From NCBI GenBank assembly GCA_029263415.1, contig JAJCXN010000009.1, positions 186,001-250,000 of the forward strand: DNA of 64,000 nucleotides, in the 5' to 3' direction. Shown one piece after another: positions 1-64,000 of this stretch (its first letter is position 1; each line of letters starts with the position of its first letter). This stretch comes from Acidobacteriota bacterium (GTDB lineage Bacteria; Acidobacteriota; Thermoanaerobaculia; Multivoradales; Multivoraceae). Position numbers and translations under genes: made by a program. Under the pieces are notes generated by a model. It worked only from the letters and a program-made list of their open reading frames with translations. It was not told the origin of the DNA and searched no databases.

Positions 1-956
1 AGAGCCATCAGCAACCGATCGACCCCCATTGCCACTCCCGAGCACCGTGGTAACCCTTTGGTCATGGCGTCGAGCAGGTGTTGTTGCGATCCGGCCGAAG
101 GCAGGCCGCGGGCGTCGCGCTGCTGGTGGTCGCGGGCGAACCGTGCTCGTTGCTGGTCGGGATCGGTCAGTTCGCCATAGCCATTGGCGAGCTCGAGTTG
201 GCCCAAATAGACCTCGAATCGATCAGCCACCAGGACGCCATCGTGGTCGTGGATGTGCCGAGCGAGTGCTGCTTGTTCGGCCGGATAGCGATGAACCACA
301 GTGATTCCTTGATCAACAAAGGTGGGTTCAATCTGGTGCGTCATCAGGAACGACAGCGCACCATCGCGATCCACCTCGGGAGCACCGTGCGCGAGTGCAC
401 AGTCGATCATCTCTTGATCAGAAGCTCGGGCGGGATCGAGAGAACAATGAACCTGAAAGAGCTCGCGATAGGCCGTTTGATTCACCGGCAAGGGCTGGTG
501 GGCTACCCCGAGAGTCCTAGCGGAAGCTTGTACCAGCGCGATCACTTCGGTGATCAGGCGGTCGCTGTCCCAGCCCACTCGATACCACTCAAGCAGCGTG
601 AACTCCGGGTTGTGGCGCCTGCCGCGCTCACCTAGCCGGAACGCTTTGCAGATCTGGAAGCACGAGACTTCTTCGGCCGCGACAAAGCACTTCATAGCGA
701 GCTCTGGCGACGTCTGCAAGTGGAGCGCATGCTCGACACCAGCTTGCCCGTCGCGCAGCAAAAGGCCGGTCACCTCAGGGTCGGGGACGTTGCCTTGCCA
801 GAGCGTAGGCGTCTCAATCTCGAGTACGTCCGTGTGATCGAAGAATGTCCGGATCGACCGGAGAAGTTGTGCACGCTTCTTCAAGACCGCAAGCGAGCCC
901 GTTGGCCGCCACGCAGTCTCGGTTGAGGACCGGTCGAAATCACTGGCCGATTTCAT
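1..956 (-). CDS. epmA: EF-P--(R)-beta-lysine ligase EpmA (3' end cut by window edge)
   Basis: A class II lysyl-tRNA-synthetase-like enzyme that attaches beta-lysine (or lysine) to a conserved lysine of elongation factor P in the cytoplasm. The frame runs without a break from the ATG at 956 to the window edge, giving 318 residues. The family is about 325 long, so only the last few residues and the stop are missing. Motif 2 is clear at about residues 104-126 (FRLGERGRRHNPEFTLLEWY), and the motif 3 segment GVAMGVDRLLM is the last thing visible. It lacks the N-terminal anticodon-binding domain of true LysRS, which separates it from lysS. It follows efp by 37 bp on the same strand, so enzyme and substrate are probably co-transcribed. 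EpmB, the aminomutase that supplies beta-lysine, is not in the window. Confidence 0.93.
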   Translation of the reverse strand, partial: MKSASDFDRSSTETAWRPTGSLAVLKKRAQLLRSIRTFFDHTDVLEIETPTLWQGNVPDPEVTGLLLRDGQAGVEHALHLQTSPELAMKCFVAAEEVSCFQICKAFRLGERGRRHNPEFTLLEWYRVGWDSDRLITEVIALVQASARTLGVAHQPLPVNQTAYRELFQVHCSLDPARASDQEMIDCALAHGAPEVDRDGALSFLMTHQIEPTFVDQGITVVHRYPAEQAALARHIHDHDGVLVADRFEVYLGQLELANGYGELTDPDQQRARFARDHQQRDARGLPSAGSQQHLLDAMTKGLPRCSGVAMGVDRLLMA

Positions 957-993
957 CTGGAACTCAGCAACCCTGCTCTTTGAGCCGGCCGCG

Positions 994-1560
994 CTACTTC
1001 GCGCGCGAGGAGTAATCGCCTGTGCGCGTATCGACCTTGATCTTCTCGCCGTTCTGCACAAACAGGGGGACGCGCACAATAGCCCCGGTTTCGAGGGTCG
1101 CAGGTTTGTTGCCACCTGAGGAAGTGTCGCCTTTGAGACCCGGGTCGGTCTCGGTGATGAGTAGCTCGACGAAGTTGGGCGGGGTAACTTGAATCGGTTG
1201 ACCGTTGAACAACGTAACGGTGCAAACGTCTTCTTCCTTGATCCACTGGTCCGCTCCGTTCATCGCAGTCTCATCAGCTGTGACTTGCTCAAAGGTCGCG
1301 GGGTCCATGAAGTTCCAGCCGTCGCCATCGGAGTAGAGGAATTGCATATCGGTATCAATGACGTCGGCGCCCTCGAAGGAGTCGCTCGACTTGAGCGTCT
1401 TTTCAGTTACGCGGCCGTTGAGGAGGTTTCGGATCTTGATCCGGGTGAAGGCTTGGCCCTTGCCGGGCTTCACGTAGTCAGTACCGATGATCGTGCAAGG
1501 ATCGCCGTCGACCAGCAGCTTGAGGCCGTTCTTCATTTGATTCATGCCGTAACTGGCCAT
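994..1560 (-). CDS. efp: Translation elongation factor P
   Basis: EF-P binds the ribosome between the P and E sites and relieves stalling at polyproline stretches. The protein is 188 residues, the usual family length, with the KOW-like N-terminal domain followed by two OB-fold domains. The modified loop reads VKPGKGQAF, which places the lysine at residue 34, exactly the position that EpmA modifies in Escherichia coli. A GGAG motif lies about 10 bases before the ATG. The gene heads a two-gene operon with epmA. The lysine, rather than the arginine of the EarP-modified type, agrees with the neighbouring enzyme. The assignment is secure. Confidence 0.97.
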
Positions 1561-1836
1561 GGTGCTGATCTCCGAGTCGGTGAGGTTGGGGGCAGAATGC
1601 CGGGCTGAGAGCGACCAGTGCGGTTCGGGTCGGGGGTTCAGAGGGCGCAGGATAGCAAGCCGTTAGCCAGAATCACCGCTGCAGCTGAACGGATTCGAAA
1701 CGATGGCCCGAGGGGAAATCTGCTCCGGATTTGTGATGAAACCCAAATACCGCCAACGCGTAAACTGTTGTGTGCCTCCAGAACTCATACTGGGACCACA
1801 GAATCGCTTGTAGGCGACAACGCCAGGAGTCGAAGC

Positions 1837-3009
1837 ATGACGACACTTTCTCAGCCCAGAACCAATCGACGCATCGCCCATTCAGTTCCAGACCAAGCAG
1901 GGCTTGGTAGCGGCCTTAAGCGTAGCTTGGGGAGAAGCCTTCTCACTGCAGGCCTCGTGGTCGGAGGCCTGCTCAGTGGCGCGGCCGTGGCCCAAGAAGA
2001 AACCCGCACCTTCACTTTCGACGCCGACAAGCTGGCTGTGGCGAACTTGATCGGGTCGGTGGAGGTGGTTCAAGGACGGGGCAGTGCCTTTAGGGTGACT
2101 GCCGAGGTGAAGGGTCAAGACGCTTCCAAGGCCGAGATCGGCTTCGCGCAGAAACAAGGGTCCGTTTCGCGCCTGGTGGTCGAATTTCCGGTCGAGCGCA
2201 ACAAGCGCTACGTCTATCCTGAGATTAACGGCACCACTACCATTCGCAATCACAGCGGCGAGCGCTCGTCGCTCTTCGCACGGGTCCTGAGTGCGATCGG
2301 CTCGGACGCGATCAAGGTCAGCGGTCGTGGCTCGGGTCTTGAGCTATGGGTGGATCTCTTGATCGAAGTTCCGGAGGGCTCCAAGAGCCTGTCGGTGGAG
2401 AACGGCGTCGGCGACTTGGTGGCGAATGGTGTGGTCGGCGATCTGGTGCTGAAGTCTCAGTCCGGCCGCCTCACTGGCACCAACCTGACTGGTGATTCGA
2501 CTTTTGACACCGGAAGCGGTGCGGTCCACCTGAGCGACGTGCAGGGCGAACTCACCGTTGACACAGGCAGTGGTTCGGTCTCGCTTGAGCGTTTCGAGGG
2601 GCCGAAGCTGTCGATCGATACCGGAAGTGGGCAGGTGCAGCTCAGTGCCATCCGCACACGGCGGCTTCACGTTGATACCGGTTCTGGAGGCGTCAGCGCT
2701 GAAGGCGTTGCCGCCGACGAAGCCAGCATCGACACGGGTTCTGGGTACGTTCGCCTGGCCTTGACCGAAATGGGCGACGGGGAATTCTCGATCGACACCG
2801 GTTCAGGTGGGATCACTCTGCTACTGCCTGACTATGCATCGGCAACTATTGATGCGGAGACCGGCTCCGGTGGGATCGACGTTGCTCTGAATGACCTCAA
2901 GCTGCTGCACCGCGAACGTAACGAGATGCGCTTCGAGGTGGGCAAGGGCGATGCAAGAGTGGTTCTCGACACCGGCTCGGGCGCAATCAAGATTGCGACG
3001 GTGGAGTAA
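1837..3009 (+). CDS. Exported DUF4097-type beta-repeat protein with DTGSG motifs
   Basis: A 390-residue protein of the DUF4097 (putative adhesin / autotransporter-like beta-helix) type. I start it at the ATG at 1837 because an AGGAG sits at 1826-1830. An in-frame extension back to 1618 lacks such a site. Residues of about 25-55 form a basic then hydrophobic stretch ending in AVAQ, which looks like a Sec signal peptide. The C-terminal half contains about eight strand repeats with the core D-T-G-S-G (one E-T-G-S-G), spaced about 20 residues apart, as expected for a regular beta-solenoid. It is transcribed away from efp and converges with the exonuclease gene. Function is unknown. The family is often encoded near envelope stress or anti-sigma genes, but no such partner is seen here. 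Confidence 0.8.
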   Translation: MTTLSQPRTNRRIAHSVPDQAGLGSGLKRSLGRSLLTAGLVVGGLLSGAAVAQEETRTFTFDADKLAVANLIGSVEVVQGRGSAFRVTAEVKGQDASKAEIGFAQKQGSVSRLVVEFPVERNKRYVYPEINGTTTIRNHSGERSSLFARVLSAIGSDAIKVSGRGSGLELWVDLLIEVPEGSKSLSVENGVGDLVANGVVGDLVLKSQSGRLTGTNLTGDSTFDTGSGAVHLSDVQGELTVDTGSGSVSLERFEGPKLSIDTGSGQVQLSAIRTRRLHVDTGSGGVSAEGVAADEASIDTGSGYVRLALTEMGDGEFSIDTGSGGITLLLPDYASATIDAETGSGGIDVALNDLKLLHRERNEMRFEVGKGDARVVLDTGSGAIKIATVE

Positions 3010-3030
3010 GGGTTTCAGGCAAGCCCTCTG

Positions 3031-3063
3031 AGTTCTGCTCGCGGCACGGTCGGGAGCAGAACT
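3031..3063. terminator. Perfect 10-bp inverted repeat between convergent genes
   Basis: AGTTCTGCTC at 3031-3040 is exactly complementary to GAGCAGAACT at 3054-3063, with a 13-base loop. It lies in the 57-bp gap between the convergent DUF4097 and exonuclease genes. It could end transcription from either side, although neither arm is followed by a T tract, so it is not a textbook intrinsic terminator. Confidence 0.5.
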
Positions 3064-3066
3064 GCT

Positions 3067-4005
3067 CTACGCTTGTGGAGCAACCGTTCGCAGCGCGAGA
3101 CCGCGTTCGAGTAGCGAATTGAACCCTAGTTCCTCACAGAGCGGAGTCCAATCGTCGGTGGGGCCACGCCATGCGTAGTGCTTTCGGTCACGATTCACCG
3201 GGGCGTCCTGAACGATCAGCGCCAGTTGCCACGAGAGTCGGGCACTCTCTTGATGTGTGGTCAGCTTGCTGGCGATGCCTGCAGCACCTCGCAGGGGCAG
3301 GTGCGCGACCTGGTCGATCTGTCCGAGAAGATCATCAACTCCGGCGAACGATGCGAGCAAAGCGGCCGCAGTCTTGGCGCCGATGCCGGGTACCCCTGGA
3401 ATGTTGTCGACGCTGTCACCCGCGAGCGCTAGGAAGTCCACAAGTTGGCTGGGTGGCACGCCGAACTTCGACTGGATCTCTGCTTTGCCAAGGTGTAAGC
3501 CCTTGGCAAAGTCGTATAGGTCCACGCTGTCGGTCACCAGTTGCCCGAGGTCTTTGTCCGAGCTAACGATGGAGGTGTGAAGCTTGGCTGGTGGTTGGGG
3601 GGTTCCCCAGTCAACCTCATGGAGCCAGGATCCGATCAAGTCGTCGGCTTCGAAGTCGTCGCTGATATCTGTGGCGAGGCCAAGAGCGGCGGCGATCCTC
3701 CGGCAGAAATCGAGTTGGGCGACCAGTTCTTTGGCCGGCAGATCGCGATTGGCTTTGTAATTCGGGTAGATCTGATTGCGAAAGCTGGTGGTCAGGCTGC
3801 CGTCGAAGGCAACCGCGACGTGATCGGGCTGCTCCTCGGTGAGCAGCTTGACCAAGAAGCTGGCAAAGCCGTTCGCTGCGTTAGCGGGCGCACCTGCGGG
3901 CGTGCTGATCGACGATGGCAAGGCAAAGTAGGAGCGGAAGATGTAGGGGCTTGCGTCGATCAATAGTACCCGTTCTGGCGGTAGGTCCCGTTCTGGGTTG
4001 GCCAT
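3067..4005 (-). CDS. Stand-alone 5'-3' exonuclease (PolA N-domain / ExoIX type)
   Basis: A structure-specific 5' nuclease of the family that includes the N-terminal domain of DNA polymerase I and ExoIX (Xni). It is 312 residues from the ATG at 4005 and has no polymerase domain. Visible family motifs are the N-terminal DASPYIFRSYFA, the FRNQIYPNYKANR helix, the acidic cluster DDFEADDLIGS, SSDKDLGQL, and the helix-hairpin-helix segment GDSVDNIPGVPGIGAKTA. These carry the metal-binding acidic residues. The start lies four bases after the stop of the EVE gene, so the two are likely translationally coupled. An earlier in-frame ATG at 4023 would overlap the EVE gene. The likely role is removal of flaps or RNA primers during repair, but a separate polA lies outside this window, so redundancy cannot be judged. 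Confidence 0.88.
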   Translation of the reverse strand: MANPERDLPPERVLLIDASPYIFRSYFALPSSISTPAGAPANAANGFASFLVKLLTEEQPDHVAVAFDGSLTTSFRNQIYPNYKANRDLPAKELVAQLDFCRRIAAALGLATDISDDFEADDLIGSWLHEVDWGTPQPPAKLHTSIVSSDKDLGQLVTDSVDLYDFAKGLHLGKAEIQSKFGVPPSQLVDFLALAGDSVDNIPGVPGIGAKTAAALLASFAGVDDLLGQIDQVAHLPLRGAAGIASKLTTHQESARLSWQLALIVQDAPVNRDRKHYAWRGPTDDWTPLCEELGFNSLLERGLALRTVAPQA

Positions 4006-4009
4006 CGAT

Positions 4010-4486
4010 CTAGGCCTTAACACCTGCGAGCTTGAGAACGATCTTCCACTCCTTGGCTGTGACTGGTTGCACCGAAAGCCGCTGACCCTTGCGCAGCAGG
4101 GCCATACCCTCGAGAGAAGTAGTTCCGCGCAGTTGGCTCAAAGAGATCATCTCCTCGAAGGTCTGAACATGGCGAATGCAAACACACTCCCAGCGAGGAT
4201 TGTCTTTGCTGGACTTTTGATCGAAGTACTTGGAGCGACGGTCGAACTGGGTGGGGTCCGGCGCGCACTCTTTACTGACTTCGGCGATGCCAACCACACC
4301 TGGCGGTTTGGCGTTGGAGTGGTAGTAGAGGACCTTGTCGCCGACCTGCATCGCGTCGCGCATGAGATTACGAGCTTGATAGTTGCGTACGCCATCCCAG
4401 ATGGTCTCGGTGTCGCGCTCGAGATCGGAGATGGAGTAGTCGCCTGGCTCGCTTTTCATCAGCCAGTACTGTTGCTTTTGGGGCAT
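4010..4486 (-). CDS. EVE-domain protein (modified-base reader family)
   Basis: A 158-residue single-domain protein of the EVE (PUA-like, YTH-related) family. It begins PQKQQYWLMKSEPGDYSISD, the family signature, followed by WDGVRNYQARNLMRDAMQVGD and YYHSNAKPPGVVGIAEV, which line the ligand pocket. EVE domains are known or proposed to bind modified bases in DNA or RNA. The start at 4486 puts the domain at the N terminus. An in-frame ATG at 4552 would add 22 low-complexity residues and overlap the glycosylase gene by about 20 bases. It sits between a DNA glycosylase and a 5'-3' exonuclease in one transcriptional direction, which suggests a DNA-maintenance role. That is inference. Confidence 0.88.
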   Translation of the reverse strand: MPQKQQYWLMKSEPGDYSISDLERDTETIWDGVRNYQARNLMRDAMQVGDKVLYYHSNAKPPGVVGIAEVSKECAPDPTQFDRRSKYFDQKSSKDNPRWECVCIRHVQTFEEMISLSQLRGTTSLEGMALLRKGQRLSVQPVTAKEWKIVLKLAGVKA

Positions 4487-4529
4487 TGGGGTGTTGGTCC
4501 TTGAGTTATCGGTACGGCTTGGGGTGGGT

Positions 4530-5174
4530 TTAGGGCTCGTCGATGTCGACATGGCGCCAGAGGTAAAAGCAGGCGATCGACCTCCAGGGGCGCCATGCAG
4601 CAGACAATTCTTCCATTGTCTTCGGGTCGGGCCTTTCTTTAAGACCGTACGCCCTCTGGATGCCCTTCTGAATGCCAAGATCGCCGGTTGGGAGGATGTC
4701 TGGGCGTTGCAGCGTTGAGATCTGGAACATCTGGACCGTCCAAACGCCAATACCCTTGACTCGAGTCAGAGCTTCGATCAGCTCCTGGTCCGTTTGGTAT
4801 GCAAATCGGCGAGGATTGAGTAGACCCTGGTCGAAATGGCGGGCGAGATCCACCAAATAGGTTCGCTTCTGTCGTGAGACCCCAGCGCCGCTGAAATCTT
4901 CTTCGCGCAAGGCAAGAACCTCCGCAGGTCGAGGAAAACGACCGCGCTCAAAGCGGGCGGTGAAGCGCCGGAGGATGGTGCCGGCCGCTTTGCCGGTCAG
5001 CTGCTGGTAGAGGATGGCACGCCCGAGGGCAGCGAAACTACTGCGCGCGCGACGGTAGATCGGTTTCGGATGACGCTTGATCAACGGCCCCATGATCGGG
5101 TCGCGTCGGAGCTCGCGTAGCGCCTTGTCTAGGTCAACCTTGCGGGGTGCCTCAACGGTGTGGCGAGCCGTCAT
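4530..5174 (-). CDS. DNA-3-methyladenine glycosylase II (AlkA-like, HhH-GPD)
   Basis: A base-excision glycosylase of 214 residues that would remove alkylated bases from DNA. The HhH-GPD core is present: the helix-hairpin-helix LTRVKGIGVWTVQMFQI at about residues 137-153, and the catalytic aspartate D165 in LPTGDLGIQKG. The C-terminal AAWRPWRSIACFYLWR is typical of AlkA-type enzymes. It lacks the N-terminal AlkA domain of the longer E. coli protein and has no iron-sulfur cluster cysteines. Its ATG at 5174 overlaps the arginase stop by one base (TGATG), so it is translationally coupled. The substrate range cannot be read from sequence. Confidence 0.9.
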   Translation of the reverse strand: MTARHTVEAPRKVDLDKALRELRRDPIMGPLIKRHPKPIYRRARSSFAALGRAILYQQLTGKAAGTILRRFTARFERGRFPRPAEVLALREEDFSGAGVSRQKRTYLVDLARHFDQGLLNPRRFAYQTDQELIEALTRVKGIGVWTVQMFQISTLQRPDILPTGDLGIQKGIQRAYGLKERPDPKTMEELSAAWRPWRSIACFYLWRHVDIDEP

Positions 5175-6109
5175 CAGAGAATCGAATTCCCCATCAGCGA
5201 AGCCACCAACTCGACTGCGAGCCGCGCGGTCTCGTTGCGCTGATCAAGGATGGGGTTGATCTCGACCACGTCCAGCGAGCCCAAACGGCCGTCTTCTGCG
5301 ACCACCTCCATGAGTAGGTGAGCTTCTCGGTACGACAGGCCGCCAGCAACCGGAGTTCCCACGCCAGGCGCCTCAGTGGGATCCAGGCTGTCCATGTCGA
5401 GACTGACGTGTAGTCGATCATACCGCCCATACCGTCCGAGTTGGTCTAGAGCATCGTGAGTGACACGTGCGATGCCCTTTTCGTCGATGTCCCGCATGGT
5501 ATAGAGCGTCATCCCGTGCTCCACCAGAGCGGTTCGTTCCTGGCGATCCAGATCGCGAATGCCGATAGCGACCACTTGGTCTGGGCGCAACTTTGCGCCG
5601 GTGCCACCCAGGTTGACCATTTTGTCGTCACCAAGCCCACACAACGCCGCAAGGGGCATGCCGTGAACATTTCCCGATGGCGAAGTCTGAGGTGTGTTGA
5701 AGTCGCCGTGGGCATCGACCCAAAGGACTCCGCACTTAGACATACTGGTAGCGCCAGCGATGGTGCCCAAGGCGATCGAATGATCGCCACCGAGGAAGAT
5801 CGGAAGACGGCCGTTACCCATCAACTCGCGAGCGCGTTCGAAGACCGCCTCACAGACCCGTACGACCTCTGGCAGGTAGTCGACCCCGCCGGCAGGGGAG
5901 AGCGTGTCTCGGACTGGGACCGTGATGTCGCCTGCTTCCTCCACCGAATAGCCAAGGCCTTCCAAGCGTTGCGCGAGGCCAGCGTAGCGAACAGCGCTTG
6001 GCCCCATATCGACGCCGCGCCGTGCCTGGCCTAGATCCATCGGTACGCCAACGATGGCAAGAGTAGGCAATTCGGACGCGTCGGTGGGTGGGTGCTGGGA
6101 ATCGGGCAT
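5174..6109 (-). CDS. rocF: Arginase (ureohydrolase family)
   Basis: Hydrolyses arginine to ornithine and urea in the cytoplasm with two Mn ions. The 311-residue frame from the ATG at 6109 shows the metal-binding signatures [19 protein letters not shown] and SLDMDSLDP, the family's usual order. GNVHGMPLA and the GGLSYRE segment also fit arginase rather than agmatinase. A GGAG lies about 11 bases upstream of this ATG. An in-frame ATG at 6223 would add 38 residues with no recognisable match and would crowd lepA. The gene heads the minus-strand row that continues into the glycosylase, EVE and exonuclease genes, although no metabolic link among them is apparent. It is divergent from lepA. Confidence 0.93.
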
Positions 6110-6277
6110 ACCAGGGATGGCTCCAGTGAGGCAGGGGGGAATGTTTCTAGGCGCGGATCTACGAGCAGTCTGAGATACTATCCCGCGTCCCACGCTTGCT
6201 CGTACACCTTTGGTCACGTCCAAAGATTGAGCATTGATCGGACATCGAGCCCACAGCTGCGCCCCCTATGAGCGCCC

Positions 6278-6282
6278 AAGGA
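6278..6282 (+). promoter_or_regulatory. Ribosome binding site fixing a TTG start for lepA
   Basis: AAGGA lies five bases before the TTG at 6288. No in-frame ATG has such a site, and this start gives the canonical LepA N terminus (ENIRNFCIIAHIDHGKS). Confidence 0.75.
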
Positions 6283-6287
6283 TTCTG

Positions 6288-8081
6288 TTGGAAAATATTC
6301 GCAACTTCTGCATCATCGCCCATATCGATCACGGCAAATCGACGTTGGCCGATCGTCTAATCCAAAACTGCGGCGCGGTCGAGGACCGTGTGTTCCGGGA
6401 CCAGATCCTCGATTCGATGGATATTGAGCGCGAGCGCGGGATCACCATCAAGAGCAACTCGATTTCGCTGCTCTATGACGCAAAGGATGGCAAGCGCTAC
6501 ATCCTCAACCTGATCGACACTCCCGGGCACGTTGATTTCTCGCACGAGGTGAGGCGATCGTTGATGTCCTGTGAGGGAGCGCTGCTGATTGTTGACGCCT
6601 CGCAAGGGGTCGAGGCGCAAACGGTGGCCAATCTATACATTTCGCTCGAGTACGACCTCGAAGTTCTACCGGTGATCAACAAGATAGATCTGCCAGCCGC
6701 TGATGTTGATCGGGCGATGGAGGAGATCGATGCAGATCTTGGACTCGACCCTTTCCAAGCGGTGACCTGCTCAGCCAAGACCGGCCTTGGCGTCGACAAA
6801 GTGCTCGAGGCAATCGTCACTCAGCTGCCGCCTCCCGTTGGCTCTCCAGATGCACCCACCCAAGCCTTGGTGTTCGATGCTCAATACGACGCCTATCGCG
6901 GCGTGGTGCTGCTGGTACGGGTAAAGGAAGGTTGCCTGGTGACGGGGCAGTCGATCCGGCTGATGCACACGGAAGCTGACTACGAAATCGAGGAACTGGG
7001 CACGCTCTCGCTCAAACGGTTGCCCGGCAAGGAACTGTCGGCCGGATCGGTCGGCTACGTGATCGCTGGGATCAAGAACATCTCCGACATCAACATCGGC
7101 GACACCATTACCGATCCTGCGAGGCCGGCGGCCGAGCCGATCCCTGGTTATCGCGAGGCGAAGCCGGTGGTGTTCTCGTCGATGTATCCGGTGAGTAGCG
7201 ACGAGTATCCAGATCTGTCGAAGGCACTCGACAAGCTCAAGCTCAACGATGCGGCCCTGGCATTTGAAAAGGACTCCTCAAGCGCCCTGGGTTTCGGATT
7301 TCGCTGTGGCTTTCTGGGGCTGCTGCATCTAGATGTTGTTCAAGAGCGGCTCGAGCGAGAGTACAACTTGTCGCTGGTGTTGTCTGCGCCGTCGGTGCGG
7401 TACCAGATCTTCCTCACCGGAGGTCAGGAGATCTTCGTCGACAACCCCAGCCTCTACCCTGAGCCGGCCAACATCGACAAGACTTTCGAGCCGTTCATCA
7501 AAGGAATGGTGATGATTCCCGAGCGCTACGTCGGCGCGGTCATGGAACTCTTCATGGAGCGCCGGGGCGTGAACACGCAGTTCAACTACATGTCGGCGGG
7601 GCGTGTTGAGCTGACCGCCGAGCTACCGCTGGCCGAGGTTCTGTACGACTTCTATGACCGGCTGAAGACGGTGACTCAAGGATATGGGTCCTTCGACTAC
7701 GAGATGATCGAGATGCGCGAGACGGACCTGGCGAAGGTCGACATTCTGGTCAATGGGGAGCCGGTCGATGCGCTGTCACAGCTGGTCCATCGCGAAAAAT
7801 CGCGCGCTCGGGCGCTTCGCTATTGCGAGCGATTGAAGAACACCATTCCCAAGCAGCAGTTCAAGATCGCGATCCAAGGCGCCATTGGCGGTCAGATTAT
7901 TGCGCGTGAGACGATCACAGCATTCCGCAAGGATGTGACCGCAAAGTGCTATGGCGGAGATATCTCCCGCAAGCGCAAGCTGCTCGAGAAGCAGAAGGCA
8001 GGCAAGAAGCGTATGAAGATGGTCGGAGCTATCGAGATTCCTCAAGAGGCATTCGTCTCCGTCTTGCGTTCGGACGACTGA
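6288..8081 (+). CDS. lepA: Elongation factor 4 (LepA), ribosomal back-translocase GTPase
   Basis: A translational GTPase that acts on ribosomes, long described as a back-translocase and also linked to 30S assembly. From the TTG at 6288 the protein is 597 residues, matching the usual 599. G1 is HIDHGKST near residue 13, G2 lies in the RGITIKS segment, G3 is DTPGHVDF, and G4 is NKIDLP. The LepA-specific C-terminal domain is present, with YGGDISRKRKLLEKQKAGKK at the end. A longer reading from 6234 adds 18 unrelated residues. HemW follows after 12 bp, an arrangement seen in many bacteria, so the two are probably one transcript. Confidence 0.97.
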   Translation: MENIRNFCIIAHIDHGKSTLADRLIQNCGAVEDRVFRDQILDSMDIERERGITIKSNSISLLYDAKDGKRYILNLIDTPGHVDFSHEVRRSLMSCEGALLIVDASQGVEAQTVANLYISLEYDLEVLPVINKIDLPAADVDRAMEEIDADLGLDPFQAVTCSAKTGLGVDKVLEAIVTQLPPPVGSPDAPTQALVFDAQYDAYRGVVLLVRVKEGCLVTGQSIRLMHTEADYEIEELGTLSLKRLPGKELSAGSVGYVIAGIKNISDINIGDTITDPARPAAEPIPGYREAKPVVFSSMYPVSSDEYPDLSKALDKLKLNDAALAFEKDSSSALGFGFRCGFLGLLHLDVVQERLEREYNLSLVLSAPSVRYQIFLTGGQEIFVDNPSLYPEPANIDKTFEPFIKGMVMIPERYVGAVMELFMERRGVNTQFNYMSAGRVELTAELPLAEVLYDFYDRLKTVTQGYGSFDYEMIEMRETDLAKVDILVNGEPVDALSQLVHREKSRARALRYCERLKNTIPKQQFKIAIQGAIGGQIIARETITAFRKDVTAKCYGGDISRKRKLLEKQKAGKKRMKMVGAIEIPQEAFVSVLRSDD

Positions 8082-8093
8082 GGGCGGCGCCCG

Positions 8094-9284
8094 GTGGACC
8101 CGCGGCCTGGGCTCTATGTCCACATCCCGTTCTGCTCCGCGGTTTGCCCGTACTGCGACTTTGCGGTGGTGCGATCACAGCATCCGGGGCGGGTGTCGTT
8201 TGTTGATGGGCTGACTAGGGAAATCGAGTTGGTTGAGCGCGGTGCACACCCGCATGGAGCGGCCTTTGCCTACGCAGAAACCAACGCAATCGGTCCCGAG
8301 GCCGGCAGCTTCAGCACGATCTACTTTGGCGGTGGCACGCCTTCGGCTCTAGCTCCCGAAGAGCTTCAACAGATTCAGGCCGCAATCCGGCGATCACTGT
8401 CGATCGCCACCGACGCGCGCTGGTCGATCGAAGCGAACCCTGAAGACATCAATCCTGAGGCGCTCAAGGCATGGACGAACCTGGGCTTTGACTACCTCAG
8501 CCTTGGCGTGCAGAGCTTTTATGATCCCGCGCTCAAGTTCCTCGGCCGTCGTCACACTGCGGGCCAAGCCAGAGATGCCTGCGCGCTTGCACTTAAGAGC
8601 GACTTCAGCACCGTGTCGATTGATCTGATGATGGGGTTCGAATGCTTGACGCAGGAAGCTTGGGAAGGCGTGCTCACTACTGCGACCGAACTCGGCCCGC
8701 ACCACCTCTCGTGCTACGAACTCACGATTCACGAAGGCACTTCCTTTTGGCGTCGTCAACAAGCGGGCACCCTCGGCCTCATCGACGAGGAAGCGCGTGC
8801 AACTGCGTTTCGCAGTACCGTCGAACGCCTCAGTAGCTGCGGTTACGAACAGTACGAAGTTTCGAACTTCGCCCGACGGGAGGTGGATCGTTCGCCTCAC
8901 AATCAGAAGTACTGGCAATCGATCCCGTACCTCGGTGTAGGGCCGGGAGCTCACTCGTATGACGGCCATCGACGCTGGTGGAACCATCGCGCTCTGAAGG
9001 ACTGGTCTGCTGCGGTTGCCGGCGACCAGAGTCCCATTGCCGAGACCGAAGAGTTGACCGCCGAGCAGCAGCGGCTCGAGTGGCTCCTAACGCGGGTGAG
9101 GACGACACAGGGGCTGGAGCTGGCCGAGTATCGCCAGCGCTTTGGTCGTGGCCTGCTGGAGGAGTACCGCGAATCAACTGAGTCACTTGTAGCGCGAGGC
9201 TTGCTTCGTAAGGAGGCGGGCGCGCTGAAACCCACCCTGGAAGGGTTACTGCTCGCAGATTCCATCGTCATGGAGCTGTCTTGA
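8094..9284 (+). CDS. hemW: Radical SAM heme chaperone HemW
   Basis: A 396-residue radical SAM protein of the HemN/HemW family. HemW binds heme and delivers it to respiratory proteins. It is often misnamed oxygen-independent coproporphyrinogen oxidase. The cluster motif CSAVCPYC is at the N terminus after GLYVHIPF, which gives the CxxxCxxC spacing of HemW. The family segments TIYFGGGTPS, IEANPEDI and SLGVQSF follow. The C-terminal HemW-type winged-helix region is present. The start is a GTG at 8094, 12 bases after lepA, with no strong Shine-Dalgarno sequence, consistent with coupling to lepA translation. Confidence 0.93.
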   Translation: MDPRPGLYVHIPFCSAVCPYCDFAVVRSQHPGRVSFVDGLTREIELVERGAHPHGAAFAYAETNAIGPEAGSFSTIYFGGGTPSALAPEELQQIQAAIRRSLSIATDARWSIEANPEDINPEALKAWTNLGFDYLSLGVQSFYDPALKFLGRRHTAGQARDACALALKSDFSTVSIDLMMGFECLTQEAWEGVLTTATELGPHHLSCYELTIHEGTSFWRRQQAGTLGLIDEEARATAFRSTVERLSSCGYEQYEVSNFARREVDRSPHNQKYWQSIPYLGVGPGAHSYDGHRRWWNHRALKDWSAAVAGDQSPIAETEELTAEQQRLEWLLTRVRTTQGLELAEYRQRFGRGLLEEYRESTESLVARGLLRKEAGALKPTLEGLLLADSIVMELS

Positions 9285-9471
9285 ACGGGGATTCTTCGCC
9301 TGACTCTTGCGCCGAGGTCACGGGCGTGATTCTCTCCGGAATGTAGATTCGGAGTACACGCCATTGAGCCAGTCTCCGAAGCGGGGGTAGGCTCAAAGCC
9401 ACTCTTGGCCCTTCGAAGCTGGTCGATGAAAAGGACGCTCCAACAGATGCCCACGCCGTACTTCTGCCGCC

Positions 9472-10497
9472 ATGACTGAGACTAAACCCACTGTCGCTCT
9501 GTTGACCGGAGGCTCGACCCCTGAACGGCCGGTCGCCCTTGCAGGTGCACGGCAAGTGGTCGACGCGTTGCGTGGCCGAGGTTACGTCGTGCGCGTGTTC
9601 GACACCTGCTCTGGCTACCTAGAGCAGGCGTCCGAATCGGCCGTCATGACCGATGCCGTCGGTCGGACAACCCCAACGCTGAGAGAACTCGAAGACCTGG
9701 CTCAAAAGGAAGATCTTCTGGCGTTGATGACAATGACCGAGCTGCGTACGGCCGATGTCGTGTGGCCTCTTCTCCATGGGCTGCAAGGCGAAGGTGGTGC
9801 GGTGCAGAGCCTGCTGGAGGCGAATGGCATCCCGTTCGTTGGGAGTGATGCTCGAGGAAGCACCCTAGCCATGGACAAGGGTGTGGCGAAGATCTTAATG
9901 GAAGCGGCGGGCGTGCCCACGGCGGCCTGGTCGCTGTGGAGGGTGGGCGACCCGGCGCCAGTCCTTGCTGGATATCCGGTCGTGGTCAAGCCGAGCCGGG
10001 TTGGGTCCACCGTGGGGCTAACGGTGGTAGAGAATGTAGATCAGCTGGATGCTGCGATTGAGTTCGCGATCGGCTACGACGACGAGGTCCTGCTTGAGCA
10101 GTTTGTGCCAGGCCGCGAGCTCACGGTCGGCGTGCTCCGCGATCAAGCACTTTCAGTCGGCGAGATCCGCACCAGCGGAGAGGTTTTTGACTTCGAGAGT
10201 AAATATCAAGCTGGAATGGCCGCGGAGATCTTTCCGGCTGAGATTCCTCGCGAGCTTTCAGAGCACGTTTGTGCGCTTGCACTTGCCACCCATCGAGCAC
10301 TCAAGCTTCGCGATTTTTCCCGCGTTGATTTCCGGTTGGACGCGACGGGCGCCCCCTTGTGTCTCGAAGCGAACACTTTGCCAGGCATGACGTCAACCAG
10401 CTTGTTGCCCCAATCTGCCGCGGCGGCAGGCATCGGCTTTGCCGACCTGTGCGAGATATTCGTCGGTCTAGCCTATGGACGCCTGTCTGAGGTTTAG
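9472..10497 (+). CDS. ddl: D-alanine--D-alanine ligase
   Basis: Joins two D-alanines for peptidoglycan synthesis in the cytoplasm, using an ATP-grasp fold. The 341-residue protein shows the N-terminal LLTGGSTPERPVAL and HGLQGEGGAVQSLLE (usually GEDG; here GEGG). The GSDARGSTLAMDK segment and the C-terminal signature LEANTLPGMTSTSLLPQ, which carries metal ligands and the second-substrate site, are also clear. It stands 187 bp after hemW and is convergent with the phosphatase gene downstream. It lies outside the usual mur/fts cluster. The GEDG to GEGG difference is conservative in location but worth noting. Confidence 0.93.
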   Translation: MTETKPTVALLTGGSTPERPVALAGARQVVDALRGRGYVVRVFDTCSGYLEQASESAVMTDAVGRTTPTLRELEDLAQKEDLLALMTMTELRTADVVWPLLHGLQGEGGAVQSLLEANGIPFVGSDARGSTLAMDKGVAKILMEAAGVPTAAWSLWRVGDPAPVLAGYPVVVKPSRVGSTVGLTVVENVDQLDAAIEFAIGYDDEVLLEQFVPGRELTVGVLRDQALSVGEIRTSGEVFDFESKYQAGMAAEIFPAEIPRELSEHVCALALATHRALKLRDFSRVDFRLDATGAPLCLEANTLPGMTSTSLLPQSAAAAGIGFADLCEIFVGLAYGRLSEV

Positions 10498-10533
10498 GCG
10501 GGTCGCAGGCATTGAAGGTTCTTAGGCGGGTCG
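10494..10533. repeat. 12-bp direct repeat in a convergent gap
   Basis: TTAGGCGGGTCG occurs at 10494-10505, overlapping the ddl stop, and again at 10522-10533. The two copies fill most of the 43-bp gap between convergent genes. No function is evident. Confidence 0.7.
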
Positions 10534-10540
10534 AGGGGTC

Positions 10541-12193
10541 CTAGGGGGGTAAAGGCGCTTGGAATCTGGCGATCACCACGGTGCAGTCATCAACGGGTCG
10601 CTGCCCACAGGCGAAGGTTGCGATGTCGTCCAATAGGGATTCACCGAAGGCATTAATCTCAAGCGCGCGGTGACGTTGCGCGGACTCGCTAAGACGCTCT
10701 GGACCGTACTCACTGCTGTCCGGGTCTTCGGCCTCGGTCAGTCCATCGGTGTAAGCAACCAGCGCATCCCCCGACCGTAGTGTCTCGCGCTCCACAGTGT
10801 ACTGCGAGCCCCGAACTAGACCTAGTGGTCGACCAGCAAGGTCGAGCTTGGTGCAGCCGCCCGACGCTTTGACCAAGAGCGGCGGGTTGTGCCCAGCGTT
10901 GGTGTACTCGAACTGACCCGTTTGCGTGTCGATGACGGCAATGAAGGCGGTTGCGTACTTCTCTGGTGGGCTGCGCTCGTAGAGTCGTCGCGAGACGCTC
11001 TCAAAGATCTCTTTCGTAGATCTGTTCTCTTCGATTGGACCAACCGCGAGGGCTTCGATTGACGCTGTCAGCATCGCTGCCGGGACCCCTTTGCCCGAGA
11101 CGTCAACGACGAGTAGCAGGCAGCGTAGCCCGTCGAGCTGGCTAGTGATCTGGAAGAAGTCACCGGAAACTCCGCGGGACGGAGTGTTGCGAGCGAACAG
11201 CTCAAGGTTCTCGAACTGAGGCAGGGTCTGAGGTAGCAGCGACTCCTGGATCCGTCGCGCAATCTGCAGCTCCTGCTCCAACCGCTGGCGGGCGATAGCT
11301 GCGTGTACCAGCCTGAGGTTGCGCATCTTCAAGGCGGCAACCGAGGCGATCGACGCAAGAAGTTCGAGATCCTCTTCAGTGAACTCGCGAACTGACGCAG
11401 CGCTGCTCGCTACCACCATGCCTAAGCAGCCATGTTCATTGAGCAGCGGCGCGGCGGCCATGGATTGCGGACCGGAGAGAATGAGGCTCTCTGACTGAGA
11501 GAAGCGCTCGTCATTCGCGGCATCTCGAATCAGAGCGGCCATGCCTCGATTGCAGACTTCGTCGATTAGGCTGCGTGAGTAGAGTGGTGGACGGCTGACA
11601 GCGTCATCGGTCGAGCGATGGGCCGCCTGCTGGTACGAGCCATCTGATTCTTGGAAGAAGACGGCGACGTGGTGAGCTGAGAGTAACTCGATCACTTTGC
11701 TCAACAGAATGTCGGTGAGCTGCTCGGACGACAGCGTGGCACCAATCAGCTGATAGACGGCGTTGAGGCGGTGCAGTTTGTGCGCGTAGTCACGCAGACT
11801 TTCAGAGTCAACATCGCCATCCTGGGTGTCCAGATCAACATTTCGCAGGAACTCTGTGGCGGGCCTGAGCACGGTAGCCTGCAGGTCAGCGGTGCTCAAG
11901 TGCGAGGCAACGAAGGCAAGGTCGATACGCGATCCCGAAACGCGGATCGCGTCACCTTCGAAGACTGCAATCGGACCAGCGATGAGCTCGCCGTTAACCT
12001 CGGTTCCGTTGCGCGAGTCGAGGTCTTCAACGTAGGTCTCTCCCTCGCGCTTGAACAAGCGAGCGTGGTGCCGCGATAGGAACGGGTCTGGAATCAACAG
12101 GTCCGAAGTGGACGCTCGACCGATTATCATCGAGTCGGTGTCAAAGACGCGTTCGAAAGACGGCCCGTCGGCTGGTTCGATAAGGAGCTTCAC
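10541..12193 (-). CDS. FHA-GAF-SpoIIE (PP2C-type) serine/threonine phosphatase
   Basis: A 550-residue cytoplasmic signalling phosphatase of the RsbU/SpoIIE type. The N-terminal FHA domain (about residues 1-95) keeps its phosphothreonine-binding residues: GR at 25-26, SRHHA at 40-44 and DSRNGTEVNG at 59-68. A GAF domain follows at about 140-300, then a short coiled linker (LEQELQIARRIQESLLPQ). The PPM/SpoIIE phosphatase domain comes last, with SRGVSGDFFQI, VVDVSGKGVPAAM and GDALVAYTDGLTEA carrying metal-binding aspartates. Such proteins usually act on anti-anti-sigma factors or in partner switching. No STAS or anti-sigma gene is adjacent. The FHA domain suggests input from a Ser/Thr kinase such as the one at 28075, but that link is speculative. 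Confidence 0.92.
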   Translation of the reverse strand: MKLLIEPADGPSFERVFDTDSMIIGRASTSDLLIPDPFLSRHHARLFKREGETYVEDLDSRNGTEVNGELIAGPIAVFEGDAIRVSGSRIDLAFVASHLSTADLQATVLRPATEFLRNVDLDTQDGDVDSESLRDYAHKLHRLNAVYQLIGATLSSEQLTDILLSKVIELLSAHHVAVFFQESDGSYQQAAHRSTDDAVSRPPLYSRSLIDEVCNRGMAALIRDAANDERFSQSESLILSGPQSMAAAPLLNEHGCLGMVVASSAASVREFTEEDLELLASIASVAALKMRNLRLVHAAIARQRLEQELQIARRIQESLLPQTLPQFENLELFARNTPSRGVSGDFFQITSQLDGLRCLLLVVDVSGKGVPAAMLTASIEALAVGPIEENRSTKEIFESVSRRLYERSPPEKYATAFIAVIDTQTGQFEYTNAGHNPPLLVKASGGCTKLDLAGRPLGLVRGSQYTVERETLRSGDALVAYTDGLTEAEDPDSSEYGPERLSESAQRHRALEINAFGESLLDDIATFACGQRPVDDCTVVIARFQAPLPP

Positions 12194-12221
12194 GGGTGCA
12201 GATTCATAGCAGGAACGTTGA

Positions 12222-14030
12222 ATGAGAGTCAGTATATCCAGCGCCGCGTGGCGTGACCGTTTGCGTCTGGGTGTGGCGGTAATCCTGTTGCTAGGACTCG
12301 GTACCCTGGGCGTGTTACGCGCCTACGAACTAGCGAAGTCGCGCACGGTGCCACGCACTGCGATCGGTGAGAGCCGGTGGTTCCACTATGCCACGCAGTC
12401 GCGGGCTGCTGCGGTACTGAGAACTCTTCCACCGGCGCCCTGGGAGCAACTACAAAGCCCCGAAGCCTTCGGCGACTCTGAGCAAGCCTGGTTCCTTGGA
12501 GTCTTGCGCTACGCCTGCCCAGCGTCGGAGGTTCAGCTCGACGGGGGGGATAGCGTGCACGACGACGTGACCTTCAGTCTAATGCCGCCCTGTGTGGCCC
12601 AGTTTCCTCAGTACCTTGAGGCATCAGACACCCAGCAGGAGCGCGGATTGGCCCTAGGCCTAAGAGTGACGGGCTGGGCGCTAGCGTTGCTCTTGTTCGG
12701 ACTGGTGGGGCGAGCAGTATCGGGTGGTGGGGGCCAGCACCGCACACTGAGTGAGCTTTCCACCCAAACCGCACTTGAAGTTGCGGTGGGCTGGGCTTGT
12801 GGTGGTTTGCTCGGTGTCGTGTGCTTTGTCGCAGGGGTGTCTCCCATGTTTGGATTCGCCGCGCTCTCGATCGCCAGCGGTGGGGTCCTCTTCGCACGGC
12901 ATCGGAAAGGACCCGCAGTCCGGGCGTCAGCTGGCTACCGCCGCTTGGCACAAGCATCCATTGTCGAGACTCAACTCGCCGCCGCGATCGGTCTTGGCCT
13001 GGTCGGCTTGGCGCTTGCTAAGGCTTGGTTGAGCCCGATCTGGAGCTGGGATCATCATTTGATCTGGGGCTTTAAGGCTAGGCAGCTGACTGCCGGAGCG
13101 AAGCATTTTCTGCAGCAGTCAGGCTATGAGGCGTCAGCGCCTGACTATCCTCTCTGGTTGCCCATCGCCTCAGGGATAGGAACACTCGGGCGAGTGCCAA
13201 CTTCGCTGGACTTTCATCTCCAGTGGTCAACAGCAGTAGTGCTCAGCACGGTTTTGGTGTGGGGGTTACTCGAGGCGCGCCGGCCAGTAGAACGGTGGTT
13301 GACCCTGGGCTTGATCGCTGCAAGCCCGGTGTTCTGGGACATGGAAGGTCTTGGGCTGGCCGAGGTTCCGCTACTGGTTCTCTCTCTGTCGGCTCTTCTG
13401 AGCGCTTGCCGAAAGAGTAGGCGAGGGCTCGTCACCATCCTCTGTTTGATGGTCATGGTCAACCTCAAGAATGAAGGGCTGGTTCTGGCGGTCGCCCTGA
13501 TCCCGTGTGCCTGGTTGCTGTCGAGGTCGGGCGGTAGCGGATCGCTGGTGCGACTGTGGCCCGTCTCAACATTGGTGGCAGTGCTCGCCTCTCGTTGGCT
13601 GGGTGGGCTCGCCACAGCCCCTGGGACGCCGTTCTTGGGGGGGCAGCCGATTGCTCGGGCGGTAGAGCGAGTTCGCGATCCGGTAGCCGTCCTCGAACCC
13701 GCCTGGAGGCAGGTAGTGGACGGTTCATGGCTTGGGCTGTGGGTGGTACTGCCAGCGATCGCGGTTCTTTTGATTCGATCTCTCGTCCGCGCCCGCTCGC
13801 GTGGCCACTTACTCGGTCGCGCTCTTGGGCAACCGACGCGGGCGAGTGCGGGCTTCGCGCTCTGGGGTGCTGTAGTTGCGGTGATCGCGGTGTATCTCGC
13901 TGTGTACTTCGCGACGTACCTAGATCCCGAGGCACACATTGTGTCGTCGTGGCACCGCATCCTCGGCCCGTTGTTGGTGTGGTCGCTGATTGCATTCAAC
14001 TGGGTGAATCCGTCGGGTGGTGCCCGCTGA
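12222..14030 (+). CDS. Polytopic membrane protein, possible GT-C-type glycosyltransferase
   Basis: A 602-residue integral membrane protein with about ten or more hydrophobic segments. An N-terminal helix (about residues 14-34) is followed by a soluble stretch of about 110 residues and then a long membrane region. After the third hydrophobic block it reads SPIWSWDHHLIWGFKARQLT and then SAPDYPLWLPIASG. Aromatic/acidic W-D and W-x-x-K-A patterns followed by Y-P-L are common in GT-C dolichyl- or undecaprenyl-phosphate-sugar glycosyltransferases. No family could be confirmed from sequence alone. AGGA lies seven bases before the ATG. It is divergent from the phosphatase gene with only 28 bp between start codons, and the small peptide gene follows by 127 bp. 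Confidence 0.6.
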   Translation: MRVSISSAAWRDRLRLGVAVILLLGLGTLGVLRAYELAKSRTVPRTAIGESRWFHYATQSRAAAVLRTLPPAPWEQLQSPEAFGDSEQAWFLGVLRYACPASEVQLDGGDSVHDDVTFSLMPPCVAQFPQYLEASDTQQERGLALGLRVTGWALALLLFGLVGRAVSGGGGQHRTLSELSTQTALEVAVGWACGGLLGVVCFVAGVSPMFGFAALSIASGGVLFARHRKGPAVRASAGYRRLAQASIVETQLAAAIGLGLVGLALAKAWLSPIWSWDHHLIWGFKARQLTAGAKHFLQQSGYEASAPDYPLWLPIASGIGTLGRVPTSLDFHLQWSTAVVLSTVLVWGLLEARRPVERWLTLGLIAASPVFWDMEGLGLAEVPLLVLSLSALLSACRKSRRGLVTILCLMVMVNLKNEGLVLAVALIPCAWLLSRSGGSGSLVRLWPVSTLVAVLASRWLGGLATAPGTPFLGGQPIARAVERVRDPVAVLEPAWRQVVDGSWLGLWVVLPAIAVLLIRSLVRARSRGHLLGRALGQPTRASAGFALWGAVVAVIAVYLAVYFATYLDPEAHIVSSWHRILGPLLVWSLIAFNWVNPSGGAR

Positions 14031-14053
14031 CCAGCGGGCCTGAATACCTCGGC

Positions 14054-14083
14054 TTGCCCGCTCAGAACGACCGCTGGTACACT
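14054..14083 (+). promoter_or_regulatory. Candidate sigma-70-type promoter for the small peptide gene
   Basis: TTGCCC (14054-14059) and TACACT (14078-14083) are separated by 18 bases and lie about 75 bases before the peptide's ATG. Each hexamer matches four of six consensus positions, so this is plausible but not strong. Confidence 0.4.
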
Positions 14084-14093
14084 TTAAGGGGAA

Positions 14094-14108
14094 CCGCCGT
14101 TTGGGCGG
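14094..14108 (+). other. Hairpin in the 5' leader of the small peptide gene
   Basis: CCGCC (14094-14098) pairs with GGCGG (14104-14108) around a five-base loop, just after the expected transcription start. It could stabilise the leader. No T tract follows. Confidence 0.4.
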
Positions 14109-14157
14109 GGACCTCTGATTTGATTTGATTCTAATTGTCCTCGCAGGAGAGCCCCAG

Positions 14158-14376
14158 ATGCCTGACTCCAAGATTCGAACGGCTGCGATGCCCACTCATA
14201 GTGCGCAGGACCGCGCCGCGGAGACGACGACAGCTCAAGGAGCGTCAAGACGTCCTTACGTGGCGCCCCGGATTGTCTCGCGGGAGCCGCTCGAGGCGGC
14301 TGCCAACATCTGTAACCCCGCCTTCGGCGGTAAGGGTGATATCAGCATCTGCTTCGGTGGCACGCTGAACTCATAA
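14158..14376 (+). CDS. Small two-cysteine peptide, possible modified-peptide precursor
   Basis: A 72-residue peptide that begins at the ATG at 14158 with AGGAG at 14145-14149. An in-frame upstream ATG at 14125 lacks a site. The first 30 residues are polar and variable-looking. A more ordered part follows, RRPYVAPRIVSREPLEAAAN, and then a short tail with cysteines at 52 and 65 and glycine pairs (FGGKG, FGGTL). A Y-x-x-P motif followed by a leucine/glutamate helix and a short Cys/Gly tail resembles leader-core layouts of ribosomally made modified peptides. It also resembles unnamed short peptides I remember from Acidobacteriota and Deltaproteobacteria. No maturation enzyme or exporter is adjacent, so function is open. 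It has its own candidate promoter. Confidence 0.6.
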   Translation: MPDSKIRTAAMPTHSAQDRAAETTTAQGASRRPYVAPRIVSREPLEAAANICNPAFGGKGDISICFGGTLNS

Positions 14377-14393
14377 GGTCTGCCACATCCGGG

Positions 14394-14438
14394 TTTCGGG
14401 CTATTGGCTCTCGGGCTATTGGCTCTCGGGCGATTGGG
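14394..14438. repeat. Three tandem 15-bp repeats
   Basis: Three near-identical copies of a 15-bp unit (TCTCGGGCTATTGGC and variants) fill the gap between the small peptide gene and the convergent sigma-54 regulator gene. They do not code for a recognised protein. Confidence 0.8.
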
Positions 14439-14457
14439 GCGGGCTAGAGCCTCTCGA

Positions 14458-16068
14458 TCAGCGAAGACCGTATCGCTTTAGTTTGCGATAAAGAGTCGTC
14501 CGTCCAATTCCGAGTTCTCGGCAGACCTTGGACAGGTTGCCGCCGAGTTGATCGAGCGCAGCAACGATCGCGTCTCGCTCGACATCTTCGAGAGGCCGGA
14601 TTGGATCGGACGCTAGCAGGCGCGACTCAACATCGTCTGGGTGGCGCGTGGCATTGCCAGCGGCTAGGCTCGGGTGGTTCGCCTCGTCCGGTGCTGGCTC
14701 TAAAGCGATCGTAGGGCGATCTAGCGTTTGGCCTTCGACCGTCTGTTGGTCGCTGAGGGCTTCTCTTGTTGTGCCTGCAGCTACGGGTGAGAGTGTCTGG
14801 GCGGCGTTCTCTGTTCCCGCTGCCGAAATAGCTTGGAGCAGCCGTGGCGGCAGATGATCTCGTTCAATGACACCGCCGTCGCTCGCTACCGTCCCGCGCT
14901 GCACGGCATTCTGCAGTTCGCGGACATTGCCAGGCCACGTGTAACGTTGGAGAACTTCTAGCGCTGCTGCACCGATCGATCCTGGAGTTCTCTGCTCACG
15001 GCGGGCGAACTCCCGTTGAAAGAACTTCACAAGTTCAAGAATGTCTCCGGCACGTCGCCTCAGTGGTGGCACCTCCAACTCGAAGACGGCGATCCGAAAG
15101 TAGAGGTCTGCACGGAAGTGCCCTTCGTTGACCTTTTGACCGAGGTCGCGATGGGTGGCTGCAATCAGTCGGAATTCGGAGGTGACCTCCTTATCGCCAC
15201 CGACGCGCACGAAGCGCTGTTCTTGCAGCACACGCAGTAGCTTTGCCTGCGCTGCCGGCGCTAGTTCAGCCACCTCGTCTAAGAAGAGCGTGCCGCGGTG
15301 GGCCTGTTCGAAGCGGCCGGCCCGGCGGGTCGTTGCTCCGGTGAAAGCCCCTTTCTCGTGCCCGAACAACTCGGACTCTTGGAGAGTCTCGGGGATTGCA
15401 GCGCAGTTGACCGGGACGAACGGCCCTGCGCGTCGATGACTCTGCTGATGGAGAGCTTGCGCCACGAGCTCCTTGCCAGTGCCGCTCTCGCCTTGAATTA
15501 GGACCGTGATGTCGCTATTGGAAAGGCGGTCCATCTGGCGGTACAGCGATCGCATGGGTTCGGAGTTACCTACGATGCCAGAGAAGCCGCTCCCAGAGAC
15601 GTCCCTTTCAAGCTGGGCCAGCTTGAGGGTCATGCGGTATGCGTCGATCGCGTGCTGAAGTCGGTTGGCTAGATCCGGGCGATGAATGGGCTTGGGGAGG
15701 TAGTCGTAGGCACCCAGCTTCATCACCTGCACGATGGACTCGACGTTGGTGTCGGCAGTCAAGATCAGGACCGGTAGATCTGGGTGGCGGTCGCGAATCT
15801 GCTCCAGGGTACGGAGGCCACTGAGGCCCGGCATGTTGAGGTCGAGACAGATCGCGTCGGGCAAGAACCGGCCAAGTCCGGCGAGCGCCGTTTGGCCGTC
15901 TTGGAAGGTGTGGACCTGATAGCCCTCGGTGAGCAGCCAACTCTTGACCAGATGACAGAGCGCACGATCGTCGTCGACCACCAAGACTGAGCGCTGCGGC
16001 TCCTCATGTCCGGCGGGTGCAGGTGCGACGTTTGGATCTTGATCGTTGCGGGTCAAAGTGGTCTTCAT
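14458..16068 (-). CDS. Sigma-54-dependent response regulator (NtrC family), orphan
   Basis: A 536-residue transcription activator. The receiver domain (about residues 27-140) has the acidic pocket VVDDD and the phospho-acceptor D76 in AICLDLNMPG. The AAA+ domain (about 165-400) carries Walker A GESGTGKE, the sigma-54 contact loop GAFTGA, and LFLDEV. The Fis-type helix-turn-helix closes the protein (NLSKVCRELGIGRTTLYRKLKRYGL). Between the AAA+ and HTH parts lies an unusually long, low-complexity linker of about 80 residues. No histidine kinase gene is adjacent, so the partner is unknown. The family activates promoters of the -24/-12 type. I did not find a convincing one nearby. Confidence 0.95.
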   Translation of the reverse strand: MKTTLTRNDQDPNVAPAPAGHEEPQRSVLVVDDDRALCHLVKSWLLTEGYQVHTFQDGQTALAGLGRFLPDAICLDLNMPGLSGLRTLEQIRDRHPDLPVLILTADTNVESIVQVMKLGAYDYLPKPIHRPDLANRLQHAIDAYRMTLKLAQLERDVSGSGFSGIVGNSEPMRSLYRQMDRLSNSDITVLIQGESGTGKELVAQALHQQSHRRAGPFVPVNCAAIPETLQESELFGHEKGAFTGATTRRAGRFEQAHRGTLFLDEVAELAPAAQAKLLRVLQEQRFVRVGGDKEVTSEFRLIAATHRDLGQKVNEGHFRADLYFRIAVFELEVPPLRRRAGDILELVKFFQREFARREQRTPGSIGAAALEVLQRYTWPGNVRELQNAVQRGTVASDGGVIERDHLPPRLLQAISAAGTENAAQTLSPVAAGTTREALSDQQTVEGQTLDRPTIALEPAPDEANHPSLAAGNATRHPDDVESRLLASDPIRPLEDVERDAIVAALDQLGGNLSKVCRELGIGRTTLYRKLKRYGLR

Positions 16069-16468
16069 CGATCCTGCAGTCGGTGGAATTAGGTTGGACT
16101 GAATCGATATCTCTGAGGGCTTGATGGTAATCGGCTGTTCGACGAGTGTAGCGCTGTCGCTGAAATCGGGGCAGCTGCGAGCCTCGGGTTTTGCGGAGCG
16201 GGAACTACAGGGCTTCTTCAGTGTTGTGGTTGCTTGATGGGTGAGCGGATTCGATAAGATTCGATCGCGCGTCGAGCGCCGCTCCTGTGGACGGGAGCTC
16301 CGCGCCCCAGCGACCGCTGTTGCACTTTCGTTGGTTTAGGAGCTTCAAGTCGATGAGCGGCTTCGTTCCTTGGTTCGGATGGGCGGCGACTTGAAGAAAA
16401 CGCCAGACCTTTTGATTGTGAATACGCCAAACCGTTCTCCCAAAGTGGGGGTTCCGGTACAGGTTCTC
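16069..16468. other. Gene-free divergent region before the Bat operon
   Basis: About 400 bases lie between the sigma-54 regulator (minus) and moxR (plus). It must hold both promoters. I see a GGAGCTCC palindrome near 16294 and weak AT-rich stretches near 16395-16430, but no promoter that I would call. A TTGCA at 16320 lacks the GG partner needed for a sigma-54 promoter. Open frames here do not look like genes. Confidence 0.5.
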
Positions 16469-16474
16469 GGAGGA
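16469..16474 (+). promoter_or_regulatory. Ribosome binding site for a GTG start of moxR
   Basis: GGAGGA lies four bases before the GTG at 16479, fixing the first gene of the Bat operon. Confidence 0.8.
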
Positions 16475-16478
16475 TTTC

Positions 16479-17456
16479 GTGGAAGACCTAAAGCTTGAGA
16501 TCGAAGAGCTGACCCCCGTTGTACAGCGAGTTAGAGACGAGGTCGGACGTGTCCTGGTGGGACAGCGATACATGGTCGACGGCCTACTGCTTGCGCTGAT
16601 CGCGGATGGCCACGTCTTGCTCGAGGGAATTCCCGGCCTAGCGAAGACTACGGCGATCAAGAGCCTCGCTGAGGCGATGCACATCAGCTTCTCTAGGTTG
16701 CAGTTCACCCCCGACTTGCTGCCTGCTGATCTCACCGGCACTCAGATCTACCGTCCCGATAGCCAGACGTTCGCTGTGCACCAAGGGCCGATCTTTGCGA
16801 ACCTCGTGCTCGCAGACGAGATCAATCGCGCGCCAGCAAAGGTCCAGAGCGCTCTGCTTGAGGCGATGCAGGAACGACAGGTCACGATCGGCGACGAAAC
16901 GTTCAACCTGCCTTCTCCGTTCTTGGTGATGGCGACGCAGAACCCGATTGAGCAAGAGGGTACCTACCCGTTGCCGGAGGCCCAGATCGATCGGTTTATG
17001 TTGAAGCTCAAGGTGGGTTATCCGAGCAAGGACGAGGAGCGGGAGATCATGCGACGTATGGCGCATCGCCAGAAGCCGCAGGTTCAGCCGGTACTGAACG
17101 TGGCTGATCTGGAACGCCTGCGAGTTGCAGCTGACGCGGTCTACATCGATGCTCGCATTGAGGACTATATTGTCGAACTGGTGTTTGCGACGCGGAGCCC
17201 TGCTGACTACGGCCTAGGTCGTCTCGAGACGTTGATTGAGTTCGGCGCCTCACCGCGTGCCACCATCTTCCTGGCGCAGGGTGCTAAGGCATCGGCGCTG
17301 CTTGCCGGTCGGAACTACGTCACCCCGCAGGATGTGAAAGATGTCGGAACCGATGTTCTGCGTCACCGGATCCTGTTGACCTACGAAGCGGAGGCCCAGG
17401 AGCTGGATTCCGATGCCGTGGTCGCTGAGATTCTCAACGCTGTCGACGTGCCGTGA
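16479..17456 (+). CDS. MoxR-family AAA+ ATPase
   Basis: A 325-residue cytoplasmic AAA+ ATPase thought to act as a chaperone for partner von Willebrand A (VWA) proteins. Walker A is LLEGIPGLAKTTAIKSLA, Walker B is LVLADEINRAPAKVQSALLEAM, and sensor 1 is FLVMATQNPIEQEGTYPLPEAQ, all in classic MoxR form. The C-terminal lid domain includes GASPRATIFLAQGAKA. It starts with GTG at 16479 and overlaps the DUF58 gene by four bases (GTGA). It heads the moxR-DUF58-batABCDE operon, a gene order conserved in many Gram-negative groups and linked to aerotolerance and envelope stress. Confidence 0.95.
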   Translation: MEDLKLEIEELTPVVQRVRDEVGRVLVGQRYMVDGLLLALIADGHVLLEGIPGLAKTTAIKSLAEAMHISFSRLQFTPDLLPADLTGTQIYRPDSQTFAVHQGPIFANLVLADEINRAPAKVQSALLEAMQERQVTIGDETFNLPSPFLVMATQNPIEQEGTYPLPEAQIDRFMLKLKVGYPSKDEEREIMRRMAHRQKPQVQPVLNVADLERLRVAADAVYIDARIEDYIVELVFATRSPADYGLGRLETLIEFGASPRATIFLAQGAKASALLAGRNYVTPQDVKDVGTDVLRHRILLTYEAEAQELDSDAVVAEILNAVDVP

Positions 17457-18382
17457 ACTCAACCAACGAAGCTAGCGCTTCGGTCGGGCTCTCGCCGGAG
17501 CTGTTTCAGAAGATCAAGGCGATCCAGATCCGTACTCAGCGCTTGGTCACGGACGTTTTGGCCGGTGAGTACGAAAGCGCGTACAAAGGGCGTGGCATGG
17601 AGTTCGACCAGGTGCGCGAGTACCAAGCGGGCGACGACGTGCGCCACATCGACTGGAACGTGACCGCGCGCATGAGCTCGCCGTTTGTCAAAGAATACCG
17701 AGAAGAGCGGGAACTCACCGTCATGCTGCTGGTTGATGTGAGCTCTTCGGGCGCGTTCGGCACGCGCGGTGGATTCAAGAACGAGGTTGCAGCTGAGATC
17801 GCCGCAGTGTTGGCCTACACAGCAATTCATAGTAACGACCGCGTGGGCTTGATCGTCTTCTCGGACGAAGTAGAGCTGTTCATTCCGCCGAAGAAGGGAC
17901 GGGCTCATGTCTGGCGCGTCATCCGCGAGATCCTTGAGTTTCGACCGTCCGGACAAGGCACGGACATCCAAGCGGCGATCGAATACATGGGACGGGTGGT
18001 GCGGCGCCGCGCGGTGGGATTCGTCATCTCGGACTTTTTCGATTCCGGCTATCAGGAGCGGCTCGCGGTGGCCGCAAGACGTCACGATCTAACTGCGGTG
18101 ACCCTGCGGGATGTGCGCGAGACCGAGCTTCCTCCGATAGGTTTGCTAGAGGTCGAGGACGCTGAATCTGGTGAGGTCATCCTCATCGACGCCTCAAGAA
18201 AGGGTGTTGCGGCGCACCGAGAAGCACAGGCAATGGAGGCGGCCGTACTTTCGGAAACACTGCGCAGCGCTGGCATCGGCGAACTCAGAATCCGAACGGA
18301 CAAGCCCTACATCGATGAGCTCATCACCTACTTCCGCGACCACCGCAGCGTCAAGCGGAAGCGCAGACGGCTCGCAGGCTAA
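17453..18382 (+). CDS. DUF58 (VWA-like) protein of the MoxR system
   Basis: A 309-residue cytoplasmic protein. The DUF58 signature is GMEFDQVREYQAGDDVRHID then WNVTARMSSPFVKEYREERE. After it comes a degenerate VWA fold with LLVDVSSSGAFG in the metal-site position. It starts at the GTG at 17453, overlapping the moxR stop in a GTGA, and ends one base before the next gene's earliest start. Its role is not known in detail. DUF58 proteins are the constant partner of MoxR ATPases. It has no signal peptide or membrane segment, unlike the VWA proteins downstream. Confidence 0.93.
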   Translation: MNSTNEASASVGLSPELFQKIKAIQIRTQRLVTDVLAGEYESAYKGRGMEFDQVREYQAGDDVRHIDWNVTARMSSPFVKEYREERELTVMLLVDVSSSGAFGTRGGFKNEVAAEIAAVLAYTAIHSNDRVGLIVFSDEVELFIPPKKGRAHVWRVIREILEFRPSGQGTDIQAAIEYMGRVVRRRAVGFVISDFFDSGYQERLAVAARRHDLTAVTLRDVRETELPPIGLLEVEDAESGEVILIDASRKGVAAHREAQAMEAAVLSETLRSAGIGELRIRTDKPYIDELITYFRDHRSVKRKRRRLAG

Positions 18383-18388
18383 GTGGTG

Positions 18389-19483
18389 ATGAAGCGGAAC
18401 AGCGTCTTGCTCACGCTCGGCGTCCAGCTGGTCCTACTCAGCGGGTGCGGATCGGGACAGGCTGAATCTGCAGGGCCGAACCTGGCAGCGGCCGAGCCCT
18501 CGATCACGGTTACGGCAGCAGTAGACAACGGCGTCGTCACCGTCGGCGATTTGGTGCGTTACACCTTAGAGGTTGAATACGACGAGGGCCTGCTGATCGA
18601 CGCTCTGGTGGTTCCCGAAACCCTTGGCGATCTCGAGGTGGTCGACAGTGGCCGGAACCTCTTGCGCGTCGTCCGTCGGCGGGGCGGCTTGGTCGACTGG
18701 ATCGTTCTGCGAGGCACCGAACCTGGTTCGTACATCATTCCGGAGATCGAAATCACCGGTGTGGCCGCCGATGGTACGAGCTACGAGGGGAGCAGTACGC
18801 AGGTCTTCGTGGAGATCGTGAGCGTGCTTGCTGATGGGACGGAAGATATTCGAGGCCTCAAGGCGCTCGAAGCGGAGCCCTCATTCTCGATCTGGGTCTT
18901 AGGAGCTTTGGCGTTGGTGCTGCTGGTGCTCGCGATCTGGTTTCTCAGGCGCAGAGGCTCCTTTGAGGATGAGATCGTCGAACTCTCGCCTCACGAGGTC
19001 GCCTTTCGTGACCTCGAAGCTCTCCGTTGCACCGATTTCGGCAACCTAGCGGAGCTGCGCGAGTACTACTATTCGCTGTCGGCGATTCTACGCGGGTACA
19101 TCGAGGGTCGATTCGGACTGAATGCGACTGACTTAACCAGCCAGGAGATCGCCGATCGCCTGGGCGAGATCGGCCCGCTTAAGCCCAAGCAAGAGAGCAC
19201 CTTGCTGGCCTTCAACTCGGCGGTGGATGCAGTGAAGTATGCCGCTGCGGTGCCACAGGAGACCGAGATCGAGCAGGTTTATGAAACCGCATTAGGCTTC
19301 GTCGAGGAGACGATGCCTGGCGAGTCTCCATCCGCTGAAGACGAAGTCGTCGAGTCTGTTGGAGTAGCGAGCGACGAGGGCGGGGCCGCTGGCGTCGGGA
19401 CCACCGCCCCAGCGGGTAGTAGGGAAGCTCTCGCGTCCGCTCGACCCCAGGCAACCGAAGGTGACGAAAGGTTCATGCGGTGA
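18389..19483 (+). CDS. Bat-operon lipoprotein with one membrane helix (DUF4381-position protein)
   Basis: About 364 residues. The start is at the ATG at 18389. Two GTGs immediately before it are also possible. The N terminus has a lipobox, LVLLSGCGSG, so the mature protein is probably anchored as a lipoprotein. An Ig-like domain (about 35-145) is followed by a hydrophobic helix (WVLGALALVLLVLAIWF) and a cytoplasmic helical domain rich in aromatic and acidic residues (LREYYYSLSAILRGYIEGRFG). This resembles the C-terminal part of BatD-like and DUF4381 proteins. A disordered Ala/Glu tail ends it. A lipid anchor plus a later membrane helix is unusual. It occupies the slot between DUF58 and batA where DUF4381 proteins are usual. 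Confidence 0.7.
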   Translation: MKRNSVLLTLGVQLVLLSGCGSGQAESAGPNLAAAEPSITVTAAVDNGVVTVGDLVRYTLEVEYDEGLLIDALVVPETLGDLEVVDSGRNLLRVVRRRGGLVDWIVLRGTEPGSYIIPEIEITGVAADGTSYEGSSTQVFVEIVSVLADGTEDIRGLKALEAEPSFSIWVLGALALVLLVLAIWFLRRRGSFEDEIVELSPHEVAFRDLEALRCTDFGNLAELREYYYSLSAILRGYIEGRFGLNATDLTSQEIADRLGEIGPLKPKQESTLLAFNSAVDAVKYAAAVPQETEIEQVYETALGFVEETMPGESPSAEDEVVESVGVASDEGGAAGVGTTAPAGSREALASARPQATEGDERFMR

Positions 19484-20526
19484 TCGAGGTGCTCCAAGGG
19501 CTGGTGTTCGCGGACACACGGTTCATCCCGTTCTTGCTGCCGATCTTTCTTGTGTGGCTCGCTGCCTGGCTTTGGTTGCCGCAGCGGCGGCGCCACCAGG
19601 CCGGGCGTGGACTCTTGTATTCCGACACCAGCCGGCTGCACTCGCTGAGCGGCGGCAAGCCCGCCGCGCTCCGCCCCTTTGTTCGCGGCCTGCGCTTGCT
19701 GGTAGTGGCTTTGCTTCTGCTTGCCGTGCTCAGGCCGCAGACCGGCCGTCGAATGACCCAGGTCGAAACGCAGGGGATCGACATCGTATTGGCGGTCGAC
19801 ACCTCAGGTTCGATGCAGGCTCTGGATCTCGACACCGCAGAGCGCAACGAGGCCCGCCGCAGGAATCGACTAGAGGTCGCCAAAGAGGTGATCGCCACCT
19901 TTGTCAGCGAGCGATCAAACGATCAACTAGGTTTGGTGGTATTCGGTGAAGAGGCTTTCACTCAATGCCCGCTGACTCTCGATCACAACGTCCTGGCGAC
20001 TCTGCTGGATGGCGTCGAGATCGGTATGGCCGGCGACGCAACCGCGATCGGTTCCGCGGTTGGGGTCGCGGTTAAACGGCTGCAGAACTCGCCAGCGGAA
20101 TCCAAGGTAGTGGTACTGCTGACCGATGGTCGCAACAATGCCGGCATCATCGCACCGCGTACGGCGGCCGAGATCGCACAGACGCTGGGAATCAAGATCT
20201 ACGCCATCGGAGCAGGAACGCGCGGCAAAGCCCCGTTCCTAGTTCAGACTCCACTCGGACCACAGGTGGTCTACGAGAATGTGGAAATCGATGAAGAGAT
20301 GCTTCAGGAGATGAGCGAGATGACCGGCGGAGCCTACTTCAGGGCCGAAGACGTGTCTGCTTTGGCTGGCATCTACGAGCAGATCGACAAGCTGGAGAAG
20401 ACTGAGATCACCACGGACTCTTACCTCGAATTCGACGATCGATTTGCTTGGTTTGTGGTTCCGGCACTGGTACTGCTCTTGCTCGAGGTTGTCCTGTTGA
20501 ACACGCGGTTCAGAGTGCTGCCATGA
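19480..20526 (+). CDS. batA: BatA: membrane von Willebrand A-domain protein
   Basis: A 348-residue inner-membrane protein with a VWA domain facing the periplasm. Hydrophobic segments lie near residues 12-30 and 66-85 and at the C terminus. The VWA metal site (MIDAS) is complete: DTSGSMQA, T in PLTLD and LTDGRNN. It starts with GTG at 19480, overlapping the previous stop as GTGA, and ends in an ATGA overlap with batB. BatA and BatB are paralogues that together with BatC-E form an envelope complex. The precise activity of the complex is not established. Confidence 0.92.
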   Translation: MIEVLQGLVFADTRFIPFLLPIFLVWLAAWLWLPQRRRHQAGRGLLYSDTSRLHSLSGGKPAALRPFVRGLRLLVVALLLLAVLRPQTGRRMTQVETQGIDIVLAVDTSGSMQALDLDTAERNEARRRNRLEVAKEVIATFVSERSNDQLGLVVFGEEAFTQCPLTLDHNVLATLLDGVEIGMAGDATAIGSAVGVAVKRLQNSPAESKVVVLLTDGRNNAGIIAPRTAAEIAQTLGIKIYAIGAGTRGKAPFLVQTPLGPQVVYENVEIDEEMLQEMSEMTGGAYFRAEDVSALAGIYEQIDKLEKTEITTDSYLEFDDRFAWFVVPALVLLLLEVVLLNTRFRVLP

Positions 20527-21638
20527 CGAAGACTGTACCTCTTGCAACTCTGCCGTTGTTGGCGGTGATCGGCGGCTGCGACGCTCGACTGGACAATCCT
20601 GAGAGGCTCTGGCTCCTGTGGCTTCTGCCCCTTGTTGCGGCGTTCTTCGGGTGGGCTTTCAGGCGGCGCCAACAGCTCCTAGATTCTTTTGCGTCGGCGG
20701 ACTTGCTTGTGCGATTGAGTGGCGGCGGTAGCTCGGTGCGCCGAGTGCTGAAGGCTGTACTGATCGTCATAGCAACCGCATTGTTGCTGTTCTCGCTGAG
20801 CGGGTTGATGGTCGGCTTTGAGTGGGAGGAGGTTCAAAGACGCGGTGTCGACATTGTTATCGCTCTTGACACATCCGATTCGATGTTGGTGACGGATGTG
20901 GACGCCCGCGGCGATCTGAGTCGTCTCGAACGTGCCAAGCGCGAGATCCAAGACCTCCTTGGGCTGATGGAGGGCGATCGTGTAGCACTCATTGCTTTCG
21001 CAGGAACCTCGTTCTTGGAGCTACCCTTAACCCTCGACTACGGTGCCGCGTCGCTGTTCTTGGGCGCCATCGACAACGACATTATTCCGGTCAAGGGAAC
21101 TTCGCTTGGATCGGCAGTGCGAACCGCACTTCAGGCCTTCGAATCTTCAGCTTCCGAGTCGCGGGCTCTGATCTTGATCACCGATGGCGAGAATCACGAT
21201 GGAGATGTCCTCGAGGCGGCTGCGTTAGCGGCCGAGAAGGGCGTTCGGATCTTTCCCATTGGCATCGGCCGAGAAGAAGGCGCACCGATCCCCAAAACGG
21301 GGGGCGGATTCCGTCGGGACGGCCAGGGTGAGATCATTCTTAGTCGTTTGGACGAACCCACCCTTCAACGGCTGGCGTTAGAAACCGGCGGCCGCTACGT
21401 GCGTTCTGTGACGGGCGACATGGACCTCGAACAGATCTATCAACAAGGGATCAAAGTGTCATTGGAGGATAGAGACTTGGAATCAGGCCGGAGACAGCGA
21501 TGGAAGGGGCGTTTTCAGTGGCTTCTGCTGGTGGCTGTCGTACTGTTGATGGTGGAATCTCTGATGGACTCCCGGCGTGGCCGGAAACACCAAAGCTCGG
21601 AAGCACCAAAGCTAGGACCCTCGGCTGATGTGGAATGA
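20523..21638 (+). CDS. batB: BatB: membrane von Willebrand A-domain protein
   Basis: A 371-residue paralogue of BatA. The start is the ATG at 20523, in an ATGA overlap with batA. The in-frame extension to 20448 lies inside batA. There are hydrophobic segments near residues 35-50 and 75-100, and one near the C terminus. The MIDAS motif is DTSDSMLV, with LPLTLD and LITDGENHDG later. The C-terminal tail after the last helix is short and basic. It contacts batC by an 11-base overlap. Presence of both BatA and BatB points to a full Bat complex rather than the minimal MoxR-DUF58 pair. Confidence 0.92.
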   Translation: MTKTVPLATLPLLAVIGGCDARLDNPERLWLLWLLPLVAAFFGWAFRRRQQLLDSFASADLLVRLSGGGSSVRRVLKAVLIVIATALLLFSLSGLMVGFEWEEVQRRGVDIVIALDTSDSMLVTDVDARGDLSRLERAKREIQDLLGLMEGDRVALIAFAGTSFLELPLTLDYGAASLFLGAIDNDIIPVKGTSLGSAVRTALQAFESSASESRALILITDGENHDGDVLEAAALAAEKGVRIFPIGIGREEGAPIPKTGGGFRRDGQGEIILSRLDEPTLQRLALETGGRYVRSVTGDMDLEQIYQQGIKVSLEDRDLESGRRQRWKGRFQWLLLVAVVLLMVESLMDSRRGRKHQSSEAPKLGPSADVE

Positions 21639-22731
21639 AAGATCAGTTCGGATGAGACAGAACCAGTTGAACGCCACCAAGCATGTTTCCTTAATCGGTG
21701 CCGTCGGCGTGCTCTGGGCCTGCCTCGCCCTGACAATGATCACCCCTTGGGCTGAAGCGCAGGAGGAGACAGGTGCGCCGATCGCACCGCGCGGGACAAG
21801 CGGTGAGGGCAAGCCGAAGTCGGCGCACGAGGCTTTTGCGGCCGGACACTACGACCAAGCCGCTGCGACCTTCGGCCGACGCGCAGAACGTCGGCCCGAT
21901 GATCCAAGTGCGCAGCTCAATTTGGGAAGCGCGTTGCATCAACTCCAAGATTACGAGGGTGCGAAATCTGCGTTCGAACGAGCACTAGACGCCGACGATC
22001 GCCGCTTGCGAGCGAAGGCAACCTATGACCTAGGCAACACCGCGTACCGGCAGGGGCGTCTGAAAGACGCGATCAAGCGGTATCAAGAGACGCTGGCACT
22101 CGACCCCAATGACGAAGACGCCAAACACAACCTCGAGTTCGTTCAACAAGAGCTCGAGCGACGACAAGAACAAGCGGAGCAGAGGCAGCAGCAAAACCAG
22201 GATGGGGAAAACTCCGAGCAGCAACAGGGCCAAGATGGAGGGGATCAAGAAAGCCAAGACGGCGGCGAAGGCGAGCAGGGGCAAGATGGGGAACAAGGCG
22301 AGGGTGATCAAGACCAGCAGCAGAGCGACCCGTCCTCGCAGGAGCCGAAAGACACGGACGGTGATGGGTTGCCTGATCAGGTCGAGCGAGAGGGCGAGAA
22401 CCCGACCGATCCGAGCCAGCCCGATAGCGACGGCGATGGCCGATCCGACGGTGAAGAGGACCGCAACGGCAACGGCCGGGTAGACGAGGGCGAATCGAAC
22501 CCGAATCGGCGCGATGAGGCACCGGTCAGCGACGGCGGATCCCAAGAGAGTGAGCAATCCCCCACACAGGATCAACAGGATCAGGAAACACCAGGTGAGG
22601 GCGAACCGCGCCCGGCCGCTTTGACGCCTGAGCAGGCCGAACGGCTGCTCGCAGCGCTTCAAGACAAGCGGCCGCCTTCAGGACGCAAGACTGAGGCTGC
22701 TCAGCGATCGAAGTCCGCGAAGGACTGGTAG
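21628..22731 (+). CDS. batC: BatC: exported TPR protein with a calcium-repeat-like insert
   Basis: A 367-residue protein with a hydrophobic export segment at about residues 21-44. Two to three tetratricopeptide repeats follow at about 65-175 (DPSAQLNLGSALHQLQDYEG and YDLGNTAYRQGRLKDAIKRY). A highly polar Gln/Glu/Gly/Asp region comes next, about 180-330. Within that region, residues 242-287 read like thrombospondin type 3 calcium repeats (DTDGDGLPDQVE, DSDGDGRSDGEEDRNGNG). The C terminus ends in KDW, as do several BatC proteins I remember. The start at 21628 overlaps batB. An ATG at 21652 is also possible. Role: periplasmic scaffold of the Bat complex (inferred). Confidence 0.87.
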   Translation: MWNERSVRMRQNQLNATKHVSLIGAVGVLWACLALTMITPWAEAQEETGAPIAPRGTSGEGKPKSAHEAFAAGHYDQAAATFGRRAERRPDDPSAQLNLGSALHQLQDYEGAKSAFERALDADDRRLRAKATYDLGNTAYRQGRLKDAIKRYQETLALDPNDEDAKHNLEFVQQELERRQEQAEQRQQQNQDGENSEQQQGQDGGDQESQDGGEGEQGQDGEQGEGDQDQQQSDPSSQEPKDTDGDGLPDQVEREGENPTDPSQPDSDGDGRSDGEEDRNGNGRVDEGESNPNRRDEAPVSDGGSQESEQSPTQDQQDQETPGEGEPRPAALTPEQAERLLAALQDKRPPSGRKTEAAQRSKSAKDW

Positions 22732-22739
22732 GCGAAACG

Positions 22740-24536
22740 ATGCTGAAGAGGTTCCTAGTTTCGCTTGCGCTCGCCGCCCTCGCCTCCCAGTCGGACGCTC
22801 AGAGCGTCCAGGCATCAGTCGACCGCGGCCAGGTGGCTCTTGATTCCCAGCTGCTGTTGACGGTGGTCATCGAAGGCACACAGGACGCGCGCCCAGTGCT
22901 TCCGGACCTGCCCGATTTTCGTGTCGTACCCCGAGGGGGCAGTTCCCGTGAAATGTCGATTGTCAATGGCGCAATGACGCAGCGGATCTCCTATCGTTTC
23001 ATCTTGATTCCAAGTCGAGTTGGGCGCTTCACCGTCGGCCCCGTGTCCGCTGAAATCGGCGGCAGGCAATACCAAAGCGAGCCTTTCAGAGTGCGCGTGC
23101 TGGCAGCGGGAGAGCAACCCGCTGATCAAGCTGAGGCCTTCCTTACGGTCGCGGTCTCCGATGAGCAGCCGTTTGTCGGGGAGCAGATCATTTACACATG
23201 GCGGTTCTACCGGCGGATCCGCGTCGCCGACGCTCGGATCACCGCTCTCGACTTCGGTGACCTGACTTCAGAGGAGCTAGGCGAGGTTCGCGAGTACGAC
23301 ACCAACTACCAAGGCGTACCCTACCGGGTGAGCGAACTCAGACGTGCACTGTTTGCCCAGCGTCCGGGCGAGGTGACTATCGCACCGTCAGAACTCACCT
23401 GCGAGATCGCTATGGCGAGTAATCGTCGTTCAAGCATCTTTGACTTAGGACGATTGACGACAGAGCCGCGCATTCTGCGCTCGAGGCAGGTCAAGCTCAA
23501 TGTGCGACCCCTGCCATCTGTGCCTCCGGGCTTCTCGGGTCTGGTCGGTGATTTCAGCATTCGGTCTTCCTTGAGCAAAAACGAGTTGAGGGTAGGCGAG
23601 TCAGCCACCTTTGAGGTGAGAGTCCAGGGCAGTGGCAATATTCAGTTGATGAGCGAGCCTGAGCTGCCGAACTTGAGCGCGTTCAAGATCTACGAAGACA
23701 AACCCAGCACCCATATCAATCGCACAGGTGAGGGGCTCCAAGGCACTCGGACCTTCCGAAAAGCGCTGGTTCCGCTTGGTGTCGGGCTGGTGGACCTGCC
23801 GCCGATCAACTTAGTGTTCTTTGATCCCACGCGCGAGGCATTTCGCACCCGATCAACGGAGGGGATTCCGATTCAGATCTTGCCGGGCGCTGAGGACGAA
23901 GACTTGATGCTGACCGAATCCTTGAACCCCGGAGCAGGGAAGGTGGCCGTCCGAGTCCTTGCTGATGACATTCTGCCGATCCGCACTGATCTGCGGTCGG
24001 TTCGCCGCGCCGCTCCCTCGATTCTTGAGCTCGCTACCTGGACGTCTGCCGCCACTGGGCCTCCTGTTCTGGTCGGATTGGTTTGGCTCTTCGGCCGGCG
24101 CCGCCGCCGATTCGCGAGCGAGCAGGGACTGCGCGCAAGGCAGGGCGCGTTTCGCCAAGCGCTGGCTTCCCTGGAACAAGTCACCAACGCTCGGGACGTT
24201 CCGATCTCGACACTCGCTGCAAACGCGTCTTCAGTCCTGAGAGGCTACGTTGGACAAAAGCTTGGCGCCAACGGCGAGGCGATGACCCCAGCAGAAGCCG
24301 AAGCCTCGCTGGTCCGAGCACGCGTGCAACCGGATGTAGCCAAGGAGGCACGAGAGACGCTGGAACGCTTGGAGGCCCTGGCTTTTGGTGGTGATAGCCG
24401 CAGATTCACCGGGCAACAACTGGCTCAGTCGACGGGATCGGTTATCAAGGAGTTGGAGGAGCAGCTGGCCGCAGGTTTTAGAGTCGATGGCCGACGCGGC
24501 CGCTGGTTTGGCGGCCTCCGGAGCACTCGAAGATGA
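22740..24536 (+). CDS. batD: BatD / oxygen-tolerance family membrane protein
   Basis: A 598-residue protein with an N-terminal signal peptide (residues 1-20, ending SDAQ). A long periplasmic part follows, made of repeated beta-sandwich domains typical of BatD, with QASVDRGQVALDSQLLLTVV, QPFVGEQIIYTWRFYRR and KNELRVGESATFEVRVQGSG. One membrane helix lies near residues 435-455 (PPVLVGLVWLFGRRRRR). The cytoplasmic end is helical and Arg/Glu-rich. The gene follows batC after 8 bp and ends in an ATGA overlap with batE. The periplasmic domains probably contact the VWA domains of BatA/B. Confidence 0.92.
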   Translation: MLKRFLVSLALAALASQSDAQSVQASVDRGQVALDSQLLLTVVIEGTQDARPVLPDLPDFRVVPRGGSSREMSIVNGAMTQRISYRFILIPSRVGRFTVGPVSAEIGGRQYQSEPFRVRVLAAGEQPADQAEAFLTVAVSDEQPFVGEQIIYTWRFYRRIRVADARITALDFGDLTSEELGEVREYDTNYQGVPYRVSELRRALFAQRPGEVTIAPSELTCEIAMASNRRSSIFDLGRLTTEPRILRSRQVKLNVRPLPSVPPGFSGLVGDFSIRSSLSKNELRVGESATFEVRVQGSGNIQLMSEPELPNLSAFKIYEDKPSTHINRTGEGLQGTRTFRKALVPLGVGLVDLPPINLVFFDPTREAFRTRSTEGIPIQILPGAEDEDLMLTESLNPGAGKVAVRVLADDILPIRTDLRSVRRAAPSILELATWTSAATGPPVLVGLVWLFGRRRRRFASEQGLRARQGAFRQALASLEQVTNARDVPISTLAANASSVLRGYVGQKLGANGEAMTPAEAEASLVRARVQPDVAKEARETLERLEALAFGGDSRRFTGQQLAQSTGSVIKELEEQLAAGFRVDGRRGRWFGGLRSTRR

Positions 24537-25462
24537 GAGTTGTGACTTGCAAACTGGAACGTTGGATCCAGATGGCCGCCCTCTTGAGTTTGGCCACTTG
24601 TTGCAGCGGCGCTGCAATGGCCCAGCCGGACATAGGCCCCCTGGAGATATCCGTTGTTGAGCCAGCCCAGGAAAGCGCAACCGGCGGCGATCTAAATCGC
24701 GCGACGGAGGGGGGCGTGTCGGGCGTCGTGAACCCAACGGAACCGCTGGCAAAGGGCGTTGATGAGAGCAACGCACCCTCGCTGTTCTTGAAGGCGGCTG
24801 AGGCCTATGAAGAGGGAAACTATCAAAGCGCCGCGGTGTCTTATCGCATTCTTGTTGACGCAGGGTTCGGCACCGCGGACGTGCACTACAACCTGGCCAA
24901 CGCACTTCTGCGTTCAGGTGAGCTTGGGCGCGCGATCGGCGCGTATCGGCGGGCTCAGATTCTCAGGCCCCGCGATCAGGATGTGCGAGCGAACCTGTCC
25001 TTCGCGCGCGACAGCACCAAGGATGATGTGGCGCCACCAGCGCCGCCGTCTTGGTCGCGGACCCTGTTCTTTTGGCATCATGCACTGAGCTTCGAAGAGA
25101 CCGTAAAGCTGCTGCTCGTTGTCCTAGCGCTGTTCTGGACGGTGGTTGCGGTGCTGGCGTTGCGCTTAGCGTGGCGGCCGAAGGCGCTGGCTGGCGGTCT
25201 ATTGATCATCGCCCTCGCGCTGCTCGCATCTGTGGGCTATCGGTGGAGATCGCCCCAACGTATTGCGGTCGTCCTACCGTCTCAGACTGACGTCTTCTCT
25301 GGAACTGATTTGCAGAGCCGCGTGATCTTCAATCTGCACGCTGGGACCGAACTCGAAGTGGCGACCAGCGGTGCCGCGTGGACGCAGTTCAGGATGCCAG
25401 ACGGGCAACGCGGCTGGCTGCCCACCGAACACTTGGAGATCGTTGATTCGGCTTCGCTGTAA
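24533..25462 (+). CDS. batE: BatE: TPR and SH3-like membrane protein
   Basis: A 309-residue protein that ends the operon. It has a signal-like N terminus with cysteine-rich LATCCSGAAMAQ, which could be a lipobox. TPRs lie at about residues 85-165 (YEEGNYQSAAVSYRILVDAG and VHYNLANALLRSGELGRAIG). Two membrane helices lie at about 190-240. A C-terminal bacterial SH3-like domain (VVLPSQTDVFSGTDLQSRV to GQRGWLPTEHLEIV) follows. This TPR-helix-SH3 order is the BatE pattern. It starts in an ATGA overlap with batD. The 183 bp after it are gene-free and lead to the convergent AraC-type gene. A CTTAGCTAAG palindrome sits there at 25576-25585. Confidence 0.9.
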   Translation: MRVVTCKLERWIQMAALLSLATCCSGAAMAQPDIGPLEISVVEPAQESATGGDLNRATEGGVSGVVNPTEPLAKGVDESNAPSLFLKAAEAYEEGNYQSAAVSYRILVDAGFGTADVHYNLANALLRSGELGRAIGAYRRAQILRPRDQDVRANLSFARDSTKDDVAPPAPPSWSRTLFFWHHALSFEETVKLLLVVLALFWTVVAVLALRLAWRPKALAGGLLIIALALLASVGYRWRSPQRIAVVLPSQTDVFSGTDLQSRVIFNLHAGTELEVATSGAAWTQFRMPDGQRGWLPTEHLEIVDSASL

Positions 25463-25645
25463 TTGTAGGTCTCTGTGGAGCAGTCGTCCACCTGGGTCGC
25501 CAATCACCAACGGGCCCGAGGTCTCTTTCATAAGCGCTCATAAGCGCGTAGCACAACGGTCCAGATAACAGGCGCCTTAGCTAAGCTAGTCGGCCGTCGG
25601 CTGGGGTCCCGTCAGCTGGGCACCCTCAGCTACTGGCCTGAGCGG

Positions 25646-26083
25646 CTAGCTTCCGGTGGTTGGCTCTTCTGGGGCTAGTCGGACGCGCCAACTTGAGGGG
25701 TTCTGGCCCGTTAGTTTGACGAAGTTGCGCTCAAACGTCCTCAGGTCGGTATAGCCAACGCGAGCTGCAACGTCGCTGATGGTGCTCCGGGGCTCTGTCC
25801 TAAGAATCTCGATGGCCTTCGTTACGCGTACCGCGTTCATCCAGCGGACAAAGGTGATGCCCACCTTCTCACGGAAGTAGGCCGAGAAGTAGGTCCGCTC
25901 GAAACCGGCCACTGCCGCCGCCTCACTCAGCAAAACACGACGATCCAGGTTGGCCTCGAGATGTTCGCGAACGCGACGAAGGGCGTCGTCTTCTTCGAAC
26001 GCACGAGAGCGACGACGCGGCTCGAACGGCGATGTAGTGACCATGGTCAATCTGAATTCAGGTAGCAGGTTGGGGGACACCAT
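25646..26083 (-). CDS. AraC-family DNA-binding protein lacking a sensor domain
   Basis: A 145-residue protein made almost entirely of the AraC/XylS double helix-turn-helix (about residues 35-135). The first helix pair is LLSEAAAVAGFERTYFSAYF and the second is ISDVAARVGYTDLRTFERNF, followed by the family end KLTGQNPSSWR. The first 30 residues are short and basic, with no room for a ligand-binding or cupin domain. It is therefore a stand-alone DNA-binding form, as in MarA/SoxS-type regulators. It is convergent with batE and follows the TPR-PDZ gene's direction. Targets are unknown. Confidence 0.9.
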   Translation of the reverse strand: MVSPNLLPEFRLTMVTTSPFEPRRRSRAFEEDDALRRVREHLEANLDRRVLLSEAAAVAGFERTYFSAYFREKVGITFVRWMNAVRVTKAIEILRTEPRSTISDVAARVGYTDLRTFERNFVKLTGQNPSSWRVRLAPEEPTTGS

Positions 26084-26143
26084 CTTGTCTCGCGGTCTGT
26101 GAGCGTTTTTTGGATCTGCCTGAACGGCGCGCCGATAACAATA

Positions 26144-28078
26144 CTAGATGCAGACTAGCGCCATCGGTCGGTCCGCACGAACGATATCGAGACGAAGCCC
26201 GGTGGTATCGCCCCTCATCGCCCGTTCGACGCTGGCGCTAGAAGCAGTTGAGGCACCACCAACACGGATCATGAGATCACCGGCCTCCAGACCACAGCGA
26301 CTGGCCTTGGAATCTAGCTCGACGCGCTCGACGCGGATCACGTTGCGGCCGGTCTGGGACCACCGGAAAGGTGACAGCTCAAGGCCAAGAGCCAAGGACC
26401 TGGTTCCCTGGCTCTTGGCGCCGGGGGCCTCATTCGTTTCGGCTGCTGGTAGGCGCTCCTCTCGTCGCGCTCCGGCAGAGTCGGCGGCGCCCGCGGCGCC
26501 CAGTTTCCCAGCCCCCAGCGACACACCCCCCCCGGTCGACCACGCCCGGCGCGTTGGAGCGGCTGGGAGTGAGGCTGCGGATGCATTGGCAGCTGGCCCG
26601 GCGCCACCCTGCTTCGCTCTGGGGCCTTGCTCCGCAGTGAGACCTTGGTCCGCTATCAGACTGCGTGCGAGTTCGAGGTTCGCTCGAACCTCGTTCAACT
26701 CGGGGTTGTCCACTAGCAGGCGTTCGAAAACCTCGACCGCTGTCTGGTACTGGCCGGCCAGATAGTGGCTGTTGCCTAACAGATTACGAAGGTCGATTCG
26801 GTCGGGTGCCATCGAGACGGCCTTCTTGACCTGGGCGATAGCTTCTTCGTGACGGTCTTGATCAGAGAGCAAACGCCCATGCATGGCAATCGGTTCGACG
26901 CGTTGTGGGTAGAGGTCGAGCGCCGTGCCGATGGCAGCACTAGCCGCGGTTGGATCGGAATCACGGTTGAGGCGGGCGCTCGCAACCAGCGCCAAGACCT
27001 TGCCCTCATGATCGACGCTATCTGTTGGCTCAAGTTCGGCGGCGCGTCTGTAAGCAACCGCGGCCCCAGGATTGTCGTTCATAGCTTCGCGCACCTGTCC
27101 CAACTCATGCCATACCGAACTCGAGGCGGGCAAGGTTTCACTGAGGTTGATGAGAAAGGACTCTGCATCGCGCTGCCGACCGAGCCGAGAAAGTAGTCGC
27201 GAGTGAAGGATTGCGGTTTGCCGATCTGCGGGCTCGATCTCGAGCACTGAACCGTAGGCTGCGACGGCACTCTCCAGGAGCCCTTGCCGCTCGTAGCTGG
27301 ACGCAAGTTCGAGCCAAAGCTGACGCTGAAGCTTCCCGGTTACCCTTCGAATTTCGGTGCTAATGCCGTCGAGGCTACCGCTGCGGATCCGAGCGAGAGC
27401 CATCAGGCTCATTGTTCGCTGTTGGGTGTCAGGGTCCAAGAGTGCTAGATCAGCGCTGAAGGGAGCGAGCGTGGCGGCAGCTGCGCTTGGCTTTCCAGCA
27501 TTGAGTTGAATCACGGCCAACTGCAACCGGACTGCATGGCGCTCTGGCTGAAGCTCCATGAGCTCTTGGTAGAGCTGAATCGCCTGATCTGGCTTGTTGG
27601 CTTCGACCGCCGCCTGGGCAGCGGTGGTCAGTGAAATTGCACGGTTGGAACGTGTGGTCTCTACCTCGATCCGGATCGCCTGAAGCCGCTGAAGGAAATC
27701 GGCGCTGTAGGCCGATGGGTCCGGTCTGATATCAGGATGCTTTCCAACGGCGATGCGTAGGGCGTTGTCGCGCTCCGGAATGTCCTCGTCCTGATGGTGG
27801 ATCCACGCAGCTATGACTGCGAAGCGTCCTCCCTCGGTCTCGTTTGTGGACCGTTCGGCAAGCTCGAGATAGCTCGTTGCGGCCCCAGAAAGGTCGTCCT
27901 CGGCGTATAGAGCACTGGCTTGGCGTTCGAGAGTCGCTACCGCATCCGGGTTCAGCGGTTGAGCGTCAGCTCCGTTGCTAACCAGCACGAATGCCAGACT
28001 GAAGGCGACGACAGCCAGGGACGGCCTGCCGAGTATGCATTGTAGAGCGCCAGCCCGTTTCGCGCTGTAGGGCTTCAT
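26144..28078 (-). CDS. Exported TPR protein with C-terminal PDZ domain
   Basis: A 644-residue secreted or periplasmic protein. The start is the ATG at 28078, in an ATGA overlap with the kinase gene stop. An ATG four codons earlier lies inside the kinase gene. Residues 1-40 form a signal peptide ending GADAQ. About ten TPR-like helical repeats cover residues 45-480 (for example LAVIQLNAGKPSAAAATLAP and AYGSVLEIEPADRQTAILHS). A low-complexity Ala/Gly/Pro linker of about 80 residues follows. The last 80 residues resemble a PDZ domain (SKASRCGLEAGDLMIRVGGA). Being coupled to the kinase gene suggests that the two work in one signalling or assembly pathway (inference). Confidence 0.82.
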   Translation of the reverse strand: MKPYSAKRAGALQCILGRPSLAVVAFSLAFVLVSNGADAQPLNPDAVATLERQASALYAEDDLSGAATSYLELAERSTNETEGGRFAVIAAWIHHQDEDIPERDNALRIAVGKHPDIRPDPSAYSADFLQRLQAIRIEVETTRSNRAISLTTAAQAAVEANKPDQAIQLYQELMELQPERHAVRLQLAVIQLNAGKPSAAAATLAPFSADLALLDPDTQQRTMSLMALARIRSGSLDGISTEIRRVTGKLQRQLWLELASSYERQGLLESAVAAYGSVLEIEPADRQTAILHSRLLSRLGRQRDAESFLINLSETLPASSSVWHELGQVREAMNDNPGAAVAYRRAAELEPTDSVDHEGKVLALVASARLNRDSDPTAASAAIGTALDLYPQRVEPIAMHGRLLSDQDRHEEAIAQVKKAVSMAPDRIDLRNLLGNSHYLAGQYQTAVEVFERLLVDNPELNEVRANLELARSLIADQGLTAEQGPRAKQGGAGPAANASAASLPAAPTRRAWSTGGGVSLGAGKLGAAGAADSAGARREERLPAAETNEAPGAKSQGTRSLALGLELSPFRWSQTGRNVIRVERVELDSKASRCGLEAGDLMIRVGGASTASSASVERAMRGDTTGLRLDIVRADRPMALVCI

Positions 28079-29946
28079 TGGGGTGCCCATGGCTTGGTGC
28101 TTGTGACTGGCGATTCCTTGGAATCGACGTTGACGGTGATGATGGTCTCCTCGGCGCTATTAACGATTAGCGGGAACGAGGTTGCATTGACTGTTTCGGT
28201 CGCGGAGGTGGATGCGCTGACCTGGTAGTTGCCCGGCGGCATTGGCTGCTCACTGATAGGCGCCCAGCCGATCGGATCGTCGTCGATGCGGATGAAGGCT
28301 TGTGAGGCTCCGAGTGCCGCTCGAATGGTAACTGCTCCGGGCCGCTCGAGCCGAGTCTTGACGAGCGTTTCCTGATTGGCGTGAATGCTCACTTGCCGCC
28401 GTTCAGATTGCGATTCGTTCCAGCTGGTATCGGGGTCGTCTTCGAGACTAAAAAGCACAGTATGCTCGCCTGGCGGCAATTTTACCTGTTGGGTTCGGCG
28501 CAGGGAAAGAGTCCTTCCTCGCACCAGCGCCGTCATCTCGGGATTCCAAGCAGGCTCGACTAGCAGAGTTCCTAGTTCGAGAGGTACGGTCGCTACGACG
28601 CCGTCCTCAAGCGGAGATGCCGTGGTCTTGGCCGGCTCCGTCGACCTGCTGGCCAAGTCCTCGCTCGCCTGAACATCGCCGGCGTGGACCGGCGAAGCGG
28701 CGCTGGCGGTTGGTAGGTCCCTCGGCGCTTCCGGTGGAATGGGTCGGCCAAAGAACCAGGTGGCCGCCACGGCTCCGAGCACACCCATGAGCGCCAGCCC
28801 CACAACCAATCTCATAAGGGACGGGCCTTGGGGAGCCTCAACTGCGCCTTGAGGAGCCTCAACTGCGGCTTGAAGAGCCTCAACTGCAGAGCCCGCCCTA
28901 GTTGGCCGAGGACGGTGTTCCTGAGGCTTGACTAGATCCGGGTTCGCCTTGTGGACCATAATCGGTTGATCCAACTGTTGCGTTCGTTCACTGTCGTCTT
29001 TAGGTTCGTCCTCGCGTGCGATTGCTAATGACACGACCGGCGGATCGGCACCGGACGCCTGATCAGTGGTGACGGTACCTAGATCGAAATCAGGGCTACC
29101 CTCAGTGGAGCGCGAGAAGTCCTCTGCAGGTCTTTGGGCCGAGTCCTCCCCTAGGATGGCGTCGAAGTCTGCAAGCACCGATCCGAAGTCGTGGTGGCGA
29201 TCGCTCGGGTCCTTCTCCATGCATCGCTGGACGAGTGTCGAAAGCGCGTCTGGGCACCCGGACCAATGCTGGGTAATGGGTGCGGGCGCGGACTCCATCG
29301 CCGCAACCAACACCGCATCCGAATCATCACCTGGGAAAGGACGCTCCAGGCAGAATAGCTCATATGCGGTAACTCCGAAGGAGTAGATGTCGCAGCGTTC
29401 GTCGACCTTCTCTCCACGAATCTGCTCTGGAGCCAGGTAGGCGGCGGTACCCATGGTCTCACCGGCAAGCGTGAGCTGTGCGTCGTTGTCCAGGGACTGC
29501 GCAATCCCAAAGTCCATCAGCTTGATCTGTCCGTCAGGCAGTACCCGCACGTTCGATGGCTTCACATCGCGATGAATCACTCGCCGACTGTGCGCGTGTC
29601 GGAGGCCTCTCGCCAACTGGATGAGGTACTGCAATTTGGTTGTGACTGAGAGGTCCTCCTCTCGGGCAATCTTCTGGTCGAGGTCTTCGCCTTCCAAGAA
29701 CTCTTGGACCAGATAAGGGGTTCCATCCTCAGTGGAGAAGTCGTATGTCGCGGTCAGGTTCCGGTGGTGCAGCGATCCCGCCAGCGCTGCTTCCTGCTCG
29801 AAACGGGCGATCAGTTCAGCGTCCTGTGAGCTACAGGTCTTGATCGCAACTCGGCGTTTGAGATCGGGATCGTAGGCCTCGAAAACCTCACCAAAGCCGC
29901 CCTCACCAATTTTGGCAACAACGTCGTAGCGGCCGAATTTCGTCAA
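28075..29946 (-). CDS. Membrane Ser/Thr protein kinase with PEGA-like C terminus
   Basis: A eukaryotic-type kinase (PknB family), 623 residues from a TTG at 29946 with AGGGG six bases upstream. An in-frame ATG at 30018 has no ribosome site and faces the neighbouring start codon at only 7 bp. The kinase domain covers residues 5-265: glycine loop GEGGFGEVFEA, K36 in VAIK, HRDVKPSN (D127), DFG at 145-147 and APEQ. After a low-complexity linker with a repeated VEAPQGA segment comes a single membrane helix (about 390-410, LVVGLALMGVLGAVAATWFF). The C-terminal external part has two PEGA-like beta segments. It overlaps the TPR-PDZ gene by four bases. Confidence 0.93.
   Translation of the reverse strand: MTKFGRYDVVAKIGEGGFGEVFEAYDPDLKRRVAIKTCSSQDAELIARFEQEAALAGSLHHRNLTATYDFSTEDGTPYLVQEFLEGEDLDQKIAREEDLSVTTKLQYLIQLARGLRHAHSRRVIHRDVKPSNVRVLPDGQIKLMDFGIAQSLDNDAQLTLAGETMGTAAYLAPEQIRGEKVDERCDIYSFGVTAYELFCLERPFPGDDSDAVLVAAMESAPAPITQHWSGCPDALSTLVQRCMEKDPSDRHHDFGSVLADFDAILGEDSAQRPAEDFSRSTEGSPDFDLGTVTTDQASGADPPVVSLAIAREDEPKDDSERTQQLDQPIMVHKANPDLVKPQEHRPRPTRAGSAVEALQAAVEAPQGAVEAPQGPSLMRLVVGLALMGVLGAVAATWFFGRPIPPEAPRDLPTASAASPVHAGDVQASEDLASRSTEPAKTTASPLEDGVVATVPLELGTLLVEPAWNPEMTALVRGRTLSLRRTQQVKLPPGEHTVLFSLEDDPDTSWNESQSERRQVSIHANQETLVKTRLERPGAVTIRAALGASQAFIRIDDDPIGWAPISEQPMPPGNYQVSASTSATETVNATSFPLIVNSAEETIITVNVDSKESPVTSTKPWAPQ
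28832..28888 (-). repeat. Three in-frame tandem 21-bp repeats in the kinase linker
   Basis: Three nearly identical 21-bp copies encode a repeated AVEA-Q seven-residue unit between the kinase domain and the membrane helix. The unit length is a multiple of three, so the reading frame is kept. Confidence 0.8.
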
Positions 29947-30025
29947 GCACTGCCCCTTGCGAGTGGCATCAGTTGGATTATGGGCGGAGCCCGCTCGATT
30001 GAACTCGAAGGATAGCATTGGCTCA

Positions 30026-31090
30026 ATGACTACTAAGAACTGCAATCCAAGCGCAGTCGACCACCTCAAAATCTGGGCTGAGGGACTGGTCTCAGAGGGT
30101 GCCTTCAGTGCGATCGCCCTAGCGGGTCGCTCAGCCAAGTGTGAGTTTTCAGCCTACGGGAGTTGCGAAGACGCAGAGTCCCTGTTTGACCTCGCATCCC
30201 TCACCAAACCTTTCCTTGCGACAACCGCGCTGTGGTTGGCAGCTCGAGGTGAGCTGGATCTGCAGGCCACCGTGTTCCCAGAAGCGGCGTGCTGGGCGGC
30301 GCCCGATCCGCACAGCACGCAAGCGATCACGCTGGATCTGCTGTTGCGCCACCTAAGTGGAGCGGTCGCCTGGTGGCCCGTTGAGGTCCTAGACCAAGGC
30401 TCCGTGTTGACGCCCAGACTGTGGGGTAAGGAACGTGGTGTGTACAGTGATATTGGATACATGGCAGCGGCGCGCTGGATCGAGGCGGTGACCGAGCGCC
30501 CGTTGTGGGCCTCCGTTGAGCGCTGTTTCGGGGATCTGTTACCCGGCTTGATCGCGAACAAGCAAGTGGTCGCAGCGCCGGATATCGACTGTGCCATCTC
30601 GCGCGTTCTTCCATGCCGAATGAACAGCGCGAAAGAGGTCGACCTCGCCAAGGGGATTGGTGTTGAGTTGCCACTGCGCCGGGCACCAGAGCTAGGCGAG
30701 GTACAGGATGGCAACGCACGATTCCTCGCGAACCAGTCGGGCATACTGGCCGGGCATGCAGGTCTCTTCGGCACCATCGACGCTGCGCTTCGACTCGGCG
30801 AGTTGTGGCTGAAGGGGTCTGGCAGTCGTGGCTTCCAAGTTCAGATGCATCAGGAGATGGATTCCAGTCTCGACCCACGGGAAGGTCGATTCCTTGGTTG
30901 GTTCCGGGAGGCCGCTTCAAGCGCCCAGTTCTTTCATACCGGGTTCACCGGCGGTGGAATCTGGGTTGATCGCGAGCTGGGCACAGTTCGAGTGATGCTC
31001 GGGCACCGGACCGACCCCATGGTAGGACTCGCTCCAATCCGCGCGGGCTTCCTCGAGTTGGCGCAAAAGGCACTCAACGAGTCCACATAG
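30026..31090 (+). CDS. Beta-lactamase / penicillin-binding-protein-like serine hydrolase
   Basis: A 354-residue protein of the class C beta-lactamase superfamily (serine hydrolase). The nucleophile motif S-x-x-K is SLTK at 58-61. The Y-x-N-like motif is YSDIGY at about 141. The third motif is HTGFTGGGIWV near 305. No clear signal peptide is present, so it may be cytoplasmic, which would suit an esterase or peptidase rather than a resistance enzyme. The start is the ATG at 30026. GAAGGA lies some 13 bases upstream. It diverges from the kinase gene. The true substrate cannot be named from sequence. Confidence 0.85.
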   Translation: MTTKNCNPSAVDHLKIWAEGLVSEGAFSAIALAGRSAKCEFSAYGSCEDAESLFDLASLTKPFLATTALWLAARGELDLQATVFPEAACWAAPDPHSTQAITLDLLLRHLSGAVAWWPVEVLDQGSVLTPRLWGKERGVYSDIGYMAAARWIEAVTERPLWASVERCFGDLLPGLIANKQVVAAPDIDCAISRVLPCRMNSAKEVDLAKGIGVELPLRRAPELGEVQDGNARFLANQSGILAGHAGLFGTIDAALRLGELWLKGSGSRGFQVQMHQEMDSSLDPREGRFLGWFREAASSAQFFHTGFTGGGIWVDRELGTVRVMLGHRTDPMVGLAPIRAGFLELAQKALNEST

Positions 31091-31246
31091 GAATTGTCCA
31101 ATCATGGCACGGGTTTGCATCCTCGACCGCAACCACCTCCGTGCATCGAGCACAGCGTAGCCTGCTAGACTGCGCTGCCTTTCGCACAACAATTTCATGG
31201 ATCAAGCTCCGCCCGACGGATGGTGGACTTCTGAGGATCGACTCCT

Positions 31247-32935
31247 ATGCTTGAGAACATCGGCAACGCTATTGCAAACACGATCAACAACCTTCTTGGC
31301 CCGCTCGCCCGCTTTCTAGAACACTATGTTTGGGCATGGCCCCAAGACGTTCCACTGCTTGCCGTTCTACTGCTAGGGACTGGTGTCTTCATTACGGTAC
31401 GCCTCGGATTCGTTCAGCTCAGAGGCTTCAAGCACGCGATCGATATCGTGCGAGGCAAGTACGACAACGATGATGACGATGGTGACCTAGCCCATTTTCA
31501 GGCGCTGACCACAGCGTTGTCGGCAACCGTCGGCATCGGCAACATCGCCGGTGTTGCGATCGCGATTCGCATGGGCGGCCCGGGCGCACTGTTCTGGATG
31601 TGGGTGACGGCCTTTTTGGGCATGGCGCTCAAGTTTGCGGAGTGCACTCTGGCTGTGATGTACCGCAAGGTGAACGACGACGGTTCAATTTCCGGTGGCC
31701 CGATGTACTACATCGAGAAGGGGCTGGGAGAACGCTACGGTCGGTCCTTCAAGGGAATGGCCATGCTGTTCGCGTTCTTGGCAATGATCTGCTCGTTTGG
31801 TACTGGCAACATGAACCAGGCCAACACCATGGCCGACCAGTTGCAAGCGCAGTTCGGCATCGCCCCAATCTTTTCGGCCATGGTCTTCTCTGCATTGGTT
31901 GCAGTGATCATCATTGGCGGGATCAAGCGAATCGGTCGAGTGACCTCGGTGCTCGCACCGGCGATGGCCGCCATCTACGTGGGCGCCGCCATGATCATCA
32001 TCTTCTTGAATGCGGCTCACGTGCCTTCCGCGTTTGGCACGATCATCGGCGAGGCCTTCTCGCCGACCTCGATGGTCGGCGGTGCGGCTGGCTCCTTCCT
32101 GATGACGCTGATGTGGGGCATTCGCCGTGGCTTGTTCAGTAACGAGGCAGGGCAGGGCAGTGCACCGATCGCGCACGCAACCGCCAAGACAGACGAGCCA
32201 GTTCGTGAGGGCCTGGTGGCTTCGCTCGAGCCATTCATCGATACGCTGGTTATCTGCACGATGACCGGCCTAGTGATCGTCATGACTGGCGCTTTCCGTG
32301 AGAAGGTCGAGCAGACGTTCACTCTGGGCGAGGTCACTGGTGTCACCCAGAGCGTCGACGACACCGGATTACAAGCCGCGCTTTCCGCCAGCACCGCGGG
32401 CGAATTGCAGGTCGTCAACGGTCGATTGGTTGGTGGCACCTTGGTTCACCTGGGCGCTGTGGTCGAAGATCCGCGCTGGGTCGGTGGTGACGGTGCGCCC
32501 TGGTCGGGCCAACTTTCGATGGAGGACGGTGGTGGCCTTTCGAGCACCAGTGACGGCCCAAGAGTCCGCGGACGTGGGCTCTTGAACGGTGCACCGATGA
32601 CCGCGCGAGCATTCCAGTCGGGACTACCAGGAAGTCGCGGCAACCTGATTGTCACTTTCTCGGTGCTGCTGTTCGCTGTGTCAACAGCAATCTCGTGGTC
32701 CTACTACGGTGATCGTTCGACCGAGTACCTGTTCGGGAGCAGAGCGGTGCCGATCTATCGATGGGTCTACATTGGATTCTTCTTCGTCGGCTGTCTTCTG
32801 CCTCTGCAGACGGTTTGGATTTTCGGCGATGTTGCATTGGGTCTGATGTCGTTCCCGAACTTGCTGAGCCTTATTCTGCTATCCGGACTAGTTGCCAAGG
32901 CCTCCAAGGACTACTTCGCTCGTCAGAAAGGCTAA
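31247..32935 (+). CDS. Alanine/glycine:cation symporter (AGCS) with an inserted soluble loop
   Basis: A 562-residue sodium- or proton-coupled amino acid importer of the inner membrane. The family signature is clear: LSATVGIGNIAGVAIAIRMG near residue 91, WVTAFLGMALKFAECTLAV, GGPMYYIEKGLG, and SNEAGQGSAPIAHATAKTDE near 298. The family is usually about 450 residues. Here a hydrophilic segment of about 100 residues (353-450), rich in Gly, Val and Thr, separates two late membrane helices. A second acidic stretch, YDNDDDDGD, follows the first helices. The frame is intact. AGGA lies before the ATG. Substrate is probably alanine or glycine. Confidence 0.93.
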   Translation: MLENIGNAIANTINNLLGPLARFLEHYVWAWPQDVPLLAVLLLGTGVFITVRLGFVQLRGFKHAIDIVRGKYDNDDDDGDLAHFQALTTALSATVGIGNIAGVAIAIRMGGPGALFWMWVTAFLGMALKFAECTLAVMYRKVNDDGSISGGPMYYIEKGLGERYGRSFKGMAMLFAFLAMICSFGTGNMNQANTMADQLQAQFGIAPIFSAMVFSALVAVIIIGGIKRIGRVTSVLAPAMAAIYVGAAMIIIFLNAAHVPSAFGTIIGEAFSPTSMVGGAAGSFLMTLMWGIRRGLFSNEAGQGSAPIAHATAKTDEPVREGLVASLEPFIDTLVICTMTGLVIVMTGAFREKVEQTFTLGEVTGVTQSVDDTGLQAALSASTAGELQVVNGRLVGGTLVHLGAVVEDPRWVGGDGAPWSGQLSMEDGGGLSSTSDGPRVRGRGLLNGAPMTARAFQSGLPGSRGNLIVTFSVLLFAVSTAISWSYYGDRSTEYLFGSRAVPIYRWVYIGFFFVGCLLPLQTVWIFGDVALGLMSFPNLLSLILLSGLVAKASKDYFARQKG

Positions 32936-33472
32936 CGCTGAGCAAGACGCGACCTGTTCAAGCAAGGAAGCTCGGTGCGGAAGCGCCGAGTGAGCCTGCA
33001 AAGTTCGAGCGAATTCAAATGTGGGCCCAGCAACCCCTTGGGTGCTTGGTATTTGGCGGCTCACAGAACCTTGATCCGCCACGAATCCCGTGCTGAGAAC
33101 GATCGGGTACCCGGTAGGTGCCGGTGCTGTGCAAGGAACTCTCTTGATCCGCTGGAGCGAATTCGCTTGGCGGACCACGAATGGCTGAGGCGAACGAACG
33201 CGCCGGCTTAAATCCAGTTGGGGACGGGATCCCGCAGGCTCCGCCCGCGTGCTCCTTCATGCGGGAGGCGTGTCGAGGACCGGGTCCTTGACTGCCTGGT
33301 AGGTAGCTTCCGGCTAAGGCCACAGCTCGGACTTCCACAAAGAGCTGAGCGACTGCGATTGGATTCCGCGTCCTTGATAGATGGAGCACAGTGCTTGGCG
33401 TGCCGTGCTCCAACGAATTTTGCAGCGGCACGCCTCCGACGCCCGTGTCGGCCGGCGGGAGCGAGGCTACTT
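32936..33472. other. Gene-free stretch rich in inverted repeats upstream of radC
   Basis: No credible gene lies in these roughly 540 bases. Strong potential hairpins are CTCGGTGC-GGAA-GCGCCGAG (32971-32990), a stem of eight base pairs at 33244-33265, GGAGCAC/GTGCTCC (33383-33411), and CCGAC/GTCGG (33436-33451). A nine-base pair GGCGTGCCG/CGGCACGCC (33397-33434) overlaps the third hairpin, so the two exclude each other. Two direct repeats, CTTGATCCGC (33070 and 33143) and GAGCGAATTC (33007 and 33155), suggest an old internal duplication. It may encode a structured RNA or a long leader for radC. I could not match it to RNase P, tmRNA, SRP or 6S RNA. Confidence 0.5.
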
Positions 33473-33478
33473 AGGAGG
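33473..33478 (+). promoter_or_regulatory. Ribosome binding site fixing a TTG start for radC
   Basis: A perfect AGGAGG lies seven bases before the TTG at 33486. The in-frame ATG at 33381 falls inside the hairpin-rich region and has no such site. Confidence 0.8.
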
Positions 33479-33485
33479 ACCCGGC

Positions 33486-34304
33486 TTGGACCACCAACAG
33501 ATCTCAGATTCGCCTAATCCGACCAGCGAGCCACCCGGTTTCCTGGACTCAGCGCCCCCGCCAGCGCCGTGCGATAACGCGGGGCGACAGCCGCGCGAGC
33601 GGCTGATGCGGTTTGGTGCGGCAACGTTGAGCGATAGTGAGCTGATTGCACTGTTGCTAGGCACCGGCACCCGAGGAGAGTCGGTGCACGACATGTCGGC
33701 TCGACTGCTGGCCGAGGCGGGCGGCCTTTCCGGTTTGCGCATGGCCGACCCCCTCACCGTAGCTCGCAAGGGCGTTGGACCCGCAAAGGCCTCTCGAGTT
33801 CTTGCCGCCGTGGAGCTTGCGACTCGGCTCGCGTTTCGGGAGTTGCCGAAGCGGCTTCCGCTGGACCGGCCGGAATCGTCTGCGCGCTATCTGCTCCTAC
33901 GCTATGGCGTGAGGGATCAGGAGGTGATGGGAGCTCTGTTCCTCAATGTGCGCAATCACGTGATCTATGAGACCGAGATTTTCCGCGGAACCCTGCGTCG
34001 CGCTGCAGTCGAACCCAGAGCGATTCTGAGAGTCGCCTTGAGCGTTGGTGCAGCGGGCGTGTTGATGTTTCATACTCATCCGAGTGGCGATCCGACTCCG
34101 AGTGCCGAGGACCTGGCGTTTACGGAACGCCTGGACCGGGCGCTAGATGCGATCGGCCTGCAGCTTGTCGATCATTTGATTCTCGGTGACGTTGAAAGAT
34201 GGACATCTTTGCGTCGCTGTGGGGCTCTGGCTTCCGCTCGGCGCAAGAAAGCACCAAGCGAGAGATCGCTTGCCCGACCGTCGCGACCCCAGATAGGTAG
34301 ATGA
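33486..34304 (+). CDS. radC: RadC family JAB/MPN metalloprotein
   Basis: A 272-residue protein starting at TTG (33486), with a preceding AGGAGG. An N-terminal helix-hairpin-helix part (residues about 35-115, PRERLMRFGAATLSDSELIA) precedes the JAB/MPN zinc domain, whose metal motif is HTHPSGDPTPSAED (H-x-H and D). The C terminus after about residue 245 is a basic tail. RadC proteins are linked to DNA repair and recombination, but their catalytic role is unsettled. It ends in an ATGA overlap with larC, so the two are coupled. Confidence 0.93.
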   Translation: MDHQQISDSPNPTSEPPGFLDSAPPPAPCDNAGRQPRERLMRFGAATLSDSELIALLLGTGTRGESVHDMSARLLAEAGGLSGLRMADPLTVARKGVGPAKASRVLAAVELATRLAFRELPKRLPLDRPESSARYLLLRYGVRDQEVMGALFLNVRNHVIYETEIFRGTLRRAAVEPRAILRVALSVGAAGVLMFHTHPSGDPTPSAEDLAFTERLDRALDAIGLQLVDHLILGDVERWTSLRRCGALASARRKKAPSERSLARPSRPQIGR

Positions 34305-35764
34305 CTGTGAACTCAAAGACCGTCGTACCGATAGAGCAGGGCGCTGTCAACGGCGCTCGAGTCATACACCTGGACTGTCCGAGCGGGCTTTCCGGGGACA
34401 TGTTCCTGGGCGCCTGTCTCGATGCTGGTCTGCCACGCGCGGTGCTTGACGAGATTCCGCACCGGCTCGGCCTTGACCAGGTGAGCCTGTCAATTGTGGC
34501 AGCGACTCGCGGTGGCCTTGCTGGCGTGCGTTTCGAGGTGCTGGAGGCGGGCGGCGAGATTCAGGGCTCGACTTCGGCTCTCGACGGAGTCGCTCATCAC
34601 CATAGCTCTGGCCACGGGATCGAGCCTCGACATGATGACCATGTTGAACATGATGACCCTGATGAAGAGAACTCTCAACGTGTACCGGCCTCAGATCACC
34701 GCTTGGGCATCGATACTCGTCGTACCCAGCACCGAGGACTCACCGAGATCAGGCGCCGGATTCACCGAAGCGGCCTCAACGCCACGGTCCGCGAGCGCGC
34801 GGAGGAGATGTTCGTCAGGTTGGCGGAGGTCGAAGCAAGGATGCATATGGTTCCACTGGAGGACGTTCATTTCCACGAACTGGGTGCCATCGACTCGATG
34901 ATCGACATCGTCGGCGCTGCAGCTGCAATGCACTACTTTGCCCCAAGTCAAGTCACCTGCGGGGTCGTCGTGACGGGCGACGGCACGGTCCAAACAGCCC
35001 ACGGTCTACTCCCGGTGCCAGCGCCTGCAACCGCCGAGCTACTGATCGGGGTTCCAGTGAGCAGTCGTGGTGGCCATTCTCTACGCGATTCTCAAACCGA
35101 TAGTTCGGCTGGCATCGCGGCCCCGCTCGGTGAACTGCTGACTCCCACTGGCGCGCTGATCTTGGACTCGTATGTCGGCAGGTACGCACGGAATGTAGAC
35201 ATGCGAGCGACCAGCTACGGCTCGGGACTCGGACGCCGCGAACTTTCGGATCGGCCGAATGCTGTGCGGCTCACACTGGGCGAAGCGACCAACCGCTATG
35301 CATCGTGCACTGATCAGGTGATCGTGCTTGAGACCACGGTCGATGATGCCAGTGGAGAGCGTATCGCCGCAGCAATAGCAGCGCTTCTAGCGGGTGGCGC
35401 ACTCGACGCGTACGCCACCTCGGTGATGATGAAGAAGGGAAGGCCTGGCTTTCTCGTTACCGCACTTGCTCAGCCGGCTGATACTGAGCGGCTCGCGGCC
35501 AGTCTTCTTCGAGAAACAGGGTCGTTAGGTTGCCGTCAACGGATGATTGGTCGGTTCATCGCGCAACGAAAGGTCGTGCCAACTGAAACACCATGGGGTA
35601 GCGTGCCGGTCAAGATTGGATGGCTGGGTTCCGAGATCATCAGCGTCGCCCCTGAGTCCGATGCATGCCAGGCGATCGCTTTGGGTAACGGAGTGTCATG
35701 GAGCGAGGTGTATCGGGTCGCCTTGAATAGCGCCAAGCGGAGAATTAGTGGAGAGATCGAGTGA
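34301..35764 (+). CDS. larC: LarC: nickel insertion protein (pyridinium bisthiocarboxylate nickel chelatase)
   Basis: A 487-residue protein of the LarC family, which places nickel into the nickel-pincer cofactor of lactate racemase and related enzymes. The family N terminus is HLDCPSGLSGDMFLGACLDA at about 23-42. A histidine/aspartate-rich stretch (HHHSSGHG and HDDHVEHDD, about 99-118) is the usual metal-storage loop. LLTPTGALIL, LETTVDDASGE and MKKGRPGFLVTAL are conserved further on. The protein is one uninterrupted frame, unlike the ribosomal-frameshift form of Lactobacillus. LarB and LarE are not in the window, so whether the cofactor is made depends on genes elsewhere. Confidence 0.93.
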   Translation: MTVNSKTVVPIEQGAVNGARVIHLDCPSGLSGDMFLGACLDAGLPRAVLDEIPHRLGLDQVSLSIVAATRGGLAGVRFEVLEAGGEIQGSTSALDGVAHHHSSGHGIEPRHDDHVEHDDPDEENSQRVPASDHRLGIDTRRTQHRGLTEIRRRIHRSGLNATVRERAEEMFVRLAEVEARMHMVPLEDVHFHELGAIDSMIDIVGAAAAMHYFAPSQVTCGVVVTGDGTVQTAHGLLPVPAPATAELLIGVPVSSRGGHSLRDSQTDSSAGIAAPLGELLTPTGALILDSYVGRYARNVDMRATSYGSGLGRRELSDRPNAVRLTLGEATNRYASCTDQVIVLETTVDDASGERIAAAIAALLAGGALDAYATSVMMKKGRPGFLVTALAQPADTERLAASLLRETGSLGCRQRMIGRFIAQRKVVPTETPWGSVPVKIGWLGSEIISVAPESDACQAIALGNGVSWSEVYRVALNSAKRRISGEIE

Positions 35765-36729
35765 CAGAGACGACAAATGAGGACACCAAGCAGGAGAACC
35801 GCCCGAGCGAACTGAACGTGGGCATTGGTGCCGGTGGTGCGTTCCGCTGGGTTGGCGTGGATGTCACCGACGTCACCCGTGCCGCTCAACAGCGGCTAGA
35901 TCTTGGGCCGGTAGCGAGCATTGCTTTCGGCCGGTGCGCGGCGGCTGCCGCCATGCTCTTGCGACTGACTTCCAAGGCGCCCAGGCGGCTAATCCTCGAC
36001 ATTCGCGGTTCGGGCCCGCTGCGCCGTGTTCTTGTTGAGGTCGGCAAAGGCGGCAGCGTGCGAGGCCTAGTCGGCGAGCCGCACGCGACCGGGCCAGAGG
36101 GCATACTGGATCTGTCAGTAGCAGATGCCGTGGGTATCGGCCTGCTGCGTGTTCGTAAGGAGGAGGGCAGAGTTGCTTCAGCTGAAGGATCAAGCTCCGA
36201 TACCGATACCGAGAGCGATCTGCGAGCGGGGACAGAGAGTCGCGTCACCTATGAGAGCCAGGTCGAACTCTCTACCAGCGAGATCGGCTCAGACGTCGCC
36301 TACTACCTTCAGCAAAGCGAGCAGCGACGGTGCGCAATCGCTGTCGGGGTAGAGGTCGGAACGACCGGGATTCGATCGGCAGCAGGTTTCCTCGTGGAAG
36401 CATTACCGGGTGCTGACGACGCTGCGGTGGCGAGTCTGGAGGCGGGCTTTCACGCCATCGACCCGATCTCTAAGACCTATCGACGATTGGGGAGTAGGGG
36501 CATCGCCAAGAACCTCTTTCCTGATGCGCGGCTGCTCTTTCAGCATGGGCTGGAGTATCGCTGCAGATGCTCAGGCGAACGGCTGGCCGACCAGCTTGCA
36601 GCAATGCCAGCGACCGAGATTGCGGCGCTGAGCGACGACGGCGTGGTCAAGGCGGAATGTGCCTACTGCGGCGAGATCTATCATCTCAGCGAGCTGGATC
36701 TCTTGCAGCGTGGCGGAGACCTCAACTAA
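35761..36729 (+). CDS. hslO: Hsp33 redox-regulated chaperone
   Basis: A 322-residue cytoplasmic holdase switched on by oxidation. The zinc-binding cysteines are present in the family order: CRC in YRCRCSGERL near residue 268, and CAYC near 300. A conserved N-terminal domain (RAAQQRLDLGPVASIAFGRC) is also present. An insertion of about 25 polar residues (EGSSSDTDTESDLRAGTE) splits the first half. The GTG start at 35761 overlaps the larC stop as GTGA. The radC-larC-hslO group has stop-start overlaps but no obvious shared pathway. The following 127 bp are convergent with the HD-GYP gene. Confidence 0.92.
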   Translation: MTETTNEDTKQENRPSELNVGIGAGGAFRWVGVDVTDVTRAAQQRLDLGPVASIAFGRCAAAAAMLLRLTSKAPRRLILDIRGSGPLRRVLVEVGKGGSVRGLVGEPHATGPEGILDLSVADAVGIGLLRVRKEEGRVASAEGSSSDTDTESDLRAGTESRVTYESQVELSTSEIGSDVAYYLQQSEQRRCAIAVGVEVGTTGIRSAAGFLVEALPGADDAAVASLEAGFHAIDPISKTYRRLGSRGIAKNLFPDARLLFQHGLEYRCRCSGERLADQLAAMPATEIAALSDDGVVKAECAYCGEIYHLSELDLLQRGGDLN

Positions 36730-36790
36730 AGCTACCGGCGGGAGCTGTCGGCCCCCGGGCACAGCAGAGCGGACACAGCACAGGGTTGGT

Positions 36791-36835
36791 CCAGCACAGA
36801 GTGATCCAGCACAGAGTGATGCAGCAGAGTGTGGT
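36791..36835. repeat. Three tandem 15-bp repeats
   Basis: CCAGCACAGAGTGAT occurs at 36791-36805 and 36806-36820, with a degenerate third copy to 36835, between convergent hslO and the response regulator gene. Confidence 0.8.
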
Positions 36836-36856
36836 AGGCCGGAGCGCGGGAACGTA

Positions 36857-37990
36857 CTAGCGAAATGCTGGTTGAGCCTGACCGACAGGAGAGGCGAGGC
36901 CATGAGAGCTCTTCATCTGCTTTTGAATCAGGTCGAACTTCTTATGGCAACGCGCGAACGCGTCCACTAGGAGTGGATCGAAGTGGCTGCCGCTGTCTTC
37001 TGCAATCCGTTCTCGTGCGACTTCATGCGACAGCGCGCACTTGTATGGGCGATCTGAGGTAATTGCATCGTAGGCGTCTGCGAGCGCCACAATTCTGGCA
37101 CCTAGAGGGATCGTTTCGCGGGCTTTGCCAGATGGATAGCCACTGCCGTCCCAGCGCTCGTGATGGTCATAGGCGATTTCCATAGCCATCCTCAAGAATC
37201 GCGCTCCTTGGCCCTTGGGCGAGCGGTGGCTCTCGATGACCTCGCGCAGTGTGTCGCCGCCCTGACTGGTGTGAGACTTCATCACCACCCACTCATCTTC
37301 GTCGAGCGCGCCGGGCTTGAGAAGAATCTTGTCCGGTATCGCGACCTTGCCGATGTCATGCAGTGGACTTGATTTGAACAGGTGCTCCACGAATTCTGGG
37401 GTTGCGACTTGTGCGTACGGTCCTTCAGCTGCGAGTTCCTCAGCGAGGATTCGCGAATACCACTGCATGCGATCCAGATGGAAGCCGGTGCTGTCGTCGC
37501 GACATTCAGCCAACTTGGCTACCGCGAGGAGCGCGATGTCCCGGGTTTCCAGAACCTCGCGCGTCTTCTCTTGGACCTTGCGCTCGAGGTCGCGCTGGTA
37601 GTCCTGGACTTCCAGCAGTAGACGACGACGCTCAAGCGCCCGCTCGATGGTCTCCGACAAGTCCTGCAAATCGTAGGGCTTGGTGAGGTAGTCGTAGGCG
37701 CCGGCCTTCAAGCACTGCCGGATCGTACCCATGTCGTCGTTGGCGGTGACCATCACAACTTGCATGTTCTCATCAAGCTCGTGGAGCTGGCGCAGTAGCT
37801 CGATCCCTGAGAGCCCGGGCATCTGGACGTCGGAGAGCACCAGCGCCGGGAAAGGAGCGGTTGAGGCGGCCGTTAGTCCCTCAAGTGCACTACTTGCACC
37901 GGCACACTCGTGGCCCATGTAGTTGACCTGCGAGACTAGGAGCTCTCGGATGGCATCTTCGTCGTCGACGACCAGGATTCGTTCGGGCAT
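36857..37990 (-). CDS. HD-GYP response regulator (cyclic di-GMP phosphodiesterase)
   Basis: A 377-residue protein starting at the ATG at 37990 (MPERILVVDDED). An earlier ATG at 38089 adds 33 residues of no known type. The receiver domain (residues 1-120) has D54 in LVLSDVQMPG. A coiled-coil linker (LEVQDYQRDLERKVQEKTRE) joins it to the HD-GYP domain. The metal-site segment is SPLHDIGKVAIPD (HD near residue 211). HHERWDGSGYP gives the GYP signature, so it should hydrolyse cyclic di-GMP. The C-terminal tail is short. It lies 145 bp after the HTH-REC gene in the same direction; both may be co-transcribed. Confidence 0.94.
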   Translation of the reverse strand: MPERILVVDDEDAIRELLVSQVNYMGHECAGASSALEGLTAASTAPFPALVLSDVQMPGLSGIELLRQLHELDENMQVVMVTANDDMGTIRQCLKAGAYDYLTKPYDLQDLSETIERALERRRLLLEVQDYQRDLERKVQEKTREVLETRDIALLAVAKLAECRDDSTGFHLDRMQWYSRILAEELAAEGPYAQVATPEFVEHLFKSSPLHDIGKVAIPDKILLKPGALDEDEWVVMKSHTSQGGDTLREVIESHRSPKGQGARFLRMAMEIAYDHHERWDGSGYPSGKARETIPLGARIVALADAYDAITSDRPYKCALSHEVARERIAEDSGSHFDPLLVDAFARCHKKFDLIQKQMKSSHGLASPVGQAQPAFR

Positions 37991-38135
37991 ATTGGGGGAA
38001 TCATACTCGTAACTCGCCAGAGGCCAACAGTGCAGTGTCAACCAATTCAGACAACACAGAGCGATTGGGCCCCAAGGTGAGTGTTTCAATGATCCGGCTC
38101 ATGCCAACGAGGGGATCAAGGGCGCGGCTGTCAGG

Positions 38136-38696
38136 CTACAGGAATGACAGGCAGAGTTTAGCGAGCTTCTCGTTCGCTTCGGTCTTAGCTAGGAACTTGT
38201 CCGCTCCAGCCGCTTTGATGCGCGTCACCGTTTCGCTTGATGACTCACCGGAGATGGCGATCATCTTCACTGCCTTTCCTTGAGCCTCACGCAAGCGTTT
38301 GCAGAACTCGAATCCGTCTACATCGGGCATAAAAATGTCAAAGACCACGATCTCTGGACGCTCCGCTCCAATGATCACAAGCGCGTCAACAGCATGGTCG
38401 ACGGTAATGATCTTGGCATTGGGAATCCCCGCCTCAAGTAGTGACCCGAACAGTTTAAGCACACCGGGTTCGTCATCGAGCACAAGGATCTTGTGTTCCT
38501 CGGAGGAGAACGCTGGGGGACTGTCCAAGTTGCATTCATCGAGGAACTGAAGGACCGAGGAGTGCGTGATTCGACGATGTCCCCCGAGAGTCTTGAAGGC
38601 CCTTAACTTGCCAGCTTCGATCCAGTCGATGACAGTGGTGGGTACCACGCCAAAGAGTTTTGCAAGTTGATTGGTCGTGTATAAGCGATCAGACAT
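38136..38696 (-). CDS. HTH-REC protein: excisionase-type DNA-binding domain followed by receiver domain
   Basis: A 186-residue protein with reversed response-regulator layout. Residues 5-60 form a MerR/excisionase-like helix-turn-helix (YTTNQLAKLFGVVPTTVIDW and FKTLGGHRRI). Residues 68-186 are a receiver domain with the acidic pair DD at 74-75, phospho-acceptor D120 (VVFDIFMPD) and K171. The DNA-binding part comes before the receiver part, the opposite of typical OmpR/NarL proteins. Similar proteins are known in several bacterial groups. No kinase is adjacent. It probably controls itself or the HD-GYP gene downstream (inference). Confidence 0.9.
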   Translation of the reverse strand: MSDRLYTTNQLAKLFGVVPTTVIDWIEAGKLRAFKTLGGHRRITHSSVLQFLDECNLDSPPAFSSEEHKILVLDDEPGVLKLFGSLLEAGIPNAKIITVDHAVDALVIIGAERPEIVVFDIFMPDVDGFEFCKRLREAQGKAVKMIAISGESSSETVTRIKAAGADKFLAKTEANEKLAKLCLSFL

Positions 38697-38998
38697 TTCC
38701 TAGAGAGCCTTCCCGATAGTTGGTAGGAACTGCGGAGAGTCGAAGGCAGGCTGCCGACGGCCAAGCTGTGTAGTAAGAAGGAAGGTGCACCAATTAACTC
38801 TAGTCGCTGGCCGACACAGTGTAGATCCCTAACTGAATCGAGGATCCCACCGGGCGGCTTAGGGTTCGCCCGCCCCAGTCTGGCGGAGGCGGACCCTCGT
38901 GATCGCGCTCAAGTAGAGCGCCCTTGTGAATGATCTAGCTCCGGGGCTATCTTATGAAAAGCCCAGGAGCCAAGATTCGCAGGCTACCTAACTCGAAC
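38697..38998. other. Gene-free region between pnp and the HTH-REC gene
   Basis: Three hundred bases with no gene. Two inverted repeats stand out: CGGGCG/CGCCCG (38851-38872) and GCGCTC-AAGTA-GAGCGC (38905-38921). Either could end or stabilise pnp transcripts, but neither is followed by a T tract. It must also hold the promoter of the HTH-REC gene, which I could not place. Confidence 0.5.
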
Positions 38999-41230
38999 CT
39001 ACCGCCGACCGCCGCGGGGCGGGCGGCCACCACGACCACCGCGATCTCCACCACGGCCGCCGCGGCTTGGAGGACGACCACCACGATCGTTACGGTCGCT
39101 CGCGGTGTGTTGCGGCTTGTCTGCATAGTCGGCTGGGTCGTAGTCCGGAGCCTCCATGATGACCGCTTTACGAGACAATCTAACTCGACCGGTGCCATCG
39201 ATTTCGATGACCTTGACGGTCATCTCGTCACCCTCAGAGACGAGGTCTTGGATCCTCTCGACACGGTACGGTGCGAGCTCACTGATATGCACGAGACCGT
39301 CGGTGCCGGGCATGATCTCAACGAAACAGCCGTAGTCCTCGACTCTGCGCACTTGGCCGTTGTAGACCTTGTCGATCTCGGGAACCTCGGTCAGTCGTTC
39401 GATCATCGAGATGGCGCGCTGAGCAGCGACACCGTCCGGCGATGCGATGGTGACGCGACCTTCGTCGTCGATCTCGATTTGGCAACCGGTCTCCTCGGTG
39501 ATTGACCGAATGGTCTTGCCGCCTGGGCCGATGATGTCGCGGATCTTGTCCTTCGAGACATGAACTGTGTGTAAACGAGGAGCGTGATCCGAGAGCTTCT
39601 CTCGAGGATCACCGATGGTTTTCTCCATGTGGTCCAGGATGTGGAATCGGCCAGTCTGCGCTTGCTGCAGCGCCTGTCCCATGATCTCGCGGGTTACCCC
39701 CTTGATCTTGATGTCCATCTGCAAGGCAGTGATGCCTTCGCGCGTACCCGCTACCTTGAAGTCCATGTCGCCGTGGTGGTCTTCCTGGCCAGCGATGTCC
39801 GAGAGCACGGCGAACTCGTCGCCACGCTTGACCAGGCCCATTGCCACACCGGCAACCGGTGCAAGCATCGGCACGCCTGCGTCATACAAGGAGAGTGAAC
39901 CACCGCAGACCGAAGCCATAGAGGAGGAACCGTTCGACTCGAGGATCTCTGAGACGATCCGGATGGTGTAGGGAAAATCTTCTTCGGCTGGGAGTACCGG
40001 TGTCAGTGCGCGTCGTGCGAGCACGCCGTGACCGGTCTCGCGCCTACTGGTTCCGCGCATGAAGCGTACTTCGCCGACCGAGTACGGTGGAAAGTTGTAG
40101 TGCAGCATGAAGTTCTCGCGACGCTCGCCTTCGTACTCCTCAATGATCTGTGCGTCGCGCTTGGTGCCGAGAGTGACGTTGACCAGAGCCTGGGTCTCTC
40201 CTCGTTGGAAGAGGGCTGAACCGTGGGTCCGAGGAATGAGACCGACTTCGGTCTCAAGATCGCGGATTTCGTCAAGCCGGCGACCGTCGAAACGAGTGCT
40301 CGACTCAAGCACTTGCTCGCGCAGGGCTAGATCCTCTAGGTGGTTGATGACCTTCTTGGCCTGGCCCCGCTTCTCGTCATCACCCTCGGGGAGGGTAGCG
40401 AGGAAGGCGCTGGTCACGGCGCGGACTGCGTCGCCGCGCTCGAACTTGCCAACAGTGTTGAGGGCTTTGCAGAAGTCATCCCAGATGGCGGTCTTGACCT
40501 CTTGCTCGAATTCAGGAGTGTACGGCGGTGCGGGATTCCAGTCAGGCTTCTCGAGGTTCATCTCGCGAAAGAGCTCACGCTGGACCGCGATGATCTTTTG
40601 AATCTCATCATGCGCCTTGAAGATGGCGTCGAGCACGTGATCTTCGGAGAGCTGGTTTGCAGCAGCTTCAACCATGACGACCGCTTCCTCGGTTCCAACG
40701 ACGATGAGGTCGAGGTCCGACACGTCGCGCTCGCTGTTGACCGGGTTGAAGACAAGTTCGCCGTCAATAGACCCGACCCGGACAGCGCCTACCGGATGGA
40801 AGAACGGGATCTTAGAGAGGATGAGCGCGATGGAGGCACCGTTGATCGCAAGAATATCCGGATCGTTCTCGGCGTCAGCCGAGAGAACGGCTGTGATGAT
40901 CTGGGTCTCGTTGAAGTAACCGTCGGGAAACAGAGGGCGCAACGGACGGTCGGTCAGGCGGCAAGTAATGATCTCTTTCTCGGAGGGGCGGCCCTCGCGT
41001 TTAAAGAAACCACCGGGAATGCGTCCTGCGGCTGCGCTGAACTCGCGATAGTCGACGGTCAGTGGCAAGAAGCCGCGCGGCTCGCCGCCGGAAGCCATGC
41101 ATGCGTTGGTGAGCACCATGGTGTCGCCGAGCCGGACCGTGCAGGAACCATCGGACTGCTTGGCGAGTTTGCCGGTCTCGATGGTGATGGTTGAATTGCC
41201 GATTTGGACTTGCTTGGTATAGATAGGCAT
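38999..41230 (-). CDS. pnp: Polyribonucleotide nucleotidyltransferase (PNPase)
   Basis: A 3'-5' phosphorolytic exoribonuclease. The start is the ATG at 41230 (MPIYTKQVQIGNSTITIETG), preceded by AAAGGG. A longer frame to 41395 adds residues without similarity. The 743-residue protein has two RNase PH domains, with VRFMRGTSRRETGHG in the catalytic region. A KH domain (IIGPGGKTIRSITEETGCQI, near residue 560) and an S1 domain (GQVRRVEDYGCFVEIMPGTD, near 625) follow. It ends in an Arg-Gly-rich tail of about 30 residues (DRGGRPPSRGGRGGDRGGR) that the E. coli enzyme lacks. It is the last gene of the rimP operon. Confidence 0.97.
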   Translation of the reverse strand: MPIYTKQVQIGNSTITIETGKLAKQSDGSCTVRLGDTMVLTNACMASGGEPRGFLPLTVDYREFSAAAGRIPGGFFKREGRPSEKEIITCRLTDRPLRPLFPDGYFNETQIITAVLSADAENDPDILAINGASIALILSKIPFFHPVGAVRVGSIDGELVFNPVNSERDVSDLDLIVVGTEEAVVMVEAAANQLSEDHVLDAIFKAHDEIQKIIAVQRELFREMNLEKPDWNPAPPYTPEFEQEVKTAIWDDFCKALNTVGKFERGDAVRAVTSAFLATLPEGDDEKRGQAKKVINHLEDLALREQVLESSTRFDGRRLDEIRDLETEVGLIPRTHGSALFQRGETQALVNVTLGTKRDAQIIEEYEGERRENFMLHYNFPPYSVGEVRFMRGTSRRETGHGVLARRALTPVLPAEEDFPYTIRIVSEILESNGSSSMASVCGGSLSLYDAGVPMLAPVAGVAMGLVKRGDEFAVLSDIAGQEDHHGDMDFKVAGTREGITALQMDIKIKGVTREIMGQALQQAQTGRFHILDHMEKTIGDPREKLSDHAPRLHTVHVSKDKIRDIIGPGGKTIRSITEETGCQIEIDDEGRVTIASPDGVAAQRAISMIERLTEVPEIDKVYNGQVRRVEDYGCFVEIMPGTDGLVHISELAPYRVERIQDLVSEGDEMTVKVIEIDGTGRVRLSRKAVIMEAPDYDPADYADKPQHTASDRNDRGGRPPSRGGRGGDRGGRGGRPPRGGRR

Positions 41231-41811
41231 GTCTTGCCCTTTCTGTTTGCGCCGCCTCGCTTCGAGACGGGTGACCTCATCGCCGGGCCGTCGGCCGAGC
41301 TGCTTGCTGAGATCGTTGGGATCGCCAATTGCGATCGATTGTGTTTCTTCGTTCTTTCTGAATCGGATGGCGGGCTGCAGCGGAGCCGAGGGCAATGGGT
41401 TGAATTGGTTGCTGTTCCCGGCCGGCGCTGCGCTGCCTGCCCGAGGAGGCGCTGGCCAGACCGCACGGTCGCCAGGCTGGCGATCTTCTCGATCCGGGAT
41501 CGTCCGAACGCGGCCCTAAGGTGCTGTGTCTGGTCAAGGTGCTGTGTATTGGTCCTTCGGCGGCTTGTGTGCCGTGTAGGTACCCTGCGGCTGCGCGATG
41601 TGTTATTGCAGCCAGTCAACGGGGCTTGCTCACTCGCTTTCGCCAGCAAGCTGAACTGGCCAGCGCCGCGGCAAACTAAGTCAACCCCGGTTCGATGAGT
41701 GGACTAGGGCTGAGGGTTCTAGCGTTGCAGGAGGCGCTGGGATGTCGTTAACGCTAAGCCAGAAGCTCTCCGCTGTGCTCGTCACACAGAAGCGAGCCAC
41801 TGTCCCAAGTA
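41231..41811. other. Long rpsO-pnp spacer
   Basis: A 581-bp spacer with no plausible gene on either strand, although several short open frames exist. It contains an 18-bp repeat (41518-41554), an imperfect inverted repeat GGCCGGCGCT/GGCGCTGGCC (41420-41457) and CGATC-CGG-GATCG near 41490. In many bacteria this spacer carries the RNase III stem-loop through which PNPase controls its own mRNA. The size here leaves room for such a structure and a second promoter. Confidence 0.5.
41518..41554. repeat. Two tandem 18-19-bp repeats in the rpsO-pnp spacer
   Basis: AAGGTGCTGTGTCTGGTC is followed directly by a copy differing by two substitutions and one inserted base. Confidence 0.75.
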
Positions 41812-42111
41812 CTACTTACGCAGACCGTTGCGCTCCAGGGTGCTCTTGTAGCGTTCGAAACTCTTTGAACGCAAATAGTCGAGTAGCCGCCGACGACGAC
41901 CAACCATGATGAGCAGACCCCGACGACTGTGATGGTCGTGCTTGTGCGTCTTGAAGTGCTCGGTGAGGTGGACGATCCGGGCCGTGAGAAGGGCGATTTG
42001 CACCTCCGGCGATCCAGTATCGGTTTCGTGTAGCCGACTCTCGGCGATCACAGCGCCCTTTACGGACGGGCCTGCGGTTGAATCTGTGGTGGTATCTGCT
42101 GTCTCTGTCAA
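41812..42111 (-). CDS. rpsO: Ribosomal protein S15
   Basis: A 99-residue 30S protein that binds the central domain of 16S rRNA. The core is typical: [35 protein letters not shown] and [17 protein letters not shown]. The usual length is 88-89. The extra residues are a Thr/Asp-rich N terminus ([16 protein letters not shown]). The start might therefore lie further inside, but no other in-frame ATG precedes the S15 core. It is followed by a long spacer and then pnp in the same direction, the conserved rpsO-pnp order. Confidence 0.97.
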
Positions 42112-42251
42112 AACGGTTTACTCCTTCGTTCTTTCACCGGCGCACTTTAGCAGGCCTAACCCTTGCGAACCAAGGGATTTACCGGCAACAAGTGCTCCGG
42201 CTGGAACGGTTGTCTGTCAGTTGGGCCGGCGCCTCGCCGTCCATCTATAGG

Positions 42252-43175
42252 TTATTTAAATACGATCTTCGGTTGTACAACCGCTAAGGAAGCCTCGGCG
42301 ACTCGTTCGCTGACCACGCCAACAGCTAAGACATTGCCGCGCTGGTCCTTCACGTGGACCCAATCGCCTTCCTCGGCATCGAGCTTGGGCGCCAGGACGG
42401 TCTGCCCGTGATGAATCCTCTGCTCGCCACGAGAATCGACGCTTAGCTGAACGAATGGAAGCGGGATCTCATCGAAAGGAATCCAGGCGTCGAGATCGCT
42501 CGCCTCAGGCGCCGTCTCTGCGGTTGCAAGGTCCACGAGGGAGTCTTGCGGAGTGGACGCGTCGAGCGAGAATGGTCCAATCTGAGTGCGCCTTAGGCCT
42601 GAGAGATGAGCGCCGCATCCGAGTCTTTGCCCAAGATCGTGCACAATGCTTCGGGCGTAGGTGCCGCTGGCGCATGACAAACGAAAACGAAGGCTACCGC
42701 CCTCGAGCGGACTGATCCGTTCGAGGGCGAAAACTTCGACATCGGACCGGCGCTCGGGAACTTCTAGTCCAGCACGGGCCAGCTCGTAGAGCTTCTTGCC
42801 ATTCACCTTTTTTGCGGAATACGGCGGCGCGATCTGCTCATAGGTTCCAACGAACTCGCTCATTGTCGAATCGATTTGCTCTTCAGTCACGTGTTCGTAG
42901 TCAGCAGTCTCGGCGGTGGTTCCGTGTGCATCATAGGTGTCCGTGCTACGACCGAGAGTGGCGACGCCCTCATAGACCTTGGGAGCGCCGATCAGAAATC
43001 GGGTCAGCCGTGTTGCGTGTCCAGCGGTGACCAAGAGCAGGCCCGTGGCCATCGGATCCAACGTTCCGCAGTGCCCGATCTTCTTTTGTCGAAGGGCACG
43101 ACGCACCACACCAACTACATCGTGCGAGGTACAGCCGGCAGCTTTGTCGACGCACAGGAGACCGTGAAATTTCAA
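42252..43175 (-). CDS. truB: tRNA pseudouridine(55) synthase
   Basis: Makes pseudouridine 55 in the T loop of tRNAs. The 307-residue protein has the catalytic motif GTLDPMATG with D40 as nucleophile. The N-terminal GLLCVDKAAGCTSHDVV, the YSAKKVNGKKLYELAR segment and CASGTYARSIVHDLG follow in the usual order. A PUA-like end domain is present (RIHHGQTV to KDQRGNVLAVGV). Its start is 28 bp after the nrnA stop. It lies in the rimP-nusA-infB-rbfA-truB-rpsO-pnp operon, a conserved order. About 140 bp separate it from rpsO. Confidence 0.97.
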   Translation of the reverse strand: MKFHGLLCVDKAAGCTSHDVVGVVRRALRQKKIGHCGTLDPMATGLLLVTAGHATRLTRFLIGAPKVYEGVATLGRSTDTYDAHGTTAETADYEHVTEEQIDSTMSEFVGTYEQIAPPYSAKKVNGKKLYELARAGLEVPERRSDVEVFALERISPLEGGSLRFRLSCASGTYARSIVHDLGQRLGCGAHLSGLRRTQIGPFSLDASTPQDSLVDLATAETAPEASDLDAWIPFDEIPLPFVQLSVDSRGEQRIHHGQTVLAPKLDAEEGDWVHVKDQRGNVLAVGVVSERVAEASLAVVQPKIVFK

Positions 43176-43203
43176 GAGAATGGAGCCTTTGGTGAAGCGC
43201 GGG

Positions 43204-44208
43204 CTAAGGAGCCGCGTCGGTGAGCGCTTGTTCTAGTTCTGAAACGATGCTGCTGCGAGCAGGCGTGAGTGGCCCGTTGACGGAGCAGCCGGCAGCGTTG
43301 CGATGCCCACCTCCACCATGTCGGCGAGCGACGGCTTCCACGGATACGGGCCCTCGACTCCGCAGTGAAACTTTGTACTGGCCCGATCCGATCTCTCTAA
43401 ACAGAGCGGCGATCTCGACGCCCGCGATCGAGCGGGGAAAGTCAATCAACGACTCGCCGTCTTGTTGGCTGGCTTTAGTGCGTACGAGCATCTCTTTGTT
43501 GAGCACCACGGTTGCGACTTCGCCGGTTGGGTTCAACTCAAGTGTCCTTAAGACCTCGCCCAATAGTCGAACAGCGGGCTCCGGTCTACTCTCAAAAAGC
43601 CACTTGGAGACGCGTTCCGGTGATGCTCCCGCGGCGACCATTCCGGCCGCAGCTAGATGCGCATCAGTAGTCGTGTTGGAGAACCGAAAACCACCAGTGT
43701 CGGTTACTAGTCCCAGCAGTAGCGAATCGAGCGCAAGCTGATCCAGTTCGGCCGAAAGCGCCTGTGCGATCGCGAAGATCATCACGCTGACGGATGCAAC
43801 ATGCGGCAAGACCCAGTTGTGCGCGCCATAGTTGTCGTTGCCTAGGTGATGATCGACATTGATTTTGACTGAGCTGCCAAAAACGGGTTCGTGTCCAGAC
43901 CGTCCAATGGTGGGACACTCGACAAAGAACACCAGATCGAACGCTTCCGGGAAGCCAACGGGCGGCTCCTCGCCAACCAGGATCTCCAAGCCGTCAGTCC
44001 AGGGTGCATAAAGAGCGGGAGTCGGGTCACGATTCCAAATGACAACCTGTTTGCCAATAGAGAGCAAGGCGCGCGCTAGTCCAGACTCAGACCCAATCGC
44101 ATCTCCGTCGGGATTGGCATGGCTGGTGATCAAAACACGCTTCGCCTGCGCTAGGCACGAGACCAGTTCCGGTGGCGGCGTCAGCGAAGCTCCGACCTCA
44201 GCGCTCAT
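43204..44208 (-). CDS. nrnA: DHH/DHHA1 oligoribonuclease / pAp phosphatase (NrnA type)
   Basis: A 334-residue phosphoesterase that degrades very short RNA and converts 3'-phosphoadenosine 5'-phosphate to AMP. The DHH motifs are SHANPDGDAIGS near residue 33 and VDHHLGNDNYG near 117. FRFSNTTTDAH and the C-terminal GGGGHRNAAGC of the DHHA1 domain complete the fold. It starts inside the rbfA stop region (4-base overlap). In organisms without Orn it is the main nano-RNase. Its place between rbfA and truB is common in many phyla. Confidence 0.93.
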   Translation of the reverse strand: MSAEVGASLTPPPELVSCLAQAKRVLITSHANPDGDAIGSESGLARALLSIGKQVVIWNRDPTPALYAPWTDGLEILVGEEPPVGFPEAFDLVFFVECPTIGRSGHEPVFGSSVKINVDHHLGNDNYGAHNWVLPHVASVSVMIFAIAQALSAELDQLALDSLLLGLVTDTGGFRFSNTTTDAHLAAAGMVAAGASPERVSKWLFESRPEPAVRLLGEVLRTLELNPTGEVATVVLNKEMLVRTKASQQDGESLIDFPRSIAGVEIAALFREIGSGQYKVSLRSRGPVSVEAVARRHGGGGHRNAAGCSVNGPLTPARSSIVSELEQALTDAAP

Positions 44209-44639
44209 TCGAACTCACCTTCGTCTGCACGAAGACCTGCGGCAGAGGAATCTGCGGGGGGAACTGCCGGGGAATCTGCACGAGCATCTGTGGGAGCACT
44301 GACGCCAGTTTCGATCAAAAGGTTCTCGATGCGCTCGCTGTACTCAGCACCCCGATCCAACCGGAAACGCAACTCGGGGGTGTGACGTAACCGTAGTCGT
44401 TGGGCCAGATGATGCCGGAAGAAGCCGGCCGCGCGTGTGAGAGCCTCAAGGCACTCGTCACGATCGGCTTCAGGGTCGGAGAACGAAACCGCAACGTCAG
44501 CGACGCCGAGGTCCCTGCTGACCTTGACCGAGGTGACGGACGCCAGGCGCAAACGTGGATCGCGCGCCTCGGTGAGGAAAAGTCCGCTCAAACTAGATCG
44601 GATATTGTCTTCGACGCGCTCGAGGCGATGGTTCGACAT
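44205..44639 (-). CDS. rbfA: Ribosome-binding factor A
   Basis: A 144-residue 30S assembly factor of KH-like fold. It begins HRLERVEDNIRSSLSGLFL. The family segments DPRLRLASVTSVKVSRDLGV, LTRAAGFFRHHLAQRLRLRH and PELRFRLDRGAEYSERIENL are clear. The last 35 residues are an Ala/Ser/Asp-rich tail with no match. It follows the DUF503 gene by 51 bp and overlaps nrnA, as expected for the operon. Confidence 0.94.
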   Translation of the reverse strand: MSNHRLERVEDNIRSSLSGLFLTEARDPRLRLASVTSVKVSRDLGVADVAVSFSDPEADRDECLEALTRAAGFFRHHLAQRLRLRHTPELRFRLDRGAEYSERIENLLIETGVSAPTDARADSPAVPPADSSAAGLRADEGEFE

Positions 44640-44690
44640 GGGGTGCTATCCGGGTTCAATACTGGGTGGGAAGTGTGGCGCAAGGCGCGC

Positions 44691-44975
44691 TCAAACGAGG
44701 TCGACAATTTCAGCATTCCAACCGCTGATCATTGCCGTTGGATCCGACTCCAGGTGTCTACGCAACTCCTCAGCAAATGAGGACTCCTGCGCGAGCACGA
44801 TGGCAAAGGTCACCTCTGCGCGTTGGTGCAGGTCGTGGAGTCCAGTTTCTGCGACGGAAACGCGCAAGCGCTGATGTGATCTCTCAATCAGACTCTTGAT
44901 GACACGGCGCTTGTCCTTGAGCGAACGTGCTCCGGGAATGTGCACTTCGGCGACGATGATCTCAACGCTGGGCAT
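44691..44975 (-). CDS. DUF503 family protein (YlxP-like)
   Basis: A 94-residue protein, full length for DUF503. The signature is ARSLKDKRRVIKSLIERSHQ, then RVSVAETGLHDLHQRAEVTF and an acidic-hydrophobic end. The family is short, monodomain and usually found between infB and rbfA, as here. Its role is uncertain, although the location implies ribosome assembly or translation. It starts 22 bases after the infB stop. Confidence 0.9.
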   Translation of the reverse strand: MPSVEIIVAEVHIPGARSLKDKRRVIKSLIERSHQRLRVSVAETGLHDLHQRAEVTFAIVLAQESSFAEELRRHLESDPTAMISGWNAEIVDLV

Positions 44976-44997
44976 CAGTTCAGTTCGGTATTTGCGA

Positions 44998-47388
44998 CTA
45001 GAGCGTTGCGGCCACAGCCTCCTGCGTGAAGGCCTCGACTACGTCGCCCGGTTTGATGTCTTGAAAACGCTCAAGGCCGAGACCGCAGTCGAATCCAGAA
45101 CGGACTTCGGAGACATCGTCCTTGAAGCGTCGCAGCGATGCCAAGGTGCCTTCGTAGACCACTACGTTGTCGCGGAGTAGACGAACGCCAGCGTTGCGCT
45201 TGATCTGGCCCTCGGTAACGTGGCAACCAGCGACCGTGCCGATCTTCGGAACCTTGAAGGTCTCGCGGATTTCCGCGCGCCCCAACTCAACCTCACGGTA
45301 TGTGGGTTCGAGTAGGCCGGTCATTGCGAGCTTGATGTCGTCGGTCAGTTCGTAGATCACCGTGTATGCCCTGATCTCGACTTCTTCCTGGCGCGCGAGG
45401 TCCGCAGCATTGCGCTCTGGACGCACGTTGAAGCCGACAACGATCGCGTTGGAAGCGGATGCAAGCAGCACGTCGTTGGTTGAGATGGCACCCGCGCCTG
45501 CGCCAATGACGTTGAGTTTGACCTTGTCAGTGGAGAGTTTGCGCAGGGTCTCTCGTAGCACTTCGACCGAACCTTGAACATCGGCCTTGACGATGATCGG
45601 CAGCTCCTTGACCTCGCCTGCCTCAACTTGGCTGAACAGGTTTTCTAAGGACATCCGTCCCGCCGAGGGCGCGAGTTGCTGTTGATGCATCTCGTGACGC
45701 CGCATGTCGGCAATGTCGCGAGCCATCTTCTCTCGCTCAACAACTTGCAGTGCGTCGCCTGCGCCCGGAAGGTCGTTGAATCCGGACACCTCAACGGGGG
45801 TCGCAGGCCCAACTTGCTTCACTCGCTCACCCTTGTCATTCGTCATATAGCGAACACGGCCCCAAGCCGGACCGGCGACGTAGGCGTCGCCGACACTTAG
45901 GGTTCCGTTCTGCACCAACACAGTGGCGAGTGTGCCTCGACCCTGCTCCTTCCGCGCCTCGATCACCACGCCTTGGGCGGGGAGGGTCGGATCGCAGCGG
46001 AGCTCAAGAATTTCCGCCGTCAGCATAACGATTTCGAGTAGATCGTCGATGCCTTCGCCTTTGAGTGCTGAGATCGGAACGGAACTCACGTCACCACCCC
46101 AGTCTTCGACCAAGAGCTCGTGATCTGCAAGTTCCTTCTTAACGCGATCCTGATTGGCGTTGGGGCGATCGATCTTGTTGATGGCAACGATGATCGGGAC
46201 ACCGGCGGCCTTGGCATGCTGGATCGCCTCAATGGTTTGGGGCATCACACCATCATCAGCTGCGACCACCAGGATCACGATGTCGGTGACTCGAGCGCCC
46301 CGTGCACGCAGCTGAGTGAAAGCCTCGTGTCCGGGCGTATCGAGAAAGACGACGCGCTGCTCTTCAGTCACATCCACCGAGTAAGCGGCGATGTGCTGAG
46401 TGATTCCACCGTGCTCTGCGTCGGTCAACTTGGACGAACGGATGGCGTCGAGCAGCGAGGTCTTACCATGATCGACATGGCCCATGACGGTGACCACTGG
46501 CGACCGCAATTGACTGCCGGTGGTCTTTACTTTGTCTTGCTCGTTCTGGAGTTGGATCTCTTCTTCGAAACTCACCAGCATGACGTTGTGGTCCAGGCTT
46601 TCGGCGATGGACTTAGCAAGTTCGGGATCCAACACGTGATTGACGCTAGCCATGATGCCTCGTCCGATCATGTGCTTCATGAGATCCTTCGACAGCATGC
46701 CGAGTTTCTCAGCAAGGTCGCGCACCTTGATGCCCTCGGAGATCGTGATGGTCTCCTCCGTGCGTCCGGCGAGTTCGTCTGTACGCTGCTTACGTCGCTC
46801 AGAGCGACTTTGCTTGGGGCCCTCTTCTTCTTCGACGGCCTCTTCTGCTGGTGCTGCTTCGGCCTCCGGCTTAACCGGGGCGTCAGCCGCAACCTCAGCC
46901 GCGACCTCGATGGTTGGCTCGACGGCTGTTGCCTCTTCCTTGGACTCAGCTGCGACCTCAGCCTCGGTTGCCGCTAGCCCGGCGGTCTGAGCCTCTTGCT
47001 CCACCATTGCGGCTGCGGCGACTTCCTCGGGCGTCGCCTTCTTCTCGCGCCGGCGACCCGGAATCGTTTTGATCTTGGGGTCGCCCTTTTGCACAACGGT
47101 GCGACGCCGGTTCGGGCGCATCGGCGGGGGAGCGGGGCGGCGCTGCGGGGGTGGCGCTCGGCGAGGCGTCGGCGGCGCGGTCTGCTGCGCTTCCTTGTCT
47201 CGCATGATGACGTCACGCGCCGGCGCTTGGGGGAGATTCTTCCCCTTGAGAACCGCCTGGATCGCGTCGGTGTCGATCATCGCGTCCTCTCCTTCGACTC
47301 GAATGCCGATGGATTGGAACTTGAAGGCGAGGTCCTGCTCGGGGACGCCCATCTTGGTTGCTAGATCTTTAAGTCGAATCTTTCCCAT
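44998..47388 (-). CDS. infB: Translation initiation factor IF-2
   Basis: A 796-residue GTPase that places initiator tRNA on the 30S subunit. It has the IF2N domain ([20 protein letters not shown]). A long disordered region of Ala, Glu and Pro (about 70-215) follows, then the second IF2N-like segment ([20 protein letters not shown]). The G domain has GHVDHGKT near 302, DTPGHEAF and NKID. The C-terminal domains II-IV end in [17 protein letters not shown]. It is the usual length for the long IF2 forms. It lies after nusA with a 114-bp spacer, the normal order. Confidence 0.97.
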
Positions 47389-47502
47389 GAACTGCTCTCT
47401 TCGCCTCTACGGCGATCGCCGGGTGGTGTCTGCTTGCTTGAATCGGACGGTCAACGGGTTGAGCCCGCTTTTGCTTGGCCGGTCGTCGGTACTGGCCTGG
47501 AA

Positions 47503-48999
47503 CTACTCTTCTTCCTCCGAAGCGTCCGTTGCAGTCTCGTTGGCCACTTCGTCAACCGCGGCCAAGAGTGCATCAAGCCCGCTTGCAGCATCAGTGGATG
47601 CCGGGCTCGCTGCTTCGTCGCCTCCAGCAGCGGACTCGGACCCATCGTCGTCTGCGAACGCTTTGGACAAGGCAGCGAGGAAATCATCACCACCGCCTTC
47701 GTCACCGTCGGCCTCATCTTCCTCGGTGTGGCTGGCGGCCCAAGTCTTGAGCGCCTCCGCATCGATGCCCTCGACCGCACTGAGTGCGTCTTCGTCAGCG
47801 GCCGCGATGTCCTCGACGGTGCTGAAGCCCGCTTCCTCAAGCCGCACCTTGGCCTCATCATCAACGCCAGGAGCCTCGGACAAGTCAACGTCTTCGCCAA
47901 CATCGATGTCCAGCATCTTCGCCAATGCGTCCGCGACTTCGTCTTTGACGTCGGTTTCGCTCTTGATGTCGATGCGCGAGCCGATCAATTCAGAGGCCAA
48001 ACGCACGTTCTGCCCGCGCTTGCCAATAGCAAGGGATAGCTGCTCGTCTTCGACGATCACGTCGAGGTGTGCGCCATCATCCGTGTGGGTGACCGATACT
48101 CGAGTGATCTTCGCGGGCGCTAGTGCGCTTTGGGCAAACGTCACCAAGTCGTCACTGTGCTCAATGATGTCGATCTTCTCTCCGCGCAGCTCGCGAATGA
48201 TCGACTGGACTCGAGAGCCCTTCATGCCGACGCAAGCGCCAACCGGATCAACATCACGTTCGCGAGACATCACTGCGATCTTGGCTCTCTCGCCGGGAGC
48301 GCGCACTGCGGTCTTGACGATGACTGTGCCGTCATAGATCTCCGGCACTTCCATTTCGAACAGCTTGACCAGTAATCGTGGATCTGTGCGCGAGAGCACG
48401 ATCTGCTGTCCCTTAGGCTGAGTGTGCACGTCCACGACCACGGCGCGGATACGCTCGCCTTGGCTGTAACGTTCGTGCCGGGACTGCTCGCGCTTGGGCA
48501 CGACGGCCTCGGTCTGGCCCAGGTCAATGATGATGTCGCCGCGCTCGAAGCGTCGCACCGTGCCATTGACGATGTCACCAACCCGGTCGTGATACTCGTC
48601 AAAGATCTTCTCGCGCTCGGCCTCGCGGACGCGCTGATAGAGCACCTGTTTCGCTGATTGAGCGGCGATGCGACCTAGGCCTTCGGTCGATAGGGGAGTC
48701 AGAATCTCGTCACCGATCTCTGCATCGGGTTTGATTTCTCGCGCTTCGTCCAGGTCCCACTCAGCATAGGGATCCTCGAGCTCTTCAACCACGGTGCGAA
48801 CGATGCAGGCCGTGAACTTGCCGGTCTCTCGGTCGAGTTGGGCACGGACCGGCTCCTTGATCTTGTGCTGCTTCTTTGCAGCGGACGCGACAGCGTCCTC
48901 AAGGGCGCTGATCCAGCGATCGAGATCGATCTCTTTCTCGTGTGCGACCTGCTTGAGCACGTCGTTGATGTTGATCTCGGGTGTCTTTGCTTGCGCCAT
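47503..48999 (-). CDS. nusA: Transcription termination/antitermination factor NusA
   Basis: A 498-residue RNA-polymerase-binding protein. The N-terminal domain starts near residue 10. The S1 domain includes DRVGDIVNGTVRRFERGDII, and KH1/KH2 include VGACVGMKGSRVQSIIRELR and AIGKRGQNVRLASELIG. The C-terminal part holds a helix-hairpin-helix repeat (APGVDDEAKVRLEEAGFSTV and EDALSAVEGIDAEALKT). It ends in a strongly acidic tail of about 70 residues. The tail is compositionally extreme, as in several non-model phyla. It follows rimP by 71 bp. Confidence 0.97.
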   Translation of the reverse strand: MAQAKTPEININDVLKQVAHEKEIDLDRWISALEDAVASAAKKQHKIKEPVRAQLDRETGKFTACIVRTVVEELEDPYAEWDLDEAREIKPDAEIGDEILTPLSTEGLGRIAAQSAKQVLYQRVREAEREKIFDEYHDRVGDIVNGTVRRFERGDIIIDLGQTEAVVPKREQSRHERYSQGERIRAVVVDVHTQPKGQQIVLSRTDPRLLVKLFEMEVPEIYDGTVIVKTAVRAPGERAKIAVMSRERDVDPVGACVGMKGSRVQSIIRELRGEKIDIIEHSDDLVTFAQSALAPAKITRVSVTHTDDGAHLDVIVEDEQLSLAIGKRGQNVRLASELIGSRIDIKSETDVKDEVADALAKMLDIDVGEDVDLSEAPGVDDEAKVRLEEAGFSTVEDIAAADEDALSAVEGIDAEALKTWAASHTEEDEADGDEGGGDDFLAALSKAFADDDGSESAAGGDEAASPASTDAASGLDALLAAVDEVANETATDASEEEE

Positions 49000-49070
49000 T
49001 GGCTGATTCCCTACCCTGAATATCCCTCGAGCTCTGGAAGTAAGCGCCAGAGGGTATGTGGTGACGAGGC

Positions 49071-49715
49071 CTAGATGTCGATCTCTAGCCTTGTGGTTTG
49101 TATGTCGCGGACGTTGAGCTGAACCGCTGTTTCGCTGCCGTCCTGAAGAACTTCAATTCGGGCGCTCTCGGGATCGAAATCGGTCAGGGTGCCGCGAACG
49201 GTCACCTTGTGCCCGTTGTTGCGATGCACAACTTTGACCTTGCTTCCAAGGAAGGTCTCAAAGTCACTGAGTTGGTAGAACTCGCGGTCGAGTCCGGGAG
49301 AACTGACCTCAAGCACATAGCGACCGCGACCATAGTCGAGACCGTCTAGCAGCGCGCCAGACTGTCTTGAGATCGCGCTGCAGTGATCTAAGGTGACCCC
49401 TTCAACATGATCGATCACCAGCTGCAAAGCGTTACCGTGGCGACCAACGTGAAGAAGCTCGCAGCCTTCGTCTCGAGCGACCGCCAACAGTTCGTCAAAG
49501 ATCTTCGGTTCAACGGCTCTTGCTGGCCCAACACTTGCTGTCCCGACACTTGCTGTCTCGACACTTGCTGTCTCGACACTGATCGATTCTCCGCGGGCGG
49601 CCCCGCCAACCACTGGAACCGTTGACGCCACGTCTTCACCAATCCGATCGGTGTCGATCGGTGCTGCGGATGGGTCAGTGTGATTGGAGTCAGTGTGAGA
49701 GGTATCGGTGTGCAT
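49071..49715 (-). CDS. rimP: Ribosome maturation factor RimP with a repeat-rich N-terminal extension
   Basis: A 214-residue protein from the ATG at 49715. The earlier ATG at 49760 is also possible. RimP (usually about 150 residues) acts in 30S assembly. The conserved core is residues about 65-214: LLAVARDEGCELLHVGRHG, the GLDYGRGRYVLEVSSPGLDR motif (RimP signature near 135), FLGSKVKVVH and QLNVRDIQTTRLEIDI. The first 60 residues are low complexity. They include Thr/Asp runs and a VETAS repeat coded by the 15-bp DNA repeats at 49531-49580. This gene begins the rimP-to-pnp operon. Confidence 0.92.
   Translation of the reverse strand: MHTDTSHTDSNHTDPSAAPIDTDRIGEDVASTVPVVGGAARGESISVETASVETASVGTASVGPARAVEPKIFDELLAVARDEGCELLHVGRHGNALQLVIDHVEGVTLDHCSAISRQSGALLDGLDYGRGRYVLEVSSPGLDREFYQLSDFETFLGSKVKVVHRNNGHKVTVRGTLTDFDPESARIEVLQDGSETAVQLNVRDIQTTRLEIDI
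49531..49580 (-). repeat. Three in-frame tandem 15-bp repeats inside rimP
   Basis: ACACTTGCTGTCTCG repeats three times (49531-49575) with a partial fourth. Read on the gene's strand they encode a repeated five-residue Ser/Val/Thr/Ala unit in the nonconserved N-terminal extension. Confidence 0.85.
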
Positions 49716-50272
49716 AGAGTAGAAACTGTTCGTGGGACAGAGAGATTCCAATAGGCGCAAGACAATCCCGTCCCGTCGAGGACCCCGGAGAAGAGAGGGG
49801 CGTTCGCAAGCATGGCTCGATGCTTGCGACGACGGCCGATTCGCTACACCGGGTTGACAACCTCAAGGTCTCGAACAACCGGTCGTGGTGTGCAACGCTC
49901 CTCTGAGCCGTTGCGTGAATCGGGCGAGAAACTCGCGGGTTTGGGAAAGCTCGGAAGCCCGAAAGACCCAAACCTAAAAGAGAGCGGGTAGAACCCCGCG
50001 CCCTCGAGCCGACTGCCCACCGACGGACTGAAGCCTCGCAACCGAGGTGTCGATGGTCAGACGGAATTAAGTCTATAGCGGCATGGCGGGGCGGAGCAAG
50101 TCTCTTGCAGCGCGCTTGCGTCAATCCGGAACCCAACCCCCGACATCGACAGTATCCCGCAGGAGGGAATTCATGAGCTCGACGAGTCCGTTAACCTAAG
50201 CCAGCGGGACAGCGCGACGCCGAGGTGGCTCACTCCGCTGGACCCACTCTAAAACCTACCGCGAGTTATGTC
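49716..50272. other. Gene-free divergent region between rimP and htrA, rich in hairpins
   Basis: About 557 bases. On the minus strand it would form the leader of the rimP operon. Clear inverted repeats are GCGAG-AAA-CTCGC (49924-49936), GGTTTGGG/CCCAAACC (49938-49974), and GCGGG/CCCGC (49984-49999). In E. coli the same position holds the initiator tRNA gene metY, but here I find no cloverleaf. A weak minus-strand promoter is proposed at 50072-50099. The htrA side shows no recognisable control site. Confidence 0.55.
50072..50099 (-). promoter_or_regulatory. Weak candidate promoter for the rimP-nusA operon
   Basis: On the minus strand TTGCTC (50099-50094) and TATAGA (50077-50072) are 16 bases apart. 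The -10 hexamer is reasonable and the -35 only half matched. Tentative. Confidence 0.3.
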
Positions 50273-51769
50273 ATGAAGTCGTCCCAGTTCAATGTTGCCG
50301 CAACCTGTGCGCTCCTCTTCGGCGCAGTGGTGTTTGGGATGGTGCTCGCAGGGGCGCTGGACTTGACCCCGGAGACCTTCGGAGCTGCTCTTCTGGAGCA
50401 GGAGGAGGCCCAACAACGCTTTGCAGACCCCGTTGCGGCCTCTGCGAACGCTCAGATTCAGAGTTTCGCCGACCTTGCAGAAGCCGTTTTGCCGGCCGTA
50501 GTTACCGTGCATGCGACCACTATCGAGTCGATAGGCGAGGATCGCGGTGGTGACTTCTTTCGCTTCATGCCTGGTCGCGAAGGGCGTGCGCCGCGAGAAC
50601 GCAGCTCGCGCGGTGTGGGCTCTGGTTTTTTGATCTCACCTGACGGGTGGCTGGTCACCAATCATCATGTGATCGATGGAGCCACCTCGGTCGAAGTAAC
50701 GATCGGCGAGGAGGGTGTCAAGGCAGAAGTGAAGGGTTTTGATCAAACGACCGATCTGGCCGTCCTCAAGATTGAGGGTGACGGATACCCGTTCTTGGAG
50801 TTGGGCGATAGTGAACGGCTGCGAGTTGGCGATTGGGTAATGGCGGTCGGCAGCCCACTCGGAATCGGATCCTCGGTGACTGTAGGTGTCGTCAGCGCAA
50901 AGGGGCGGATCCTCGGTATTACGGGAGATCAGGCATTCGACGACTTTATTCAGACCGACGCTGCGATCAATCGTGGAAACTCCGGGGGCCCTCTACTGAA
51001 CACGCGTGGCCAGGTTGTAGGTGTGGCCACCGCCATGAACTACGCGGCCGAGAACATCGGATTCGCTGTGTCCTCCAAGATTCTGATGGAGGTGGTACCC
51101 CAGCTGCGAGGACGCGGCCGGGTGGCGCGCGGCTATCTCGGTGTTGCTATCAGGGATCTAGATGAAGATCTCGTGGCTAGCCTGCGTGGCGTTGAATCAA
51201 CCAATGGAGCTCTGATCACCAGCGTCGAAGCGGCCCCGGCCAGAACTGGAGGTCTCAAGGAACTGGACGTGGTGGTCACCGTGGACGGCCGTTCGATCGC
51301 TGACGTTGCGGAGCTGATTTCGCGAGTATCCCGTCGTCAGCCAGGTGAGAGTGTCGAGCTGGGGATTGTGCGTCGGGGCAAGGACCTGGCCAAGACCATC
51401 GTGCTGGGGGATCGCCAACAGAACCTGGTACCGACCCCGATTGAGCTGATTCAAGAGCCGCAAGAAGGCAACGTTGACTGGCTAGATACTGACGTTCGAG
51501 AGCTGGATCGTGAGCTGCGTGACGAGATGCGCCTCGAGCAGAAAATTGACGGCGTCGTGCTGCAACGGATCGGCGCAAGCAGTCTCCTCACCGAAAAGGG
51601 GTTGCGCCCCTACGACATCGTTCGTGAAGTCAATGGTGTCGCGGTCAAGTCCGTGTCTGCTTTTGAACGGGCGATTGCCGCAGTGGAATCAGGGGATCGC
51701 TTGGTGCTCTTTATCCATAGCCCAACGCGGGGTGGCTTCCAAGATCTTGTAGTGATCCGGGTGCCCTAG
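50273..51769 (+). CDS. HtrA/Do-type periplasmic serine protease
   Basis: A 498-residue DegP/DegS-type protease. The ATG at 50273 opens a hydrophobic anchor or signal (FNVAATCALLFGAVVFGMVL). The trypsin-like domain has its full triad: H132 (TNHHVIDG), D161 (TTDLAVLKIEG) and S237 (RGNSGGPLLN). Two PDZ domains follow, around 290-380 and 400-490. An in-frame start at 50225 adds 16 residues. Role: envelope protein quality control in the periplasm. The gene is followed two bases later by a sigma-54 regulator, so both may be one transcript. Confidence 0.94.
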   Translation: MKSSQFNVAATCALLFGAVVFGMVLAGALDLTPETFGAALLEQEEAQQRFADPVAASANAQIQSFADLAEAVLPAVVTVHATTIESIGEDRGGDFFRFMPGREGRAPRERSSRGVGSGFLISPDGWLVTNHHVIDGATSVEVTIGEEGVKAEVKGFDQTTDLAVLKIEGDGYPFLELGDSERLRVGDWVMAVGSPLGIGSSVTVGVVSAKGRILGITGDQAFDDFIQTDAAINRGNSGGPLLNTRGQVVGVATAMNYAAENIGFAVSSKILMEVVPQLRGRGRVARGYLGVAIRDLDEDLVASLRGVESTNGALITSVEAAPARTGGLKELDVVVTVDGRSIADVAELISRVSRRQPGESVELGIVRRGKDLAKTIVLGDRQQNLVPTPIELIQEPQEGNVDWLDTDVRELDRELRDEMRLEQKIDGVVLQRIGASSLLTEKGLRPYDIVREVNGVAVKSVSAFERAIAAVESGDRLVLFIHSPTRGGFQDLVVIRVP

Positions 51770-51770
51770 A

Positions 51771-53141
51771 TTGGAGAGCACAACTCTGGGACCGCGAGTC
51801 CTCATCATCGACGACGAGAAGGCGATTCGCGAGAGTCTACGGATGATCCTCGACTACGAAGGTTATGAGGTGGACGAGGCCCCATCGGGCATTGCCGCAC
51901 TTGCAAAGATCGCGGATTCGCCGCCAGATGCAGCCTTGCTTGACGTCAAGATGCCCGACATGGACGGCCTCACAGTGCTCGAGAAGCTGGGTGAGCGGGG
52001 CGAGTCATTTCCTATCGTTGTGGTCAGTGGCCACGGCGATATTCAGACCGCAGTCGAAGCGACGCGCCTGGGCGCATTTGACTTCCTCGAGAAGCCTCTG
52101 CACCGCGATCGGGTTCTGACCAGCCTGCGCAACGCGCTCGCCGGGCACAAGCTGGTCGCGAGCGAAGGAAAGGGTGGGCGCACGGCCCCGGAATTGATCG
52201 GCGAGTCAGGAACGATTGATGCCCTGCGCGAAACCATCGATCGAGCCGCCCCAACGCCAGCGACGGTGCTAATCACCGGCGAGAGTGGCACAGGCAAGGA
52301 ACTGATAGCCACTGCGATCCATGAAGGCAGCCCTCGCCGGCAGCAACCATTCATTCAAGTCAACTGCGCGGCGATCCCGGAAGAGCTAATCGAGTCGGAG
52401 CTGTTCGGTCACGAGAAGGGAAGCTTTACCGGTGCTGTTCGCAAACAGATCGGCAAGTTCGTCGCGGCCGATGGAGGAACTATCTTCCTGGACGAAATCG
52501 GCGATATGTCCGCGCGCACCCAAGCTAAGGTACTGCGGGTCTTGCAAAGCGGTGAAGTTGAACCGGTGGGCGCGGCTGGGACCAGAATCGTCGACGTACG
52601 GGTGGTGGCCGCGACCCACCACGATCTTCGTGCAGCGATCAAGAAGGGTGACTTTCGCGAGGACTTGTTCTATCGCTTGAACGTGCTCCCGATCACCTCG
52701 CCGCCGTTGCGAGAGCGGCTCGAGGATGTGCCACTGCTCGTCGACCACTTCATCGAACAGTTCGCTGCGGTCAACGGCTATCAGTCCCGTTCGGTTGCGG
52801 AGCCCGCGATGGAACTACTCAGTAGCCTGCCGTGGCCTGGCAATGTTCGCGAGCTCAAGAACTTGGTGGAGCGCCTCCTGGTGCTCGGGACCGGCGACAC
52901 AATCAGCAAGGATGTCGTATTGAGTTGCATCGGGAGTGGACGCCTCGAACTCTCGGATGCGCTGCTGTCGGCGCCCTCGCTGAAAGAGTTTCGAGCACTG
53001 TCCGAGTCGCTCTACTTGCGACACAAGCTCGAAGAGAACCAGTGGAACGTGACTCAGACAGCTCAGGCGATCAATACGCCGAGGAGTAACCTGTATAAGA
53101 AGATGGAGCACTACGGCATCAAGCGCGCGCAGGCAGAATGA
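51771..53141 (+). CDS. Sigma-54-dependent response regulator (NtrC family) with a GSFTGA loop
   Basis: A 456-residue activator starting at TTG, one base after the htrA stop. The receiver domain has D58 in ALLDVKMPDMDG. The AAA+ domain has Walker A GESGTGKE, then HEKGSFTGAV. The sigma-54 contact loop is normally GAFTGA; here the second residue is serine, a variant known in some active family members. Sensor and arginine regions (ATHHDLRAAIKKGDFREDLF) and a Fis-type helix-turn-helix end (WNVTQTAQAINTPRSNLYKK) complete it. No histidine kinase is next to it. Adjacency to htrA suggests envelope stress control (inference). Confidence 0.94.
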   Translation: MESTTLGPRVLIIDDEKAIRESLRMILDYEGYEVDEAPSGIAALAKIADSPPDAALLDVKMPDMDGLTVLEKLGERGESFPIVVVSGHGDIQTAVEATRLGAFDFLEKPLHRDRVLTSLRNALAGHKLVASEGKGGRTAPELIGESGTIDALRETIDRAAPTPATVLITGESGTGKELIATAIHEGSPRRQQPFIQVNCAAIPEELIESELFGHEKGSFTGAVRKQIGKFVAADGGTIFLDEIGDMSARTQAKVLRVLQSGEVEPVGAAGTRIVDVRVVAATHHDLRAAIKKGDFREDLFYRLNVLPITSPPLRERLEDVPLLVDHFIEQFAAVNGYQSRSVAEPAMELLSSLPWPGNVRELKNLVERLLVLGTGDTISKDVVLSCIGSGRLELSDALLSAPSLKEFRALSESLYLRHKLEENQWNVTQTAQAINTPRSNLYKKMEHYGIKRAQAE

Positions 53142-53220
53142 CGGCTTCACGTCTTGCTTGAGAGGGGACCTAAGTCTTGAAAGCCGCTATGCTTCGGTTA
53201 GCAATGTCGCTCGAAGCCGT

Positions 53221-53248
53221 TATCAGTCCGCAGCTATCAGTCCGCAGC
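53221..53248. repeat. Perfect 14-bp tandem repeat before the small gene
   Basis: TATCAGTCCGCAGC occurs twice in direct succession, directly upstream of the ribosome site of the 54-residue protein gene. Confidence 0.85.
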
Positions 53249-53261
53249 AGGGAGAAGCGCC

Positions 53262-53426
53262 TTGGAACTCACAGATGAACAGGTTGACCAGATCGCCAAG
53301 CGGGTAGTTGAACTCATCGGGCCAGATGCCGTTCGCGAGGTTGCCTGGGAAGTGGTGCCGGATATGGCCGAAATCGTGGTCCGCGAACGACTGCACCTGC
53401 TCGAACGAGAGGCCGAAAAGGCCTAG
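53262..53426 (+). CDS. Small protein (54 residues) with WEVVPDMAE motif
   Basis: A short gene starting at TTG (53262) with AGGGAG about eight bases upstream. It encodes 54 residues, mostly helical and acidic/basic in alternation. The central part reads REVAWEVVPDMAEIVVRERL. That block resembles the C-terminal segment I remember from some response-regulator and polar-organising proteins of Deltaproteobacteria and Acidobacteriota. Here it stands alone. Its TAG overlaps the TAG of the convergent GT8 gene (both within CCTAGG at 53422-53427). It sits 120 bp after the sigma-54 regulator and could be on the same transcript. Function is unknown. Confidence 0.7.
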   Translation: MELTDEQVDQIAKRVVELIGPDAVREVAWEVVPDMAEIVVRERLHLLEREAEKA

Positions 53427-54460
53427 GCCTTCCGGTCATTGTCGCGGTCGGCCGAGGGCGAGTTCGCCATGCGCTTGAACCATCGGAGTAGCCAGTGGAT
53501 CTTGAAGCGCTGCGCAGGACTCTTGCTAAGGAACCGCAGGACAGCGCCTCGCGTCGGGCGGGCCCGCAACAGAAGAGCCTCGGCGAGGGTGCGAAGTGCG
53601 GATCGAAAGTTAGACCACTTCCTGATCCTCCAAATGACTCCGTAGCGAAGGACCGCCGGAACTCGGCTTACGAACTGATCGTGAAACGAGATCCACAGTA
53701 GAGATCCACGCAGGTTCTTGAATGTCAGCCATGGCTTGTTGTGGGTGATGTGAACGACGACGCCGGTCGGCTCTTGGAACTCGCCAGGGGCTACATCGCC
53801 TACATCGAACAGGTTCCATGATGGATCGAGACGGCCCGCCTCATGCCGTAAGACATAGTTCAGGATTGTCTGGTCATGAGTCTTGAGATCGTTGGCGTAA
53901 GCTTGAATCAAGTCCGAGACACGTTGGCCTACTGCTCTAGACCTCCATTGATGAAGGTCTAGAGCGATGGTGCCGGAATTGAAGTAGGGCAGCTCCCCGT
54001 CTGGGTCGTCAGTGGCGAGCCAGACGCAGTCATCCCTCAAAGTCACACCCGGCTCGAACACCGCCAATGCCGTGTTTCGCTCCATGTCGAGATCCCACAA
54101 CGCGCCGACATCCTTCAAAACCAGCATGTCGACGTCGAAGCACAAGAGTTTCTGTCGATTCACCAGCTCCGGTAGAAGCAAGAGAGAATACGCGGCGTGG
54201 CTACCCCGCAGGGACGGGCAGCCCATGAACGCTGATAGGTCTGGCCGCAGACGAACAGTCTGGACGCTGCTGGAGAATTTTCGAACGTGGGCTTTAAACC
54301 GGTGCCACGATCGGTCGGACAACCCCGTATCTAGGACGAAGAGCTCCACGGGTCGCTTTGGGTCCATATGCATGAGGATGCTGGTGGCCGCCACAAACAG
54401 GCCTGGGGCATAGCGCTCATCTGAGCAGAGCGCGATGGAGACGGATCGTATGGAACGCAT
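53423..54460 (-). CDS. Glycosyltransferase family 8-type sugar transferase
   Basis: A 345-residue enzyme from the ATG at 54460 (MRSIRSVSIALCSDERYAPG). Upstream frame extension lies over the next gene. GT8 hallmarks are visible: the DxD in CFDVDMLVLKD (near residue 108), YFNSGTIALDLHQWR, HDQTILNYVLRH and the HITHNKPW end. Enzymes of this type add galactose or glucose to lipopolysaccharide or other glycans in the cytoplasm. It is the last of three co-directional sugar genes, 13 bp after the GT4 gene. Its stop codon overlaps the small gene's stop on the other strand. Confidence 0.9.
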   Translation of the reverse strand: MRSIRSVSIALCSDERYAPGLFVAATSILMHMDPKRPVELFVLDTGLSDRSWHRFKAHVRKFSSSVQTVRLRPDLSAFMGCPSLRGSHAAYSLLLLPELVNRQKLLCFDVDMLVLKDVGALWDLDMERNTALAVFEPGVTLRDDCVWLATDDPDGELPYFNSGTIALDLHQWRSRAVGQRVSDLIQAYANDLKTHDQTILNYVLRHEAGRLDPSWNLFDVGDVAPGEFQEPTGVVVHITHNKPWLTFKNLRGSLLWISFHDQFVSRVPAVLRYGVIWRIRKWSNFRSALRTLAEALLLRARPTRGAVLRFLSKSPAQRFKIHWLLRWFKRMANSPSADRDNDRKA

Positions 54461-54473
54461 TTTCCGGGTGTCG

Positions 54474-55679
54474 CTACTCAAACGGTTCGTCCCGAGAGAG
54501 CAGCTTTCGATAGGCTGAGTGAAATAGGTCGATCGAGAACGAATCGCGCGCTCGCCGATACGCCGCAGTCGATAGTTTCTCTCGCAACGAGGCATCGCGA
54601 CACAGTGTTTCAATGGCCTCGACGCACTGCGCGACGATCTCCGCCTCATCTTCCGTGTCGATAAGGATCCCACAGGTCTCATCGATGCATTCCCCAATCG
54701 CCCCGACGTTGGTGGACAGCGGGATGACGCTTTCCGCCATCGCTTGGAGGATCGCGATGGGTACCCCTTCGCTAACCGACACCAAGATCAGGAGATGGCT
54801 TTGACGGTAGTGGCCGGCCAAGACCTCGGGGTCGGCGCTAGGCCCCGTGCAGTGGACGTAGGGGCGACAGTGTGGGTCGAGACAGGACTCGACTCCCGGG
54901 CCTACGAGCACAAACTCGATATTGAGTTCTCTCGCGGCGCACTCTCTTGCGACTTGCCCAACCAAGTTAACCCGCTTGCCGCCGTCATTGGTGCCACGGC
55001 CAACGAAGAGAACGCGCAATGGGGGAGCTTCTGGTTTCGGGGACGGCTCGAGCGTCACCTCAACTGCGTTCTGTACCACGCTGATGCGGTGCTCCAGAGA
55101 TTCTGGGATCCCCGTTTGTTGATACAGCGTGCGCATTTCGTCTTGCAGTTTCCGGCTAATCACGATGCGCTGGTCGAGGTAGTGAGCAGAGGGGGTCTGC
55201 CAAAGTTCCCGGTAGCCATCAAAACTATGCGTCAGGTCGATACGCTTGACGTGGGTCTCGAGCAGGGGCAATAGCTGATAAAAGAGCGGCGAGAGCGAAC
55301 CAAACACTACTGGCGCAGGATGTTTGTTGATGAGCCTTGCGAGCCAACCGAGTACCAGTAGGCGTTGCGCGGCTCGCGGCCAGAATCGTGACAGGTCGAG
55401 CATGCGTCCAGCGGCCTGTCGATAGTCGTCGAGAAAGCTGGGCTCGATCGTGGGGTGCGACACAACCACCCACGGTCGGCTGGCCCTAACTGCGAACGTG
55501 ATCTCTTTGTGCACCCACTCCGCGCCACCGATATTGCAACCGAAGAAGACTAGGTAGACGCCATCTGGGCTTCCCTTGGAGATCATGGCTCCTAGGGCTC
55601 CCAGGCGCACCAAGCTGCGTTGAAGACGCTGTGAGTCATGGAGGCGCTGGTAAAGCCACCGCTTCAACGAACCGAGCAT
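54474..55679 (-). CDS. Family 4-type glycosyltransferase (GT-B fold)
   Basis: A 401-residue enzyme from the ATG at 55679, one base after the preceding gene's stop. The GT-B C-terminal domain is clear: LRVLFVGRGTNDGGKRVNLV, VLVGPGVESC and the donor-site motif SVSEGVPIAILQAMAESVIP, then TNVGAIGECIDETCG. The N-terminal half carries GGAEW (a G-G-x-E-x acceptor-side motif). The substrate is unknown. Its neighbours, a GT32-FkbM fusion and a GT8, suggest synthesis of a surface glycan or glycosylated molecule. Confidence 0.9.
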   Translation of the reverse strand: MLGSLKRWLYQRLHDSQRLQRSLVRLGALGAMISKGSPDGVYLVFFGCNIGGAEWVHKEITFAVRASRPWVVVSHPTIEPSFLDDYRQAAGRMLDLSRFWPRAAQRLLVLGWLARLINKHPAPVVFGSLSPLFYQLLPLLETHVKRIDLTHSFDGYRELWQTPSAHYLDQRIVISRKLQDEMRTLYQQTGIPESLEHRISVVQNAVEVTLEPSPKPEAPPLRVLFVGRGTNDGGKRVNLVGQVARECAARELNIEFVLVGPGVESCLDPHCRPYVHCTGPSADPEVLAGHYRQSHLLILVSVSEGVPIAILQAMAESVIPLSTNVGAIGECIDETCGILIDTEDEAEIVAQCVEAIETLCRDASLREKLSTAAYRRARDSFSIDLFHSAYRKLLSRDEPFE

Positions 55680-55680
55680 C

Positions 55681-57234
55681 TCAATCCCTGACGACGGCTT
55701 CAGCTCTTGGAAACTCAAACAACAGGTGACTCACGCTGTCCGAGTGCAGCGCCTCATCGAGAGAGATTGCGAACCGAGTGCCGTCTTGGTTGAGTAGGAA
55801 GGATTTGGCCCCGAACTCGTCGACGAACCGCACCAGCAGCTGCTCCAAGTCGGGCCAGCCAGCACCGGCGTGCGTGTCGACCAATTCGATATCCAAAAGA
55901 CGGATTCGGCGCTCGGCGACGAGTCGACTTGCACCTTGAAGTGCCGCCAACTCTCTGCCTTCGACATCGATCTTCAGGAGCCTAATCTCGTGGAGATGCT
56001 CGAGAGCGTCGTCAAGCCTGACCACTTCGACTTCAACCGTGGTGGCAGGACCTCCAACGCTACCACCCATCATGTTCGCTCTTCCCGGATCTGAATCGGA
56101 GTAGGCAAGATCAGCGGTTGCCGATTCCGCACCTACTGCACTCTGGATGATGGCGATCTCCGCGCGCAACCCCAGCATCTGGTTCATGTAAACGTTCTGC
56201 CGGAGCAACGAGCAGGTGCTCGGGTTCGGCTCGAACGCAATCACCCGCCCCATGAAGCCGACCGTGCGTCCCGCAGCGATCGTGAATAACCCGATGTTGG
56301 CGCCCACGTCGACGACAACGTCCCAGGGTTGCAGCTCCCGTTCCAGAAAATGGTGAAAGGCGGGATCGTAGGTGCCTGTGGATAATAGCGACGCGGTGAT
56401 GTTCAGATCCTGAGAGAAGGCTCGAATGGGGTAGCCGTGCACTGTGTTGACCATGATCAGACGATCCCCGACGTATGTCGCGTCGACCGATTGGCGGGGC
56501 ACCTCGGCGCGGGGCTCTAGGCGATCCCAACGTTGTTGCAGTCCCACTGCTTGAAGCTTCAGCTGTTGCGCGAGCCTTCGAAGTCGCGAGCGCAGAGTGT
56601 TTCGTACAGGCTTGAGTGGCGTCGGTCGCCAGCTGTGTGCCCAATGATGAATGGCAAGGGTAGAAGGCGAGGGTGCGACGGTCAATGGGAACTGGGCCGG
56701 TCCCACGGGAAATAGTCGATCGCGAGCGAGCACTGTGCACTTGGTCGCATGCACAGCCCTCCACCGCCGCACACAGCGCGTGAAGAAATGAGGCCCAGAA
56801 GCCTCGTTGGGCGGACGCTCTGGGCCAGCGCCGAGACTGATCCTGAGCTCGGCGATCAAATAGGTCAGAAAAGGGCTATCCGGCACAGCTCCAAAGAAGC
56901 TGTTGACCAAGATCTCACTGCGCTCTTCGGCCAGAATCAGTTCATTGTCGCCCTCGAGTAACGAGTCGAAGGGTTGCAAGGGCTCGAAGTCGGTGTCGAG
57001 ATAGATGCCGCCCTCCCGCCGAACGATCTCGTAGCGCGCTATGTCGGCCTGCTCTGCCTTGGTGCTGGCAGCCCTAAACAGGTCAGAGTTTTCTAACCAT
57101 TGAAGGTCTTCCTCTGACCAAGTTCGAATTTCCCAGGCAGGGTGCAGTGCGGCAAGCGCCTCACCGAACCGTTGAAACTCTTGAGGCATCGACCCGCCCA
57201 ACCAGATTCGATGGAGCTTTCTTGGAATCATCAT
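55681..57234 (-). CDS. Fusion of GT32-like sugar transferase and FkbM methyltransferase
   Basis: A 517-residue two-domain protein. Residues 1-200 form an Och1/GT32-like transferase: IPRKLHRIWLGG, then YEIVRREGGIYLDTDFEPLQ, with the DxD at 80-82. A helical linker of about 60 residues leads to a FkbM-type S-adenosylmethionine methyltransferase (about 260-517). That domain has VVDVGANIGLFTIA as the cofactor loop and LLKIDVEGRELAAL as the second motif. FkbM enzymes methylate sugar hydroxyls. Joining the two would allow addition and O-methylation of a sugar in one protein. It heads the three-gene sugar cluster and diverges from valS. Confidence 0.88.
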   Translation of the reverse strand: MMIPRKLHRIWLGGSMPQEFQRFGEALAALHPAWEIRTWSEEDLQWLENSDLFRAASTKAEQADIARYEIVRREGGIYLDTDFEPLQPFDSLLEGDNELILAEERSEILVNSFFGAVPDSPFLTYLIAELRISLGAGPERPPNEASGPHFFTRCVRRWRAVHATKCTVLARDRLFPVGPAQFPLTVAPSPSTLAIHHWAHSWRPTPLKPVRNTLRSRLRRLAQQLKLQAVGLQQRWDRLEPRAEVPRQSVDATYVGDRLIMVNTVHGYPIRAFSQDLNITASLLSTGTYDPAFHHFLERELQPWDVVVDVGANIGLFTIAAGRTVGFMGRVIAFEPNPSTCSLLRQNVYMNQMLGLRAEIAIIQSAVGAESATADLAYSDSDPGRANMMGGSVGGPATTVEVEVVRLDDALEHLHEIRLLKIDVEGRELAALQGASRLVAERRIRLLDIELVDTHAGAGWPDLEQLLVRFVDEFGAKSFLLNQDGTRFAISLDEALHSDSVSHLLFEFPRAEAVVRD

Positions 57235-57561
57235 CGCATCTCTGGGAAGTGGCCTTGCCGAGTGATCTTCGAACTTCTGAGGCTATCGCAGTCCAACTTT
57301 GTACGGCAACGAGACCGGATCGGACACGGTTTGTTGGTGCCCGGTCCGAGCGGCAAGCTCGCTGGCGCAAGAGCAACGGGCCTAAGGGAACGCGATCGCC
57401 GCCGTCGTAGGTTGATAGAGGCTGCACGTGGTGTGATCGACTGGCATTAGCAGGGTAGAGTCGCGAGCCAATTCGCTGCCGTTTCTGTTGTGGAAACGGC
57501 GGCTGCTCCCAACATTTCATCTGTCGCCTGTTCGCTCGGCGACACCGCCCGGTCTTTGGTT
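57235..57561. other. Gene-free divergent region between the sugar cluster and valS
   Basis: About 327 bases that should carry promoters for both directions. I see no reliable promoter or hairpin. An alternative GTG start for valS at 57490 lies here but adds no similarity. Confidence 0.4.
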
Positions 57562-60189
57562 ATGGAAAAACGATTCGATCCCAGTAGCTACGAACAGAAA
57601 TGGCAACGGGAGTGGCAGAAAGCGAAACTGTTCGAGTGTCCTGAGACGTCTGACAAGCCGTCGTTCTCGATCATGATCCCGCCGCCGAACGTGACCGGCA
57701 AGCTGCACATGGGGCATGCGCTTCAGAGCGCGCTGCAAGATCTGATCGTGCGCCGCAAACGGATGCAGGGCTTCAATGCACTGTGGTTGCCGGGAACGGA
57801 TCATGCTGGCATTGCTACGCAATTGATGGTCGAGCGACAGGTCGAGTCAGAGGGCACCAGTCGACTCGAAATGGGGCGCGAGACATTCCTCAATCGGACC
57901 TGGGAGTGGAAGGAGCAGTATCAGTCCAATATCCGCTCTCAGTTGGAGTTACTGGGAGCCAGCTGCGATTGGTCGCGTGAGCGGTTCACCCTCGACGAGG
58001 GCCTGTCTGAGGCTGTGCGACGCGCTTTCGTCGATCTTCATCGGGACGGCCTTGTCTACCGTGGCGAGTACGTTGTTAATTGGTCACCAAAGCTGCGCAC
58101 CGCGGTCTCGGATCTCGAGGTTGAGTCGAAGGAAGTCAAGAGTTCTCTTTGGCACTTTCGATATCCGTTCGCCGACAGCGAAGGCGGCATTGTGGTCGCC
58201 ACCACGCGGCCCGAGACCATGCTCGGCGACACCGCCGTTGCCGTGCACCCAGATGACGACCGCTATCGCGACGCCGTCGGCAAGCAGTTGCGGCTACCCA
58301 TCGTCGGGCGACTCATCAAGGTGGTTGCTGACGAGCACGTGGATCCCGAGTTCGGGAGTGGGGCTGTCAAAATCACCCCGTTCCATGACCCCAACGACTT
58401 CGAACTCGCCAAACGCCACGATCTCGAAGGCATTCGTGTCATCGGTTTCGATGGGCGAATGACGGAGCAGGCTGGACCTGACTTTGAGGGTCTCGATCGC
58501 TTTGAGGCTCGCAAGAAGGTCGTCGAGCGATTGGACGGCCTGGGCTGCCTGGTCAAGATCGAGGATCACGTGCATGCGGTCGGGCACTCTCAACGTTCGG
58601 GGGAACCTGTCGAGCCGATGGTCTCCAGTCAGTGGTTCGTCAACGTGGAGTCCATGGCCAGAAGCGCCCTCGAGGCCGTCGACGATGGCCGTCTCGAACT
58701 GGTACCTGAATCGTGGGTCAAGACTTGGGAGCATTGGCTCGAGAATGTGCGCCCGTGGGTGGTGTCACGTCAGTTGTGGTGGGGCCACAGGATTCCAGCT
58801 TGGTATCGCGAGGACGGCGAGTTCTTCGTCGCGATGAACAAGGAAGAAGCGGCACAGATGGCGGGGACCGAGGAGTTGACCCAGGATCCGGATGTTCTTG
58901 ACACATGGTTCTCCTCAGGCCTGTGGCCATTCTCAACGCTCGGTTGGCCCGACCCCGACGCGAAGGATGTCAACACCTTCTATCCGACCGATGTCTTGAT
59001 TACGGGCTTCGACATCCTCTTCTTCTGGGTGGCCCGGATGACCATGATGGGGCTCTACTTCACCGGCGAGAGCCCCTTCAAGCAAGTTCATCTAACCGGC
59101 CTAGTGCGCGACGAACACGGCGAGAAGATGTCGAAGACCAAGGGCAACGTGATTGATCCGTTGGTCATGGTCGAGGAGTACGGTGCAGATGCAATGCGAT
59201 TCACACTGTGTGCACTTGATGCGCCTGGTCGTGACATTCCGCTCAACCCGCAGGTCATGGCTGGCTATCGCGCTTTCGGAAACAAGATTTGGAATGCGAC
59301 ACGCTTCATCTTGAGTCGCATAGAGAGTGATGAGAACCACCCCAAAGTGCCCACGGAGATCGACCCCTCGGGCCTTGAGGAGCCGGAGCGATGGCTACTA
59401 TCCCGCTTCTCGTACACCGCCGGCTACGTCAATGATCGGCTGGACCGATTTCGCTTCGATGAGGCCTGCCAGCGTCTCTACGACTTCTTCTGGAAGGAGC
59501 TGTGTGATTGGTCAATCGAGTTCGCTAAACCCTCGTTCAATGGCGAGGCGGTTCGCCCGCAAGTGGCCGAGGTATTGCTCTACACGCTTGATCAGAGCCT
59601 GCGCCTACTACATCCGGTGATGCCTCATCTCACCGAAGAGCTCTGGCAGAAACTGCCTCGCGGATCTGGGGACGGTGCACCGAACTTCGTGGCCATTGCG
59701 GCCTATCCGGATCCGCCCGAAGGCTGGCGAGACCAGGCCCTTGAGGGGCAGATCGATGCTCTGCAAGAGGCCATTGGTTTTGTGCGCTCGTTCCGCAAAG
59801 AGCGAAATGTTGCACGAGACGTCGCAGTTTCGCTGTTCGTCGAGGGTGGTGAACATCAAGATTTCGCCGTCGCACGCGAGGCGCAGATCAGGTTCTTGAC
59901 CCAAGTCGAACAAGTGGTGGCGGAGCAAGGGCCGGACGACTGCCTGCGGGATCGTGTCGCGGGTCTGGATCTCGCCATTCATGCAGAGATCCCATTGAGG
60001 ACCGACGCCGATCGCGCTCGGCTGGACAAGGAACTCGAAGGGATCGAGGCTGAGATCAAGGGCGCGCAGCAACGGCTCTCGAACCCTGGTTTCTTGGAGC
60101 GAGCTCCGGAGAAGGTCGTCGAGGGCTCTCGTGCCCGGTTGGCTGAACTAGAACAGCGACGCGCCTTGATTCAAGCCGAGCTCGCCTAA
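57562..60189 (+). CDS. valS: Valyl-tRNA synthetase
   Basis: An 875-residue class I aminoacyl-tRNA synthetase that charges tRNA-Val. The start is the ATG at 57562 (MEKRFDPSSYEQKWQREW). The HIGH-like motif is HMGH at 49-52 after PPPNVTGKL. The KMSKS motif is KMSKTKGNV near residue 522. The editing domain (WHFRYPFADSEGGIVVATTR) and the anticodon-binding domain are present. A C-terminal coiled coil (DKELEGIEAEIKGAQQRL) is typical of ValRS. Length agrees with bacterial ValRS. birA follows after 33 bp in the same direction. Confidence 0.97.
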   Translation: MEKRFDPSSYEQKWQREWQKAKLFECPETSDKPSFSIMIPPPNVTGKLHMGHALQSALQDLIVRRKRMQGFNALWLPGTDHAGIATQLMVERQVESEGTSRLEMGRETFLNRTWEWKEQYQSNIRSQLELLGASCDWSRERFTLDEGLSEAVRRAFVDLHRDGLVYRGEYVVNWSPKLRTAVSDLEVESKEVKSSLWHFRYPFADSEGGIVVATTRPETMLGDTAVAVHPDDDRYRDAVGKQLRLPIVGRLIKVVADEHVDPEFGSGAVKITPFHDPNDFELAKRHDLEGIRVIGFDGRMTEQAGPDFEGLDRFEARKKVVERLDGLGCLVKIEDHVHAVGHSQRSGEPVEPMVSSQWFVNVESMARSALEAVDDGRLELVPESWVKTWEHWLENVRPWVVSRQLWWGHRIPAWYREDGEFFVAMNKEEAAQMAGTEELTQDPDVLDTWFSSGLWPFSTLGWPDPDAKDVNTFYPTDVLITGFDILFFWVARMTMMGLYFTGESPFKQVHLTGLVRDEHGEKMSKTKGNVIDPLVMVEEYGADAMRFTLCALDAPGRDIPLNPQVMAGYRAFGNKIWNATRFILSRIESDENHPKVPTEIDPSGLEEPERWLLSRFSYTAGYVNDRLDRFRFDEACQRLYDFFWKELCDWSIEFAKPSFNGEAVRPQVAEVLLYTLDQSLRLLHPVMPHLTEELWQKLPRGSGDGAPNFVAIAAYPDPPEGWRDQALEGQIDALQEAIGFVRSFRKERNVARDVAVSLFVEGGEHQDFAVAREAQIRFLTQVEQVVAEQGPDDCLRDRVAGLDLAIHAEIPLRTDADRARLDKELEGIEAEIKGAQQRLSNPGFLERAPEKVVEGSRARLAELEQRRALIQAELA

Positions 60190-60222
60190 GGGCTAGAACC
60201 GATTCTTAAGGCATCACCGAGG

Positions 60223-61092
60223 TTGACGCATTTGGCAACTCAGTTCGAACGGTTCACATCGCAGGTCCTGACTCCTTGGAGTCGACCGAACTGCGTGCTG
60301 CTGGAGTCGGTGGATTCGACCAACCGACTCGCGCGGGAGCTCGCGACCTCCATCTATTCTGGTGGCAGTGAGCCAACTGCGACCTGGGTCTTGGGCTACG
60401 AGCAAACGGCAGGTCGCGGGCGCTTGGGTCGTTCCTGGCAAAGCAACGCTGGCACTGGCATCTACGCAACCCTCCTTCTTCCAATCTGTGGGCCGATCGA
60501 CGCTGAGCGCCTCTTGAGCCTGCCCATCGCGGTAGGTGTTGCCACCTGCCGGGCGATGGCCTCTATCGTGGGACCAACTACCCAATCTGACCCACTCCAA
60601 GGCCAGGTAGAGGACGATCCCGCGAGTCGAATTGGCCTCAAGTGGCCGAACGACTTACTTTTTGACGAAAGGAAGTTGGCGGGCATACTGATCGAGGTGG
60701 TGGAAGGGTCAGCCGACCACCGCTGTGCCGCGATCGGCATCGGCGTGAATCATGGCAGCGGCCAAGCGTCGCTCCCACACCCGAACGCAACTTCTCTGAG
60801 ACTCATCGCCGAGAGTTGCAATCGTCCGCTACCGACCCTGGCTGAGTGTGCGGTGGTTCTGTGCAACTCAGTTTTCGAAGAACTGGATCTGGCTCGATCA
60901 CGCGCGGAGCTGTTGGCCGACTACCAAGAGCTGTCGGTGCATCGCTGTGGTGATCGTTTGAAGTGGACGAGCAGCACCGGCCTCGTCGAAGGCGTCTTCG
61001 ATCGATTTGATGTGAGCGGGCGGATCGTGCTGCAAACGGAGAAAGGCACCGTGAAAATCTCCGCCGGCGATGTACTGTTGACGGCGTCCTGA
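60223..61092 (+). CDS. birA: Biotin--[acetyl-CoA-carboxylase] ligase
   Basis: Attaches biotin to the carrier protein of biotin enzymes. The 289-residue protein has the catalytic motif GRGRLGRSWQSN (64-75), KWPNDLLF near 145, and GIGVNHG. The C-terminal SH3-like cap is at about 245-289. No N-terminal winged helix is present, so it should not double as the biotin repressor. The start is a TTG (60223). A second TTG nine bases on is better spaced from GAGG, so either may be used. It is followed by the unknown gene at 61124. Confidence 0.92.
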   Translation: MTHLATQFERFTSQVLTPWSRPNCVLLESVDSTNRLARELATSIYSGGSEPTATWVLGYEQTAGRGRLGRSWQSNAGTGIYATLLLPICGPIDAERLLSLPIAVGVATCRAMASIVGPTTQSDPLQGQVEDDPASRIGLKWPNDLLFDERKLAGILIEVVEGSADHRCAAIGIGVNHGSGQASLPHPNATSLRLIAESCNRPLPTLAECAVVLCNSVFEELDLARSRAELLADYQELSVHRCGDRLKWTSSTGLVEGVFDRFDVSGRIVLQTEKGTVKISAGDVLLTAS

Positions 61093-61123
61093 TGATCGGC
61101 CAGCAGGTGATCGGCGAGCAGGC

Positions 61124-61777
61124 ATGAAGAGCCCCTTTGGAGCCTCCGAGCAACACCAGTATTTTCTCGAAATCGAGGCACTGTTCAACAGTCTCAGAGG
61201 GTCAGCGGCTCTGCTGAGCCCCGCAGATTGGAAGATCGCGAAAGGGTGGTTCGATCGTGGGTTGCCGATCGGCGTGGTGCGCTCAGCTCTCGAGAATGTC
61301 TTTGTACGTCGGCGCGAACGAGACCAGACCCGGAGCGTGCAGAGCCTCTCGTACTGTGAGTCAGCGGTCGACAATGCCTTTCGCCATCTCCAGGAGTTAG
61401 GCTATGGAACCCACGATGCTGAGGAGGTGCCGAAATCGATCAACGAGCGGCTCGCTCGCCTGGTTGAGAGCCTAAAAGCGTATGGAGCGACACACGCTGC
61501 CGCGATCATGGCGTGCGGCGAAGGCGCGTCCGACCCGGCCGAGGTGGAAAGACGCCTGACCGATCTCGAAAGGAGGCTCACCCAAGTCGCGTGGGCGTCC
61601 TTAAGCGACGCCGATCGAGCCCTAAAAGACGAACAGATCGAAGCCAGGGTGCTGGACGCTACCCAAGCCCTGCGGTCTCGCCTGGATCCCGAGACGCATC
61701 AGCGCACGGTCGTCCGAACGCGAGAGCGGCTTGAAAAGGAGCTGGCTGAAACGCCGCGACTCAGCCTCTTTCTCTGA
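61124..61777 (+). CDS. Unknown helical protein upstream of comEC
   Basis: A 217-residue, mostly helical protein, charged at both ends and without signal peptide or membrane helix. The first part reads YFLEIEALFNSLRGSAALLS and SPADWKIAKGWFDRGLPIGV, then ENVFVRRRERDQTRSVQSLS. The end is rich in Glu/Arg and may form a coiled coil. I recall a similar uncharacterised protein near comEC in Acidobacteriota-like genomes but cannot name a family. It lies 31 bp after birA and 202 bp before the proposed comEC start, in the same direction. Confidence 0.75.
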   Translation: MKSPFGASEQHQYFLEIEALFNSLRGSAALLSPADWKIAKGWFDRGLPIGVVRSALENVFVRRRERDQTRSVQSLSYCESAVDNAFRHLQELGYGTHDAEEVPKSINERLARLVESLKAYGATHAAAIMACGEGASDPAEVERRLTDLERRLTQVAWASLSDADRALKDEQIEARVLDATQALRSRLDPETHQRTVVRTRERLEKELAETPRLSLFL

Positions 61778-61979
61778 GCTCTTCGGAGTGTCTGTCTAGC
61801 ATTACGCATTCTTCTGGCCATGACTGTTCGGACTTCCTTTCAGCAGCCGGGCCTCCGAGGTGCGATCGGCTGCTCTGTGCCGGCGCCTAGCCTTCGCGCG
61901 GGCTCGTCGCCACGCGTCGTATGTCTCATGCACCACAAGTATTTGCGCGAGCACGCTGCCGCACTGCGTCTTCGAGGGT

Positions 61980-64000
61980 GTGGAGAAAGTTAACCGACAT
62001 CGTCGATCATTGCCTCGATCCTTACGTGACTCATTGCGAGCGGCCGGCAATCAGCCGCCTGCGGTTCGCCATGGCTTGCTGTTGTGGTTGGGAATAGAGG
62101 TTGGCCGGGCACTAGATCCTGGTCTCCACGATTGGGAGGCAGGCCTGCTGTTGCTCAGTGTGCTGCTGCTCGCCCTGGACGGCCGAGCGAGGAGCCTTGG
62201 CACAGTGTCTTGCGGACTTCTGTTGGCGGCGCTTGGAACAGGACCTGGGTCTCTCAAGCCTGGGGTTGAGCATGCGGTATCGAAGGACGAGCTGCGAACT
62301 GGAGTCCCGGTCTCTGCGGTGATCACTGGGTGCGGGACGTGGAAGGAGCGTGAGTTCGGTCGGGTTGCTCGTTGCCACCTCAGTTCAGCGCGACTTCGAA
62401 GCAGGGTGATTCCACTTTCCGGCGCGATCTATGTGCGCGTTCCCCTGGATTCGGAGGATGATCTCAACTGCGCGCGGATGCGGGGCATCCTGAGGCAACC
62501 GGTGCCCCCACGAAACCCTCCGGTAGCCCAAGTCGGCGCTCCTGGAGACCCGTCGTTGACCGTGAAGTCGAATCGGTTGATTGAGGCTTTCGATTGCTCG
62601 TCGGAATGGTCGGGCCTCTCTCGAATCGGGCTGCGGCTAAGGAGGTCGATCGAGCAATCCCTGCTCTTGCAAGGCGAGCAGTCACCATCCTTCGCGCAGC
62701 GGCTGGCGGCGGCCATGTGGTTAGGCGAGCGTGATCATCTGAGCCGGCGGGAACAGGCCGGGCTACGCAACTGGGGGCTCACGCACCTTCTAGCTGTCTC
62801 CGGCCTGCACGTAGGTGTTCTTCTCGCACTCGGAATGCTCTTCATTCAAAGCTGGCCAGGGTCTCACCAACTTGGGCGCCCAATGCTCGCTTTAGTCTGG
62901 GTGATTTTCGCTGGGAGTTGGATCATTCTGACGGTGGGGCCTCGAGTGTCCGTGTTACGAGCGCTGTTGATGGCCATGATGGTTCTCATCTCGCGACTTG
63001 CCAAGCGGCCCTCGGGAGCTCTAGCTAACGCGGGTATTGCGCTGGTGGTCATGACCGCGCTGGCTCCCGAATCTGTGCCTGGTCTTTCATTCAGGCTCTC
63101 GTTTGCTGCCACCCTGGGGATCATCGGTGGTGCTCCGGCTCTGGCCGCAGCCTGGTCAGGGTTGCCGCGCTGGCTCGCGATGCCGCTGGCCGTTTCGGTT
63201 GCAGCGCAGCTCGCCACACTGCCGTGGACGTTAGCGATACATCCAGTGGTCCCTCTAGCTGGACCGCTGGCAAACTTGATTGCTGTTCCCGCAGCCGCGC
63301 TGACGTTGATTCAGACGCCATTGTGGATGGCCTGGGGTTCGGTCGGCCGAGGGGACCCGGTCGGCGGAGGCTCAGGCACGTCAGGCTCGGCCTGGATCGA
63401 CTCCATCGCTACAGGTGTATTAGGCTTTCCTGCTCGAACAATCGAGTGGCTCGCACTTCTGGATCCTCTGCCCTGGCTGCAGCCCACCTGGGCATGGGAC
63501 CCTTGGTGGAGTGCTCTGTGGGCGGCCGGGGTGTTCGCGTGGGCGCTCGCCCCTCGTCGCAGGTGGGCCTTGCTCGCGCTCCTAGGAGGGGCACTATGGT
63601 GGCCAGCGGAAGGTCACTCTCAGATGAGTTTTCTTGACGTAGGTCAAGGTGACGCTACCCTAGTCCGCTCCGGCAAGCAGGCCTTGCTCATCGACGGAGG
63701 AGGATGGCGCGGTGGGGAGGTCGGCGCCCGCGTTCTGCTACCCGTGATTGCGCGCGAACGGCTACGACGGCTCGACGCCGCGATCTTGACCCACGCCGAT
63801 TTCGATCACTGCGCGGGCCTCCTCGAGTTGTCGTGGGTCATCGAAATTCAAGAGCTTTGGGTTGGTCCTGGCCAACACACTGGTGCCTGTGGTCGAGCAT
63901 TGCTCGAACGCTTTGACCGCCGGGTTGTGATCCTCAGTGATCTGGAGACTCGTCAACTCGGTGACTGGTCGTTGACGGTGGTATCGAACGGCGCCGCCTC
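61980..64000 (+). CDS. comEC: ComEC/Rec2-type DNA uptake channel (3' end cut by window edge)
   Basis: An inner-membrane channel that carries single-stranded DNA into the cell during transformation. The frame is open from 61824 to the edge. No ATG is usable, so I propose the GTG at 61980. TTG at 62010 or 62034 is also possible. An N-terminal membrane and OB-like part precedes the competence domain, with AMWLGERDHLSRREQAGLRN and LTHLLAVSGLHVGVLLALG near residues 246-290. Several membrane helices follow. The visible C terminus starts a metallo-beta-lactamase-like domain (MSFLDVGQGDATLV, then LTHADFDHCAGL with HxDxDH). About the last 100-200 residues are missing. Confidence 0.9.
   Translation, partial: MEKVNRHRRSLPRSLRDSLRAAGNQPPAVRHGLLLWLGIEVGRALDPGLHDWEAGLLLLSVLLLALDGRARSLGTVSCGLLLAALGTGPGSLKPGVEHAVSKDELRTGVPVSAVITGCGTWKEREFGRVARCHLSSARLRSRVIPLSGAIYVRVPLDSEDDLNCARMRGILRQPVPPRNPPVAQVGAPGDPSLTVKSNRLIEAFDCSSEWSGLSRIGLRLRRSIEQSLLLQGEQSPSFAQRLAAAMWLGERDHLSRREQAGLRNWGLTHLLAVSGLHVGVLLALGMLFIQSWPGSHQLGRPMLALVWVIFAGSWIILTVGPRVSVLRALLMAMMVLISRLAKRPSGALANAGIALVVMTALAPESVPGLSFRLSFAATLGIIGGAPALAAAWSGLPRWLAMPLAVSVAAQLATLPWTLAIHPVVPLAGPLANLIAVPAAALTLIQTPLWMAWGSVGRGDPVGGGSGTSGSAWIDSIATGVLGFPARTIEWLALLDPLPWLQPTWAWDPWWSALWAAGVFAWALAPRRRWALLALLGGALWWPAEGHSQMSFLDVGQGDATLVRSGKQALLIDGGGWRGGEVGARVLLPVIARERLRRLDAAILTHADFDHCAGLLELSWVIEIQELWVGPGQHTGACGRALLERFDRRVVILSDLETRQLGDWSLTVVSNGAA

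Follow-up and report, generated by a model that had tools for sequence, protein, structure and literature searches.

Radical SAM genes occur together with genes for a PqqD-like protein (ScmD) and an HprK-like protein (ScmC) in the SynChlorMet cassette (ScmA-F). Reports on lasso peptides place a YxxPxL motif at positions -17 to -12 of the leaders (PMC10368454) and describe HPr-kinase homologues that phosphorylate the terminal Ser of paeninodin-type lassos; BsfK is described there as phosphorylating Ser3 of its precursor, so that such a kinase and a terminal Ser need not pair. A survey of RREs gives W/Y/LxxP/L/I recognition sequences (PMC12710340), and a 2026 paper presents, according to its authors, the first experimentally characterised RiPP modifications from Acidobacteriota (PMC13083261).

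The window analysed here is a stretch of 64,000 nucleotides from an Acidobacteriota genome of the class Thermoanaerobaculia (GCA_029263415.1, contig JAJCXN010000009.1, positions 186,001 to 250,000, forward strand). It carries a small orphan gene whose product is probably a radical-SAM RiPP precursor matured in trans. This reading is based on the linkage of the peptide family to radical SAM genes in relatives together with a maturase operon in the window's own genome, on the conservation of the family and the co-occurrence of peptide and radical SAM over 148 genomes, on a sister genus (g2) without either, and on PqqD-precursor fusions, the match of PqqD to TbiB1 and the retained HprK motifs. 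An orphan small ORF thereby becomes a testable gene-enzyme pair whose members lie on different contigs and would be missed by gene-cluster mining.

The peptide gene and its family

The precursor gene occupies 14158..14376 (+) and encodes 72 residues plus the stop, as the preliminary description had read it; it is recovered by the family profile in its own genome at E=1.2e-20 and fits the family alignment. The ribosome site described earlier is likewise present as a Shine-Dalgarno-like AGGAG at 14145..14149 (+), 8 nt 5' of the ATG, a spacing that favours the start at 14158 over a second Met at 14188, and the YVAPRIV and LEAAAN segments, the Gly/Cys tail and the other peptide features hold as described. 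No family in Pfam or NCBIfam covers the peptide. Conservation in related genomes, on which the earlier proposal hinged, was found in G002 (2.4e-20) and G003 (6.6e-20), in the equivalent syntenic slot. As for selection, the three pairwise comparisons between the peptide genes of the window, G003 and G002 give dN/dS values of 0.30, 0.31 and 0.41, which support selection on the window's own frame, at dS values (1.6-2.0) that limit the sharpness of the measure. Elsewhere in the family dN/dS is 0.17 for G035/G048, the only pair with unsaturated dS (0.23), and 0.07-0.16 in three pairs with dS of 1.2-2.2; for a fifth pair it was uncomputable, dS being saturated.

The peptide had also been presented as independently transcribed, from a promoter of its own and with a leader hairpin, and this remains unproved, since neither element withstood examination. 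A consensus scan of 13950-14500 reported no sigma-70-like promoter; a weak promoter-like TTGCCC-N18-TACACT at 14054..14083 (+) scores 8/12 by eye, falls below the scan threshold and is not supported, and the DNA upstream of the gene has no recognisable conservation in G002 or G003. The hairpin is of ordinary stability compared with shuffles (z -0.20). Just 3' of the gene, a short tandem repeat of CGGGCTATTGGCTCT units was noted by eye at 14397-14439.

Downstream lies a convergent response regulator/sigma-54 activator (14458..16068, -), confirming the neighbour named earlier; it is a syntenic neighbour, and membership in the same pathway is not implied. The 602-aa protein encoded upstream (12222..14030, +) had been called a GT-C-like membrane protein, an assignment that no Pfam family backs, and beyond it lies an FHA-GAF-SpoIIE gene (10541..12193, -) that is syntenic in G002 and G003. 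In both relatives the peptide sits between the FHA-GAF-SpoIIE gene and the sigma-54 regulator; the membrane gene has a counterpart in G003's version of this slot and none was found in G002, which keeps the run LepA-HemN-Ddl-SpoIIE-peptide-sigma54-MoxR-DUF58 (LepA, HemN and Ddl being putative names). The orphan position of the peptide is kept in three genera.

A single-sequence search of 98 relatives gave matches at E<=0.1 in 44, comprising clear relatives and many weak ones, some of the latter with stops or in long frames, and the family profile was built from the 25 members showing the leader motif; a single-sequence scan of genome contigs gave one relative (L034). At E<=0.001 the profile has matches at 40 places within the class, spread over at least 32 of 148 genomes; at E<=1e-5 it matches at least 56 of 396 genomes of the phylum, 47 of them lying outside the class, and one region each was read for 20 of these 47. 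Together, the 40 places within the class and 21 outside it constitute a set of 61 peptides, some identical, from which seven rows without the family pattern had been dropped outside the class (two from L180 and one each from L185, L187, L188, L195 and L197).

In this set and in the alignment of the 25 members a small number of residues stand out. The segment YVAPRIV (Y34-V40, 14257..14277, +) is the proposed leader recognition motif (YxxPxI), as suggested by the alignment and by the resemblance of PqqD to the lasso RREs TbiB1 and TfuB1. Ala49 (14302..14304, +), 15 residues after Tyr34, would occupy the -2 place if numbered like lasso leaders, and Ala is found 15 residues after the first residue of the motif in 59/61 peptides. 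The putative core spans residues 51-72 (I51-S72, 14308..14373, +), its cleavage site being a guess by lasso-leader analogy. Exactly two cysteines follow the leader motif in all 61 peptides, here Cys52 (14311..14313, +; invariant in 25/25 aligned) and Cys65 (14350..14352, +), and a lysine lies between them in 57, here Lys59 (14332..14334, +). The proposed phosphorylation site, Ser72 (14371..14373, +), is C-terminal, as is Ser in 60/61 peptides (G126 ends in Ala), a count somewhat selected by a profile built on Ser-ending members; for comparison, 11 of 167 neighbouring ORFs (>=150 aa; simple calls, not curated genes) end in Ser. The residues before the terminal Ser vary (ISS, LNS, GFS, IQS, PSS, PTS), and the cores differ between families (PPAK...GPISS vs GGK...GFS).

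Proposed maturation genes in relatives and in the window's genome

Read from the sequence alone, the preliminary description had suggested a precursor of the RiPP type, and the neighbourhoods of its relatives support this: beside them are radical SAM/SPASM genes and, in many cases, genes for PqqD, HPr-kinase-like proteins and peptidases. Of 20 class loci, 17 have a radical SAM/SPASM gene, always from the one family, no more than a few kb from the peptide, a count in which the L049 radical SAM was taken from the 148-genome search and the L054 peptide from a separate locus reading; of the three loci without one, two are those of G002 and G003, which belong to the window's family, and the third (L039) holds an orphan copy in G043. 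Gene clustering of the same 20 loci gives HprK-like genes in 13, C25 peptidase genes in 14, PqqD in 8 and S26-like genes in 4, simple ORF calls missing some genes (L054 gains PqqD and S26 on rereading). Pfam identifies the radical SAM (PF04055 and PF13186), PqqD (PF05402) and C25 (PF01364) proteins; the HprK-like and S26-like proteins fall below Pfam and NCBIfam cut-offs and are named by sub-threshold NCBIfam matches. Of the 20 loci read outside the class, 15 have a radical SAM gene near the peptide, 12 a C25 gene and 7 an HprK gene close by. The radical SAM enzyme would crosslink or otherwise rebuild the C52...K59...C65 core, and by analogy with radical SAM/SPASM RiPPs the two cysteines could carry thioethers.

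Several loci show further arrangements. The orphan precursor at L039:8684-8851 (+) belongs to a genome, G043, that carries its cluster on another contig, and a second orphan precursor was seen in L123 around 9443 (+), in G128. A Wzy_C (O-antigen-ligase-like) gene adjoins maturase genes in seven loci (L082:9284-11227 (-), L040, L041, L046, L049, L083 and L084). Outside the class, L183, L190, L196 and L197 show a second form of the system, with a precursor of the type 'EARAxxCxKA...C..GPIQS' accompanied by PqqD, radical SAM and C25, HprK not being adjacent.

The gene has no maturation enzyme beside it. Of the two options offered earlier, a stand-alone peptide or one with its enzymes elsewhere, the second is supported by one matching maturase operon on another contig of the same genome. 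This genome holds one peptide of the family (profile search, E<=1) and one family radical SAM (1.2e-156, the only match at E<=1e-15), on contig C28. The C28 operon (L082) comprises, on one strand, genes for a Wzy/O-antigen-ligase plus TPR protein, an S26-like peptidase, HprK (own-genome match 2.5e-90), PqqD and the radical SAM enzyme, and it adjoins a sugar transferase gene; G002 and G003 carry the same maturase operon. In the sister genus g2, neither the peptide nor the family radical SAM was found among the 20 genomes listed, HprK was absent from the one genome examined, and C25 from 3/3 examined.

A tree built from 30 radical SAM enzymes places those of the window's genome (G000), G002 and G003 in a clade of 24 with 100/100 support, within which branching is mostly unresolved. 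By a manual count, 19 of the 24 lie no more than about 4 kb from a peptide; the remaining two, besides the three named, are G142 and G125. Across the 148 genomes, 28 hold both peptide and radical SAM, 4 the peptide only, 5 the radical SAM only and 111 neither (Fisher p=6e-21, a value that overstates independence because the genomes are related). The radical SAM cut-off of 1e-70 was our choice, and outside the window's family adjacency itself yields the co-occurrence. G052 and G060 were counted as peptide only though divergent radical SAM genes adjoin their fusion gene, in G112, also peptide only, the contig ends within the cluster, and G128 has the peptide and no radical SAM at the cut-off. 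G119, G079 and G142 have the radical SAM and no peptide, the first two near 1e-73 and the third with no peptide seen by eye in its 5.8-kb contig; G028 and G040, also in this category, sit at contig ends. For the window's family the pairing is founded on uniqueness and kinship, since peptide and enzymes are unlinked there.

Recognition domain, kinase and peptidases

The best solved match of the PqqD profile is TbiB1 (4.2e-15), followed by TfuB1 (7.6e-7), both lasso B1 proteins. In G052 and G060 a PqqD domain and the precursor form one continuous ORF, the precursor part in G052 being …PPRILWQETVEQVAATCAFFPAQNPLCSQVPFS; these fusion ORFs, at L133:8585-9007 and L132:7887-8324 (both -), adjoin HprK-like and divergent radical SAM genes. 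In a model of the G052 fusion (12 sequences, mean pLDDT 82.7, pTM 0.72), residues 112-117 of the leader segment form a strand, and among solved structures leader-bound TbiB1 chains come closest, two of them at E<=0.001. In the proposed order of events, the YVAPRIV segment would first join the PqqD sheet as an additional strand, bringing the precursor to the radical SAM enzyme. For structural studies, the fusions supply recognition domain and substrate in a single chain.

The HprK-like protein of the window's genome was modelled with a mean pLDDT of 84.1. Of the best 50 matches in a fold search with this model, 49 are PEPCKs (E values starting at 6e-7) or HPr kinases (starting at 9e-4), the exception being a respiratory complex at rank 34, and overall agreement is weak (query-based TM about 0.2-0.5, rmsd mostly 10-13); judged from the model, the family assignment is clear and the overall superposition is not. 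The P-loop and acidic motif are kept, with invariant S, G, G, K and D positions, and the acidic motif reads LSD[D/E] in 11/11, Glu replacing the second Asp in L051. By analogy with the action of PadeK on paeninodin, the kinase may phosphorylate the terminal Ser72, a proposal to which we give slightly less than even weight. Against this proposal, no HprK lies close by in eight radical SAM-containing loci outside the class, among them L194, which a contig end truncates, and the peptides of these loci still end in Ser. HprK homologues were found in 7/7 such genomes examined (best 2e-39 to 7e-33; the search also took in three genomes with adjacent HprK), about 7-12 kb from the peptide in four (G202, G256, G382, G438), and these homologues may serve other pathways.

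Leader removal would come last, an S26-like and/or a C25 peptidase cutting near residues 49-51 and freeing a product of about 22 residues. In L082 the S26-like protein, whose Pfam match is below cut-off, has Cys at the expected nucleophile-Ser position and His downstream. Such Cys-for-Ser proteins (motif GxCMxP or NCMAP) were seen at L082:8809-9405 (-), L041:4043-4540 (-) and L050:11463-11867 (-), and the S26-like protein of L051 keeps Ser.

Another possible role for the peptide, in modified or unmodified form, is as a partner of C25 peptidases, whether as propeptide, inhibitor, anchor or activator, with C25 as the effector, an explanation that is compatible with the preferred one and that we regard as rather unlikely. 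In 11 of 20 class loci the C25 gene lies immediately 5' of the peptide gene and on the same strand, with 4-nt stop-start overlaps in L049 and L052; counting any position, C25 occurs in 14 of the 20, and outside the class 12 of the 20 loci read have it. It is lacking in the three g2 genomes examined. Tandem modules of C25 and precursor occur in three copies in G032, two in G024 and two in G043 (L036:2046-13208; L035:6321-12052; L037:7143-12431). However, the four C25 genes of the window's genome are linked neither to the peptide nor to the maturase, and their products are 24-32% identical to peptide-linked C25s; moreover, the position of C25 relative to the peptide varies, the gene lying downstream in L047 and in several loci outside the class. 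Among the C25 tails compared (L037:2385-12066, L038:3814-8580; L035, L036, L042, L046, L049, L052, L053), three proteins linked to GFS-ending peptides have a two-Cys, Gly-rich C-terminal tail, and Glu is the last residue of the remaining nine that were examined; from these sequences, tail type may follow peptide type.

Beyond the window, a broader proposal is put forward tentatively, at less than even probability: the family could represent a RiPP class that is new to the literature and common across Acidobacteriota, with a Cys-Lys-Cys core crosslinked by a radical SAM enzyme and a terminal Ser phosphorylated by an HPr-type kinase, working with or processed by gingipain-like C25 peptidases, acting in trans in some lineages, the window's among them, and with recognition domain and precursor fused in others. 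Such a class would combine radical SAM tailoring with phosphorylation by an HPr-type kinase and, in many members of the phylum, connect both with C25 peptidases. In the open-licence literature searched, we found no report of a radical SAM enzyme and an HPr-type kinase acting on one precursor, and nothing relevant on C25/gingipain together with radical SAM.

Alternative readings and comparison with known systems

Could the peptide instead be consumed into a small redox cofactor, like PqqA and MftA? A PqqD-type protein is present, the linked radical SAM gives sub-cut-off matches to the NirJ, mycofactocin and PqqE models, and PqqE is its closest solved structure. The cores of PqqA and MftA use Tyr, however, and the window's core has none; the multiple peptide copies in single loci (three in G032, two each in G024 and G043), the divergence of cores between PPAK...GPISS and GGK...GFS, and a kinase with a conserved terminal Ser are not expected of a cofactor precursor either, making this explanation improbable. 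Membership in the PQQ or mycofactocin systems is not favoured, the models falling below cut-off except for one PqqD: the radical SAM proteins of L040 and L050 are far below PqqE/MftC model cut-offs, and the PqqD of L050 passes TIGR03859 (48.8 vs 46) while that of L040 does not (37.4).

Still less probable is that the orphan gene of the window's family is a relic or a recruited, unmodified small protein. The separation of gene and enzymes would fit, as would a tail, GGTLNS, that departs from the common GPISS, but the same slot is kept in three genera with the motif residues, both cysteines, the lysine and the terminal Ser, and the maturase operon is kept in the same three genomes. A lasso-peptide precursor is highly improbable and was rejected, for despite the YxxPxI leader at lasso spacing, a PqqD closest to lasso B1 proteins, and the HprK and terminal Ser also described for paeninodin-type lassos, the B2 peptidase (PF13471) has 0 matches in the window's genome, core positions 7-9 (counted from I51 at the guessed cleavage site) are G, G and K with no Asp/Glu, and a radical SAM is linked instead. 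PF13471 matches were found in 6/6 other genomes searched, one of them below cut-off. A PF13471 match in G035 (L040 around 1936-2262, -) lies about 2.6 kb from the peptide, in a locus that also has the radical SAM set.

Among described systems, the class III lanthipeptide with a GMC oxidase shares the phylum, and one of its clusters comes from a Thermoanaerobaculia genome; its enzymes differ from those considered here (PMC13083261). The paeninodin-type lassos (PadeA/PadeK, ThcoK, SyanK, BsfK) share the YxxPx(L/I) leader, the PqqD-type B1/RRE, the HprK-like kinase and the terminal Ser (PMC8498205, PMC9266682, PMC10368454), whereas the present system has no B2 in the window's genome, is linked to a radical SAM and has a two-Cys core without the lasso acid. 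With the SynChlorMet cassette it has in common the radical SAM, PqqD-like and HprK-like genes, yet it has one radical SAM gene in most loci and adds C25 and S26-like genes; this assignment was rejected, ScmC reaching at most 25.8 bits against a cut-off of 125 and ScmE/F at most 79.7 against 400 (the Scm, PqqE/PqqD and MftC model comparisons used L040 and L050 proteins rather than those of the window's genome). Finally, the radical SAM/SPASM RiPPs (sactipeptides, PQQ, mycofactocin) share the SPASM-matching radical SAM and the PqqD-type protein; in contrast to them, the NCBIfam radical SAM models all score below cut-off here (among the best 25 of 75 and of 74 matches), and the present system adds HprK and C25.
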